Assembly (NCBI GenBank): GCA_025356245.1
Contig: JANXUO010000112.1
Location: 1 to 38,560, forward strand
Origin: Hymenobacter sp.
GTDB taxonomy: Bacteria; Bacteroidota; Bacteroidia; Cytophagales; Hymenobacteraceae
DNA length: 38,560 bases
Direction: 5' to 3'
Position numbers and translations under genes: made by a program. Every line of letters begins with the position of its first letter. Position 1 is the stretch's first letter. This document shows, piece by piece, positions 1 to 38,560 of the stretch. Under the pieces are notes generated by a model. It was not told where the DNA came from, searched no databases, and worked only from the letters and a program-made list of their open reading frames with translations.

Positions 1-1
1 G

Positions 2-1111
2 GCGGGCACGTCGGTGAACATGAACGCCAACGAGGTGATTGCCAACGTGGCCCTCGAACTACTCGGGCACAGCCGGGGCGAGTACCAGTTTTGCCACCCC
101 AACAACCACGTCAACTGCTCGCAAAGCACCAACGACGCTTACCCCACGGCCTTTCGCATCGCCCTCAACAACAAGCTGGTGGGCTACCGCGAAACCCTGG
201 GCCGCCTCGCCGATGCCTTTGCCGCCAAGGGCGAGGAGTTTGCCAACGTCCTCAAAATGGGCCGCACCCAATTGCAGGACGCCGTGCCCATGAGCATGGG
301 CCACGAGTTTCGGGCCTTTGCCACCAACCTGCGCGAAGAGCTGCTGCGGATTGACGACTCGCGCCGCCTCATCTCCGAAATCAACATGGGTGCCACCGCC
401 ATCGGCACCGGCGTGAACACCCCGCCCGGCTACGCGGCGGCCGTCACAGAGCACCTGCGCCAGGTCACGGGCCTTGACCTGAGCCTAGCTGGCGACCTCA
501 TCGAAGCTACTTACGACACCGGCGCCTACGTGCAGCTCAGCGGCGTGTTGAAGCGCACAGCCGTCAAGCTGAGCAAGATATGCAACGACCTGCGCCTGCT
601 GTCCTCCGGCCCCCGCTGCGGCCTCAACGAAATAAACCTGCCGCCCTTGCAGCCCGGCTCCAGCATCATGCCCGGCAAGGTGAACCCGGTGGTGCCCGAA
701 GTAGTGAACCAAACTGCCTTCTACGTGGCCGGGGCCGACCTCACGGTGACGATGGCCGCCGAGGCGGGCCAATTGCAGCTTAATGTGATGGAACCCGTGA
801 TTTCCTTCGCTCTCTTCACCAGCATCAGCTACCTCACCAACGCCTGCAATACGCTGTGCGACAAGTGCGTGACCGGCATCACGGCCAACGCCGAACACGC
901 GGCCTCCCTGGTGTACAACAGCATCGGCATCGTGACGCAACTCAACCCCGTCATCGGCTACGAAGCCGCCGCCGACGTGGCCCGCGAAGCCCTGCAAACC
1001 GGCAAATCGGTCCACGACATTGCCGTGAGCGAACGCAATTTGCTTACCCAGGAAAAATGGGACGAGATTTTCACGTTCGAGAATCTGATTAGGCCGGTGT
1101 TTAGGAAGTAA
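2..1111 (+). CDS. aspA: Aspartate ammonia-lyase (aspartase), 5' end missing
   Basis: Catalyses reversible deamination of L-aspartate to fumarate and ammonia in the cytoplasm. The reading frame is open from base 2, so the gene starts outside the window; 369 residues are visible. It opens with the [15 protein letters not shown] block, followed by [10 protein letters not shown] (about residue 40) and the fumarase/aspartase signature [11 protein letters not shown] at about residue 219, which carries the catalytic serine loop. The C-terminal block [16 protein letters not shown] is typical of aspartase. E. coli AspA is 478 residues with the signature near 317, so about 100 N-terminal residues are missing. 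Fumarase C is the closest alternative, but the [10 protein letters not shown] and C-terminal blocks favour AspA. A strong hairpin follows the stop codon. Confidence 0.93.
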
Positions 1112-1118
1112 GGCCGAC

Positions 1119-1146
1119 GTACCGCGCAGCTGGGGCTGCGCGGTAC
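1119..1146. terminator. Hairpin between convergent aspA and lipoprotein gene
   Basis: A perfect 12-bp stem (GTACCGCGCAGC and its complement) with a TGGG loop starts 7 bases after the aspA stop and ends 8 bases before the stop of the convergent gene. There is no long T-run on either side, so the role as a bidirectional terminator is inferred from position and stem strength. Confidence 0.6.
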
Positions 1147-1154
1147 AATCGCCC

Positions 1155-1685
1155 CTACTTCTTCTCCCCCATCGTACCCATTTTGCCCTGCGGCGGAGTT
1201 TCCGTGCCAGCCCCGGCGCCAGTAGCCGTGCCGGCGGTGTTGCTGGTGCCGGGCGCGGTGCCCCCCTCGCCGCCCACGCCGCTGTTCGACATCCGGGCAC
1301 TGGTACCGCCGCCAGCCCCGGTGCCTTTGGTGCCGCCGTTGGCCGCTTCGCCGTGGCCCACGCTGCTGCTGAGGCTGCCGCTGCTGCCGTGGCCCGCGCC
1401 GCCCACGTTGCCGCCGTGGCCGCCGCTATTGCCGGTCGAGGTATTGACGGCGTTGTTGGACGTGGGCGTGGCTCCGGTGCTGATGCCCGCACCGCCCATG
1501 TCGCTTTCGAGGCCGCCATTTTCGGTGGCTTCGGCCCGGAGGCCGGCGGTGTTGGGCGTGCCGCTGTCGGCGCTACTGGCGGTTTTGGTGCTGACCGTGG
1601 CTTCGGGTTTTGATTGGCAAGCGCCGAGCAGGGCGGTGCCGAGGGCCAGCGCAGCCAGTGTAGCCGGAAAGGAGGAACGGGACAT
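1155..1685 (-). CDS. Gly/Ser/Thr-rich small lipoprotein, unknown function
   Basis: A 176-residue protein. Residues 1-23 form a lipoprotein signal ending in the lipobox LLGAC, so the mature protein should be lipid-anchored at Cys. The rest is low complexity: Gly, Ser, Thr, Asn and Ala dominate, with runs such as GGHGGNVGGAGHGSSG and a C-terminal PQGKMGTMGEKK. No folded domain is recognisable. I chose the ATG at 1685 because the signal peptide begins there; the frame stays open upstream but that part has no signal-like character. No Shine-Dalgarno sequence is present. It is convergent with aspA and divergent from the chromate transporter gene. Confidence 0.7.
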   Translation of the reverse strand: MSRSSFPATLAALALGTALLGACQSKPEATVSTKTASSADSGTPNTAGLRAEATENGGLESDMGGAGISTGATPTSNNAVNTSTGNSGGHGGNVGGAGHGSSGSLSSSVGHGEAANGGTKGTGAGGGTSARMSNSGVGGEGGTAPGTSNTAGTATGAGAGTETPPQGKMGTMGEKK

Positions 1686-1818
1686 GACAGAGGAAAGGGA
1701 GTTGATGAGCCGGGTTATACGCTGGCAGGCTTGAAAGGGCGGTGCCGCCCCGCAATTTTTGTTGGCCTTGCGGTTTGCCTTACCTTCGGATTTCGGTTGT
1801 CCGCCTGCCCGCCTGCTT

Positions 1819-3108
1819 ATGACTGCCCCGCTGCCCCCGGTTTCGCTCACGCCCCCGCCCCGGCGGTGCGGCCAGCGCACCCGCCGGGTACGGGGCATCA
1901 TCTTCCTAAAAGATGTGGCGGTGCTGGCCCTCACGGCGTTTGGGGGGCCGCAGGCGCACCTGGCCATGATGTTTCGGCTGCTGGTGGAACGCCGCCGCTA
2001 CCTCTCATCGGCCGAGCTGCTGGAGCTGCAGGCCCTGTGCCAGCTGCTGCCGGGGCCCACCTCCACCCAAACCATCACCGTGATTGGCTACCGACTGGGC
2101 GGCCCCAACCTGGCCTACCTCACCCTGCTGGTGTGGGTAACACCGGCCTCGGTGCTGATGACGATGGCGGCGCTTACTCTCAGTCATCTATCGCCCGAAA
2201 AACTGGCCGCGCTGGTGCAGTTTGTGCAGCCGGTGGCGGTGGGGTTCGTGGCCTTTTCGGCGTACCGAATTGGCGAAAAAGTCATTCAAACCAAAACGGC
2301 CGTGGGGCTGATGGTGGCGGCGGCCATGCTGGCGTATTTTTTTCAGCTGCCGTGGGTACTGCCGGTGCTGCTGGTGGCGGGCGGGGCCATCACTACGCTG
2401 CGCTACCGACGGCACCGTCTGGTGGCCGACAAAGTACCCTTGCGCATCGAGTGGGCCAACGGGGCACTCTGGCTGGGCATTTTGCTGGGCGCGGCTCTGT
2501 TGGGGCACTACACGCACCTGCGGCCCGTGCTGCTGTTCGAGAATTTTTACCGCAACGGCTCGCTGGTGTTTGGGGGCGGGCAGGTGCTGGCCCCGCTGCT
2601 GTTTGCCGAGTTTGTGGAGTTCAAGCACTACCTCACAAGCGCCGAGTTTTTGTCGGGACTGGGGCTGGTGCAAGCTATGCCGGGGCCTAATTTTTCGTTG
2701 GCGGCCTACATTGGGGCCTTGGCCATGCGCAATACTGATGGCGGCCCCGGCAGCCAGGTTTTGGGCGCCTTGGTGGGCGTGGCGGGCATCTTTTTGCCGG
2801 GCACGCTGCTCATTTTCTTCGTCATCCGCTTCTGGGACCGGCTGCGGCAATACCGCGTGGTGCAGGCCTCGCTCGAAGGCATCAACGCCGTGAGCGCCGG
2901 GCTGGTGTGCGCGGCGGCGCTGCTGCTCTACCACCCGCTGCCCGACCGCCTGCTGGCCCTACCCTTTGGCTGGCACCTGGGGCCGGTAGCGGGCCTGCCC
3001 CTCAACCCGTTGCTGGTGGGCCTCACTTTTTTGCTGCTGCTCTGGGAGCGGATACCGGGCGTGGTGCTGGTGGGGCTGGCGCTGCTGGCGGGCGCGGTGC
3101 TGCGGTAA
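1819..3108 (+). CDS. chrA: ChrA-family chromate transporter (two CHR domains)
   Basis: A 429-residue polytopic inner membrane protein of the CHR family, which exports chromate or handles related oxyanions. Two homologous halves are visible. The first has FGGPQAHLAMM and LLPGPTSTQTITVIGY near the N-terminus; the second has FGGGQVLAPLL and QAMPGPNFSLAAYIGALA in the C-terminal half. The FGG(P/G)xxH/L and PGP motifs are the CHR hallmark, and the length fits the long-chain (fused) type. I prefer the ATG at 1819 (MTAPLPPVSL); a TTG 60 bases upstream would add 20 poorly hydrophobic residues. It stands alone, with no chromate regulator nearby, so the true substrate is not shown. The symbol reflects family membership only. 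Confidence 0.85.
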   Translation: MTAPLPPVSLTPPPRRCGQRTRRVRGIIFLKDVAVLALTAFGGPQAHLAMMFRLLVERRRYLSSAELLELQALCQLLPGPTSTQTITVIGYRLGGPNLAYLTLLVWVTPASVLMTMAALTLSHLSPEKLAALVQFVQPVAVGFVAFSAYRIGEKVIQTKTAVGLMVAAAMLAYFFQLPWVLPVLLVAGGAITTLRYRRHRLVADKVPLRIEWANGALWLGILLGAALLGHYTHLRPVLLFENFYRNGSLVFGGGQVLAPLLFAEFVEFKHYLTSAEFLSGLGLVQAMPGPNFSLAAYIGALAMRNTDGGPGSQVLGALVGVAGIFLPGTLLIFFVIRFWDRLRQYRVVQASLEGINAVSAGLVCAAALLLYHPLPDRLLALPFGWHLGPVAGLPLNPLLVGLTFLLLLWERIPGVVLVGLALLAGAVLR

Positions 3109-3347
3109 GCTTTGGCCACCTGTTTCGGGGTCCGCGATTTTTGCAGCAAAAGCTGTTTCTGGCAAAGGCGCGGATGGCTGAGGGCCGTGTTAATTTTTGG
3201 ACAAAAAACGCCACGCCAACGCTGCAAACGACTTACTACGCAATAAAAAATCGTTAAATGATAGCCAACGGCTATGTTTTGACCTTACCGTTGCGTAGCT
3301 TCACAGGCCGAACGGCCGAGTAGTTCATTAATCCCCCTTCCTTATTT

Positions 3348-3824
3348 ATGAAGACAATTTTCCTCAAGTGGTGCTGCACTAGCGGCCGCACGGCACTAGC
3401 GCTGAGCGCCGTGCTGATGCTCGGCGCTACTACCTCCTCCCGCGCCCAGGATGCGCCCCGCCCCGCCAAGGCGGGCACCGTGCAGCCCCCGCTGGAGCTG
3501 GCCGAGCAGATGCCCGACTGCCCCGGCGGCTACGACAAGCTGCTGAATGACTTACGGGCCGCCGTGAAAATTCCGGCCAATGTCCACAACGGCGGACGCT
3601 GGCTCGTACGCTTCGTGATAGGCCCCGACGGGCGCGTAAGCAGCACCAACGTGCAGCCCAGCCCCCGCAATAAGCTCTCCGAAACATCGAGCGATGGCAA
3701 GGCCCTGGCCCAGGCCTTGCGGGCGGCCCTGCGCCAGGTGCTGGCCGATGCCGAGTGGACGCCCGGCCAGCAAGCCGGCAAACCGGTGGCCGTGGCCATC
3801 ACGCTGCCGCTGATGATGCAGTAA
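3348..3824 (+). CDS. TonB C-terminal-domain-like periplasmic protein
   Basis: A 158-residue exported protein. The N-terminal signal peptide ends around SRAQ (residue 34). The mature part, CPGGYDKLLNDLRAAVKIP followed by GRWLVRFVIGPDGRVSS and the C-terminal WTPGQQAGKPVAVAITLPL, has the layout of the TonB C-terminal fold that docks on outer-membrane receptors. There is no N-terminal membrane anchor with a proline-rich spacer, so it is not a complete TonB. Such stand-alone domains are common in Cytophagales, and their partners are mostly unknown. It is a single gene with 239 bases free upstream. A second protein of the same kind is at 15493-16068. Confidence 0.75.
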   Translation: MKTIFLKWCCTSGRTALALSAVLMLGATTSSRAQDAPRPAKAGTVQPPLELAEQMPDCPGGYDKLLNDLRAAVKIPANVHNGGRWLVRFVIGPDGRVSSTNVQPSPRNKLSETSSDGKALAQALRAALRQVLADAEWTPGQQAGKPVAVAITLPLMMQ

Positions 3825-3957
3825 TCGGGCATGGCTGCGGCGGTTATAGCGCCAGTCCCAGGTTTCGCGTAACGACGCTAGGCAGTTAATTTACTGCTTC
3901 AAGCGCAAAGTCCAGGCGGTGCACTTGCCTCTTACGCCAACCTTCCTACTCCACCCG

Positions 3958-5313
3958 ATGCTGTTTTACACTGTTATGAAGCCCTTGGTGCAGGTGGCGC
4001 TGCGCGTTTTTTTTCGGCGCATTGAGGTGCGCCACCCCGAGCGGCTGCGGCTGCCGGGCCCGCTGTTGCTGGCTGGCAATCACCCCAATACGCTGATGGA
4101 CCCGCTGCTCTCGGCTGTGCACCGGCGCGAGCCCATTGCTTTTCTGGCCAAAAGCACGTTTTTTAAGAACCCCGTCAGCCGGGCGATTCTGGAGTCGGGC
4201 AACTCCATTCCCATCTACCGGGCGCAGGACGTGGCGCCGGGCAGCCCCCCGCCCACCCCGGCGCAGCAGGCCGCCCGCAACGAGGCCACCTTCGGGCGTT
4301 GCTACGACTACCTGGGGCAAGGCGGCACCATCATGATTTTCCCCGAAGGTACCAGCGTGAGCGAGCGCCGCCTGCGGCCCCTCAAAACCGGGGCGGCCCG
4401 CATTGCGCTGGGGGCCGAAGCCCGGCACGACTTCAAGCTCGGACTGCACGTAGTGCCGGTAGCAGTCAATTACTTCGACCCCGCCCGATTTCGCTCCGAT
4501 GTGCTGCTGAACGTGGCCCCGCCCATTGCCGTGGCCGAGTTTGCGGCCCTCTACGCCCAAAGCCCCGAAGCCGCCGCCGAGGCCCTCACCGCCCGCATCC
4601 GCGAGGCGCTGGAGCGCCGCCTGGTGGTGAGCCACGACGCCGCCGACGATGCCCTGGTGCTGCAAATCGAGCGCACCTTCGGCAGCCACCTCAACCCCGA
4701 CGACGACCCCGACACGCTCTACGACAACTTCCGCCTCAGCCAGCAGCTTCTGCTGGCCCTAAGCTGGTTTCAGGAGCACCACCCCGAACAGCTGGCCACC
4801 GTGCGCCAATTGCTGCACGACTACCGCGAGGCCCTGCACCAGCACCACCTCTCCGACGAAGCCATTGACGATGAGCGCCGTGGCTCGGTGGCCGGGCTCC
4901 TCAACCTGGTGCTGGGCGTACCCGTGTGGCTCTACGGCGTCGTGAACAACTACCTGCCCTACATATTGCCCAGTATGGTAGCCCGCCGCGCCACCAAGGA
5001 CGTTGAATTTGTTGCGCCCATCATGCTGGTGGTGGGCATGATAACCTTCCCGCTGGCCTACGCCCTGCAAGCCGCCGCTGTGCAGCACTGGCTGCACAAC
5101 GGTTGGCTCACGGCCGGCTATTTACTCAGCCTGCCCCTTACCGGCTTCTACGCCTTAGGCTACTACACCCAGCTGGCCGAACGCCTGCGGCGGCTGCGGG
5201 CGCGGCGCTTGTTTCGGCAGCAACCCGCTGTGGGGCAGCAGCTTTTGGCACAACGCGCCGCCATCGTGCAAGCCCTGGAAACGGCGCGGAAGGCATTTAT
5301 GGGCAAGGCGTAA
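3958..5313 (+). CDS. PlsC-type 1-acyl-glycerol-3-phosphate acyltransferase family protein
   Basis: A 451-residue protein. The N-terminal half is a PlsC/LPLAT acyltransferase domain with NHPNTLMDPLL near residue 40 (an HX5D form of the catalytic HX4D motif) and IMIFPEGTS near residue 125, which binds the glycerol phosphate. The domain would transfer an acyl chain to lysophosphatidate or a related acceptor at the inner membrane. The C-terminal 200 residues are an extension with about four hydrophobic segments (for example VLGVPVWLYGVVNNYLPYILP), longer than classic PlsC of about 250 residues; this long form is known from Bacteroidota. A GTG start 39 bases upstream is possible; I chose the ATG at 3958. 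The acceptor specificity is not shown. Confidence 0.82.
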   Translation: MLFYTVMKPLVQVALRVFFRRIEVRHPERLRLPGPLLLAGNHPNTLMDPLLSAVHRREPIAFLAKSTFFKNPVSRAILESGNSIPIYRAQDVAPGSPPPTPAQQAARNEATFGRCYDYLGQGGTIMIFPEGTSVSERRLRPLKTGAARIALGAEARHDFKLGLHVVPVAVNYFDPARFRSDVLLNVAPPIAVAEFAALYAQSPEAAAEALTARIREALERRLVVSHDAADDALVLQIERTFGSHLNPDDDPDTLYDNFRLSQQLLLALSWFQEHHPEQLATVRQLLHDYREALHQHHLSDEAIDDERRGSVAGLLNLVLGVPVWLYGVVNNYLPYILPSMVARRATKDVEFVAPIMLVVGMITFPLAYALQAAAVQHWLHNGWLTAGYLLSLPLTGFYALGYYTQLAERLRRLRARRLFRQQPAVGQQLLAQRAAIVQALETARKAFMGKA

Positions 5314-5315
5314 GC

Positions 5316-5364
5316 TTCTTGTTTCTTGCTCAAGGGGTTAGTCGCTGAAAACGAGAAACAAGAA
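5316..5364. terminator. Inverted repeat between convergent acyltransferase and rmlA
   Basis: The 11-bp arms TTCTTGTTTCT (5316-5326) and AGAAACAAGAA (5354-5364) flank a 27-base loop, placed in the 59-base gap between two convergent genes. The position suggests bidirectional transcription termination. Confidence 0.5.
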
Positions 5365-5372
5365 ACCCCACG

Positions 5373-6242
5373 TTACTCGTTGAGCGTCGGCAGGTTCATT
5401 AAGTAGTCGCCGTAGCCGCTTTTGCGCAGGGGTTCGGCAATTGCGCGGAGCTGGTCGGCATTGATGAAGCCCTGGCGGTAAGCAATTTCCTCGATGGCCC
5501 CGACTTTCAGGCCCTGGCGCTGCTCAATTACTTTGACAAACTCGCCGGCTTGCATCAGGCTCTCGAAGGTGCCGGTATCGAGCCAGGCGGTACCCCGGCC
5601 TAATATGCCCACTTTCAGGGTACCACGCCGCAGGTACTCACGGTTCACATCGGTTATCTCGTACTCGCCGCGTGGGCTGAGGGCCAGATTTTTGGCAATC
5701 TCGATGACGTCGTTGTCGTAAAAATACAGGCCGGGCACGGCGTAGTTGCTCTTGGGCTGGGCGGGTTTTTCCTCGATGCTGAGGGCTTTTTTGTCGGCAT
5801 CGAACTCGACCACGCCGTAACGCTCGGGGTCAGTTACGTGGTAGGCAAACACCACGCCGCCGCTGGGGTCGTTGTTGGCCTTGAGTAATTCTTCGAGGCC
5901 CGCACCGTAAAAAATGTTGTCGCCCAGTACCAGCGCCACATTATCGTCGCCAATAAAATCGGCCCCAATCACGAACGCCTGCGCCAGCCCGTTAGGGATT
6001 TCCTGGATGGCGTACTCGAAGTTGCAGCCCAGGTTTTTGCCATCGCCGAGCAGCTTCTGAAACTGGGCTTGGTCGTGGGGCGTGGTGATGATGAGCACGT
6101 CTTTAATACCTGCCATCAGCAAGATGCTGAGCGGGTAGTAAATCATGGGCTTGTCGTAAACCGGCATGAGCTGCTTGCTTACGGCTAGGGTGAGCGGGTG
6201 CAAACGAGTGCCGGAGCCGCCGGCGAGAATGATGCCTTTCAT
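5373..6242 (-). CDS. rmlA: Glucose-1-phosphate thymidylyltransferase
   Basis: A 289-residue cytoplasmic enzyme making dTDP-glucose from glucose-1-phosphate and dTTP, the first step to dTDP-rhamnose and related deoxysugars for surface glycans. The nucleotide-binding loop [13 protein letters not shown] is at residues 6-18, followed by [32 protein letters not shown] and the C-terminal [11 protein letters not shown] block, all diagnostic of RmlA. The length matches the family. The ATG at 6242 is the canonical start; the open frame continues 36 codons upstream into the proS 3' end but without homology. It lies just downstream of proS on the same strand. The rmlBCD genes are not in the window. Confidence 0.95.
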
Positions 6243-6315
6243 GAGGGGAGTTGGGTGGTCAGATTTAAGCCATTGAATAATTTTCAGCGGCTCTGGCAGC
6301 AGTTTGTAGGATGCC

Positions 6316-7791
6316 CTAATATGCTCTGGCGAAATACGCCCGGCGCACACTCGGCTGGCCCGTCACGATGCAGGTGCCGTCCTCGTCGGGCTCGTTGAGG
6401 GCCAGGCAGCGAATAGTGGCTTTGGTTTGCTCCTTGATAAGCTCCTCGGTGGCGGAGGTGCCATCGTAGTGGGCCAGCACGAAGCCCGCTTTGTCGTCGA
6501 GCACGCGCTTAAATTCTTCGTAGCTGTCCACGCGGGTGGTGTGGGTTTGCTGGAAGGCCTTGGCCTTGGCGTAAATATTGGCCTGAATGTCAACCAAAAG
6601 CTGGTCCACACTGGCCACGATGTCGGCCAGGGGCAGGCTCATCTTCTCTTTGGTGTCGCGGCGGGCCACTTCCACGGTGCCATTGTCGAGGTCGCGGTTG
6701 CCGATGGCCAGGCGCACGGGCACGCCCTTGGTTTCCCACTCGGCAAACTTAGCGCCGGGGCGCTCGGTGTCGCGGGCGTCAAGCTTCACCGAAATGCCCC
6801 TAGCAACAAGCCCCATTTGAATGGGCTTGATGCGCTCGATGAGGGCTTCCATCTCGCCGGTTTTGTAGATGGGCACGATGACGACCTGAATGGGCGCCAG
6901 CTTGGGCGGCAGCACCAGGCCGTCGTCGTCGGAGTGGGCCATCACGAGGGCACCCATCAGGCGGGTGCTCACGCCCCAGCTCGTGCCCCACACGTACTCC
7001 CGAACCCCTTCTTTGTTAGCAAATTGCACGTCAAAGGCTTTGGCAAAGTTCTGGCCCAGGAAGTGGCTGGTGCCAGCTTGCAGGGCCTTGCCGTCCTGCA
7101 TCAGCGCCTCGATGCAATAAGTATCCTCGGCCCCGGCGAAACGCTCGTTTTCGGTCTTCACGCCCTTGATGACGGGCAGGGCCAGGTGCTCCTCGGCAAA
7201 CTCGGCGTACACGTCGAGCATTTGGCGGGTTTCGGCCACGGCTTCGGCGGCAGTAGCGTGGGCGGTGTGGCCTTCCTGCCACAAAAACTCGGCGGTGCGC
7301 AGGAACAGGCGAGTACGCATTTCCCAGCGTACCACGTTGGCCCACTGGTTGATGAGCAGGGGCAAGTCGCGGTAGCTTTGCACCCAGTTTTTGTAGGTAC
7401 TCCAAATGATGGCCTCCGAGGTGGGGCGCACCACCAGCTCTTCTTCGAGCTTGGCGGCGGGGTCCACGCGCAGCTTGCCGGGGCGGTCGGGGTCGGTTTG
7501 GAGGCGGTAGTGCGTGACGACGGCGCACTCCTTGGCGAAGCCCTCGGCGTTCTTCTCCTCGGCCTCAAACAGGCTTTTGGGGATGAAGATGGGGAAGTAG
7601 GCATTTTCGTGGCCCGTGCGCTTAAACATATCGTCCAGGGTGCGCTGCATTTTCTCCCAAATGGCGTAGCCGTAGGGCTTGATGACCATGCAGCCGCGCA
7701 CGGCCGAATTTTCGGCCAGCCCGGCCCTTTTCACCAATTCGTTGTACCACAGCGAATAATCTTCCTGGCGGGTAGGCAACTTTTTGCTCAT
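6316..7791 (-). CDS. proS: Prolyl-tRNA synthetase, archaeal/eukaryotic type
   Basis: A 491-residue class II aminoacyl-tRNA synthetase that charges tRNA-Pro. It starts [20 protein letters not shown] and has the motif 2 region [13 protein letters not shown], the TSEAIIW block and the motif 3-like [16 protein letters not shown]. There is no inserted editing domain between motifs 2 and 3, and the protein ends in Tyr (YFARAY), both features of the ProS type 3 (archaeal/eukaryotic-like) group common in Bacteroidota. The length of about 490 fits. An in-frame ATG at 7884 would add 31 residues rich in Gln and Leu; I prefer 7791 because homologues begin there. It is divergent from the lipoprotein gene at 8018. 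Confidence 0.96.
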
Positions 7792-8017
7792 TTCTGGTAT
7801 CTGGAGGGTAATCGAAAATAGTTCCCAAAGCTGGTACAGGTTTTGAGAATAGCTGGGTACCGAAGCCGCAGCTGGTTGCGGCATTCGGGCACTGTTTCGG
7901 GGTAAAATTACGTTATGAATGCGGGCCGTCCCGGCGTCGCGCTTCCGGCTTCATTCGGAAACCATCTGTTTGGTTGTTATTTTACAGTAGGCCCACCCGC
8001 TTTTTTTCTCCCCAGCC

Positions 8018-9589
8018 ATGAAAAACCTGCTCACTGCTACTCTCCCGGCTTTGGCCCTGCTTGCCCTTGGCGGCTGCGCCAGTACGGCGGGCCTGGCCAC
8101 GTCGGAAGACGACGGCGTTTACTATAATTCCAGCGACCACACCACGGCCGTGGCCTCAGCCGCTGGCTACGGCAGCGGCTATCAGGGCCAGGGCAACGGC
8201 GGCAACGCGGGCACCTACAACCAGCCCACTCCGGCCCAAACCCAAAGCGACGAAGCCGCCAACCCCGACTACAACGGCAACACCGGCACCACCCAAAGCG
8301 GTAACTCGACGCAGTACTACGACGACAATGCGGCCACCAACGGCAACGGTGCCTACAACCAAGGGTACAACAACGGGTACAACAACGGCCGCTCGTCGTC
8401 CATCTTCCACTCGCCCTACGCAGGGCCGGGCGTGGCCTATTACGCCCCGCCCATGTACGCGCCCTACACCGTCATTGCCGCGCCGGGCTACGGCTGGGGC
8501 GGCGGCTACTGCGGGTTCTCGTCGTTTGGCGGCTACGGCTATGACCCATTTTACAGCGGATTTTACGGGCCGGGCTACGGCTACGGGTCAGGTTTTAGCA
8601 TCAGCTTCGGCTACGGGTTTGGCGGTGGCTACGGCTACGGCCGACCTTACGGCTGGGGCTCGCCCTACGGCGGATTCTACGACCCGTATTGGGGTGGCTA
8701 CTACGGCCGCAACTACTACGGTGGTGGCTACGGTGGTGGCTACGGTGGCCGGCCCCGCAACGTAGTATACACGGGCAGCGGTAATTATGGTGGCGACCGG
8801 GGCGCGGGCAATACGGTGCTCGTAGGCCCGCGCGGCGGCCGGGGTGGCGACGTAACCGGCGGCAAAACCGCTGCTGGCGGGGCCAGCCAGGGCACCGGCG
8901 GCCGGGTAGGGCGCAGTTCAGCTTTCGATGGCACCGCCACACCCGGCGGCACCGGCGGCCGGAGCACTTACGGCGACGGCAACAGCTCGGCAACCGGCAC
9001 TATGGCTGCGCCGCAGCCGGGCCGGGTGTCGCGCATGGACGAAGGTGGCCGCGCTGGTTACAACACCCCAACGAATATTTCTAACAACCCCGACACTCGC
9101 AGCGGCGGGCGTTACAACGAAGCCCCGGTGGGCTCACTGCAAGGCACATCAGCCCCCACTGGCAAAGGCGAAGACAATGCCTACGGTGGTGGTCGCCCCG
9201 TGCGCATGGCTCCCGTAGATGGCGCGACGCCAACCACTAAAGACCCTTACTACAGCCAGCCTGCTCCGGCTGGTGAAGGCGGGCGTCGCGGCGGCCGTTT
9301 TGCCGATGGCAACTCCGGCTACAGCCAGCCCCAGCCGCAAGCGCAGCCCCAGGGCGAGGCCGTTCCTGGTGGCAAGCGGGGAGGCTTTTTTGGCGGCGGT
9401 GATGCCCAGCCCCAGCGCACATACGAGCAGCCGCAACGCAACTACGAGCGGCCCCAACGTACCTACGAGGCTCCGCAACGCACTTATGAGCAGCCCCAGC
9501 GCAACTACGAGCGGCCGGCCTCAGGCGGCGGGGGTGGCGGCGGCGGCAACTCCGGTGGCGGCGGCGGCGGGCGTAGCGGCCGTTGGTAG
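8018..9589 (+). CDS. Gly/Tyr-rich lipoprotein with PQRxYE heptad repeats
   Basis: A 523-residue protein of unknown function. The signal peptide ends in the lipobox LGGC (Cys about residue 20), so it should be membrane-anchored and exported. Residues 40-130 are rich in Asn, Gln, Thr and Tyr. Residues 135-250 are dominated by Gly, Tyr and Phe (GYGYGSGFSISFGYGF and similar). Residues 255-460 are Gly/Arg-rich, and five heptads of the form xPQR(T/N)YE come before a poly-Gly tail ending GGRSGRW. The whole protein looks disordered or prion/adhesin-like. A hairpin terminator follows 50 bases after the stop. Confidence 0.8.
   Translation: MKNLLTATLPALALLALGGCASTAGLATSEDDGVYYNSSDHTTAVASAAGYGSGYQGQGNGGNAGTYNQPTPAQTQSDEAANPDYNGNTGTTQSGNSTQYYDDNAATNGNGAYNQGYNNGYNNGRSSSIFHSPYAGPGVAYYAPPMYAPYTVIAAPGYGWGGGYCGFSSFGGYGYDPFYSGFYGPGYGYGSGFSISFGYGFGGGYGYGRPYGWGSPYGGFYDPYWGGYYGRNYYGGGYGGGYGGRPRNVVYTGSGNYGGDRGAGNTVLVGPRGGRGGDVTGGKTAAGGASQGTGGRVGRSSAFDGTATPGGTGGRSTYGDGNSSATGTMAAPQPGRVSRMDEGGRAGYNTPTNISNNPDTRSGGRYNEAPVGSLQGTSAPTGKGEDNAYGGGRPVRMAPVDGATPTTKDPYYSQPAPAGEGGRRGGRFADGNSGYSQPQPQAQPQGEAVPGGKRGGFFGGGDAQPQRTYEQPQRNYERPQRTYEAPQRTYEQPQRNYERPASGGGGGGGGNSGGGGGGRSGRW
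9407..9511 (+). repeat. Five tandem 21-bp units encoding xPQR(T/N)YE
   Basis: Five consecutive 21-base units each encode a heptad with core PQR(T/N)YE, with first residue Gln, Gln, Arg, Ala, Gln. Third-position differences between units show they are not very recent duplications. Confidence 0.85.
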
Positions 9590-9638
9590 CCTTGGCAGAA
9601 ACTTGCTTTTTGCTGGCCCTGGTTAGAATTGAATGAAG

Positions 9639-9667
9639 GAACCGGTCTCGGTGGCCGGTTCTTTTTT
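9639..9667 (+). terminator. Rho-independent terminator after the Gly/Tyr-rich lipoprotein gene
   Basis: The perfect 7-bp stem GAACCGG/CCGGTTC (9639-9645 and 9655-9661) with a 9-base loop is directly followed by TTTTTT. It lies between the lipoprotein stop (9589) and the next ATG (9693), so the next gene should have its own promoter or depend on read-through. Confidence 0.8.
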
Positions 9668-9692
9668 GCCCGAATTTTCTGCTTTTTTTCTT

Positions 9693-11261
9693 ATGAAAAC
9701 CTTCGTTTTTCGCTTGGCAGCCACGGCACTGCTGTTGGGAACCGCTTTCATGGCCAATGCACAATCGCCCTATGTAGGCGAGTCGTTGAACTACGCCCGG
9801 CTGCAGTTTGGGGGACCGGCCCGCACCCAAGGCATTGCCGGAGCCAACGTGGCCCTGGGGGCCGATTTTGGTAACCTTAGCAGCAACCCGGCCGGGCTGG
9901 GGCTGTTCCAGAAATCGGAAGTGCATTTCAGCCCCGGCGTGGGCATTGGCAGCGCCGATGCCAGCGGCACGGGCACAGCCCTCACCAACCAAAAAAACAG
10001 CTTCCACGTGGCCAGCCTGGGCGGGGTGTTCACCAACCGGCGGGCCAGCGACGACGCAGAGAGCGACTGGCGCGGCGGCAGCTTCGCCGTTGGCTTTTCG
10101 CGGGTGACCGACTTCAACACTTCGTTCCAGTACGCCGGGCAGGTGGCCGACAACCGCTCGCTGTTTCAGTACCTGCGCGAGCCGGGGCGAGGCAGCTTTG
10201 GCACGGCTGCCTACCAAAGTGGCATCAATAGCATTGACAAGCAGTATAATCAAGGCACTAACCCCGCATATTCCAATATTGATGGGCTGGCATACGGGGC
10301 TTATCTAAGCGACATCCGCTCGACGCGCAACGGCACCGACACGCTGCGGTTGCTACGCCGCACCGGCCCCATCAGCCAAGGCGAAACAGTGACGACCTCC
10401 GGCTCGGTGTCGCAGCTCGATTTTGGCTACGGTGGCTCCTATAAAGACCGGCTGTTTGTGGGCGGGGCCATCGGCATTGTGTCAAGCAACCGGCGGCAGA
10501 TTCGCAATTTCAGCGAATCCGATGCGCCCGGCGCCGTGACGTTGGCCTTGCGCGACGAAACCCACACCACTGGCACGGGCTTCAACGCCCGCATTGGGGC
10601 CATTTACCGGGCTAACGATGTGCTGCGGCTGGGTGCCTCGGTACAAACGCCCACCTTCATGCAGCTCGATGATACGTATAATACCAGTCTCACCACCACT
10701 TTCTCGCCGGCTTTGCCCATCGCCGGCGGCCAAACCCTGAGTGGCAAAGCAGTGCAAACGCCCGCGGGCGAGTACGCTTACACGCTTACCACGCCGTTTC
10801 GGGCCAACGGCGGAGTGGCCCTGACGCTGGCCAAGCTTGGCTTCATCACCGCCGACGTGGAGTATGTAGGCTATAACCAATCGCGACTCAGCAATCAGCC
10901 CAACAATGCCAACGGCGACGATTACACGTTTTCAGCCGAAAATCAGGGCATTAAGGCCGCTTACCGCAATGCCGTGAACCTGCGCGTAGGCGCCGAGGCG
11001 CGCCTCGACGTTTTCCGCGTCCGGGCCGGCTACGCTTACTACGCCGACCCTTACCAGTATGCGCCCATCGACCGGAGCCAGCAGTTTTATACCGCGGGCC
11101 TGGGCCTGCGCCAGAAAAACTTTTTCCTCGACGTGGCCGGGGTATACACCGCTTACAAGCAGCTTTACTCGCCCTACGCCATCCTGAGCGGGCAGCAGCC
11201 GGTCATCACCGTCAACAACACCCGCTACACCACCACTGTCACGGCTGGGTTCACGTTTTGA
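9693..11261 (+). CDS. OMPP1/FadL-like outer membrane beta-barrel protein
   Basis: A 522-residue predicted outer membrane protein. The signal peptide ends at ANAQ (about residue 24). The N-terminal mature part, RTQGIAGANVALGADFGNLSSNPAGLGLF, matches the family hallmark (asymmetric N-terminal plug with an NPAGL motif) of FadL/TodX/OMPP1 transporters for hydrophobic compounds. The rest alternates polar and hydrophobic residues as in beta-strands, and the last residues TTTVTAGFTF end in Phe, the usual barrel end signal. I chose the ATG at 9693; an upstream ATG at 9633 would place 20 residues before the signal peptide and overlap the terminator. The substrate is unknown. Confidence 0.8.
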   Translation: MKTFVFRLAATALLLGTAFMANAQSPYVGESLNYARLQFGGPARTQGIAGANVALGADFGNLSSNPAGLGLFQKSEVHFSPGVGIGSADASGTGTALTNQKNSFHVASLGGVFTNRRASDDAESDWRGGSFAVGFSRVTDFNTSFQYAGQVADNRSLFQYLREPGRGSFGTAAYQSGINSIDKQYNQGTNPAYSNIDGLAYGAYLSDIRSTRNGTDTLRLLRRTGPISQGETVTTSGSVSQLDFGYGGSYKDRLFVGGAIGIVSSNRRQIRNFSESDAPGAVTLALRDETHTTGTGFNARIGAIYRANDVLRLGASVQTPTFMQLDDTYNTSLTTTFSPALPIAGGQTLSGKAVQTPAGEYAYTLTTPFRANGGVALTLAKLGFITADVEYVGYNQSRLSNQPNNANGDDYTFSAENQGIKAAYRNAVNLRVGAEARLDVFRVRAGYAYYADPYQYAPIDRSQQFYTAGLGLRQKNFFLDVAGVYTAYKQLYSPYAILSGQQPVITVNNTRYTTTVTAGFTF

Positions 11262-11284
11262 CGATTTGCGCAATCGCAATAAAG

Positions 11285-11345
11285 TAAAGAACGAGGAATG
11301 AAGAATTTTGGCTTCCATCGCCAATTCTTCATTCCTCGTTCTTTA
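11285..11345. terminator. Perfect 23-bp inverted repeat between convergent genes
   Basis: The arms at 11285-11307 and 11323-11345 are perfect reverse complements over 23 bp with a 15-base loop. It lies between the stop of the FadL-like gene (11261) and the stop of the convergent gene (11362), consistent with a bidirectional terminator. The left arm is almost free of C. Confidence 0.7.
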
Positions 11346-11361
11346 TTAGGTAGGCGAAGCG

Positions 11362-13125
11362 CTACTCCAGCGGCAACTGCCCAAACCAGAGGGTTTTGCC
11401 GCTCTTGTTTTCGCCGAAGAAAACGATTTGCTTGGTGCTGGCCCCGATGGGCAGTGTCGAGTACTTGTTGCTGACGTAGTATTTGCCCTCCTTCGTCACG
11501 CCGAAGGCTTTTTGAACGCCGATGGTGGCCGCACCCAGGTCGATGCGCGTGACGCTGGGGTAGCTGATGGTTTCGCGCTCGGTGGGGTCAAATAAGCCGC
11601 CTTTGCTGCCGTCGGCGGTAAGGCCAGAAACGGTGCGCCAGCCGTCCATCTCGAAGAACGTCCAGAACACGGCCTTGCCATCGGCAGTGCTGCGCATGAA
11701 CTGGGACGTGGGGGCCATCGAAGCCGTGGCGTTGTTTTCGGTGCGGCGTACGCCGTACTGTGCCCGCAGTGCGCCCTGGCCCGTAAAGTGGAAAAGCAGC
11801 ATATCGCCGTAGCTGCGGGTGGGGCCAATGGAACCGCCAGCGGTGCCGGTAAGGGTGCCGAGCAGCTTGTTGCCGCCGTTGGAGCCAGCGTGGGCCTTGA
11901 AGTTCTGGCCTCCAATAAAGATGTCGCCGTTGGGGGTTTCGCTGGCTAGGTTAATGGCGAAGCGCTTGCCGGTGTAGTCGGGGGTGCGCTTCTGGCCGGG
12001 CGGCACCTGCTGCTTGGCCTCAAACTCCTTAAGGTCGGTTTTAGTGAGCCAGGCCACTTTTCCATCCTTAATCTTGCCCAGCACGAAGTTTTTGGCTTTG
12101 AAGGAGTCTTCGGCGCTCATGCCGGCCGTGGGCGTGGGCATGGCTTCGGCGTAGTAATCGTCGGTTTTGGCGTTGGCGGGGCCGTAGAGCAACACGCCAC
12201 CATCGGCCATTGGCACAAAACCATTTACCAACCAAGCACTTACTGGAGAATCTACGCGCAACTTGTCTTTCACGTTGCCTTCGGCCCCGACGCGCAGGTA
12301 CTGGTACTCGGTGGCGGGGTGCAGGCCTTTTGTTTTGCCAGCGCCCTTGGTGTAGGCCAGCATGATGGCCACATCGGGCGAGGGCCGGCCGGTGTCGTCG
12401 GCTTCCTCGTCCTGGTCAAGGCCAATGGCGCCCATCTCCACGTAGCTCTGGGCCACGTCGGTGTCGAGGTAGGTGTCTTTGTCCAGCTCGGCGTCTTTGG
12501 TGAAGTGCAGCAGGTGCAAGCCGATTTTCAGACCCTTGACGTTGGTCAGGCGCACGTTTTCAGAGGCCAGCACCAAACTGCCGCCGGTGGCATCGTCGTC
12601 CACGTGGCTCAAGTAGTGAAAGCCGCCACCGGCCTCGGTCTTGGGCTTGATGGTTTCGAGCAGCTTCACCCGCTTGCGGTAGCCGCCGCCCAGCCAGCTC
12701 CATTTGTACTCGATGAGGCGGCGACGGATGAGGATGGTACCGGGCGGCGTGGCAATGGCCGCAAAAGCCGCAAAACCGACGCCGGCCGCGGTGGCCTCGA
12801 TGGTAATGGCCTCCTTGGAGTAGTTTTCGCCCCGGTAGCCCTTCACCTTTTCCATCGGAATGCTCGCCTCTTCCACACCCAGCAGGTTGTACTTAGTGTC
12901 GAAGTGGTAGGTTTGGGAAGCTACCTCCTTGGTAGTGCTTTTGGTGATGAAGCGCAGGTCAATTTTGCCGGCGGCGTTGTCCACCGATACGTCTTCGAGG
13001 TAGCCGCGCTTGGCTTTGCCCGATACGTCGTGAAACTTCTCGATGTCGAGCTTTTGGGCGATGGTCGGGACGGCCAGCAAGCCCGTTGCCAGCAGCAGCG
13101 CGGCGGAAGTAAGCAGATTTTTCAT
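11362..13125 (-). CDS. Large secreted protein of unknown function
   Basis: A 587-residue exported protein. The signal peptide is residues 1-23 (ends PTIAQ). Next comes KRGYLEDVSVDNAAGKIDLRFITKS, then one hydrophobic glycine-rich stretch (AAGVGFAAFAAIATPPGT, about residue 115). The C-terminal two thirds contain repeated segments such as GGVLLYGPAN, GDIFIGGQNFK, GDMLLFHFTG and GKYYVSNKYS, which suggest short beta-strands, possibly a propeller (inference). I recognise no catalytic motif and no T9SS sorting domain at the C-terminus. It is a single gene, convergent with the FadL-like gene and downstream of another small secreted protein gene. I do not assign a function. Confidence 0.8.
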   Translation of the reverse strand: MKNLLTSAALLLATGLLAVPTIAQKLDIEKFHDVSGKAKRGYLEDVSVDNAAGKIDLRFITKSTTKEVASQTYHFDTKYNLLGVEEASIPMEKVKGYRGENYSKEAITIEATAAGVGFAAFAAIATPPGTILIRRRLIEYKWSWLGGGYRKRVKLLETIKPKTEAGGGFHYLSHVDDDATGGSLVLASENVRLTNVKGLKIGLHLLHFTKDAELDKDTYLDTDVAQSYVEMGAIGLDQDEEADDTGRPSPDVAIMLAYTKGAGKTKGLHPATEYQYLRVGAEGNVKDKLRVDSPVSAWLVNGFVPMADGGVLLYGPANAKTDDYYAEAMPTPTAGMSAEDSFKAKNFVLGKIKDGKVAWLTKTDLKEFEAKQQVPPGQKRTPDYTGKRFAINLASETPNGDIFIGGQNFKAHAGSNGGNKLLGTLTGTAGGSIGPTRSYGDMLLFHFTGQGALRAQYGVRRTENNATASMAPTSQFMRSTADGKAVFWTFFEMDGWRTVSGLTADGSKGGLFDPTERETISYPSVTRIDLGAATIGVQKAFGVTKEGKYYVSNKYSTLPIGASTKQIVFFGENKSGKTLWFGQLPLE

Positions 13126-13316
13126 GGTCGGACGAGGGGTTGATTACCAGTTGGTTTGAATACCACAAAGGAATACCCACCGGCGGCCTGCTGTCAATCC
13201 GTGCTGCGCCGCATTTTTTTATCCGGGCTGGCACGGAGGCCAGGCCTCCCCGCCGCCGGGGCCAGCCCCGAGGCCGCGCTGTTTCTTCTTGCCCGGCCTA
13301 CACGCCACTAAGCAGC

Positions 13317-13376
13317 AGCCCCGAAACCCGAGAACCGCACTGGCAGGGTGAGCCAGGGTTCTCGAACTTCGGGGCT
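13317..13376. terminator. 20-bp imperfect hairpin downstream of the small secreted protein gene
   Basis: The arms at 13317-13336 and 13357-13376 match in 17 of 20 positions (AGCCCCGAA... and ...TTCGGGGCT), with a nested TGGC/GCCA pair in the loop. It lies 36 bases beyond the stop of the minus-strand gene at 13413. No T-run follows, so the terminator role is tentative. Confidence 0.5.
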
Positions 13377-13412
13377 AATAACTTAGGGGTAAAAGCCTGA
13401 CTCAGACAGCTA

Positions 13413-13838
13413 CTAGCGGCCGGCCGTCAGCGCGGTGGGGGTGATGGCTGCGGGGGTAGCCGTGGGGCACACCACACTCAGCAGGCCCGTGCCTTCGTAG
13501 CGCACCTGCACGGCGTAGCGGTAGCGGGCAGCGCCCAAGCTTACCAGCACGGCGTAGTTGCCGGTGGGCAGGGTGCTAAACCCAAAGCGGTGGCCGTAAG
13601 CCGGGGCCTTGGTGGCTTCGCTGAACAACACTTGGTCGGTGCTGAGCTGCACGACCTGCACCCGGCCCGGCTCCTGGGCGGGGTTGGCAATGCGCACTTG
13701 AAAGCTGCTGGCGTCGGCCCGCACCAATTGGACGGGGGCAGCCTCCTGGGCCTGAACGGCGGGGGCATTTCCCAGAAACAACGCCACGGCGGCAGCAGCG
13801 GTGGCAAACGAAGAGCGGAGAATGGTGAAGAAGTTCAT
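13413..13838 (-). CDS. Small secreted protein, beta-sandwich-like, unknown function
   Basis: A 141-residue exported protein. The signal peptide covers residues 1-30 (ends VQAQ). The mature part, FQVRIANPAQEPGRVQVVQ...FGFSTLPTGNYAVLVSLGAARYRYAVQVRY, has the strand pattern and the 'L..GNY.V.V' motif seen in small Bacteroidota beta-sandwich secreted domains, but it is too short and lacks the conserved end needed to call a T9SS sorting domain. I chose the ATG at 13838 because the signal peptide starts there; the frame continues 38 codons upstream without signal-like character. It is a single gene, and its role is unknown. Confidence 0.7.
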   Translation of the reverse strand: MNFFTILRSSFATAAAAVALFLGNAPAVQAQEAAPVQLVRADASSFQVRIANPAQEPGRVQVVQLSTDQVLFSEATKAPAYGHRFGFSTLPTGNYAVLVSLGAARYRYAVQVRYEGTGLLSVVCPTATPAAITPTALTAGR

Positions 13839-14245
13839 GGCGTTTGGGGGGTTGAAGTGGGTTGGTTGCTCGGTGAAGACCGCGCCCGCTGCTGTTCGGA
13901 AGTGAACCGCAGCGGCCTGGTGTTGCCAAGGTGATTTCAAGCCCCGTGCCATATTTATAACTAACTGATTTTGAAAATTTTATGTCATTATTTTGTTTTT
14001 AAGAGTTTCGAAAAAGTGTCCATTGACGGACAGGTGTCCGGTTGCAGACGCCCACTTTGGTGGATTTTTTACTTGTTTCGAGCGGGGACGAGCTTTTTAT
14101 CGCTTGGTCGCGAATGCCTGCGTTGTTGTGGTACGAAAGAAGCATCTCAACCTTGTAAACGCACTAAATACAGGAGTCAAGCACACCCAGCCAGCCGGGT
14201 GTATCGGTGCTCATCCCAACACAACTCACGACCAAACCCTGCACC
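13839..14245. other. 407-base gap with no supported gene
   Basis: This gap lies upstream of the small secreted protein gene and downstream of the T9SS cargo gene. Bases 13950-14030 are unusually AT-rich for this genome (ATATTTATAACTAACTGATT and similar), which fits a promoter region. Open frames at 13971 and 13993 run into the opposite-strand T9SS gene and have no recognisable content. Confidence 0.5.
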
Positions 14246-15172
14246 CTACTCCACTACCAGACGCTGGCACACATCGGCCCGACCGGGCACACGCAGCAGA
14301 TACAGGCCAGCGGGCACCGCGCCCAAGTCGAGGAGGCGCTCGGTGACGGGGCCGGCACTGGGGCGGGCGGGCCAGGCGCGAAGTAAGCGACCTTGGCTGT
14401 CAACTATTTCCAAAGCAGCGTGGGCCAGGGCAGCGTCGGCGGTGCGCAGTACAAATTGCCCGTTGGTGCTGGGGTTGGGATAAACTTGCCAGGCTAGCTG
14501 GGCCGCGCCCTGGGCGGTGGCAGCCGGCAAAGTCAGCGTCAGGTCATCCAACAAAAGCACAGCCGTGGTGGACGACCGCGTACTGCCTACCGACAAGTAA
14601 ATACGCAGGGAATCGGGCTGTAAGCTGCTGGGCCCGTAGGTGATGGGCAGCGTGGCCAGTGTGTAAACGGCCGTGTTGGCCGCCGGAGCCACCAAGTAGC
14701 GCGTGCCCACGCCCACCTGCCGCACGGCAGTGCCCGCGCCCCGGCGTAATTCGAGGTAGACGTTGGCCGAATCGTTGGCGGCCCCGCTGAAGCGGTACCA
14801 AAACTGCACCTGCGTGGGCCGCGCCGTGAACGGAATGCCGCCCCGAAAGGCGGTGTTGAACGTTGGCCCCACGCGGCTCACATCGCCCAACACGAGTACG
14901 CCAGGCAGGTTTTGGCCAAAAATTGACTGCACCGCCACCCGCGCCGCGAAGCTGCCACCGTGAGCCGTGGTCGTTTTGCTGACCGTGCCCTGCGACACCG
15001 CCAGGCCAAGGCGGGCATAGAGGTCGTCGCTCGTGACCCAACCCTGGGGCACGTCGCCGCCATTCCGCGTGAGCCAAGTTTCCAAGCCGCCGTTGGGGAT
15101 GGTTTGGGCCAGCAGGCGCGTGGGCAACGCCATGGCCAACAGCAACAGTGCAAAGAGGAAAGCAGATTTCAT
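14246..15172 (-). CDS. T9SS-secreted protein with jelly-roll-like domain
   Basis: A 308-residue secreted protein. The signal peptide is residues 1-22 (ends RLLAQ). The N-terminal mature part, PNGGLETWLTR...DVPQGWVTSD, and the pattern VQFWYRF...NVYLELRRG...LRIYLSVGS...LLLDDLTLTL are typical of Bacteroidota carbohydrate-binding-like jelly-roll domains (PCMD/CBM type). The last 75 residues are a type A T9SS sorting domain: VYPNPSTNGQFVLRT, then LEIVDSQGRLLRAW, then LGAVPAGLYLLRV. It should therefore cross the outer membrane through the T9SS and be released or surface-anchored. There is no catalytic domain; a binding role is inferred. Confidence 0.85.
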   Translation of the reverse strand: MKSAFLFALLLLAMALPTRLLAQTIPNGGLETWLTRNGGDVPQGWVTSDDLYARLGLAVSQGTVSKTTTAHGGSFAARVAVQSIFGQNLPGVLVLGDVSRVGPTFNTAFRGGIPFTARPTQVQFWYRFSGAANDSANVYLELRRGAGTAVRQVGVGTRYLVAPAANTAVYTLATLPITYGPSSLQPDSLRIYLSVGSTRSSTTAVLLLDDLTLTLPAATAQGAAQLAWQVYPNPSTNGQFVLRTADAALAHAALEIVDSQGRLLRAWPARPSAGPVTERLLDLGAVPAGLYLLRVPGRADVCQRLVVE

Positions 15173-15492
15173 GATGCAAGAAAGTTAGTGCGCGCTGCAA
15201 GGTAAGCAGCAGCAGGCCAGACCCAAAAGCAAGGTGTCACAACGCAGGATTTTCAAGCTGGGCTGCTCACCCCGACTGGCCGCGGCGGCTGCTCGCGCAG
15301 TCATTGCTTGGCCGCGCCATCGTCGCCAGAAAAACGACGATATTGAGCAGGTTGACGTAGCCGGGAAGAGGCAGGAAACAGCGCCGGGCAAGTTGTGCCG
15401 CTACAGGACTGGGCCGACGAGGCAGGGCACGCAGCGGCATCTCTTGAGTAAAGCAGCTATGTCGGGCCGGCAGGTTTTCGGCTGCCAGCCGC
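15173..15492. other. 320-base gap with no supported gene
   Basis: This gap lies between the starts and stops of two minus-strand genes. Short frames on both strands (for example 15234-15515 plus and 15267-15554 minus) give Arg/Ala-rich products without recognisable motifs. I see no hairpin with a T-run and no clear promoter box. Confidence 0.4.
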
Positions 15493-16068
15493 CTACTCCG
15501 CCAGCCGAAACGTGAGCGGCAGCACGTACTGCACGGCCACCGGGTGCGAACCAAGGCGGCCCGGTATCCACTTGCCGGGAATGCTGTGGGCGATGCGCAT
15601 GGCTTCTTCGTCGCAGCCGCTGCCTAGCCTGTTTAACAACTTGTATCCCGAGATTTGGCCCAGCGTATCTATCACAAAGCTAACCACTAAACGCCCCTGC
15701 ACGTTTTGTGCCTGGGCCTGCATGGGGTAGTTAAGTTGGGTGGTGTAGGCAGCCAGCGCCGCATCGCCGCCGATGAACAGCGGAGGCTGGTCGAGCAGGC
15801 GGGTCTTCCACACGCCGGGGGCCGTTTCGGCGAGATAAAACGCATCGGCCGCGGGCCGGTAGTACAGCAGTCGTTGCTTGTCGTGGTCGTAGCGCTGCAC
15901 CAACACCTGCTGCTGCGCAGGCGTGCGACCAAAATATTCCCAAACGCCCACCTTGGTTTTTTTGGTCATCATGCCCCGCTCCCACTCGGTTTCGTGCAGT
16001 TTTTGGGCCGCCACAGCGGCCGATGTAAACAACAGGCAAAGAATAATCCTGTAGCGTAGCGTTTTCAT
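15493..16068 (-). CDS. TonB C-terminal-domain protein with YwqK-like N-terminal part
   Basis: A 191-residue exported protein. The signal peptide is residues 1-21 (ends AVAAQ). Residues 28-75 (GMMTKKTKVGVWEYFGRTPAQQQVLVQRYDHDKQRLLYY is the region) resemble the 'K.GVWEYY' repeats that come before TonB-C domains in many Cytophagales. Residues 110-191 are a TonB-C fold: YPMQAQAQNVQGRLVVSFVI, GQISGYKLL, GCDEEAMRIAHSIPGKWIPG and a final VQYVLPLTFRL. A role in energy or signal transfer to outer membrane receptors is inferred from the family. It is a single gene with an AT-rich upstream region. Confidence 0.78.
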   Translation of the reverse strand: MKTLRYRIILCLLFTSAAVAAQKLHETEWERGMMTKKTKVGVWEYFGRTPAQQQVLVQRYDHDKQRLLYYRPAADAFYLAETAPGVWKTRLLDQPPLFIGGDAALAAYTTQLNYPMQAQAQNVQGRLVVSFVIDTLGQISGYKLLNRLGSGCDEEAMRIAHSIPGKWIPGRLGSHPVAVQYVLPLTFRLAE

Positions 16069-16245
16069 GAGGCAGGAAGGGTAAGTGGGACGAGAACGAA
16101 AATTAACAAAAATTTCGCTAAAGACCTAGGACTAACCTGCAAAAAATTTAATTTAATTACTAATTCTCGTTTTTTATTTATATTTCACCAAAAACCATAA
16201 CCATGGGGGCACCATAGGCGGCTATCGGCAACCCGCCGCTACGGC

Positions 16246-17544
16246 CTAGTGCGCCGGCAGCGCCTCGGTAGCGGGGGCCAGCGCCGCGGGCGGGTGCTTC
16301 CGCAACGAGCGCACGGCCAGCCCCACGCTGACTAGCGTCAGCACCGCGCCCAGCAGGAATGGCGCTCCGGGGAAATACACCGGCGCGGCCGGGCCGGTGA
16401 AGTGGGCAAATAAGTACGTCATCAGCAACGGCCCTACCACGCCGGTGGCGCTGATGAGGCTGGTGAGCGAGCCCTGCAATTCGCCCTGCTCGTTGGCCGG
16501 CACTTGCCCCGAAATAGTACCTTGCAGCGCCGGCCCCGCCAGTCCGCCCAGGCAGTACGGGGCCAAAAAGGCCAGCATCATCCACCCCTGCGAGGCAAAG
16601 GCAAATAGCACAAAGCCCACCACGTAGCAGCTCAGGCCAATGACGATGGCCCGTGCCGCGCCCAGCTTCGGGATGGCCACCCGCACCAGCCCGCCCTGCA
16701 CCAACCCCGAAAATAACCCCACTACAGCCAGCGAAATGCCAACGGCCTTTTCCGTCCACCCAAACTTGAGCATGGTGTAAAACGTCCAGACCGACTGGGT
16801 GGCCGAACCCGCCAGGTAAATGAGTATCAGCGAGGCCACCAGGCCCAGCACGGCCGGGTAGCGACGCAGGCGCAGCAGCGACGCCACGGGGTTGGCCCGC
16901 GCCCACTCGAAGGGCCGCCGCTGGACCAGGGCCAGCGACTCGGGCAGCACCAGCAGGCCGTAGAGGAAATTGCACAGGCTCAGGCCCGCCGCCACCATAA
17001 ACGGCACCCGCGACCCGAAATCGGCCAGCAGCCCCCCCAGGGCCGGCCCCACGATAAAGCCGATGCCAAAGGCTGCCCCCACCAGCCCAAAATTTTGGGC
17101 GCGTTTTTCGGGGGTGCTGATGTCGGCAATGTAGGCCGTGGCCGTGGTGAAGCTAGCCCCGGTGATGCCCGCAATGACGCGGCCCACAAACACCCAGCCC
17201 AACGTCGGGGCCAGGCTCAGAAATACATAATCGAGCCCCAGGCCCAGCAGCGAGGCCAGCAGCACCGGCCGCCGCCCCAGCTTGTCGGAGAGGCCGCCCA
17301 TTACCGGAGCAAAGCAAAACTGCGCACTCGCGTAGGCAAACGTGAGCCAGCCCGAATACTCCGAGGCCCGGCTCAGCCCCTCGCCCGTAAGCTGCCGGAT
17401 GAGCTTGGGCACCACCGGAATGATAAGCCCCAGCCCAATCACGTCAATCAGAATGGTGACGAAGATAAACCCCAGCGCCGGGGCGCGCGGAGTGCGCTGG
17501 GCGGCCTGAGGCGACGGGCTGGAGGCACTGTTTTCGTTGCTCAT
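16246..17544 (-). CDS. Tet-family MFS efflux transporter
   Basis: A 432-residue 12-helix major facilitator (DHA1, TCR/Tet group) that would export a small molecule in exchange for protons. TM1 carries ILIDVIGLGLIIPVVPKLI, followed by the MFS motif A GGLSDKLGRRPVLL after TM2 and by GRVIAGITGASFTTATAYIAD (motif C region), as in TetA. The central cytoplasmic linker (LALVQRRPFEWARANPVASL) is typical of this group. Chromosomal members in Cytophagales are common and do not by themselves prove tetracycline resistance. I chose the ATG at 17544; a TTG one codon upstream is possible. No TetR regulator is adjacent. Confidence 0.88.
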   Translation of the reverse strand: MSNENSASSPSPQAAQRTPRAPALGFIFVTILIDVIGLGLIIPVVPKLIRQLTGEGLSRASEYSGWLTFAYASAQFCFAPVMGGLSDKLGRRPVLLASLLGLGLDYVFLSLAPTLGWVFVGRVIAGITGASFTTATAYIADISTPEKRAQNFGLVGAAFGIGFIVGPALGGLLADFGSRVPFMVAAGLSLCNFLYGLLVLPESLALVQRRPFEWARANPVASLLRLRRYPAVLGLVASLILIYLAGSATQSVWTFYTMLKFGWTEKAVGISLAVVGLFSGLVQGGLVRVAIPKLGAARAIVIGLSCYVVGFVLFAFASQGWMMLAFLAPYCLGGLAGPALQGTISGQVPANEQGELQGSLTSLISATGVVGPLLMTYLFAHFTGPAAPVYFPGAPFLLGAVLTLVSVGLAVRSLRKHPPAALAPATEALPAH

Positions 17545-17671
17545 CAAAAGCGGGTTAGCGGCTGAATTCTTGCCCAGGGAATGCCTGAATTGTTTCGGCT
17601 CACGCTGGTTTTGTCTATTCGTCTTTGCATCTATTTAACCTCATCTTCCTGGCGGAGCCTTTAATAAAAGA

Positions 17672-18100
17672 CTATTCGTCCTCCGCTTGCAGCCATTTAA
17701 AAGCAGCTTGCTCCTCCACAAAACGCTCGCCCACGAATGGCTTGCCGTCGAAGTAAGTGGGCGGCGGGAAGGCAGCATCGGCCGCCGCATCGCGCAGGTA
17801 CTCGGGCATGAGTAAGTAGGCCAGGCGCGAGCGGCCACCCAGGCGAGGGCCCAGTTCGGGCAGCAGGGTGCGCACCATCCAGCTGGCCCCAACTTGGTGG
17901 GTATTGCGGCGGCGGCGCACGTCGAGGAGCCAGCGGCGGCACTGGCGCAGCTCGGCCTCGGCCAGCAGCGCCCAGTAGCCCTGCTCCATTTCGGCCAGCT
18001 CGATGGGCCGCAGCCAGCGGGCCACCAGCACGTCGAGGTCGGGGCGGTAGCTGACGGCAAGAAAGTCGGCGATGGCAGTAACAGTCAATTTGAAACGCAA
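17672..18100 (-). CDS. STAS/SpoIIAA-like small protein (tentative), TTG start
   Basis: A 142-residue soluble protein beginning LRFKLTVTAIADFLAVSYRP if started at the TTG at 18100. The layout, with a strand ending in YRPDLDVLVARW, a helix with acidic and Leu residues, RRWLLDVRRR, then RLAYLLMPEYLRD and a final EEQAAFKWLQ, resembles the small STAS-like proteins of Cytophagales that bear 'D.L.A.W' and 'A.YLL.P' motifs; this is from memory and tentative. An exact Bacteroidota -7 box (TACTTTTG) lies only 10 bases before this TTG, so the upstream TTG at 18163, which overlaps the divergent acyltransferase start, is unlikely to be used. Confidence 0.65.
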   Translation of the reverse strand: MRFKLTVTAIADFLAVSYRPDLDVLVARWLRPIELAEMEQGYWALLAEAELRQCRRWLLDVRRRRNTHQVGASWMVRTLLPELGPRLGGRSRLAYLLMPEYLRDAAADAAFPPPTYFDGKPFVGERFVEEQAAFKWLQAEDE

Positions 18101-18110
18101 TGGTTCGCCG

Positions 18111-18118
18111 CAAAAGTA
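18111..18118 (-). promoter_or_regulatory. Bacteroidota -7 box TACTTTTG before the STAS-like gene
   Basis: The minus strand reads TACTTTTG, an exact match to TAnnTTTG. The proposed start codon is 10 bases downstream, implying a leader of only a few bases. No TTG is present at the usual -33 distance. Confidence 0.45.
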
Positions 18119-18157
18119 CGGTTCGCCCCGCCCGGCCGCCGTATTTTGCCGGCCCCA

Positions 18158-19240
18158 ATGCAAGCCGCGCCCTCCTCTCCTCTTACCTACCGGCCCGAGC
18201 TAAGCGGCCTGCGGGCCGTGGCCGTGGGCGTAGTGGTGCTGCACCACTGGCTGCGCCCGGCGTTTCCGCTGGGCGAGGTAGGGCGCAGCTTATTTTTTGT
18301 GATGAGCGGCTACCTGGTGTCAGGCATCATCTGGAAATACGGGGCCTGGCCCGGCGCACCGGGCGCGTGGCGGGCGCGGCTGGGCACGTTTTACCTGCGC
18401 CGGGTACTGCGCATTTTGCCGCCCTACTACTTGGCTTTGGCGGGCTGTGCGCTGCTGCCGCTGGCGGCATTGCGGCAGCACCCGGCGTGGTTTCTGCTGC
18501 CGGGGGCCAACCTGTTTTTTTACCACCTGCACGGTTGGGCCGACGGCCTGGGCCACTACTGGACGCTGGCCGTGGACGAGCAGTTTTACTTACTCTGGCC
18601 CGTGGTGCTGGCCCTCACCGGCCGCCGCCTGGGGCCGTTGCTGGCGCTGGCGGCGGCTGGCTGGCTATTTCGGGTGGCCTGGGCCGCCGCCTACGGCCCC
18701 GCCATGGTGCACCTGCTGCTGCCCGCTAGCTTCGATTTGTTGAGCCTGGGGGCGGTGCTGCGCCTGGGGCATCATAAGCCGTGGCTAGCCCGCCTGAGCC
18801 GGGGGCGCTACGCGGCCCTGGCCTGGGCCGCCTGGGTGGGCTTGGCCCTGGCCTTTAGCAATGGCACCGGCCGCAACGCAATTGCCTGGGAACTAAGCTA
18901 CGTAAGTGGCGGGGCGGTGGCCGCGTTCCTAACCTTGGCCTGGTTGCTGAAAGCACCGGCTGCCGCCCAGCAGCTGGGTTTAGCGCACCCGGCGGTGCAA
19001 TGGGTAGGACAACGCAGCTACGGCTTCTACCTCTACCACTTGCCGCTGCTGGTGGCCTGGCAGCGGCTGGTGTACCACTTGGTGCCCGATGCGGCGGGCC
19101 GGCAGCTTTGGCTGAGCCCCGTGCCGGTGCTGCTGGTGCTGGGGCCGCTACTAGCGCTGGGGGCCGCTGCCTCATGGCACTTCGTGGAAGCTCCTTTTGA
19201 GCGGCTGAAAGGGCGGTTTGGGTACAGTGGACGGGGGTAA
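18158..19240 (+). CDS. Acyltransferase-3 family membrane protein (OafA/YrhL-like)
   Basis: A 360-residue integral membrane protein with about ten hydrophobic segments. The acyltransferase-3 hallmarks are present: YRPELSGLRAVAVGVVVLHHW near the N-terminus (contains the essential His pair), SLFFVMSGYLVSGIIW, FYLRRVLRILPPYYLAL with the conserved RxxR, and HYWTLAVDEQFYLLWP. Such enzymes O-acylate surface polysaccharides, lipids or exported antibiotics, taking the acyl group from the cytoplasmic side. There is no C-terminal SGNH domain. I chose the ATG at 18158; the open frame extends upstream antisense to the STAS-like gene. The acceptor is unknown. Confidence 0.9.
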   Translation: MQAAPSSPLTYRPELSGLRAVAVGVVVLHHWLRPAFPLGEVGRSLFFVMSGYLVSGIIWKYGAWPGAPGAWRARLGTFYLRRVLRILPPYYLALAGCALLPLAALRQHPAWFLLPGANLFFYHLHGWADGLGHYWTLAVDEQFYLLWPVVLALTGRRLGPLLALAAAGWLFRVAWAAAYGPAMVHLLLPASFDLLSLGAVLRLGHHKPWLARLSRGRYAALAWAAWVGLALAFSNGTGRNAIAWELSYVSGGAVAAFLTLAWLLKAPAAAQQLGLAHPAVQWVGQRSYGFYLYHLPLLVAWQRLVYHLVPDAAGRQLWLSPVPVLLVLGPLLALGAAASWHFVEAPFERLKGRFGYSGRG

Positions 19241-19346
19241 CGACGCAATTCGCCGCCGCCGACGTACGCGCCAACCGGAAACCCGCCCCAACTTTGCAGG
19301 GACTGGCCCGTTTTACCGCTCCAATCTCCTTTACTTGCTTACACTG

Positions 19347-19838
19347 ATGAACACACTCGAAAAACTAGGAGCTTTCAATATTTGGGCCAACGAAACGCTG
19401 CTGGAACGCCTTACTACAGCGGCGGCTCCGGGCCAGGAACTGCCCGGCGCGGTGCTGCGCCTTTTCAGCCACGTACTCAATGCTCAGGCTATTTGGATTT
19501 CGCGCATCAACGGCACGCCCAGCCCCGTAAAAGTGTGGCAGGAGCACGGCCTCGCCACCTGCCAGCAGCTACACGAGCAGACTTCCGAACCCCTGCACCA
19601 GCTCATGGCCCAGGCCGACGATGCCGAGCTGCAACGCCTAGTGAGCTACACCAACTCGTTGGGCAACAGCTACGAAAGTCAGGTACACGACATCCTCACC
19701 CACGCTGTGGTGCACGCCAGTTACCACCGCGCCCAAGTGGCCCTGCGCTGCCGCGAGCACGGCATCGAGCCCGTCAACACCGATTTCATCACCTACTGCC
19801 GCGAGTTGAGTGCGGCCGGGGCCGTGCCCAGCCTCTGA
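19347..19838 (+). CDS. DinB family protein
   Basis: A 163-residue four-helix bundle protein of the DinB/YfiT superfamily. The three expected metal-ligand histidines are visible: FSHVLNAQAIWI near residue 50 and HAVVHASYHRAQVAL near residue 125. The WANETLLERL start and the HxxxHRxQ pattern are typical. Members act as metal-dependent thiol S-transferases or are damage-inducible proteins of unknown substrate. I chose the ATG at 19347; the upstream open frame overlaps the acyltransferase gene end. A near-match -7 box (CAACTTTG, 19289-19296) lies 50 bases upstream. Confidence 0.85.
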   Translation: MNTLEKLGAFNIWANETLLERLTTAAAPGQELPGAVLRLFSHVLNAQAIWISRINGTPSPVKVWQEHGLATCQQLHEQTSEPLHQLMAQADDAELQRLVSYTNSLGNSYESQVHDILTHAVVHASYHRAQVALRCREHGIEPVNTDFITYCRELSAAGAVPSL

Positions 19839-19957
19839 GCCCCGCCGGGCGCACCGGCGCATAAAAAGTGGGGCGGGCAAAGTCCAGAAAGGAGTGGCCG
19901 TCGTATCATTGCCTACTGCTGGCACGGTTCAGGTTGCGGCGGGCTGGCTTTTTGCAC

Positions 19958-20668
19958 ATGATGAAACTATACCCGCTCGCGCTGCTGGCGCTAACCGGCT
20001 GGCTATTAATAGCCGCTGTGCCGACGCAGGCGCAACCCGCCATTGGCCCGCCCGATGCTTCGGCCGACCCTGCCCCTACCGTGCAAATTGGGGTGCGCCT
20101 GGGCTACAGCCGCTATACTTTGAGCGGCCCCGAAGCTGATTTACGGGCGGCCGTGCCGGGCAGCAGCTTCGAGCCCGGCCAGTTTGGCTGCGCCGGATTG
20201 GTGGTGCGCAGCCACGTGGCGGGGCCGCTGGCTTTGCAGGGCGAGATGCTGTACCTGCGCCGGGGCGGGCGCTACACCCAGCCTTTTTTTGGCGATAGCG
20301 AGCCTTTTGAGGAACACTCCCTGCAAGTGCCGCTGCTGCTGAGCCTGCGGCTGCTCCGCTGCGGCCCGCTGGCCCTGCGCGTAGAGGGCGGCTACGCGGC
20401 CCACTTGGCCTTGAGCGGCCCCGTCATCAACCAGGCCGCCTACCCTACCGGCACGCGCTTCGAGGACAAGGGCGTCACCTTCGGCCCCGCCGTGGGCGGC
20501 GAAATTGGCTGGAGCGTGGGCAGCCGGCAGTATTTTCTGCACGGCCGCTACACCTGGGAAAACACCGGCTTCTTCGTGCGCAGCTACGGCGGCCAGTCGT
20601 ATGGACTAAAAAACCAGGGCTTTATCATCACCACCGGGGTGCTGTTTGGCACCACCAAGCTGGAGTAG
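19958..20668 (+). CDS. Outer membrane beta-barrel (porin family) protein
   Basis: A 236-residue exported protein. The signal peptide is about residues 1-25 (ends PTQAQ). The mature part starts VQIGVRLGYSRYTLSG and alternates polar and nonpolar residues in strands such as LALQGEMLYLRRGGRYT, LQVPLLLSLRLL, ALRVEGGYAAHLALSG and QYFLHGRYTWENTG. This is the usual eight-stranded 'outer membrane protein beta-barrel' pattern of Bacteroidota (PorT-like group). No enzymatic motif is seen. I chose the ATG at 19958 (MMKLYPLALLAL) because the signal peptide starts there. It is convergent with the FAD enzyme gene, from which it is separated by a long hairpin. Confidence 0.78.
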   Translation: MMKLYPLALLALTGWLLIAAVPTQAQPAIGPPDASADPAPTVQIGVRLGYSRYTLSGPEADLRAAVPGSSFEPGQFGCAGLVVRSHVAGPLALQGEMLYLRRGGRYTQPFFGDSEPFEEHSLQVPLLLSLRLLRCGPLALRVEGGYAAHLALSGPVINQAAYPTGTRFEDKGVTFGPAVGGEIGWSVGSRQYFLHGRYTWENTGFFVRSYGGQSYGLKNQGFIITTGVLFGTTKLE

Positions 20669-20671
20669 ATG

Positions 20672-20756
20672 AAATGTTGAGTGTTGAATGTTGAATGTTG
20701 AATGGTTCAGGATAAACAATCAGCATTCAACACTCAGCATTCAACACTCAACACTT
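20672..20756. terminator. 32-bp hairpin of GTTGAAT-type words between convergent genes
   Basis: The arms at 20672-20703 and 20725-20756 are reverse complements at 29 of 32 positions. The left arm is built from TGTTGAAT/TGTTGAGT words and contains no C. It starts 3 bases after the barrel gene stop, and its right arm covers the last codons and the stop (20734-20736) of the convergent FAD enzyme gene. Confidence 0.75.
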
Positions 20757-22020
20757 CAATAATCTGCTCTGCTACTTCGCGACCGGTGGCCAGGGCGGCG
20801 TTTAGCGACGGGTAGGCGCTCCAGTCGCCGCAGCGGTAGAGGGTATCGGTCAGGCGCAGTGGGAGTTGGGTGGGTTGGCCGGCGGCGTACTCGGGCAGGG
20901 CGTTGGCTATTTCGTAGGTTTTGAGGTGCTCCCAGCCCGCCACCTGGGGGCCAAACCACGCCAGCAGCTCCTCGCGCAGCTGCCGGGTAAGGTCGGCGGC
21001 AGTCAGGCCGTGCGCGCCGTGGGTGCTGACGGATACCAGGTGGCGGCCCACCGGAGCGCAGGCCGGGGCCGTTTCGGAGGCAAACACTACGTTGTGGGCC
21101 AGCTGGTTGGGCATGGCGTTGAGGCGCAGCAGGCCATTGCGGTGGCCGGGGGCGGCGGCCCCGGCGGGGGTGGCAAAGTAGGTGCAGGTGGTGCGGCGGG
21201 CGGCGGCAATGCGGCCGTTTTCGGGCAGCACCTGGCCGGGCAGCAAGTGGGCCGGGGCCGAACCGTCAACGGCCAGCACCACGGCGGCGGCGGTCAGCAC
21301 CTCGCCGTTTTCGAGGTGGACGCGGCGGCCCTCTACACGGGCCACGCGGGTGCTGAGGCGCACCGTGCCCGTGGGCAGGCGGGCGGCCAGCTGCTCGGGC
21401 AACTGTTGCATACCGAGGGCCGGCACGGCCGCCGCGCCGCGCACAAACTGCTGAAACACAAACTCGAAAAAGTTGCTGGCCGTGCCCAGGTCGCGGTCGA
21501 GAAACACGCCCCCAAAAAATGGCCGGAAGAAGTTGTCAATCATGCCCTCGCTCCAGCCGTAGCGCCGCAGGAAGCTGAGCGTGTCGGTGGCTGGGCGGGC
21601 CAGCAGCTCGGCGGGCGTGTGCTTGGCCACGTGGCGCACCAGGCTCAAAATCCGCAGCTTGTCGGTGAGCGTACCAATGGGCGAGGCCAGGGCCGAAAAC
21701 GCCGCCAGCGGCCGCTGCAAGGGGTTTTGCAGGGTCGTTTCGCGCCCGTCGGCCAGCCGGATGACGGCCCCCGACTGGTAGGCTTTCAAGTTCAACGCCC
21801 CGTAGTCGAAGATGCGCCGGGCCTCGGGATACTCCGTCAGCAGCACCTGAAACCCCCGGTCGAGCCGGAAGCCCTCGGGCGTGACGTCGGTGCGCACGCG
21901 CCCGCCCACGGCATCAGCAGCTTCGAGCAGCAGCACGGAGCGGCCGGCGCGGTGCAGCCAAGTGGCGCAGGCCAAGCCCGCCATGCCCGCGCCAACGATG
22001 ATGGTTGGAGATTTTGTCAT
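20734..22020 (-). CDS. FAD-dependent amine-oxidase-type oxidoreductase
   Basis: A 428-residue flavoenzyme of the amine oxidase/protoporphyrinogen oxidase/phytoene desaturase superfamily. The N-terminal dinucleotide fold has VGAGMAGLACATWLHRAG (GxGxxG) and LLEAADAVGGRVRTD, the second FAD motif. Then come GFRLDRGFQVLL and a substrate domain (FFRPFFGGVFLDRDLGTASNFFEF). The C-terminal FAD contact region is LYRCGDWSAYPSLNAALATGR. The substrate is not evident; carotenoid- or porphyrin-like compounds are typical for the group. The last seven codons (EVLSVEC) fall inside the hairpin arm shared with the convergent gene end. Confidence 0.87.
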   Translation of the reverse strand: MTKSPTIIVGAGMAGLACATWLHRAGRSVLLLEAADAVGGRVRTDVTPEGFRLDRGFQVLLTEYPEARRIFDYGALNLKAYQSGAVIRLADGRETTLQNPLQRPLAAFSALASPIGTLTDKLRILSLVRHVAKHTPAELLARPATDTLSFLRRYGWSEGMIDNFFRPFFGGVFLDRDLGTASNFFEFVFQQFVRGAAAVPALGMQQLPEQLAARLPTGTVRLSTRVARVEGRRVHLENGEVLTAAAVVLAVDGSAPAHLLPGQVLPENGRIAAARRTTCTYFATPAGAAAPGHRNGLLRLNAMPNQLAHNVVFASETAPACAPVGRHLVSVSTHGAHGLTAADLTRQLREELLAWFGPQVAGWEHLKTYEIANALPEYAAGQPTQLPLRLTDTLYRCGDWSAYPSLNAALATGREVAEQIIEVLSVEC

Positions 22021-22054
22021 AATTGAAGCTTACGTGGTGGAAGCCATAAGGTCA

Positions 22055-22167
22055 TTTCGCACGGAGTTTGGAATGAGGGAAAGGAGTCAAAAGGAGTAGC
22101 AGAGGGGCTTTTGAAACGGTGCGTTCTCTTTTTGACTCCTTTCCCTCGCCCTAAACTCTGTGCGAAA
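22055..22167. repeat. Large palindrome with 40-bp arms
   Basis: The arms at 22055-22094 and 22128-22167 agree at 34 of 40 positions (TTTCGCAC.GAGTTT...GAGGGAAAGGAGTCAAAA), with a 33-base loop. It starts 2 bases after the ALDH stop codon and ends 35 bases before the FAD enzyme start in transcription order. It could be a terminator or a MITE/REP-like unit. Confidence 0.75.
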
Positions 22168-22169
22168 CA

Positions 22170-23627
22170 TCACCCGCCCGTCAGAGAAATGCACACATTC
22201 TGCGCCTCCGTGAAAAACCGGAGCGCCTCCAGGCCGCCCTCGCGGCCAACACCGGAGTTCTTCATGCCGCCGAAGGGCGTGCGCAGGTCGCGGTGCAGCC
22301 AGGTATTTACCCACACTACGCCGCTGTGCAGGGCCTGCGACAGGCGGTGGGCGCGGGTCAGGTTTTGGGTCCAGATGGTGGCCGAGAGGCCGTATTCGGT
22401 GGAGTTGGCCATGTGCAGCACTTCCGCCTCGGTGTCGAACGGCGTGAGGGTGACGACGGGGCCGAAGATTTCCTCCTGGTTGGTGCGGCAATCGTAGGGC
22501 AGCCCCTCGAAGACGGTGGGCTCCAGGAAGTAGCCGTCGGCGCAACGGCCGGGCACGGTGGCGCGGTGGCCACCGGCGAGCAGGGTGCCGCCCTCGTCGT
22601 GCGCCAGTTTGATGTAGGCCAGCACTTTGTGCAGGTGCGCTTCGCTGGCCAACGCGCCTTGTTTGGTGGCGGCATCGAGCGGGTCGCCGACGGTTTGGTC
22701 GGCCAATTGGCGCAGAAATTCGGTTTTGAACTGCTCGTAAATCGGGCGCTCCACAAAAAGGCGCGAGCCGCAGAGGCAAATCTGGCCCTGATTGGCAAAG
22801 CTGCTGCGGATGCTGGTGCGCACGGCGGCGGCCAAGTCGCAGTCGGCAAACACGAGGTTTGGGTTCTTCCCGCCCAACTCCAGGCTCAACTTTTTGAAGA
22901 GCGGCGCGGCCGTGGCCGCCAGGTGCCGCCCCGTGGCCGTGCCCCCGGTGAAGCTGATGGCCTTGATGCCCGGATGCTCGACCAGCGCCTGCCCGCAGCC
23001 CGGCCCCGTGCCGTGGATGATGTTGAGCACCCCCGCCGGCAGGCCCGCTTCGATGCATAACGCACTGAGCAAAAAGGCCGTGGCGGGCGTAATTTCCGAG
23101 GGCTTGGCCACCACGCAACAGCCCACGGCCAGGGCGGGCGCAATTTTCCAGGTGAAGAGGTAAAGCGGTAGGTTCCAGGGCGAAATGCAGCCCACCACGC
23201 CCACCGGGTGCCGCACGGTGTAGTTGAGGGCCAGGCCTTCCTGCACGTGGGCTTCGGTGGCGAAATGCGGCGCGGCAGTGCCAAAAAACCGGAAGTTGCT
23301 GGCCGCCCGCGGAATGTCCATCACCCGCGCCAGGGCCAGGGGTTTGCCGTTGTCGCGGCTTTCGGCCTGGGCCAGGCGTTCGAGGTTGGCGTCGATGAGG
23401 TCGGCGATTTTTTCGAGCAAGCGGCCGCGCTCCTCGGCGGGCCGGGCGCGCCAGGCGGGCAGCGCCGCTTCGGCGGCGGCCACGGCGGCGGCCACATCGA
23501 CCGGGCCGGAGTCCGGAATTTCGCCGTACACCTGGCCCGTAGCGGGCTCGATGTTAGGCAAATACTGGCCAGAAGCCGGGGCCACCAGTTGGCCGTTGAG
23601 GTAGTTTTGGATGCGGAACATAGGCAT
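22170..23627 (-). CDS. Aldehyde dehydrogenase, muconic-semialdehyde type
   Basis: A 485-residue NAD(P)-dependent aldehyde dehydrogenase. The general-base Glu is at residue 250 in LELGGKNPN and the catalytic Cys at 284 in NQGQICLCGSR, the usual 34-residue spacing. Cofactor motifs SPWNLPL, KPSE and FTGGTATG are present, and GPVV and PFGGMKNSGVGREGG close the fold. The QICLCxSR form and FVERPIYEQF are characteristic of the ALDH8/2-aminomuconic (or 2-hydroxymuconic) 6-semialdehyde dehydrogenase branch, which would place it in tryptophan/kynurenine or aromatic breakdown; this assignment is inferred from motif resemblance. No other gene of such a pathway is nearby. Confidence 0.88.
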   Translation of the reverse strand: MPMFRIQNYLNGQLVAPASGQYLPNIEPATGQVYGEIPDSGPVDVAAAVAAAEAALPAWRARPAEERGRLLEKIADLIDANLERLAQAESRDNGKPLALARVMDIPRAASNFRFFGTAAPHFATEAHVQEGLALNYTVRHPVGVVGCISPWNLPLYLFTWKIAPALAVGCCVVAKPSEITPATAFLLSALCIEAGLPAGVLNIIHGTGPGCGQALVEHPGIKAISFTGGTATGRHLAATAAPLFKKLSLELGGKNPNLVFADCDLAAAVRTSIRSSFANQGQICLCGSRLFVERPIYEQFKTEFLRQLADQTVGDPLDAATKQGALASEAHLHKVLAYIKLAHDEGGTLLAGGHRATVPGRCADGYFLEPTVFEGLPYDCRTNQEEIFGPVVTLTPFDTEAEVLHMANSTEYGLSATIWTQNLTRAHRLSQALHSGVVWVNTWLHRDLRTPFGGMKNSGVGREGGLEALRFFTEAQNVCISLTGG

Positions 23628-23716
23628 TGGACGGGGCGTCGGACCGACAAAGTTGGCGAAGCTAACGCAGGTTGCGCCAGCCGGTGGCGGGCGTGGCGGC
23701 CCGCACCGCGCGCCGG

Positions 23717-25269
23717 CTAGGGCTGCAGCACCTCGGCGGCGTTGGCCACGGGGCCAAAGCGCTTAAAAATCAGCAGCTGCTCGTCTTCGTAGGCCACCCG
23801 GAAATCGGCCCGTGCCCGCAACTGCTCGATGGCCCGGGCGCTGGCGGCCAGGCTCAAGGGCCAGGCGCTGCCCTCGTCGGGGTAGCGCAGGATGGCCACG
23901 TAACGGGCATCGCGCACCACCGGAAACAAATACAGCTGCGGCCGCTCGGGCACCTGCGGCACTAGGCACGACTGCGCACTGAGTGCCACCGTGGCCGGCA
24001 GCCGGGCCAGGGCGGCGTGCAGGGCCGCCCGCTGGTAGTGGCAGCGGTAGTGCCGCCCGAGCAGGAAATTGGTGGTTGTGCGGTCGTACCAGGTGCTTTG
24101 CCGGGTGTAAAGCGTGACGATGGTAAACAGGGCCGTGACAGCTACTGCCACCGGCCCCGCCAGCGCCCGGCGCCCGGCGGGCAGGGGCGGGCGGGCAGCC
24201 AGCCAATCGGTCACGGCCAGCGCCAGCACCGGCGCAAACTCGATGGAATACTGGCCGTTGATGCCCCATATTCCAGGGTCGTTGGCCAGCAGCTTCTGGC
24301 CGACAATGGGCAGCAGCATCAGGGCGTACCAGGGCCGCCGCAGCAGCGCCCAGCCGCCCGAGAGCAGCAGCGCCGCCCACAGCTCCAGCTTGATGTAATT
24401 GTGCGCCGGGTCGCCGGTGGTGTTCTCCAACAACGCCGCCCACAGCGCCGCCGGGTGCGCCAGCACGTAGGCCACGGCGGCGGGCAACGACGGCCCCAAA
24501 TGACGGTAGCGCACCAGCTGGGCAAAGGCCCGGTGGGCGTGGTCGAGGCCCGGCATCACGTAGCTGGTTATCAACCAAAAGTAAGCTAGGGCGCCCCCGG
24601 CGGCCAGGCCCAGCCCGGCGGCCACCGCTCGCTGCCGCCGGTGCTGCCAGGCCAAGCCCAGCAGCACGAAAGCCAGCCACAGGGCCATGTTTTCTTTGCT
24701 GAGCAGCAGCAGCAGGGCGGCCGCGGCGGCGGGCAGCCAGCGGCGCTGCCCCACCCACAAGGCCAGCCAGGGCAGGGCCATGGCCCCCACCACGTTGTCG
24801 TGATAATCAAACCCCAGCGCCGAAAAAACGCCCCACTGGCTACCAAACAATGCCAGTGCCCAACTGGCCTGCCCCGGCGTAGCACCCCGCGCCAAGGCGT
24901 AGCACCCCGCGCCAAGGCGTAGCGCCACACGCCCAGCGCCCCCAGCAGCACCGCCCCCAGCTGCACCAGCAGCAGCGCCCACGCCCCGCCCGTTAGCCAG
25001 TAGAGCGGCACGGCCAGCACCGGCGTCAGGCTGAAATGCACGGCTAGAAACGGCATGGGCGGCGCGTCGTGCAGCAGCGTGGCCCAAGGCGCCCGCCCGT
25101 GGGCAAACGCCGCCACGGCCTGCGCCGTAATACCCAAATCAAGGGCGGCGGTGCGGAAGTTGAGCTGATTGACGAGTGAAATCAGCGCGTATGTCAGGCC
25201 GAAGCCCAGCAGCAGCAGGGCTGGTAGCAGATGCCGAAAGCGGGCAGCAAGAGTCGAGGATTCAGCCAT
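23717..25269 (-). pseudogene. DUF2079 membrane protein, frame broken by a 20-bp tandem duplication
   Basis: The start at 25269 (MAESSTLAARFRHLLPALLL) reads through several membrane helices and the DUF2079 hallmark ALDLGITAQAVAAFAHGRAPW...LAVHFSLTP. At 24879-24918 a 20-bp sequence is repeated in tandem, which shifts the frame; translation then runs on to a stop at 24586 after 227 codons. The rest of the protein continues in another frame to 23717 (GFDYHDNVVGAMALPWLALW, LLSKENMALWL and so on). Deleting one copy gives one frame of 510 residues reading RYALARGATPGQASWA across the join, the usual size for DUF2079. The family is GT-C-like and probably transfers sugars from polyprenyl phosphates. 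Real mutation, phase variation or assembly error are all possible. Confidence 0.85.
24879..24918. repeat. 20-bp tandem duplication inside the DUF2079 gene
   Basis: Two identical adjacent copies of GTAGCACCCCGCGCCAAGGC lie at 24879-24898 and 24899-24918. The identity extends to a GGC before the first copy and GTAGC after the second. The extra 20 bases shift the reading frame; loss of one copy restores it. Confidence 0.95.
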
Positions 25270-25540
25270 GGAAAGCGCCAACGCGGCTGCAATACTACAA
25301 CCGGGGGCGGGGCAACTCTTAAGTTACGATGCTGGCAACTGGCGGGCCGTGGCCGCACGGCTTACTACCAGATGCCACTGTAGCACCAGGCAACGAATGT
25401 GTTTTTAGCAAGCGCTCCGCAGTGCCGCCTCCTGTGCCGGGGCCAATTATCACAGCCCGCAGTTAGGGTGGCCAAGCGAGCGGTGTTGTGGCCCAGCTAA
25501 CAGCCGGCTGTACCTTTGCTTTGACACGGCAGGAAGTATT
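25270..25540. promoter_or_regulatory. Divergent intergenic region between DUF2079 gene and IS-interrupted GT39 gene
   Basis: No gene is supported here. It holds the upstream regions of both divergent glycosyltransferase-type genes. A consensus-like promoter lies near its right end: TTG at 25486-25488, 22 bases, then TACCTTTG at 25511-25518, pointing toward the IS element and the GT39 gene. Confidence 0.5.
25511..25518 (+). promoter_or_regulatory. Bacteroidota -7 box TACCTTTG, probably native GT39 promoter
   Basis: This is an exact TAnnTTTG match with a TTG 22 bases upstream. If the IS is removed, the box would lie about 50 bases before the GT39 ATG, a normal distance, so it probably belonged to that gene before the insertion (inference). 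Confidence 0.5.
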
Positions 25541-26364
25541 GAAGCTGTTTAGAAAGTCAAAGGACTCCCAAAAAAGCGCGAAATTTGAGGTGCAACACTC
25601 ATCTTTTTCGCATTTTGATGGAAGTCCTGTCCAAAGATATGATTCGCCAATGGATTCTGCCCGTGCTCACCTTCTCCGCCCACGGCCGCCCCTCGGTCGT
25701 GGAGCCGGTCGAGTTAGTGGAAGTCATCCTCTACAAGCTCAAAAGCAGCTGCCAGTGGCGCTTGTTGCCTGTCAATCAGTTTTTTACGGGTGCAACGCTG
25801 ACCTGGCAGAGCGTGTACGCCCGCTTTAATGCCTGGCGCAAGAACGGGTCGTGGCAAGGGGTCTGGCTCCGTTTGTTGCGCGAAAACGGGGCCCACCTGG
25901 ACTGTTCCAGCGTCCAACTGGACGGCAGCCACACACCCGCCAAGAACGGCGGGGAGGCCGTCGGCTATCAGGGCCGCAAAAAAGCCCGCACCACCACGGC
26001 CCTGTTCCCGGCCTACAACCGGGGCCAGCCTTTGGCCTGCGCCCGCCCGCAGGCGGGCAACCACCACGACACGCACCGGCTCAACGCCTTGTTCGGGGAA
26101 ATCTGCGCCGCGCTCGAAGCGGCCAACATCCCCCGCAACCGCCGCGCCGCCGACTGGCAGACCGACGACGACACCCCCTTCGACCCCGAACTTTACGCCC
26201 GCCGCGTCGTGGTCGAACACGCCAACGCCTGGCTCGGCGGTTTTAAAACCTTGCTCGTCCGCTACGAAACCAGCGTCGGCAATTGGCTGGCCTGGCACTG
26301 GCTCGCCTTCGTCGTCATCCTTTTTGCAAAAAATCAACCAAAAGCCGACTTTCTAAACAGCTTC
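25541..26364 (+). mobile_element. Degenerate IS5-family insertion sequence
   Basis: Perfect 18-bp terminal inverted repeats GAAGCTGTTTAGAAAGTC lie at 25541-25558 and, inverted, at 26347-26364. They flank a single transposase frame. The element is about 824 bp. TATT occurs directly before the left repeat and 2 bases after the right one, and TA occurs at matching positions if each end is extended by two bases, so the target duplication is uncertain. The transposase is damaged, so the copy is probably immobile unless helped in trans. Confidence 0.88.
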
Positions 26365-26397
26365 GTTATTTGCAAATCTATTGTATTAGCCTCATGA
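25618..26397 (+). pseudogene. IS5-family transposase with internal deletion and 3' frameshift
   Basis: A 259-residue frame starting MEVLSKDMIRQW. The IS5-group domains are clear: a helical N-terminal part with CQWRLLPVNQFF and WQSVYARFNAWRKNGSWQ, the first catalytic Asp at residue 102 in LDGSHTPAKNGG, the QAGNHHD motif, and the catalytic Glu at 200 in VVVEHANAWL. Between ALEAAN (170) and IPRNRR the segment that normally carries the second Asp (FLNAD-x-x-FD) is absent, an apparent in-frame loss of about 30 codons. Near 26319 the frame also departs from the family C-terminus: the +1 frame reads FLQKINQKPTF and stops at TAA 26354-26356 inside the right repeat. The present frame instead runs past the IS end and overlaps the next start as ATGA. 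Confidence 0.85.
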
Positions 26398-27966
26398 GTG
26401 ACGTTTGGTTGATGTGCCTGCTTATTGGCAGCTTGTTTTTTTTGGTGGGTAGTTACGTAGGTTGGCGGCAGCAGCGCCCAGCTCAAGCCTTGCTACTGTT
26501 GATGGGAGCCGCCTTCTTGCTGCGCTTGACAATGATTGGCCTAGACCCCTTTCTGCACGATTGGGACGAACGGTATCATGCCTTAGTAGCTCGCAACCTC
26601 ATGGATGCCCCCTTGCGTCCAATGTTGCGGGCTATTCCCGCGTTGCCCTACAATTACAAAGCGTGGTGCTGCAACCACGTTTGGCTGCACAAACAGCCGT
26701 TGTTCCTGTGGCAAATGGCCCTTGCCATGAAAGTTTTCGGCACCAATGTAGTCGCGCTCCGGTTGCCCAGCGCCTTGCTCGCTCGGCAGTCTCTTGCTTT
26801 ATCCGATTTATCGCATTGCCCTACTGATTTACCACGACTTTAGCACCAGCTACCTGGCGGCCGTGCTGGCTGCTTTTGCCTTTTATGCGCTGGAGCAAAC
26901 CAGTGGCCTCATTGGTATGGACCACGACGATGTTGCCTTTACGGCCTACGTAGGTGCCAGCGTATGGGCCTACTACGAGTACCGGGTCAGTGCCCGGCCC
27001 GGCCGCTGGCTGGTGGCGGTGGGCGCATTTGCTGGCGCAGCGGTGCTGTGTAAGTGGCTTACCGGCTTGGTGGTATATGCTGCTTGGGGTTTGGATATTT
27101 TGAGCGACCCCGCCCGTCGTCGGGTGGTCATGCAGTACGTTCATGCCGGGTTATCTGTGGTGGCAGCCACCGTCGTCTGGCTGCCCTGGCAACTGTTCAC
27201 CGCCTACCACTACCCCCTCGAAAGCGCCTACGAGCGCAGTTACAATGCCCGCCATTTCACTGAGGCACTGGAAGGCCACGCCCACGACTGGTACTACCAT
27301 TTCGCGCTGCTTCCCATTCACTACGGGGCCATTTGTGGGCTGCTGGTCCTGGGGGTGGGTTGGGCGCTGTTTTCTGCCGACCGGCACCGCCCAGTGGGGC
27401 TGCTTTTGGCTATTGCGGGGTTGATTTACGCCTTTTTTACGCTGGCAGCAACCAAAATGTACTCATATACCTACGTTGTCAGCCCTTTGCTGTTTGTGAT
27501 AGCGGCTCGCCCGCTCGCATTGTTTATAGCATGGCTGCCGGGCCGATTTGCGGGCCGGCCCTGGGGGGTGGGTTTGGCAACTGCGGGGTTGCTGCTAGCG
27601 GTTGTGTTGCTTGATGCTCGTCCCTGGGGAGTGTACACGGTGCATTTTCAAGAAGGAAGCTACGGCCTTTACCAAGAAATGCTACAACGCCCAGCTCGTA
27701 CGGCCAACGCTAGGCTTTATGCGCAACTGGGCGAAGACCTACCCGCTGAATACCTGATAATCAACGTCCCCGGCAGCGAGGAAGTGCAGGCCATGTTCCA
27801 TTCTGGGCGCACCGTATACAGTTGGCCACCCAGTGAAGCACAAGTGCGCTCGCTAATACAGCAAGGCTGGCGCATTACGGCCTTCGACAGCCACCACAAC
27901 CAGCAGCTACCAACTTACGTTCGGGCCACACCGGGCTTTCGTCTCATTTGGGGCGCTCCAGAGTAG
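26394..27966 (+). pseudogene. GT39/ArnT-like glycosyltransferase, frame broken by a 4-bp tandem duplication
   Basis: A multi-pass GT-C enzyme that would transfer a sugar from a polyprenyl-phosphate donor on the periplasmic side. The start at 26394 reads through two helices and LHDWDERYHALVARNLM (acidic catalytic loop, Asp56/Asp58/Glu59). At codon 129 a CTCG repeat (26778-26785) shifts the frame; the first frame stops at 26843 after 149 residues. The +1 frame carries on with LLLYPIYRIALLIY, GMDHDDVAFTAYVGASVWAYYEY, further helices and the C-terminal soluble part to 27966. Removing one CTCG gives RLPSALLGSLLLYPIYR and a single frame of 522 residues, the family's usual size. A TTG at 26794 could restart translation of the second part, but that would lack the catalytic loop. 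Confidence 0.87.
26778..26785. repeat. CTCG-CTCG tandem duplication in the GT39 gene
   Basis: Two adjacent CTCG units (26778-26781 and 26782-26785) sit where the reading frame breaks. Removing one unit joins the two halves exactly in frame and gives the conserved RLPSALLGxLL sequence. Confidence 0.85.
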
Positions 27967-28112
27967 CATCGTCCACCCCTGACCTTGCAGGCCTCACTCA
28001 TCAATGCGCCGCAGTCGGACGCACCGCCCGCCGCCATTTTTGTACCCCATTGGCCTTGCAGCAAGTAGTTTTGAAGAACAACTGGGGGCAAAACCACACC
28101 CGGCTTGCTTTG

Positions 28113-30176
28113 ATGCGCACCTTCTACTTTATTTTGCTTTTGAAGTTTGCCGCAACGGCAGGGCAACCTGCAGTGGGGCAACCATGCCGCCCCCAGTATC
28201 CTTTTTACGATTCCACGGCTTTTCTGAACACGGCCCGCTACCTAGCCCGTGCCGTGGCCATGAACGGGCTCACCGACGAGAACCTGCCCATGGGGGTTGA
28301 CTGGAACCGCACCCCCGATGGCAGACGGTGCTACACCGGCGGCCCGCCCGCAGACCCCGCCAGCTACGTGGACAGCCTGACCTGCAACGGCCGATGCACA
28401 TTTGCTTATTGTCCAGTCAATTTCGCGGCTGATGTTGCGCTGTTGGTGCAGCTTAGGGCATCGTTTGTGCAATTTGCGGCCGCCAACTGGGACCGGGCTG
28501 AACGGTTTGTGCCGGGGTCTGATTTTTTGAAGGCAGCGGCCCAAACCGTAATCCGCATCAACGAAGCTTACGACTGTGTGGGGTTGCCGCGCCCCTTTAT
28601 CCAGGCATCGGTACTCGAAAACGTCGACGAAAGCCGTACCTGCGACCCACCGGCCACACCCTGCGAAAGTTGGATGAAGCCAGGGCCGCCAGGCACCAAC
28701 TCGGGAGTGCGCGACGTGGCCATCCTGCCTTCAGTTATCGAAGAGTTTCGCAACGAGTTGCACAACCCGGCCGACAGTGCCTATTACCTTGACGAGAACG
28801 GGCACCCCCGCACTAAGCTTCATTTTAGTTTTCCCCGGTTGTCGTATTTGTTTTGGCGGGCCGACTATGCTCCCGACGCCACCAAGCTGGAAGGCCGGAT
28901 GTGGCTCTATTACCAGGCCACCTGCTACCTCGACTGCGGCTACACCAGCCTGCACATGGGCCAGCCCAAGGTGTGGGCCAAGCTGCACCTGGTGCCCGCC
29001 GCCCAGATGCCCGCCGCCTTGCATCGGATGGGGCTGTTCCTGGCCCGCATTCGCCATTATGCCCGCCAACGCCCCGGCAACCTGCCCTTGTTGCTCACGG
29101 CCGAGCCCATGACTCTTTACGGCTCCAACGACCGCGAGATTCAGCACTTTGTGGATGGACGCGACGCGCTCGGCCGCCCACGCCTGCTTTTCGACTTTGG
29201 CATGGCCACCATGCGGCCCCGCGAAACGTACCCGGCCCTCGACGAAGCTGCCAATCCAGTTCCGAACGCCTTTAGCTGCCCCGACCTAGACCCGCTGGCC
29301 CTTACCGACGGGCCTTGCGCGGGCCGCCCGATGGCCACCATCGACCCGTGCCACGGCTACAATTTCGGGCCGGATGGCGGGGGCGTCACCCCCTTGGGTG
29401 CGCAGTACAAACAGTCCCCCTACGTCATTTATTTCGACCACGGCGACTCGGTGGCACCGCTGCCGGGCGGCGGCCTTGCAACCACCGGCGTACTGTGGCC
29501 CGGCAATGGCAGCGTGTGGGGCTGGGACGACTCGGCCTGGTTTTCCAAGGCACTGGGCGACAGCTGCCAGGCGCGTTGGCTTACCTACCAGATGCGCCGC
29601 GTTCAGGCGTTCAGCAACTCGCGGGGTTTCCTGGCGGCCCCCGGCCGGGTCACCAACAACCTGTACACGGGCTACAACCAAGGCCCGGGACGCCCCGACC
29701 AGCCCGAGCTATCGGTGGCCGACTACCGCTTGGCCGCCCATCCGGTGGTGGTGGCGGCCCTGGCGCAGGCGTGGCAGCCAACGGTTCCTTCTCCGGTGGT
29801 GAGCGTAGATGCCGGCGAGGGCATCCGCCAAGGGCAATGCCCCAACAGCTGGCTCTTCCATCGGCGCTACCGCCAGCTTCCCGCCTGGACGCTCCGCGTA
29901 AGCAACCCCGACCCAACCTCCCTCTACGCTTGGCACCTAGCGAATGGCACCGGCCCGGACACGGTGCTCTACGGCACCACCCAGCGGTTTTTGCCGGCCA
30001 CTGCGGGCAGCTATTCGGTGGTGCTTTACCAGCACAACCTGGGGTTGCCCCCCGAAAATCGCGGCGTCAGGCGGGTGCCCGTGCTGGCGGCCAGCGCAGT
30101 GGCCATTTGCGTAAGCCGCAAGCAGGCCCGGCACGGGCGCCGCGCCACCGCCGATGCCAAGCCAGCCATTCCTTGA
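28113..30176 (+). CDS. Cysteine-rich 687-residue secreted protein, unknown function
   Basis: I do not recognise this protein with confidence. It starts at ATG 28113 with a hydrophobic signal (MRTFYFILLLKFAATAGQP), so it is probably exported. Sixteen cysteines are spread over the mature part, many in close pairs (CNGRC, CDPPATPC, CYLDC), which suggests disulfides. The middle segment FPRLSYLFWRADYAPD...YLDCGYTSLHMGQPKVWAKL...MGLFLARIRHYARQRP...LPLLLTAEPM has the strand-helix rhythm of a TIM-barrel-like domain. YVIYFDHGDSV and a C-terminal Ig/PKD-like stretch (AWTLRVSNPDPTSLYAW...GSYSVVLYQH) follow. There is no T9SS sorting domain; the tail is basic. Its place among GT-C genes suggests a role with surface glycans, but this is inference. 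Confidence 0.75.
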   Translation: MRTFYFILLLKFAATAGQPAVGQPCRPQYPFYDSTAFLNTARYLARAVAMNGLTDENLPMGVDWNRTPDGRRCYTGGPPADPASYVDSLTCNGRCTFAYCPVNFAADVALLVQLRASFVQFAAANWDRAERFVPGSDFLKAAAQTVIRINEAYDCVGLPRPFIQASVLENVDESRTCDPPATPCESWMKPGPPGTNSGVRDVAILPSVIEEFRNELHNPADSAYYLDENGHPRTKLHFSFPRLSYLFWRADYAPDATKLEGRMWLYYQATCYLDCGYTSLHMGQPKVWAKLHLVPAAQMPAALHRMGLFLARIRHYARQRPGNLPLLLTAEPMTLYGSNDREIQHFVDGRDALGRPRLLFDFGMATMRPRETYPALDEAANPVPNAFSCPDLDPLALTDGPCAGRPMATIDPCHGYNFGPDGGGVTPLGAQYKQSPYVIYFDHGDSVAPLPGGGLATTGVLWPGNGSVWGWDDSAWFSKALGDSCQARWLTYQMRRVQAFSNSRGFLAAPGRVTNNLYTGYNQGPGRPDQPELSVADYRLAAHPVVVAALAQAWQPTVPSPVVSVDAGEGIRQGQCPNSWLFHRRYRQLPAWTLRVSNPDPTSLYAWHLANGTGPDTVLYGTTQRFLPATAGSYSVVLYQHNLGLPPENRGVRRVPVLAASAVAICVSRKQARHGRRATADAKPAIP

Positions 30177-30235
30177 AATTGCCTTGGCCTCCGTTGGCAC
30201 TTCATCCCCTGGCACCCCATTAGCCCCCGAGCCCT

Positions 30236-30243
30236 TACTTTTG
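30236..30243 (+). promoter_or_regulatory. Bacteroidota -7 box TACTTTTG before the lipoprotein gene
   Basis: This exact TAnnTTTG match ends 17 bases before the ATG at 30261. No TTG is found at the standard -33 distance. It suggests that the lipoprotein gene is transcribed separately from the preceding gene. Confidence 0.45.
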
Positions 30244-30260
30244 CGCTACTTACCCCTAAA

Positions 30261-30812
30261 ATGCCCCCTATGTCGCGTACCTCTTCGGCAGCTTGGCTGC
30301 TCCTTCTGCTCGCTCTGGCCGCCTGCGGCGGCAACAACTCCCCTACTGACGAGATGACGCTCAGTGGCAACGACTACGACCACCTGGAAGGCTGGGTTCC
30401 TGCTGGCACGGTTCCTTTTCTGACCAAGGAAAAGGCGCACTCGGGAGCTTATTCTGCCCGCATCAACGGGGCGGTTGAGTTTGCTGGGGGATTTACAAAC
30501 CTGCTAGGCAAGCTCAGCAGCACCCGCCTCAAAAAAATCACCATTAAAGCCTGGGTTTTGCTGCCCTCCAAGGATGCCAAAGCCAAGCTGGTGGTAAGTC
30601 TCGATAATATTGCTCCCGACAAGAACCTGAAGTACGAAGCCATCGACCTCGTGCCTGCGGCCAACAAGTTTGGGAGTTGGGTAGCGGTCACCAAAACCAT
30701 CGAGGTGCCCACCGAGGCTACCTACAACACCCAGTTGAAGGTGTACCTGTGGCGTGCCGAAAGCTCGCAGCCAGTATATCTGGACGATTTAGAAATAATA
30801 AAGGCTGAATAA
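30261..30812 (+). CDS. Lipoprotein with carbohydrate-binding-like jelly-roll fold
   Basis: A 183-residue lipoprotein. The signal sequence ends in lipobox LAAC (Cys about residue 22). The mature part has the CBM-like pattern: HLEGWVPAGTVPFLTKEKAHSG then YSARINGAVEFAGGF, KITIKAWVLLPSKDAKAKLVVSLD, WVAVTKTIEVP and the final strand VYLDDLEIIKAE. The 'HSGxYSaRi' and 'vylDDleI' motifs are typical of jelly-roll domains that bind carbohydrate or decorate surface proteins. There is no catalytic residue set. The ATG at 30261 or the one at 30270 (MSRTSS) can serve as start. It lies between the Cys-rich protein and a GT-C gene, so a glycan-related role is likely but inferred. Confidence 0.75.
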   Translation: MPPMSRTSSAAWLLLLLALAACGGNNSPTDEMTLSGNDYDHLEGWVPAGTVPFLTKEKAHSGAYSARINGAVEFAGGFTNLLGKLSSTRLKKITIKAWVLLPSKDAKAKLVVSLDNIAPDKNLKYEAIDLVPAANKFGSWVAVTKTIEVPTEATYNTQLKVYLWRAESSQPVYLDDLEIIKAE

Positions 30813-30917
30813 TAACAGTCAAACAACCGCGTGCTTGGCGGGGGCGCAACACGGACCCGGTCAGGTGCTTTGCTGCCTACTGGCGGTCTGTCTTGCTCTA
30901 CCAATAGCACCCTCCCG

Positions 30918-32492
30918 ATGGTCTTTGATGCCCTACCTACTACCCCGGCAAGTGCCCGGTGGCCTGCCCTTGGGCGCGGCTATTTTGGCCAGGGCAGCCC
31001 TTTGTGCAGCCGGTGGGGCGGCAAACTGCCCGCTTTTGCGCTGCTGGCACTGCTGTACCTCACTTCGCTGGTTGTTGCCTTCCTCACCGAGAACACCTAC
31101 GACGGCGGCGACAGCATCTACCATTACCTGTTTGCCCACTTTGCGTTTCAGCACCCTGAAAACCTGCTAAATGCCTGGGCAAAGCCGCTGTTTACGCTGC
31201 TGGCCAGTGGGCCAGCCCAAGCCGGCTTTTTGGGCATGAAGCTGTTTCAATGCACCGTGGTGGCGGCTTCGGTGTGGCTGGCTTATTTGCTGGCCCGCAC
31301 CTTGCGGCTGCCGTGGCCTGCGCTGGCCATTGTGTTCTGTTACGGAGCCCCCGACTACTTTCGGATTCAATTCTCGGGGCTCACCGAGCCGCTTTTCGGG
31401 TTGGTGCTGGTGGGGGCCGTGGTGCTGGCCGCCCACAACAAGTACTCCTGGTCGGCCCTGACGGTGTCGTGGCTGCCCTTCGTGCGCTCCGAAGGCTTTG
31501 TGCTGCTTGGCCTGTGGGGGGTGTACCTGCTGTGGCAGCGGCAGTGGAAAGCCCTGCCGCTTCTGGGCCTGGGCTATGGCGTGTACAGCTTGGTTGGCGG
31601 CGTTTTCCTGGGCAATTTCGGATGGGTGTTCAGCAGCAATCCTTACCTCGTCAACTCACAGTACGGCAGTGGCAAGTGGGTTCATTTTCTGGAACACATT
31701 CCCACGCTGCTCGGCTGGATACCAACGGCCCTGGTTTTACTCGGCGGGGTAGTGATGGCAAGCCGTATGCTACGGCGCTCGTTCTGGTCGCATTCCCTGT
31801 TCAGAACCGAACTGCTGCTCCTGTACGGCAACATCGCGGTTTTTATGCTTTTCCATTCTGCGGCCTGGGCACTGGGCTTGTTCAGTTCGTTTGGCATGAC
31901 GCGCGTACTCACCGTGCTGGCCCCACTTTTCGCAGTGGTGTCGCTAGCTGGCTTGGCCGGGGCGAGCCAGCTTATTGTGCCAGGTCCTAGGGCACAGGCC
32001 AGCGTGGCGGTCGTGGTGGTAAGTGCCCTGATAGTTATGCTGTTTCGAAACGATTACACGTACACCACCCCTACAGGTACCGCCGTTGGCTGGCACAGTA
32101 CCTTGCACTGGCACCGCGATTTTTTGAAACTCCCCGATTTGCAGCTCGCCGATAAAGGCACCCGCTGGCTTAAGCAACACGATGCCAGTTGGATGTGGCA
32201 CCCCATTGCTTTTGAGCACACCTACTACGCCATTCCCCTCCAACTTGACCTCTACAACCCGGTGCTTCGGCCGCCAATGCGGCACGAGTGGACTCCGCAC
32301 CTGGAAGACCTGCCGGTGGGCACTTACGTGTTCTGGGACGGGTGGTTTTGCCCGGTTGATGCCCATATTCCGCTGACTATGCTGAGCCGCGATACCCGGT
32401 TTAAGGCCCTCTGGTGCGATAGCACCCTTGCTTTTCCGGGCTGGCAGGAAGGCGGCTATTTTAAGGCTGTACTCTTCGAGAAAACTAATTAG
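30918..32492 (+). CDS. GT-C-like membrane glycosyltransferase
   Basis: A 524-residue polytopic membrane protein with about ten hydrophobic segments and a soluble C-terminal tail. After the first helix comes ENTYDGGDSIYHYLFAHFA (acidic residues in the first periplasmic loop, as in GT-C enzymes), then AWAKPLFTLLASGPAQAGFLG, SWLPFVRSEGFVLLGLW and FGMTRVLTVLAP. The layout resembles Bacteroidota mannosyltransferase-like GT-C proteins that use lipid-linked sugars. The soluble part (KGTRWLKQHDASWMW...VGTYVFWDGWFCPVDAHIP) is conserved in similar proteins as far as I recall. I chose the ATG at 30918; the open frame upstream is not hydrophobic. Unlike the two other GT-C genes of this locus, its frame is intact. 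Confidence 0.75.
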   Translation: MVFDALPTTPASARWPALGRGYFGQGSPLCSRWGGKLPAFALLALLYLTSLVVAFLTENTYDGGDSIYHYLFAHFAFQHPENLLNAWAKPLFTLLASGPAQAGFLGMKLFQCTVVAASVWLAYLLARTLRLPWPALAIVFCYGAPDYFRIQFSGLTEPLFGLVLVGAVVLAAHNKYSWSALTVSWLPFVRSEGFVLLGLWGVYLLWQRQWKALPLLGLGYGVYSLVGGVFLGNFGWVFSSNPYLVNSQYGSGKWVHFLEHIPTLLGWIPTALVLLGGVVMASRMLRRSFWSHSLFRTELLLLYGNIAVFMLFHSAAWALGLFSSFGMTRVLTVLAPLFAVVSLAGLAGASQLIVPGPRAQASVAVVVVSALIVMLFRNDYTYTTPTGTAVGWHSTLHWHRDFLKLPDLQLADKGTRWLKQHDASWMWHPIAFEHTYYAIPLQLDLYNPVLRPPMRHEWTPHLEDLPVGTYVFWDGWFCPVDAHIPLTMLSRDTRFKALWCDSTLAFPGWQEGGYFKAVLFEKTN

Positions 32493-32507
32493 TGACCTTG
32501 GCCCCGC

Positions 32508-33233
32508 TTACCCGCCCAGCAGCCCGTACTTCATGATGCAGTAGATGGCCCGGAAGCCGTCGCGCCAGCCAATTTTTTTGCCCTCGGCGTAGGTGCGGCC
32601 GTAGTAGCTGATGCCTACTTCGTAGATGCGAACGTCGGGCACCCGCGCTATTTTGGCGGTTACTTCGGGCTCGAAGCCGAAGCGCTTCTCTTGCAGCGTC
32701 AGGCCCTGGATGAGGTCGCGGCGGAAGAGTTTGTAGCACGTTTCCATGTCGGTCAGGTTCAGGTCGGTGCACATGTTCGAAAAGAACGTGAGGACAGCGT
32801 TGCCGATGCTGTGCCAGAAAAACAGGATGCGGTGCGGATTGCCACCCAAAAAGCGCGAGCCAAACACCACGTCGGCAAAACCCTTGAGGATGGGCTTGAA
32901 CAGCACGTTGTATTCCTCGGGGTCGTACTCCAGGTCGGCGTCCTGGATGATGACGTAGTCGCCGGTGGCCTCGCGGATGCCGGTGTGCAGGGCCGCGCCC
33001 TTGCCTTGGTTCACAGCGTGTTCGAGCAGACGCAGGCCCAGCTCGGGGTAGCGGGCGGCGTAGGCCCGGATGGTGTCGGCCGAGGCGTCGGTCGAGCAGT
33101 CGTTGACCAGGATGATTTCCTTCCGGATGTCGTTTACCAGCTTCAGCTCGCGCAGCAAATCCAGAATCTGGTGAATGGTGCGGGCCTCGTTGTAAACCGG
33201 AATGACGATGGAGAGCGTGTCAAATTTGACCAT
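32508..33233 (-). CDS. GT2 polyprenyl-phosphate glycosyltransferase (DPM1/GtrB-like)
   Basis: A 241-residue family 2 glycosyltransferase. [13 protein letters not shown] begins the GT-A fold; VNDCSTDAS and the DxD region [12 protein letters not shown] bind the nucleotide sugar and metal. GSRFLGG, the acceptor segment [26 protein letters not shown] and [19 protein letters not shown] are typical of dolichyl-phosphate-mannose synthase-like enzymes. The length equals the soluble DPM1 type without C-terminal membrane helices. It would load a sugar onto a polyprenyl phosphate at the inner membrane, giving the donor used by GT-C enzymes such as those next to it. I chose the ATG at 33233; the gene is convergent with the intact GT-C gene. 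Confidence 0.9.
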
Positions 33234-33261
33234 GAAGCGAAAAAACAATTGGCAAATTACC

Positions 33262-33295
33262 AAAAAAAGCCACCCAGCGTCGCGGCTAAGTGGCT
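33262..33295 (-). terminator. Rho-independent terminator of the tRNA-Gly gene
   Basis: On the minus strand an 11-bp stem (AGCCACTTAGC with GCTGGGTGGCT, two G-U pairs) and a CGCGAC loop are followed by TTTTTTT. It begins 11 bases after the tRNA end. It separates the tRNA from the GT2 gene, whose start is 29 bases further on. Confidence 0.88.
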
Positions 33296-33306
33296 AATTC
33301 TGAATG

Positions 33307-33379
33307 AGCGAGAAACGAGGTTCGAACTCGCGACCCTCAGCTTGGGAAGCTGATGCTCTACCAACTGAGCTACTCTCGC
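33307..33379 (-). tRNA. tRNA-Gly (anticodon CCC)
   Basis: A 73-base cloverleaf on the minus strand. The acceptor GCGAGAG pairs with TTCTCGC (one G-U). D-arm GCTCAGTTGGTAGAGC, anticodon stem TCAGC/GCTGA with loop TTCCCAA, giving anticodon CCC (reads GGG). T-arm GCGAG-TTCGAAC-CTCGT. The discriminator base is U, as in bacterial tRNA-Gly, and CCA is not encoded. Confidence 0.95.
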
Positions 33380-33530
33380 TTGTGGGCTTGGTGGAACAAA
33401 AGTACACCGGCCGGGCCGGATTGTCAACCCGAAGCCCGGCGGGCGGCGGGGGCGCCCGCACGGCCACACAAAACGCCGTGGCGGCCGTGGCGTATGACTG
33501 CCAACCATTTTTCTAACCCACGCCACCGCC

Positions 33531-33803
33531 ATGCCTACTCCCCTGCCTGCCGCCCACAGCCGCCTGGTTGGCTTGTTGTTCATCGTTTCGGGCGTGCTGC
33601 TGGCACTGGGGCTTCTGGTGCGACTGGTGCTGACGGCTTATTTATGGGAGCAAACCCAGGCTGATGCGGCCGCCCTGCCGCTGGGGCTGGTGTTGTTTAA
33701 CCTATTGGGTTTGGTGGCCGCCGGGTTTCTGGTGCGCTACGGGTGCCGCCTGCGCCGGGGCGGCAGCGTAGGCACTGGGCCAGCTGGCGAGATTTTGCTG
33801 TAG
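33531..33803 (+). CDS. Small membrane protein, two transmembrane helices
   Basis: A 90-residue protein starting at ATG 33531. Two hydrophobic segments are clear: LVGLLFIVSGVLLALGLLVRLVL (about residues 12-34) and PLGLVLFNLLGLVAAGFLVRYG (about 50-71), the second followed by a basic RLRRG tail that probably stays in the cytoplasm. No family is recognised. It is placed between the tRNA and the GNAT gene, and its stop is 11 bases before a palindromic repeat. Codon use looks like that of its neighbours, which supports a real gene. Confidence 0.65.
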   Translation: MPTPLPAAHSRLVGLLFIVSGVLLALGLLVRLVLTAYLWEQTQADAAALPLGLVLFNLLGLVAAGFLVRYGCRLRRGGSVGTGPAGEILL

Positions 33804-33814
33804 CGGCAGCTAAG

Positions 33815-33837
33815 GGCGCGGGTTGAAAACCCGCGCC
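33815..33837. repeat. GGCGCGGGTT palindrome, intergenic family copy 1
   Basis: The perfect 10-bp arms GGCGCGGGTT/AACCCGCGCC flank a 3-base loop, in the gap between the small membrane protein and GNAT genes. It is related to copies at 34454, 35590 and 35769. The TTG at 33823-33825 lies exactly 19 bases before the GNAT -7 box. Confidence 0.85.
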
Positions 33838-33844
33838 ACGGCCC

Positions 33845-33852
33845 GACCTTTG
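33845..33852 (+). promoter_or_regulatory. Promoter -7 box GACCTTTG of the GNAT gene
   Basis: There is one mismatch to TAnnTTTG, with a TTG at 33823-33825 giving the standard 19-base spacer. The ATG is only 4 bases after the box, so the transcript would be leaderless or nearly so. Confidence 0.5.
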
Positions 33853-33856
33853 CGCC

Positions 33857-34417
33857 ATGTCCTCGCCCCTTCGCATTGTGCCGGCCAAAGCCAACGCCGT
33901 TACGGCCGCCCACCTGGCCGAACTTGGCCGCAAAACCTTTTCCGACACCTTCGGCGCCACCACGCGGCCCGACGACCTAGCTGCGTACCTGGCCCAATCC
34001 TTCGGGCCAGAAATTCAGCTGGCCGAGCTGCTGCGCCCCGACGTGACCTACCTCCTAGCCCAAATGCAGGGCCAACTGGTGGGCTACGCCAAGCTGCGCG
34101 ACAACTCGCCCCTGGGCCTACCCGACGAGGCTGACCCGGCCGCCGCCCACGGCCGCCTCGAAATAGAGCAGCTTTACGTGGCCGAGGATTGGATTGGTAC
34201 CGGCCTGGGTGCCGCCCTGATGCGGGCCACCCTGGCCCTGGCCGAGCAGCTGCACTGCACCGCCGTGGTGCTGGGCGTGTGGGAGAAAAACACCCGCGCC
34301 CTGGCCTTTTACCAACGCTTCGGCTTCAAGGAAATCGGCGAACACGAGTTTCGCCTGGGCACTACTATTGACCGCGACTTGGTGCTGCGCAAGGGCCTTG
34401 CGGGCCGGGGCGCGTAA
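33857..34417 (+). CDS. GNAT family N-acetyltransferase
   Basis: A 186-residue cytoplasmic acetyltransferase. The GNAT core is visible: YLLAQMQGQLVGYAKLRD (strand 3-4 region), LEIEQLYVAEDWIGTGLGAALMRATLALA (acetyl-CoA pyrophosphate loop, here WIGTGLGA in place of the strict Q/RxxGxG/A), then VVLGVWEKNTRALAFYQRFGFKEIGEHEF, the conserved 'N..A..fY...GF' block. It would acetylate an amine on a small molecule or protein; the substrate is not predictable. The ATG at 33857 is only 4 bases from a -7 promoter box. A palindromic repeat lies on each side. Confidence 0.9.
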   Translation: MSSPLRIVPAKANAVTAAHLAELGRKTFSDTFGATTRPDDLAAYLAQSFGPEIQLAELLRPDVTYLLAQMQGQLVGYAKLRDNSPLGLPDEADPAAAHGRLEIEQLYVAEDWIGTGLGAALMRATLALAEQLHCTAVVLGVWEKNTRALAFYQRFGFKEIGEHEFRLGTTIDRDLVLRKGLAGRGA

Positions 34418-34453
34418 AAAGCACGGGATTGCCCCAGAAACCCGCGAGTAGCA

Positions 34454-34477
34454 GGCGCGGGCCTGAAGGCCCGCGCC
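34454..34477. repeat. GGCGCGGGCC palindrome, intergenic family copy 2
   Basis: The perfect 10-bp arms GGCGCGGGCC/GGCCCGCGCC flank a TGAA loop, between the GNAT gene and the following lipoprotein gene. The arm change from TT to CC is compensated on the other side, which indicates selection on the hairpin. Confidence 0.85.
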
Positions 34478-34530
34478 AATGCAGCGTCACCCTCTCAACA
34501 GCAGTAACCAACGGCTTGCGCAGCTCGAAA

Positions 34531-35547
34531 ATGAGGCATTCAAGAAATCATTCCCCTCGCTTGTTCCTGCTGCTGGCGGGGGTGGGATGGCTGCTTGGTA
34601 GCTGCCAGGAGCAACCCGACGCCGCCGTGGCATCTGGGCCGCCACCTATGGGCCACTACCAGGGCAGTGTGGCACTGCCGGCCGGCCCGCACCTCGCAGC
34701 GGCCCTCGACGTGCGCCATCCCAGCCCCGGCCACTACGAAGCCGAGCTTACCCTGCCCGAGGCAGCCGGCTTGAGCTTTGTGGCCGACACCGTAACCTTT
34801 GCCGCTAACCAGCTGCGCCTAGTACGCCCCGGCCGCCCCGGCCAAACCCTACGCCTCACGCTCGACGGCGATTTTTGGCGCGGCACTCTGGCCCTCGACT
34901 CGGTGCGGGCCGCGGTGCTGCTGGTGCGGCGCGGTACGGCTGCGCCCAGCACCTACCGCGTCGAAGAGCTGCCGCAGGCCAGCGGCGGTACCGCCTGGCT
35001 GTTTGCCCCCGCCGACACCCGCACCCCCGGCCCCGCCCTGGCCCTGCTGCCCGACGCCACCACGGCCGCCGCGGCCCCGCTTTGGGCCGATGCCTTGGCC
35101 CGCAACGGCATAATTGTACTGCTGCTGCCCCCCGCCGACACCGCCGTGGCCCCGCTGCCAGCGGCCCTGCGCCTGCTCCGCGCCACGGCCGGGGCCGATA
35201 CCACCACGGTGGGCGCGTGGCTGGCTGGCGGCCGGGCGCTGGCCTTTGCGGAAGCCGCGCCAACGCGGCCAGAACCGGCGTTCCTGCTGCTGCAAAATAT
35301 TCCCGTGACCACGGGTCCTCCCCGCGCCGCTTGGGCAGCGCGGGGCCAAGCGGTGCGGCCCATCCTGGCCTTGGCCGCTGGCCGCGAAGGCAGCCGGGCG
35401 GTGCGGCAAGCCCTACCACGCCGCCGCACGACTACCCTACTCACGCTGCCCGCTGCCCAGGCCAATTTGCTGGTGCCGGGACCACTGGGGCCGGGGCTGG
35501 GGCCGCAAGCCCTGGCCCCAGTGCTGGAGTGGCTGCATGAGCGGTAG
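34531..35547 (+). CDS. Lipoprotein with degenerate alpha/beta-hydrolase-like domain
   Basis: A 338-residue lipoprotein. The signal ends in lipobox LLGSC (Cys about residue 24). Residues 40-140 (GHYQGSVALPAGPHLAAALDV...FWRGTLALDSVRAAVLLVRRG) resemble the N-terminal beta-sandwich that comes before secreted alpha/beta hydrolases in Cytophagales. The second half has hydrolase-like elements, GPALALLPDATTAAAAPLWADALARNGIIVLLL and a nucleophile-elbow position reading TVGAWLAGGRALAFAEA. The usual GxSxG serine is absent there, and the cap region is short, so it is probably a pseudoenzyme; this fold assignment is inference. I chose the ATG at 34531, where the signal begins. Confidence 0.7.
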   Translation: MRHSRNHSPRLFLLLAGVGWLLGSCQEQPDAAVASGPPPMGHYQGSVALPAGPHLAAALDVRHPSPGHYEAELTLPEAAGLSFVADTVTFAANQLRLVRPGRPGQTLRLTLDGDFWRGTLALDSVRAAVLLVRRGTAAPSTYRVEELPQASGGTAWLFAPADTRTPGPALALLPDATTAAAAPLWADALARNGIIVLLLPPADTAVAPLPAALRLLRATAGADTTTVGAWLAGGRALAFAEAAPTRPEPAFLLLQNIPVTTGPPRAAWAARGQAVRPILALAAGREGSRAVRQALPRRRTTTLLTLPAAQANLLVPGPLGPGLGPQALAPVLEWLHER

Positions 35548-35589
35548 CAAATTATTGTCATGCCGATGCCGACCCATTGTCAACACCTT

Positions 35590-35792
35590 GCTGGCGCGCG
35601 TTTTTAACGCGCTGCCACCTGGCTCCGCGTCTCCGACGCGTGGGAGGGACGATAAAATCGCCCGGCCATAAAACCTGAAATGGGTTCGCCTCACCGCTCT
35701 CATGCTTTACCAGGCCCAACCTTGAATTACTGCTCTTTACGCGCGTCAGGGACGCGAAACTAACCGGCAGCGGGTTGAAAACGCGCGCCAGC
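35590..35792. repeat. Nested palindromic element of about 203 bp
   Basis: The outer arms 35590-35613 and 35769-35792 are inverted copies of each other with 22 of 24 matches, and each arm is itself a hairpin related to the GGCGCGGG family. Two smaller hairpins lie inside: CGCGTC-TCC-GACGCG (35626-35640) and CGCGTC-AGG-GACGCG (35742-35756). It fills most of the 321-base gap between two convergent genes. No coding frame is supported within it. Confidence 0.8.
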
Positions 35793-35811
35793 AGCAAATT
35801 CAGAAAGCCAC

Positions 35812-35850
35812 AAAAAAAGCCCCGTTCTGACCAGCAGAACGGGGCTTTTT
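35812..35850. terminator. Bidirectional terminator between convergent genes
   Basis: A perfect 12-bp stem AGCCCCGTTCTG/CAGAACGGGGCT (35818-35829 and 35835-35846) has a 5-base loop, an A-run before it and a T-run after it, so it can end transcripts on both strands. It lies 18 bases beyond the stop of the minus-strand T9SS gene. Confidence 0.92.
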
Positions 35851-35868
35851 GGCGAATGAGCCTATCGA

Positions 35869-38560
35869 TTATTCCAGCACAATTTTGCGGGTCAGCACCT
35901 GGCCATCAACCACTACGCGCAGCGTGTAGAGGCCAGCCGCCAGGCCGCGCACCGAAAGGGTGGTTTCGGTGGCGTGGGCAGGCAGCGGCAGGGTAGCTAC
36001 GGCCTGGCCCAGCACGTTGAGCAGCGTGGCAGTACCGGCCGTAGCCGGGGCCGCGAGGCGCAGGGTCAACTGGCCGGTATTGCTGGGGTTGGGGTACACC
36101 AGCAGGGCGTCGGTATTGGCCAGGGTGCGGGTACCCAGTATGGTGTACGCCAGCGTAATGGCCCCGGTAAGGGAGTTGCTGTTATAGCCCGAAACGGCCA
36201 AATAATACGTGCGCCCGGCGGTGAGGCCGATGTAATCCTGGGCTGAAAGGGGCTGGCCATTAGCACTGCGGCGGCAGTTCACCAGGACGAAAGCCGTGGA
36301 GCAAGTGGCGGCCGTGTAAAGCCGCGCTACGCTGGCCGAGTTGCCTCTAAAAGTAATGGAAAGCGTCGTGTTTGGAGCCACAAAGCTGAACCACACATCG
36401 CGCGGGTTGTTGGCCCCCGAGCAGGTGGGCTGAGCAATGCCGGGCAGGGCGGTGGTAGTGGCTCCGGCGGTGGTGCTGGTGGCGATGGCCGAACTCAGCG
36501 ACAGCGCCCCGCAGGGGTCGTCGTTGGCGGGTACCACCGACACCGTGGTTACGCACAGCTGGAAGGTAGCCGAAGCCCCTACCGGCGTACCGCCACTGGG
36601 GTAGAGCCGCACGTAGTAAGTGCTGCCCACCGTGAGGGCATTGACCGTGAGCGTGCGCGAAGCACCCGCTGCAATGGTATTACAGGCGATGCTGGTGGTG
36701 TTGGCGCAAGCGCCGGAGCGCACGTCCACAATACCGTTAAATTCGGCGCTGGTTTCCACCACGTGCGTAGTGGCGGTGGCCACGAAGCTGTACCACACAT
36801 CGGAGGCGGTGGTGACGTTGCGGCCGCAGTTGGCGGTGGGGGCCAGGCTTTGAGTGGCCCCGGCCACGGTGCCGGCGCTGGGCATACTGCAATCGGCCGT
36901 AACCGGTACGCCGATGGCGGCCGTGCAATCGTCGTTGGCGGGCAGCACGGGGGCGTTGGTGAGGCAAAGCGTGAAGGCAGCGGCCGGGCCGGCGGGGGCA
37001 TTCAGCGCCAGCGGGTACACCCGCACGAAGTAGCTGACACCTACGGTGAGGCCCGTGAGCAGGCGGCTGGTGGTGGCGTTGGCCGCCACCGGGGCGCAGC
37101 TCAGGCTGGTGGAGGTAGCACAGGTGCCGCCACGCACATCGGCTACGGCGTTAAAGGCCGGGGCCAACGTGAGGACGTGCGACGTGGCGGTGGCCACGAA
37201 GCTGTACCACACATCAAACGCCGCCGGCAGACCGGGGCCGCCGCCGCAGTTGGCGGTGGGGGCCAGGCTTTGGGTGGCCCCGGCTACGGTGCCAGCGGTA
37301 GGCACACTGCAATCGACGGTAACGGGCAGCGCGGTAGCCCCGATGCAGTCGTTGTTAGCGGGCGCGGTGGGCGTGGCCGTTACGCACACCGTGAGGCCGG
37401 TGGCGTTGGCGGCGGGCGGCGGCCCTACCGGGTACACCCGCACAAAGTAGGTAGTGCCCACGGTGAGGCCCGCAATGCTACGGCTGGTGGGCGCGCCCGG
37501 AAAGCCAATGCCGCAGCCCAGGCTGGTGGAGGTGGCGCAGGTACCTGAACGCACGTCGATGGCCACCGCCGTTTGCGGATTCACTGTCACCAGTTGCGAA
37601 GTGGCCGATGCCACGAAGCTGAACCACACGTCGTTGGCTGGTCCGCCGCCGGGGCCGCCGCCGCAGTTGGCCGTGGCGGCCAGGCTTTGGGTGGCCCCGG
37701 CCAGGGTCCCAGATGTGGGGCTGGAGCAGTCAGTCGTGACGGGCACGACCACGGCCACGGCGCAGTCGTCGTTGGCCGGGGCCACGGCCAGGGTAGTAAA
37801 GCTGGCCGTAGCGGCCACCGAAGGGCCACTAGTGCAGTTAGAAATCACCGATACGGCGTACGTAGTACCGGGCATGAGGCCCGTCAGCGCCACCGGCGAA
37901 GCCGTGGGCGCAGGGCTGACGGTGACGGTCGTGCCACCCTGGGGCGTGTAGGTGACGGTATAGTTCGGTGCCGTGCCGGTGAAGGTGAGCGAGGCACTAG
38001 TCATCGTGATGGTGCGCACCGTGAGGGCCGTAGGGGCCGGGCAAGCCGCCGGAGCACCGATGGTGACGACGTAATCTTCGGTTTCGCCGGTGGTGAAGCT
38101 GGTACAGGCGTCGGTGGCAGCCACGCCCGCGCCACCGCCGGGGCCACCGGCCACCGTGCGGGTACGAATGCGCAGCTTGGTAAGTCCCTGCACCGCCGTG
38201 GCGGGCACGGTAAAGGCTACGGTAGCCGCCTGGCCGGGCCGGGTACCGCCACTGATGCGCGTAAACTCGCTGGCATCGAAGGCGTTGTTCTGGTCGTAGT
38301 CAATCCAAAACCCGCTGGCCGAAACGGCCGTCGAAGTTACGCTGAGCGCGTAAGCCCCCGCGCCGCTGGCCAGCGTGGCCGTGGTGCTGCCCGTGGCCGG
38401 AAACGTGCTGTACGAGCTGCCGTTGGCTGTTTGGCAGTTATTGGTGGTGTTGCTGAGAGCCGTACCCGCGATGCTGACGTCGCTGATGAGGTCGGTGGCC
38501 GCGCAGCCGCCGCCGCCCAGGTTGGCCACGCAGTAGCTCGCGGTACTGAAGGTGGTGGTG
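35869..38560 (-). CDS. Large modular T9SS-secreted protein, 5' end missing
   Basis: The frame is open to the right edge of the window, so the N-terminus is missing; about 896 residues are visible. In order from the visible end: a GEVED-type domain (WIDYDQNNAFD..., ending GETEDYVVTIG), a fibronectin type III-like domain (CPAPTALTV...GTTYAVSVISNCTSG), and four modules of 137-140 residues. Each module opens with a version of PANDDC and contains 'TANCGG...DVWFSFVA...DVRSGTC', typical of surface proteins of Bacteroidota. The last 80 residues are a type A T9SS sorting domain (VYPNPSNTGQLTLRL...LLNVLGQAVATL...GLAAGLYTLRVVV). It should be exported to the cell surface or medium. The missing N-terminal part may contain a catalytic or adhesion domain. 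Confidence 0.9.
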   Translation of the reverse strand, partial: TTTFSTASYCVANLGGGGCAATDLISDVSIAGTALSNTTNNCQTANGSSYSTFPATGSTTATLASGAGAYALSVTSTAVSASGFWIDYDQNNAFDASEFTRISGGTRPGQAATVAFTVPATAVQGLTKLRIRTRTVAGGPGGGAGVAATDACTSFTTGETEDYVVTIGAPAACPAPTALTVRTITMTSASLTFTGTAPNYTVTYTPQGGTTVTVSPAPTASPVALTGLMPGTTYAVSVISNCTSGPSVAATASFTTLAVAPANDDCAVAVVVPVTTDCSSPTSGTLAGATQSLAATANCGGGPGGGPANDVWFSFVASATSQLVTVNPQTAVAIDVRSGTCATSTSLGCGIGFPGAPTSRSIAGLTVGTTYFVRVYPVGPPPAANATGLTVCVTATPTAPANNDCIGATALPVTVDCSVPTAGTVAGATQSLAPTANCGGGPGLPAAFDVWYSFVATATSHVLTLAPAFNAVADVRGGTCATSTSLSCAPVAANATTSRLLTGLTVGVSYFVRVYPLALNAPAGPAAAFTLCLTNAPVLPANDDCTAAIGVPVTADCSMPSAGTVAGATQSLAPTANCGRNVTTASDVWYSFVATATTHVVETSAEFNGIVDVRSGACANTTSIACNTIAAGASRTLTVNALTVGSTYYVRLYPSGGTPVGASATFQLCVTTVSVVPANDDPCGALSLSSAIATSTTAGATTTALPGIAQPTCSGANNPRDVWFSFVAPNTTLSITFRGNSASVARLYTAATCSTAFVLVNCRRSANGQPLSAQDYIGLTAGRTYYLAVSGYNSNSLTGAITLAYTILGTRTLANTDALLVYPNPSNTGQLTLRLAAPATAGTATLLNVLGQAVATLPLPAHATETTLSVRGLAAGLYTLRVVVDGQVLTRKIVLE
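36126..37776 (-). repeat. Four coding repeats of about 140 codons in the T9SS protein gene
   Basis: The repeat starts, marked by the codons for ANDDC/ANNDC, are at about 37776, 37359, 36939 and 36528 on the minus strand, a spacing of 417, 420 and 411 bases. The first three are close in sequence, especially around the TQSLA.TANCGG block. The fourth is more diverged. Confidence 0.85.

Follow-up and report, generated by a model that had tools for sequence, protein, structure and literature searches.

Glycosyltransferase genes of Haemophilus and Neisseria contain tetranucleotide repeats that change the reading frame, and these phase-variable systems have five or more units. The published cut-off for phase variation by tetranucleotides is at least five units (PMC5953494), the rate of variation is set by the number of repeats (PMC11868660), and the tetranucleotide tracts of Haemophilus influenzae lie, with two exceptions, at the start of the gene or just past it (PMC2651432). 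A literature search found no paper on phase variation in Hymenobacter. Glycosyltransferase genes may also be lost in a more ordinary way: the lesions of spontaneous capsule-negative mutants of E. coli include IS insertions as well as the deletion of four nucleotides from a glycosyltransferase gene (PMC13410964), and these mutants illustrate the ordinary spectrum of such losses. Multi-component transmembrane glycosylation depends on GT-C partners such as the PMT_2-type GtlB of Listeria, and the lipid-linked sugar for enzymes of this type comes from an activating glycosyltransferase that is linked to the membrane (PMC8035078).

The window analysed here (the whole stretch of 38,560 nucleotides) corresponds to contig C455 in the genome of an uncultured Hymenobacter, an assembly of metagenome type that totals 4.38 Mb over 678 contigs and whose named relatives are Hymenobacter species. 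On its forward strand, a transferase gene is divided between two frames: an upstream part of 149 aa (26394..26843, with an ATG at 26394) and a downstream part of 390 aa in a shifted frame (26794..27966, from a TTG at 26794 to the stop at 27966), which, according to the matches to relatives, are consecutive portions of one protein. The reading frame moves by one at the 4-nt tandem repeat CTCGCTCG (two copies, 26778-26785, forward strand), and the full extent of the period-4 run is slightly wider, at 9 nt (GCTCGCTCG, 26777-26785). The matches to relatives switch between the two frames at residue ~131, a few bases from the repeat; in Hymenobacter daecheongensis, the end of the match to the upstream part and the start of the match to the downstream part are 3 bases apart and in a single frame. 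Since the family alignment is gapless across this site, through the motif RLPSALLxxLLLYPxYR at which the window gene breaks, the window has four bases more than its relatives at that point.

The first transmembrane helices and the invariant WDE..HALVA motif are preserved in the upstream part, the final ~19 residues of which are out of frame, while the downstream frame is open from 5' of the repeat up to 27966 without a further stop. The break falls about one quarter of the way into the gene and inside a transmembrane helix (residues 124-137 of the predicted structure of the H. daecheongensis relative), so that only a 149-aa fragment can be made, which retains the WDE/HALVA loop and is missing most of the enzyme. 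A preliminary description of this DNA had proposed that a duplicated CTCG shifts the frame by one and stops the protein after 149 residues, and the repeat, at 26778-26785, and the two frames are indeed there; the 522 residues that it predicted for a gene with one CTCG agree with the lengths of the intact relatives (472-566 aa). The repeat by itself is not significant: the window has two occurrences of the 8-mer CTCGCTCG where 0.9 would be expected, and perfect 4-nt tandem pairs are found everywhere at ~345-350 per 100 kb (353 in the window, 341 across the remaining contigs, and 346 in the control Hymenobacter). The informative point is that the repeat coincides with the frame break.

In the relatives, the gene is whole. 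It is present in 6 of the 119 other genomes of the genus, each time as a single frame 514-566 aa long, and a scan of named genomes of Hymenobacter and other Bacteroidota found it unsplit at 11 of 11 loci (472-566 aa), so the split is confined to the window genome in comparison with the 11 named relatives and the 6 genus matches. The homologues of the downstream part, which are 50-52% identical, are likewise in a single frame, and no tandem repeat was found at the frame-break site in those genus relatives whose DNA was read.

The order ProRS, ALDH, DUF2079, transferase and following gene is shared with H. daecheongensis, and the transferase of Hymenobacter properus lies in the same neighbourhood as that of the window; this synteny indicates that the transferase is a resident gene and not a chance open frame. 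A recently acquired foreign gene was considered on the basis of its lower GC content (0.54-0.58 vs 0.63) and is not favoured, given that H. daecheongensis and H. properus share the neighbourhood; that the GC3 of the transferase equals that of the H. daecheongensis gene also counts against a foreign origin. Where the window has an insertion sequence, between DUF2079 and the transferase, H. daecheongensis has a family 2 glycosyltransferase and a methyltransferase (L115:1627-3429), a pair that recurs in other Hymenobacter near a different large membrane protein (L144:4112-7579). No close copy of the H. daecheongensis pair was found in the searched sequence of the window genome; its loss in this lineage is nevertheless unproven, because the H. 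properus transferase is also without the pair alongside. More generally, the genes adjoining the transferase vary among relatives, and DUF2079 and the transferase occur together in only one genus match besides the window, so the two need not cooperate.

As to what the enzyme was, the downstream part alone matches positions 38-160 of the Pfam family PMT_2 at 26.5 bits, just above the curated cut-off of 26.1, and the upstream part matches positions 3-32 weakly, at an E value of 0.017 only. An intact relative scores 68.4 bits with PMT_2 and 53 bits with Pfam PMT. The predicted structure of the H. daecheongensis relative (pLDDT 86, pTM 0.89) finds its best fold match in ArnT, the lipid A 4-amino-4-deoxy-L-arabinose transferase (5F15; E 6e-9, TM about 0.6 over the whole length), followed by oligosaccharyltransferases, ALG9 and other GT-C enzymes, which places the model in the GT-C fold; a PMT structure was a weak match. 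A sequence search of the PDB returned no match, and the NCBIfam ArnT model matched the intact relative weakly, in its middle part, at 39.3 bits vs a curated cut-off of 567. The likeness to ArnT (PDB 5F15/5EZM) is one of fold, at 16% identity, and gives no indication that the substrate is aminoarabinose. The WDE and HALVA motif in the upstream part, nearly or fully invariant in relatives, is the acidic motif of the first periplasmic loop, to which we ascribe, presumably, a catalytic role.

Together, these results support the prediction that the product before the break was an ArnT/PMT_2-like GT-C transferase of lipid-linked sugars. The view that the enzyme would add a sugar from a lipid carrier is therefore backed by PMT_2 and by the model's best fold match; of the earlier label "GT39/ArnT-like", the ArnT/PMT-like half holds, whereas GT39 is not established, the closest solved fold being ArnT (CAZy GT83) and not a GT39 protein mannosyltransferase. 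With the GtlB type of system, the window shares both PMT_2 and a nearby family 2 glycosyltransferase (32511..33263, reverse strand). The latter is 89% identical to one that adjoins the intact transferase of H. properus, and it is a possible candidate for the maker of the lipid-linked sugar donor.

The absence of other damage to the gene, which the preliminary description had also claimed, is borne out by the lack of stops and of any measurable excess of changes at conserved sites. At the columns identical in the other five sequences, the C part of the window gene keeps 85 of 98, and each intact relative, tested in the same way as a control, keeps 85 of 88-95. Private changes in the window, H. 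daecheongensis and H. properus number 10, 12 and 7 in the N part and 64, 51 and 44 in the C part (Fisher P 0.68). Trees in which the C-part branch of the window is longer (0.68 vs 0.47 and 0.40) had suggested that the second half is decaying; the counts of private changes disagree (P 0.68), and the idea was rejected. Some 2.2 stops would be expected in the downstream part had it accumulated 0.05 neutral substitutions per site, and 4.4 with 0.1; as it has none, neutral drift after the break can have reached very roughly 0.1 substitutions per site at most. By these sequence comparisons, the lesion is recent relative to the divergence of these species; its age is poorly bounded, and "young" is a loose term, because even the nearest intact protein shares only about 50% identity. 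The lesion had been called young or reversible: the first stands, in that no further decay was detected, and the second is not supported, in that there are only two 4-nt units and no repeat in relatives.

A second gene of the locus is broken too. The DUF2079 gene, for a predicted membrane protein (23717..25281, reverse strand), lies in two frames, which match PF09852 at positions 5-91 (N part) and 82-403 (C part), and the break is at a perfect 20-nt tandem duplication of 2.4 copies that forms a 48-nt array (24876..24923, reverse strand). An 8-nt direct repeat, GGCGTAGC, is found at the ends of this duplication and bounds the 20-nt unit as slippage would predict. The relatives of the gene have one copy of the unit and are unsplit: among 28 other Hymenobacter genomes with a match to DUF2079, 27 have open frames of at least 509 aa, and the 28th (G071) matches over 42 residues only.

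The two broken genes are separated by an IS5-like element (25541..26364, forward strand) with terminal repeats GAAGCTGTTTAGAAAGTC and a transposase that has DUF4096 and a partial DDE domain and is internally shortened relative to the copy on C355. No clear target duplication was found at this element. Other copies and fragments of the IS elsewhere in the genome are 85-95% identical where longer than 80 bases, and several contigs end within IS copies. The element ends 29 bp before the start of the transferase gene, upstream of which no Bacteroidota-type promoter was found near that start; it probably cuts the transferase off from its native promoter, an effect that is guessed from its position.

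Repeats of other kinds were seen in this genome. Two arrays of 7- and 14-nt units (AATGTTG and AACACTCAGCATTC), partly complementary to each other, lie at the 3' end of an amine oxidase gene (20673-20759); a unit related to the 14-nt one is also present at L091:4156-4186, and the repeat may be one of a family dispersed through this genome. At L077:7137-7210, an 11-nt unit, AGCCCGCGTCG, the length of which is not a multiple of three, is repeated exactly almost seven times.

The explanation that we consider probable is a recent, ordinary loss of function by a slippage-type 4-nt duplication in a surface-glycosylation locus that is being lost. Directly observed are the split over two frames, the relatives with a single frame, the breakage of the neighbour and the IS; with single-frame orthologues and a frame-breaking indel, the gene is, as far as sequence can tell, a frameshift pseudogene. 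The starting point would be a vertically inherited Hymenobacter gene for an ArnT/PMT_2-like GT-C enzyme, in which replication slippage would have produced the tandem duplication of four nucleotides and knocked out the transferase. The small locus would be under loss in this lineage, with the transferase and DUF2079 genes each frame-broken by a tandem duplication and the former cut off from its native promoter by the IS5-like element. Under relaxed or negative selection, the duplication would have been tolerated or favoured as the locus was no longer needed, and such a locus would agree with the breakage of a second gene and with an IS on the promoter side. Ordinary frameshift pseudogenes that arise from small tandem duplications present the same picture (an exact duplication, a single genome, intact relatives and neighbouring lesions), and the transferase of the window does not differ notably from them. 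A mild oddity is that two neighbours are each broken by exact tandem duplications.

It is unlikely, in our estimation, that the duplication is an assembly or consensus error in a metagenome-assembled bin, be it a plain artefact or the allele of a minority strain. The genome is in 678 contigs, 82% complete and 3.4% contaminated, and two frame breaks within 2 kb are suspicious. Against this, contigs that end in IS copies would be the mark of a short-read assembly, in which short exact duplications would need spanning reads. Moreover, in 413 kb of this genome, neither long tandem duplications nor run-on frame switches are much more frequent than in the control: there are 22 frame switches in the 413 kb vs 12 in 340 kb of control, and 5 vs 2 when a run-on of at least 40 nt is required, in a scan that is insensitive and a weak control, as it missed the transferase break itself.

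Phase variation, in which tandem copies would be gained and lost frequently, the enzyme would be made in part of the population and a surface glycan would be turned on and off, is rather less probable still. Surface glycosylation enzymes are often phase variable, the transferase shows no decay after the break, and the duplications in the two neighbouring genes could in principle be lost again. The frame-changing 4-nt unit inside a glycosylation gene is likewise reminiscent of the Haemophilus and Neisseria systems, but the window has only two units instead of the five required (PMC5953494), pairs of this kind occur everywhere at ~345 per 100 kb, the duplication is in the middle of the gene, unlike the 5' tracts of H. 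influenzae, and the repeat is present at this site in no genus relative whose DNA was read, so that there is no conserved or variable tract among them. The "switch" of the preliminary description is therefore not upheld. The reversal of a single duplication is possible and expected to be rare, and we give very little credence to the more specific proposal that both surface-glycosylation genes are switched by 4-nt and 20-nt duplications formed, and lost again, at short direct repeats. That both frames are used, either joined by ribosomal frameshifting or with the second half translated independently, is hardly credible and was rejected: the downstream frame does offer a TTG at 26794 and 390 codons uninterrupted by a stop, but the second half is without the invariant WDE/HALVA motif, and no relative is split, which leaves nothing conserved to act as a recoding signal and also disposes of a second half translated separately across the family, the outcome that would have told against a broken gene.

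The transferase is, as it stands, a routine inactivated gene, and it is mainly a caution for annotation: the two halves belong in a single entry, marked as a broken gene. If the switching of both genes were true, it would be a case of low-copy phase variation, which repeat-number cut-offs pass over; if both alleles occurred, the two adjacent duplications would indicate switching with far fewer units than phase-variation searches require.
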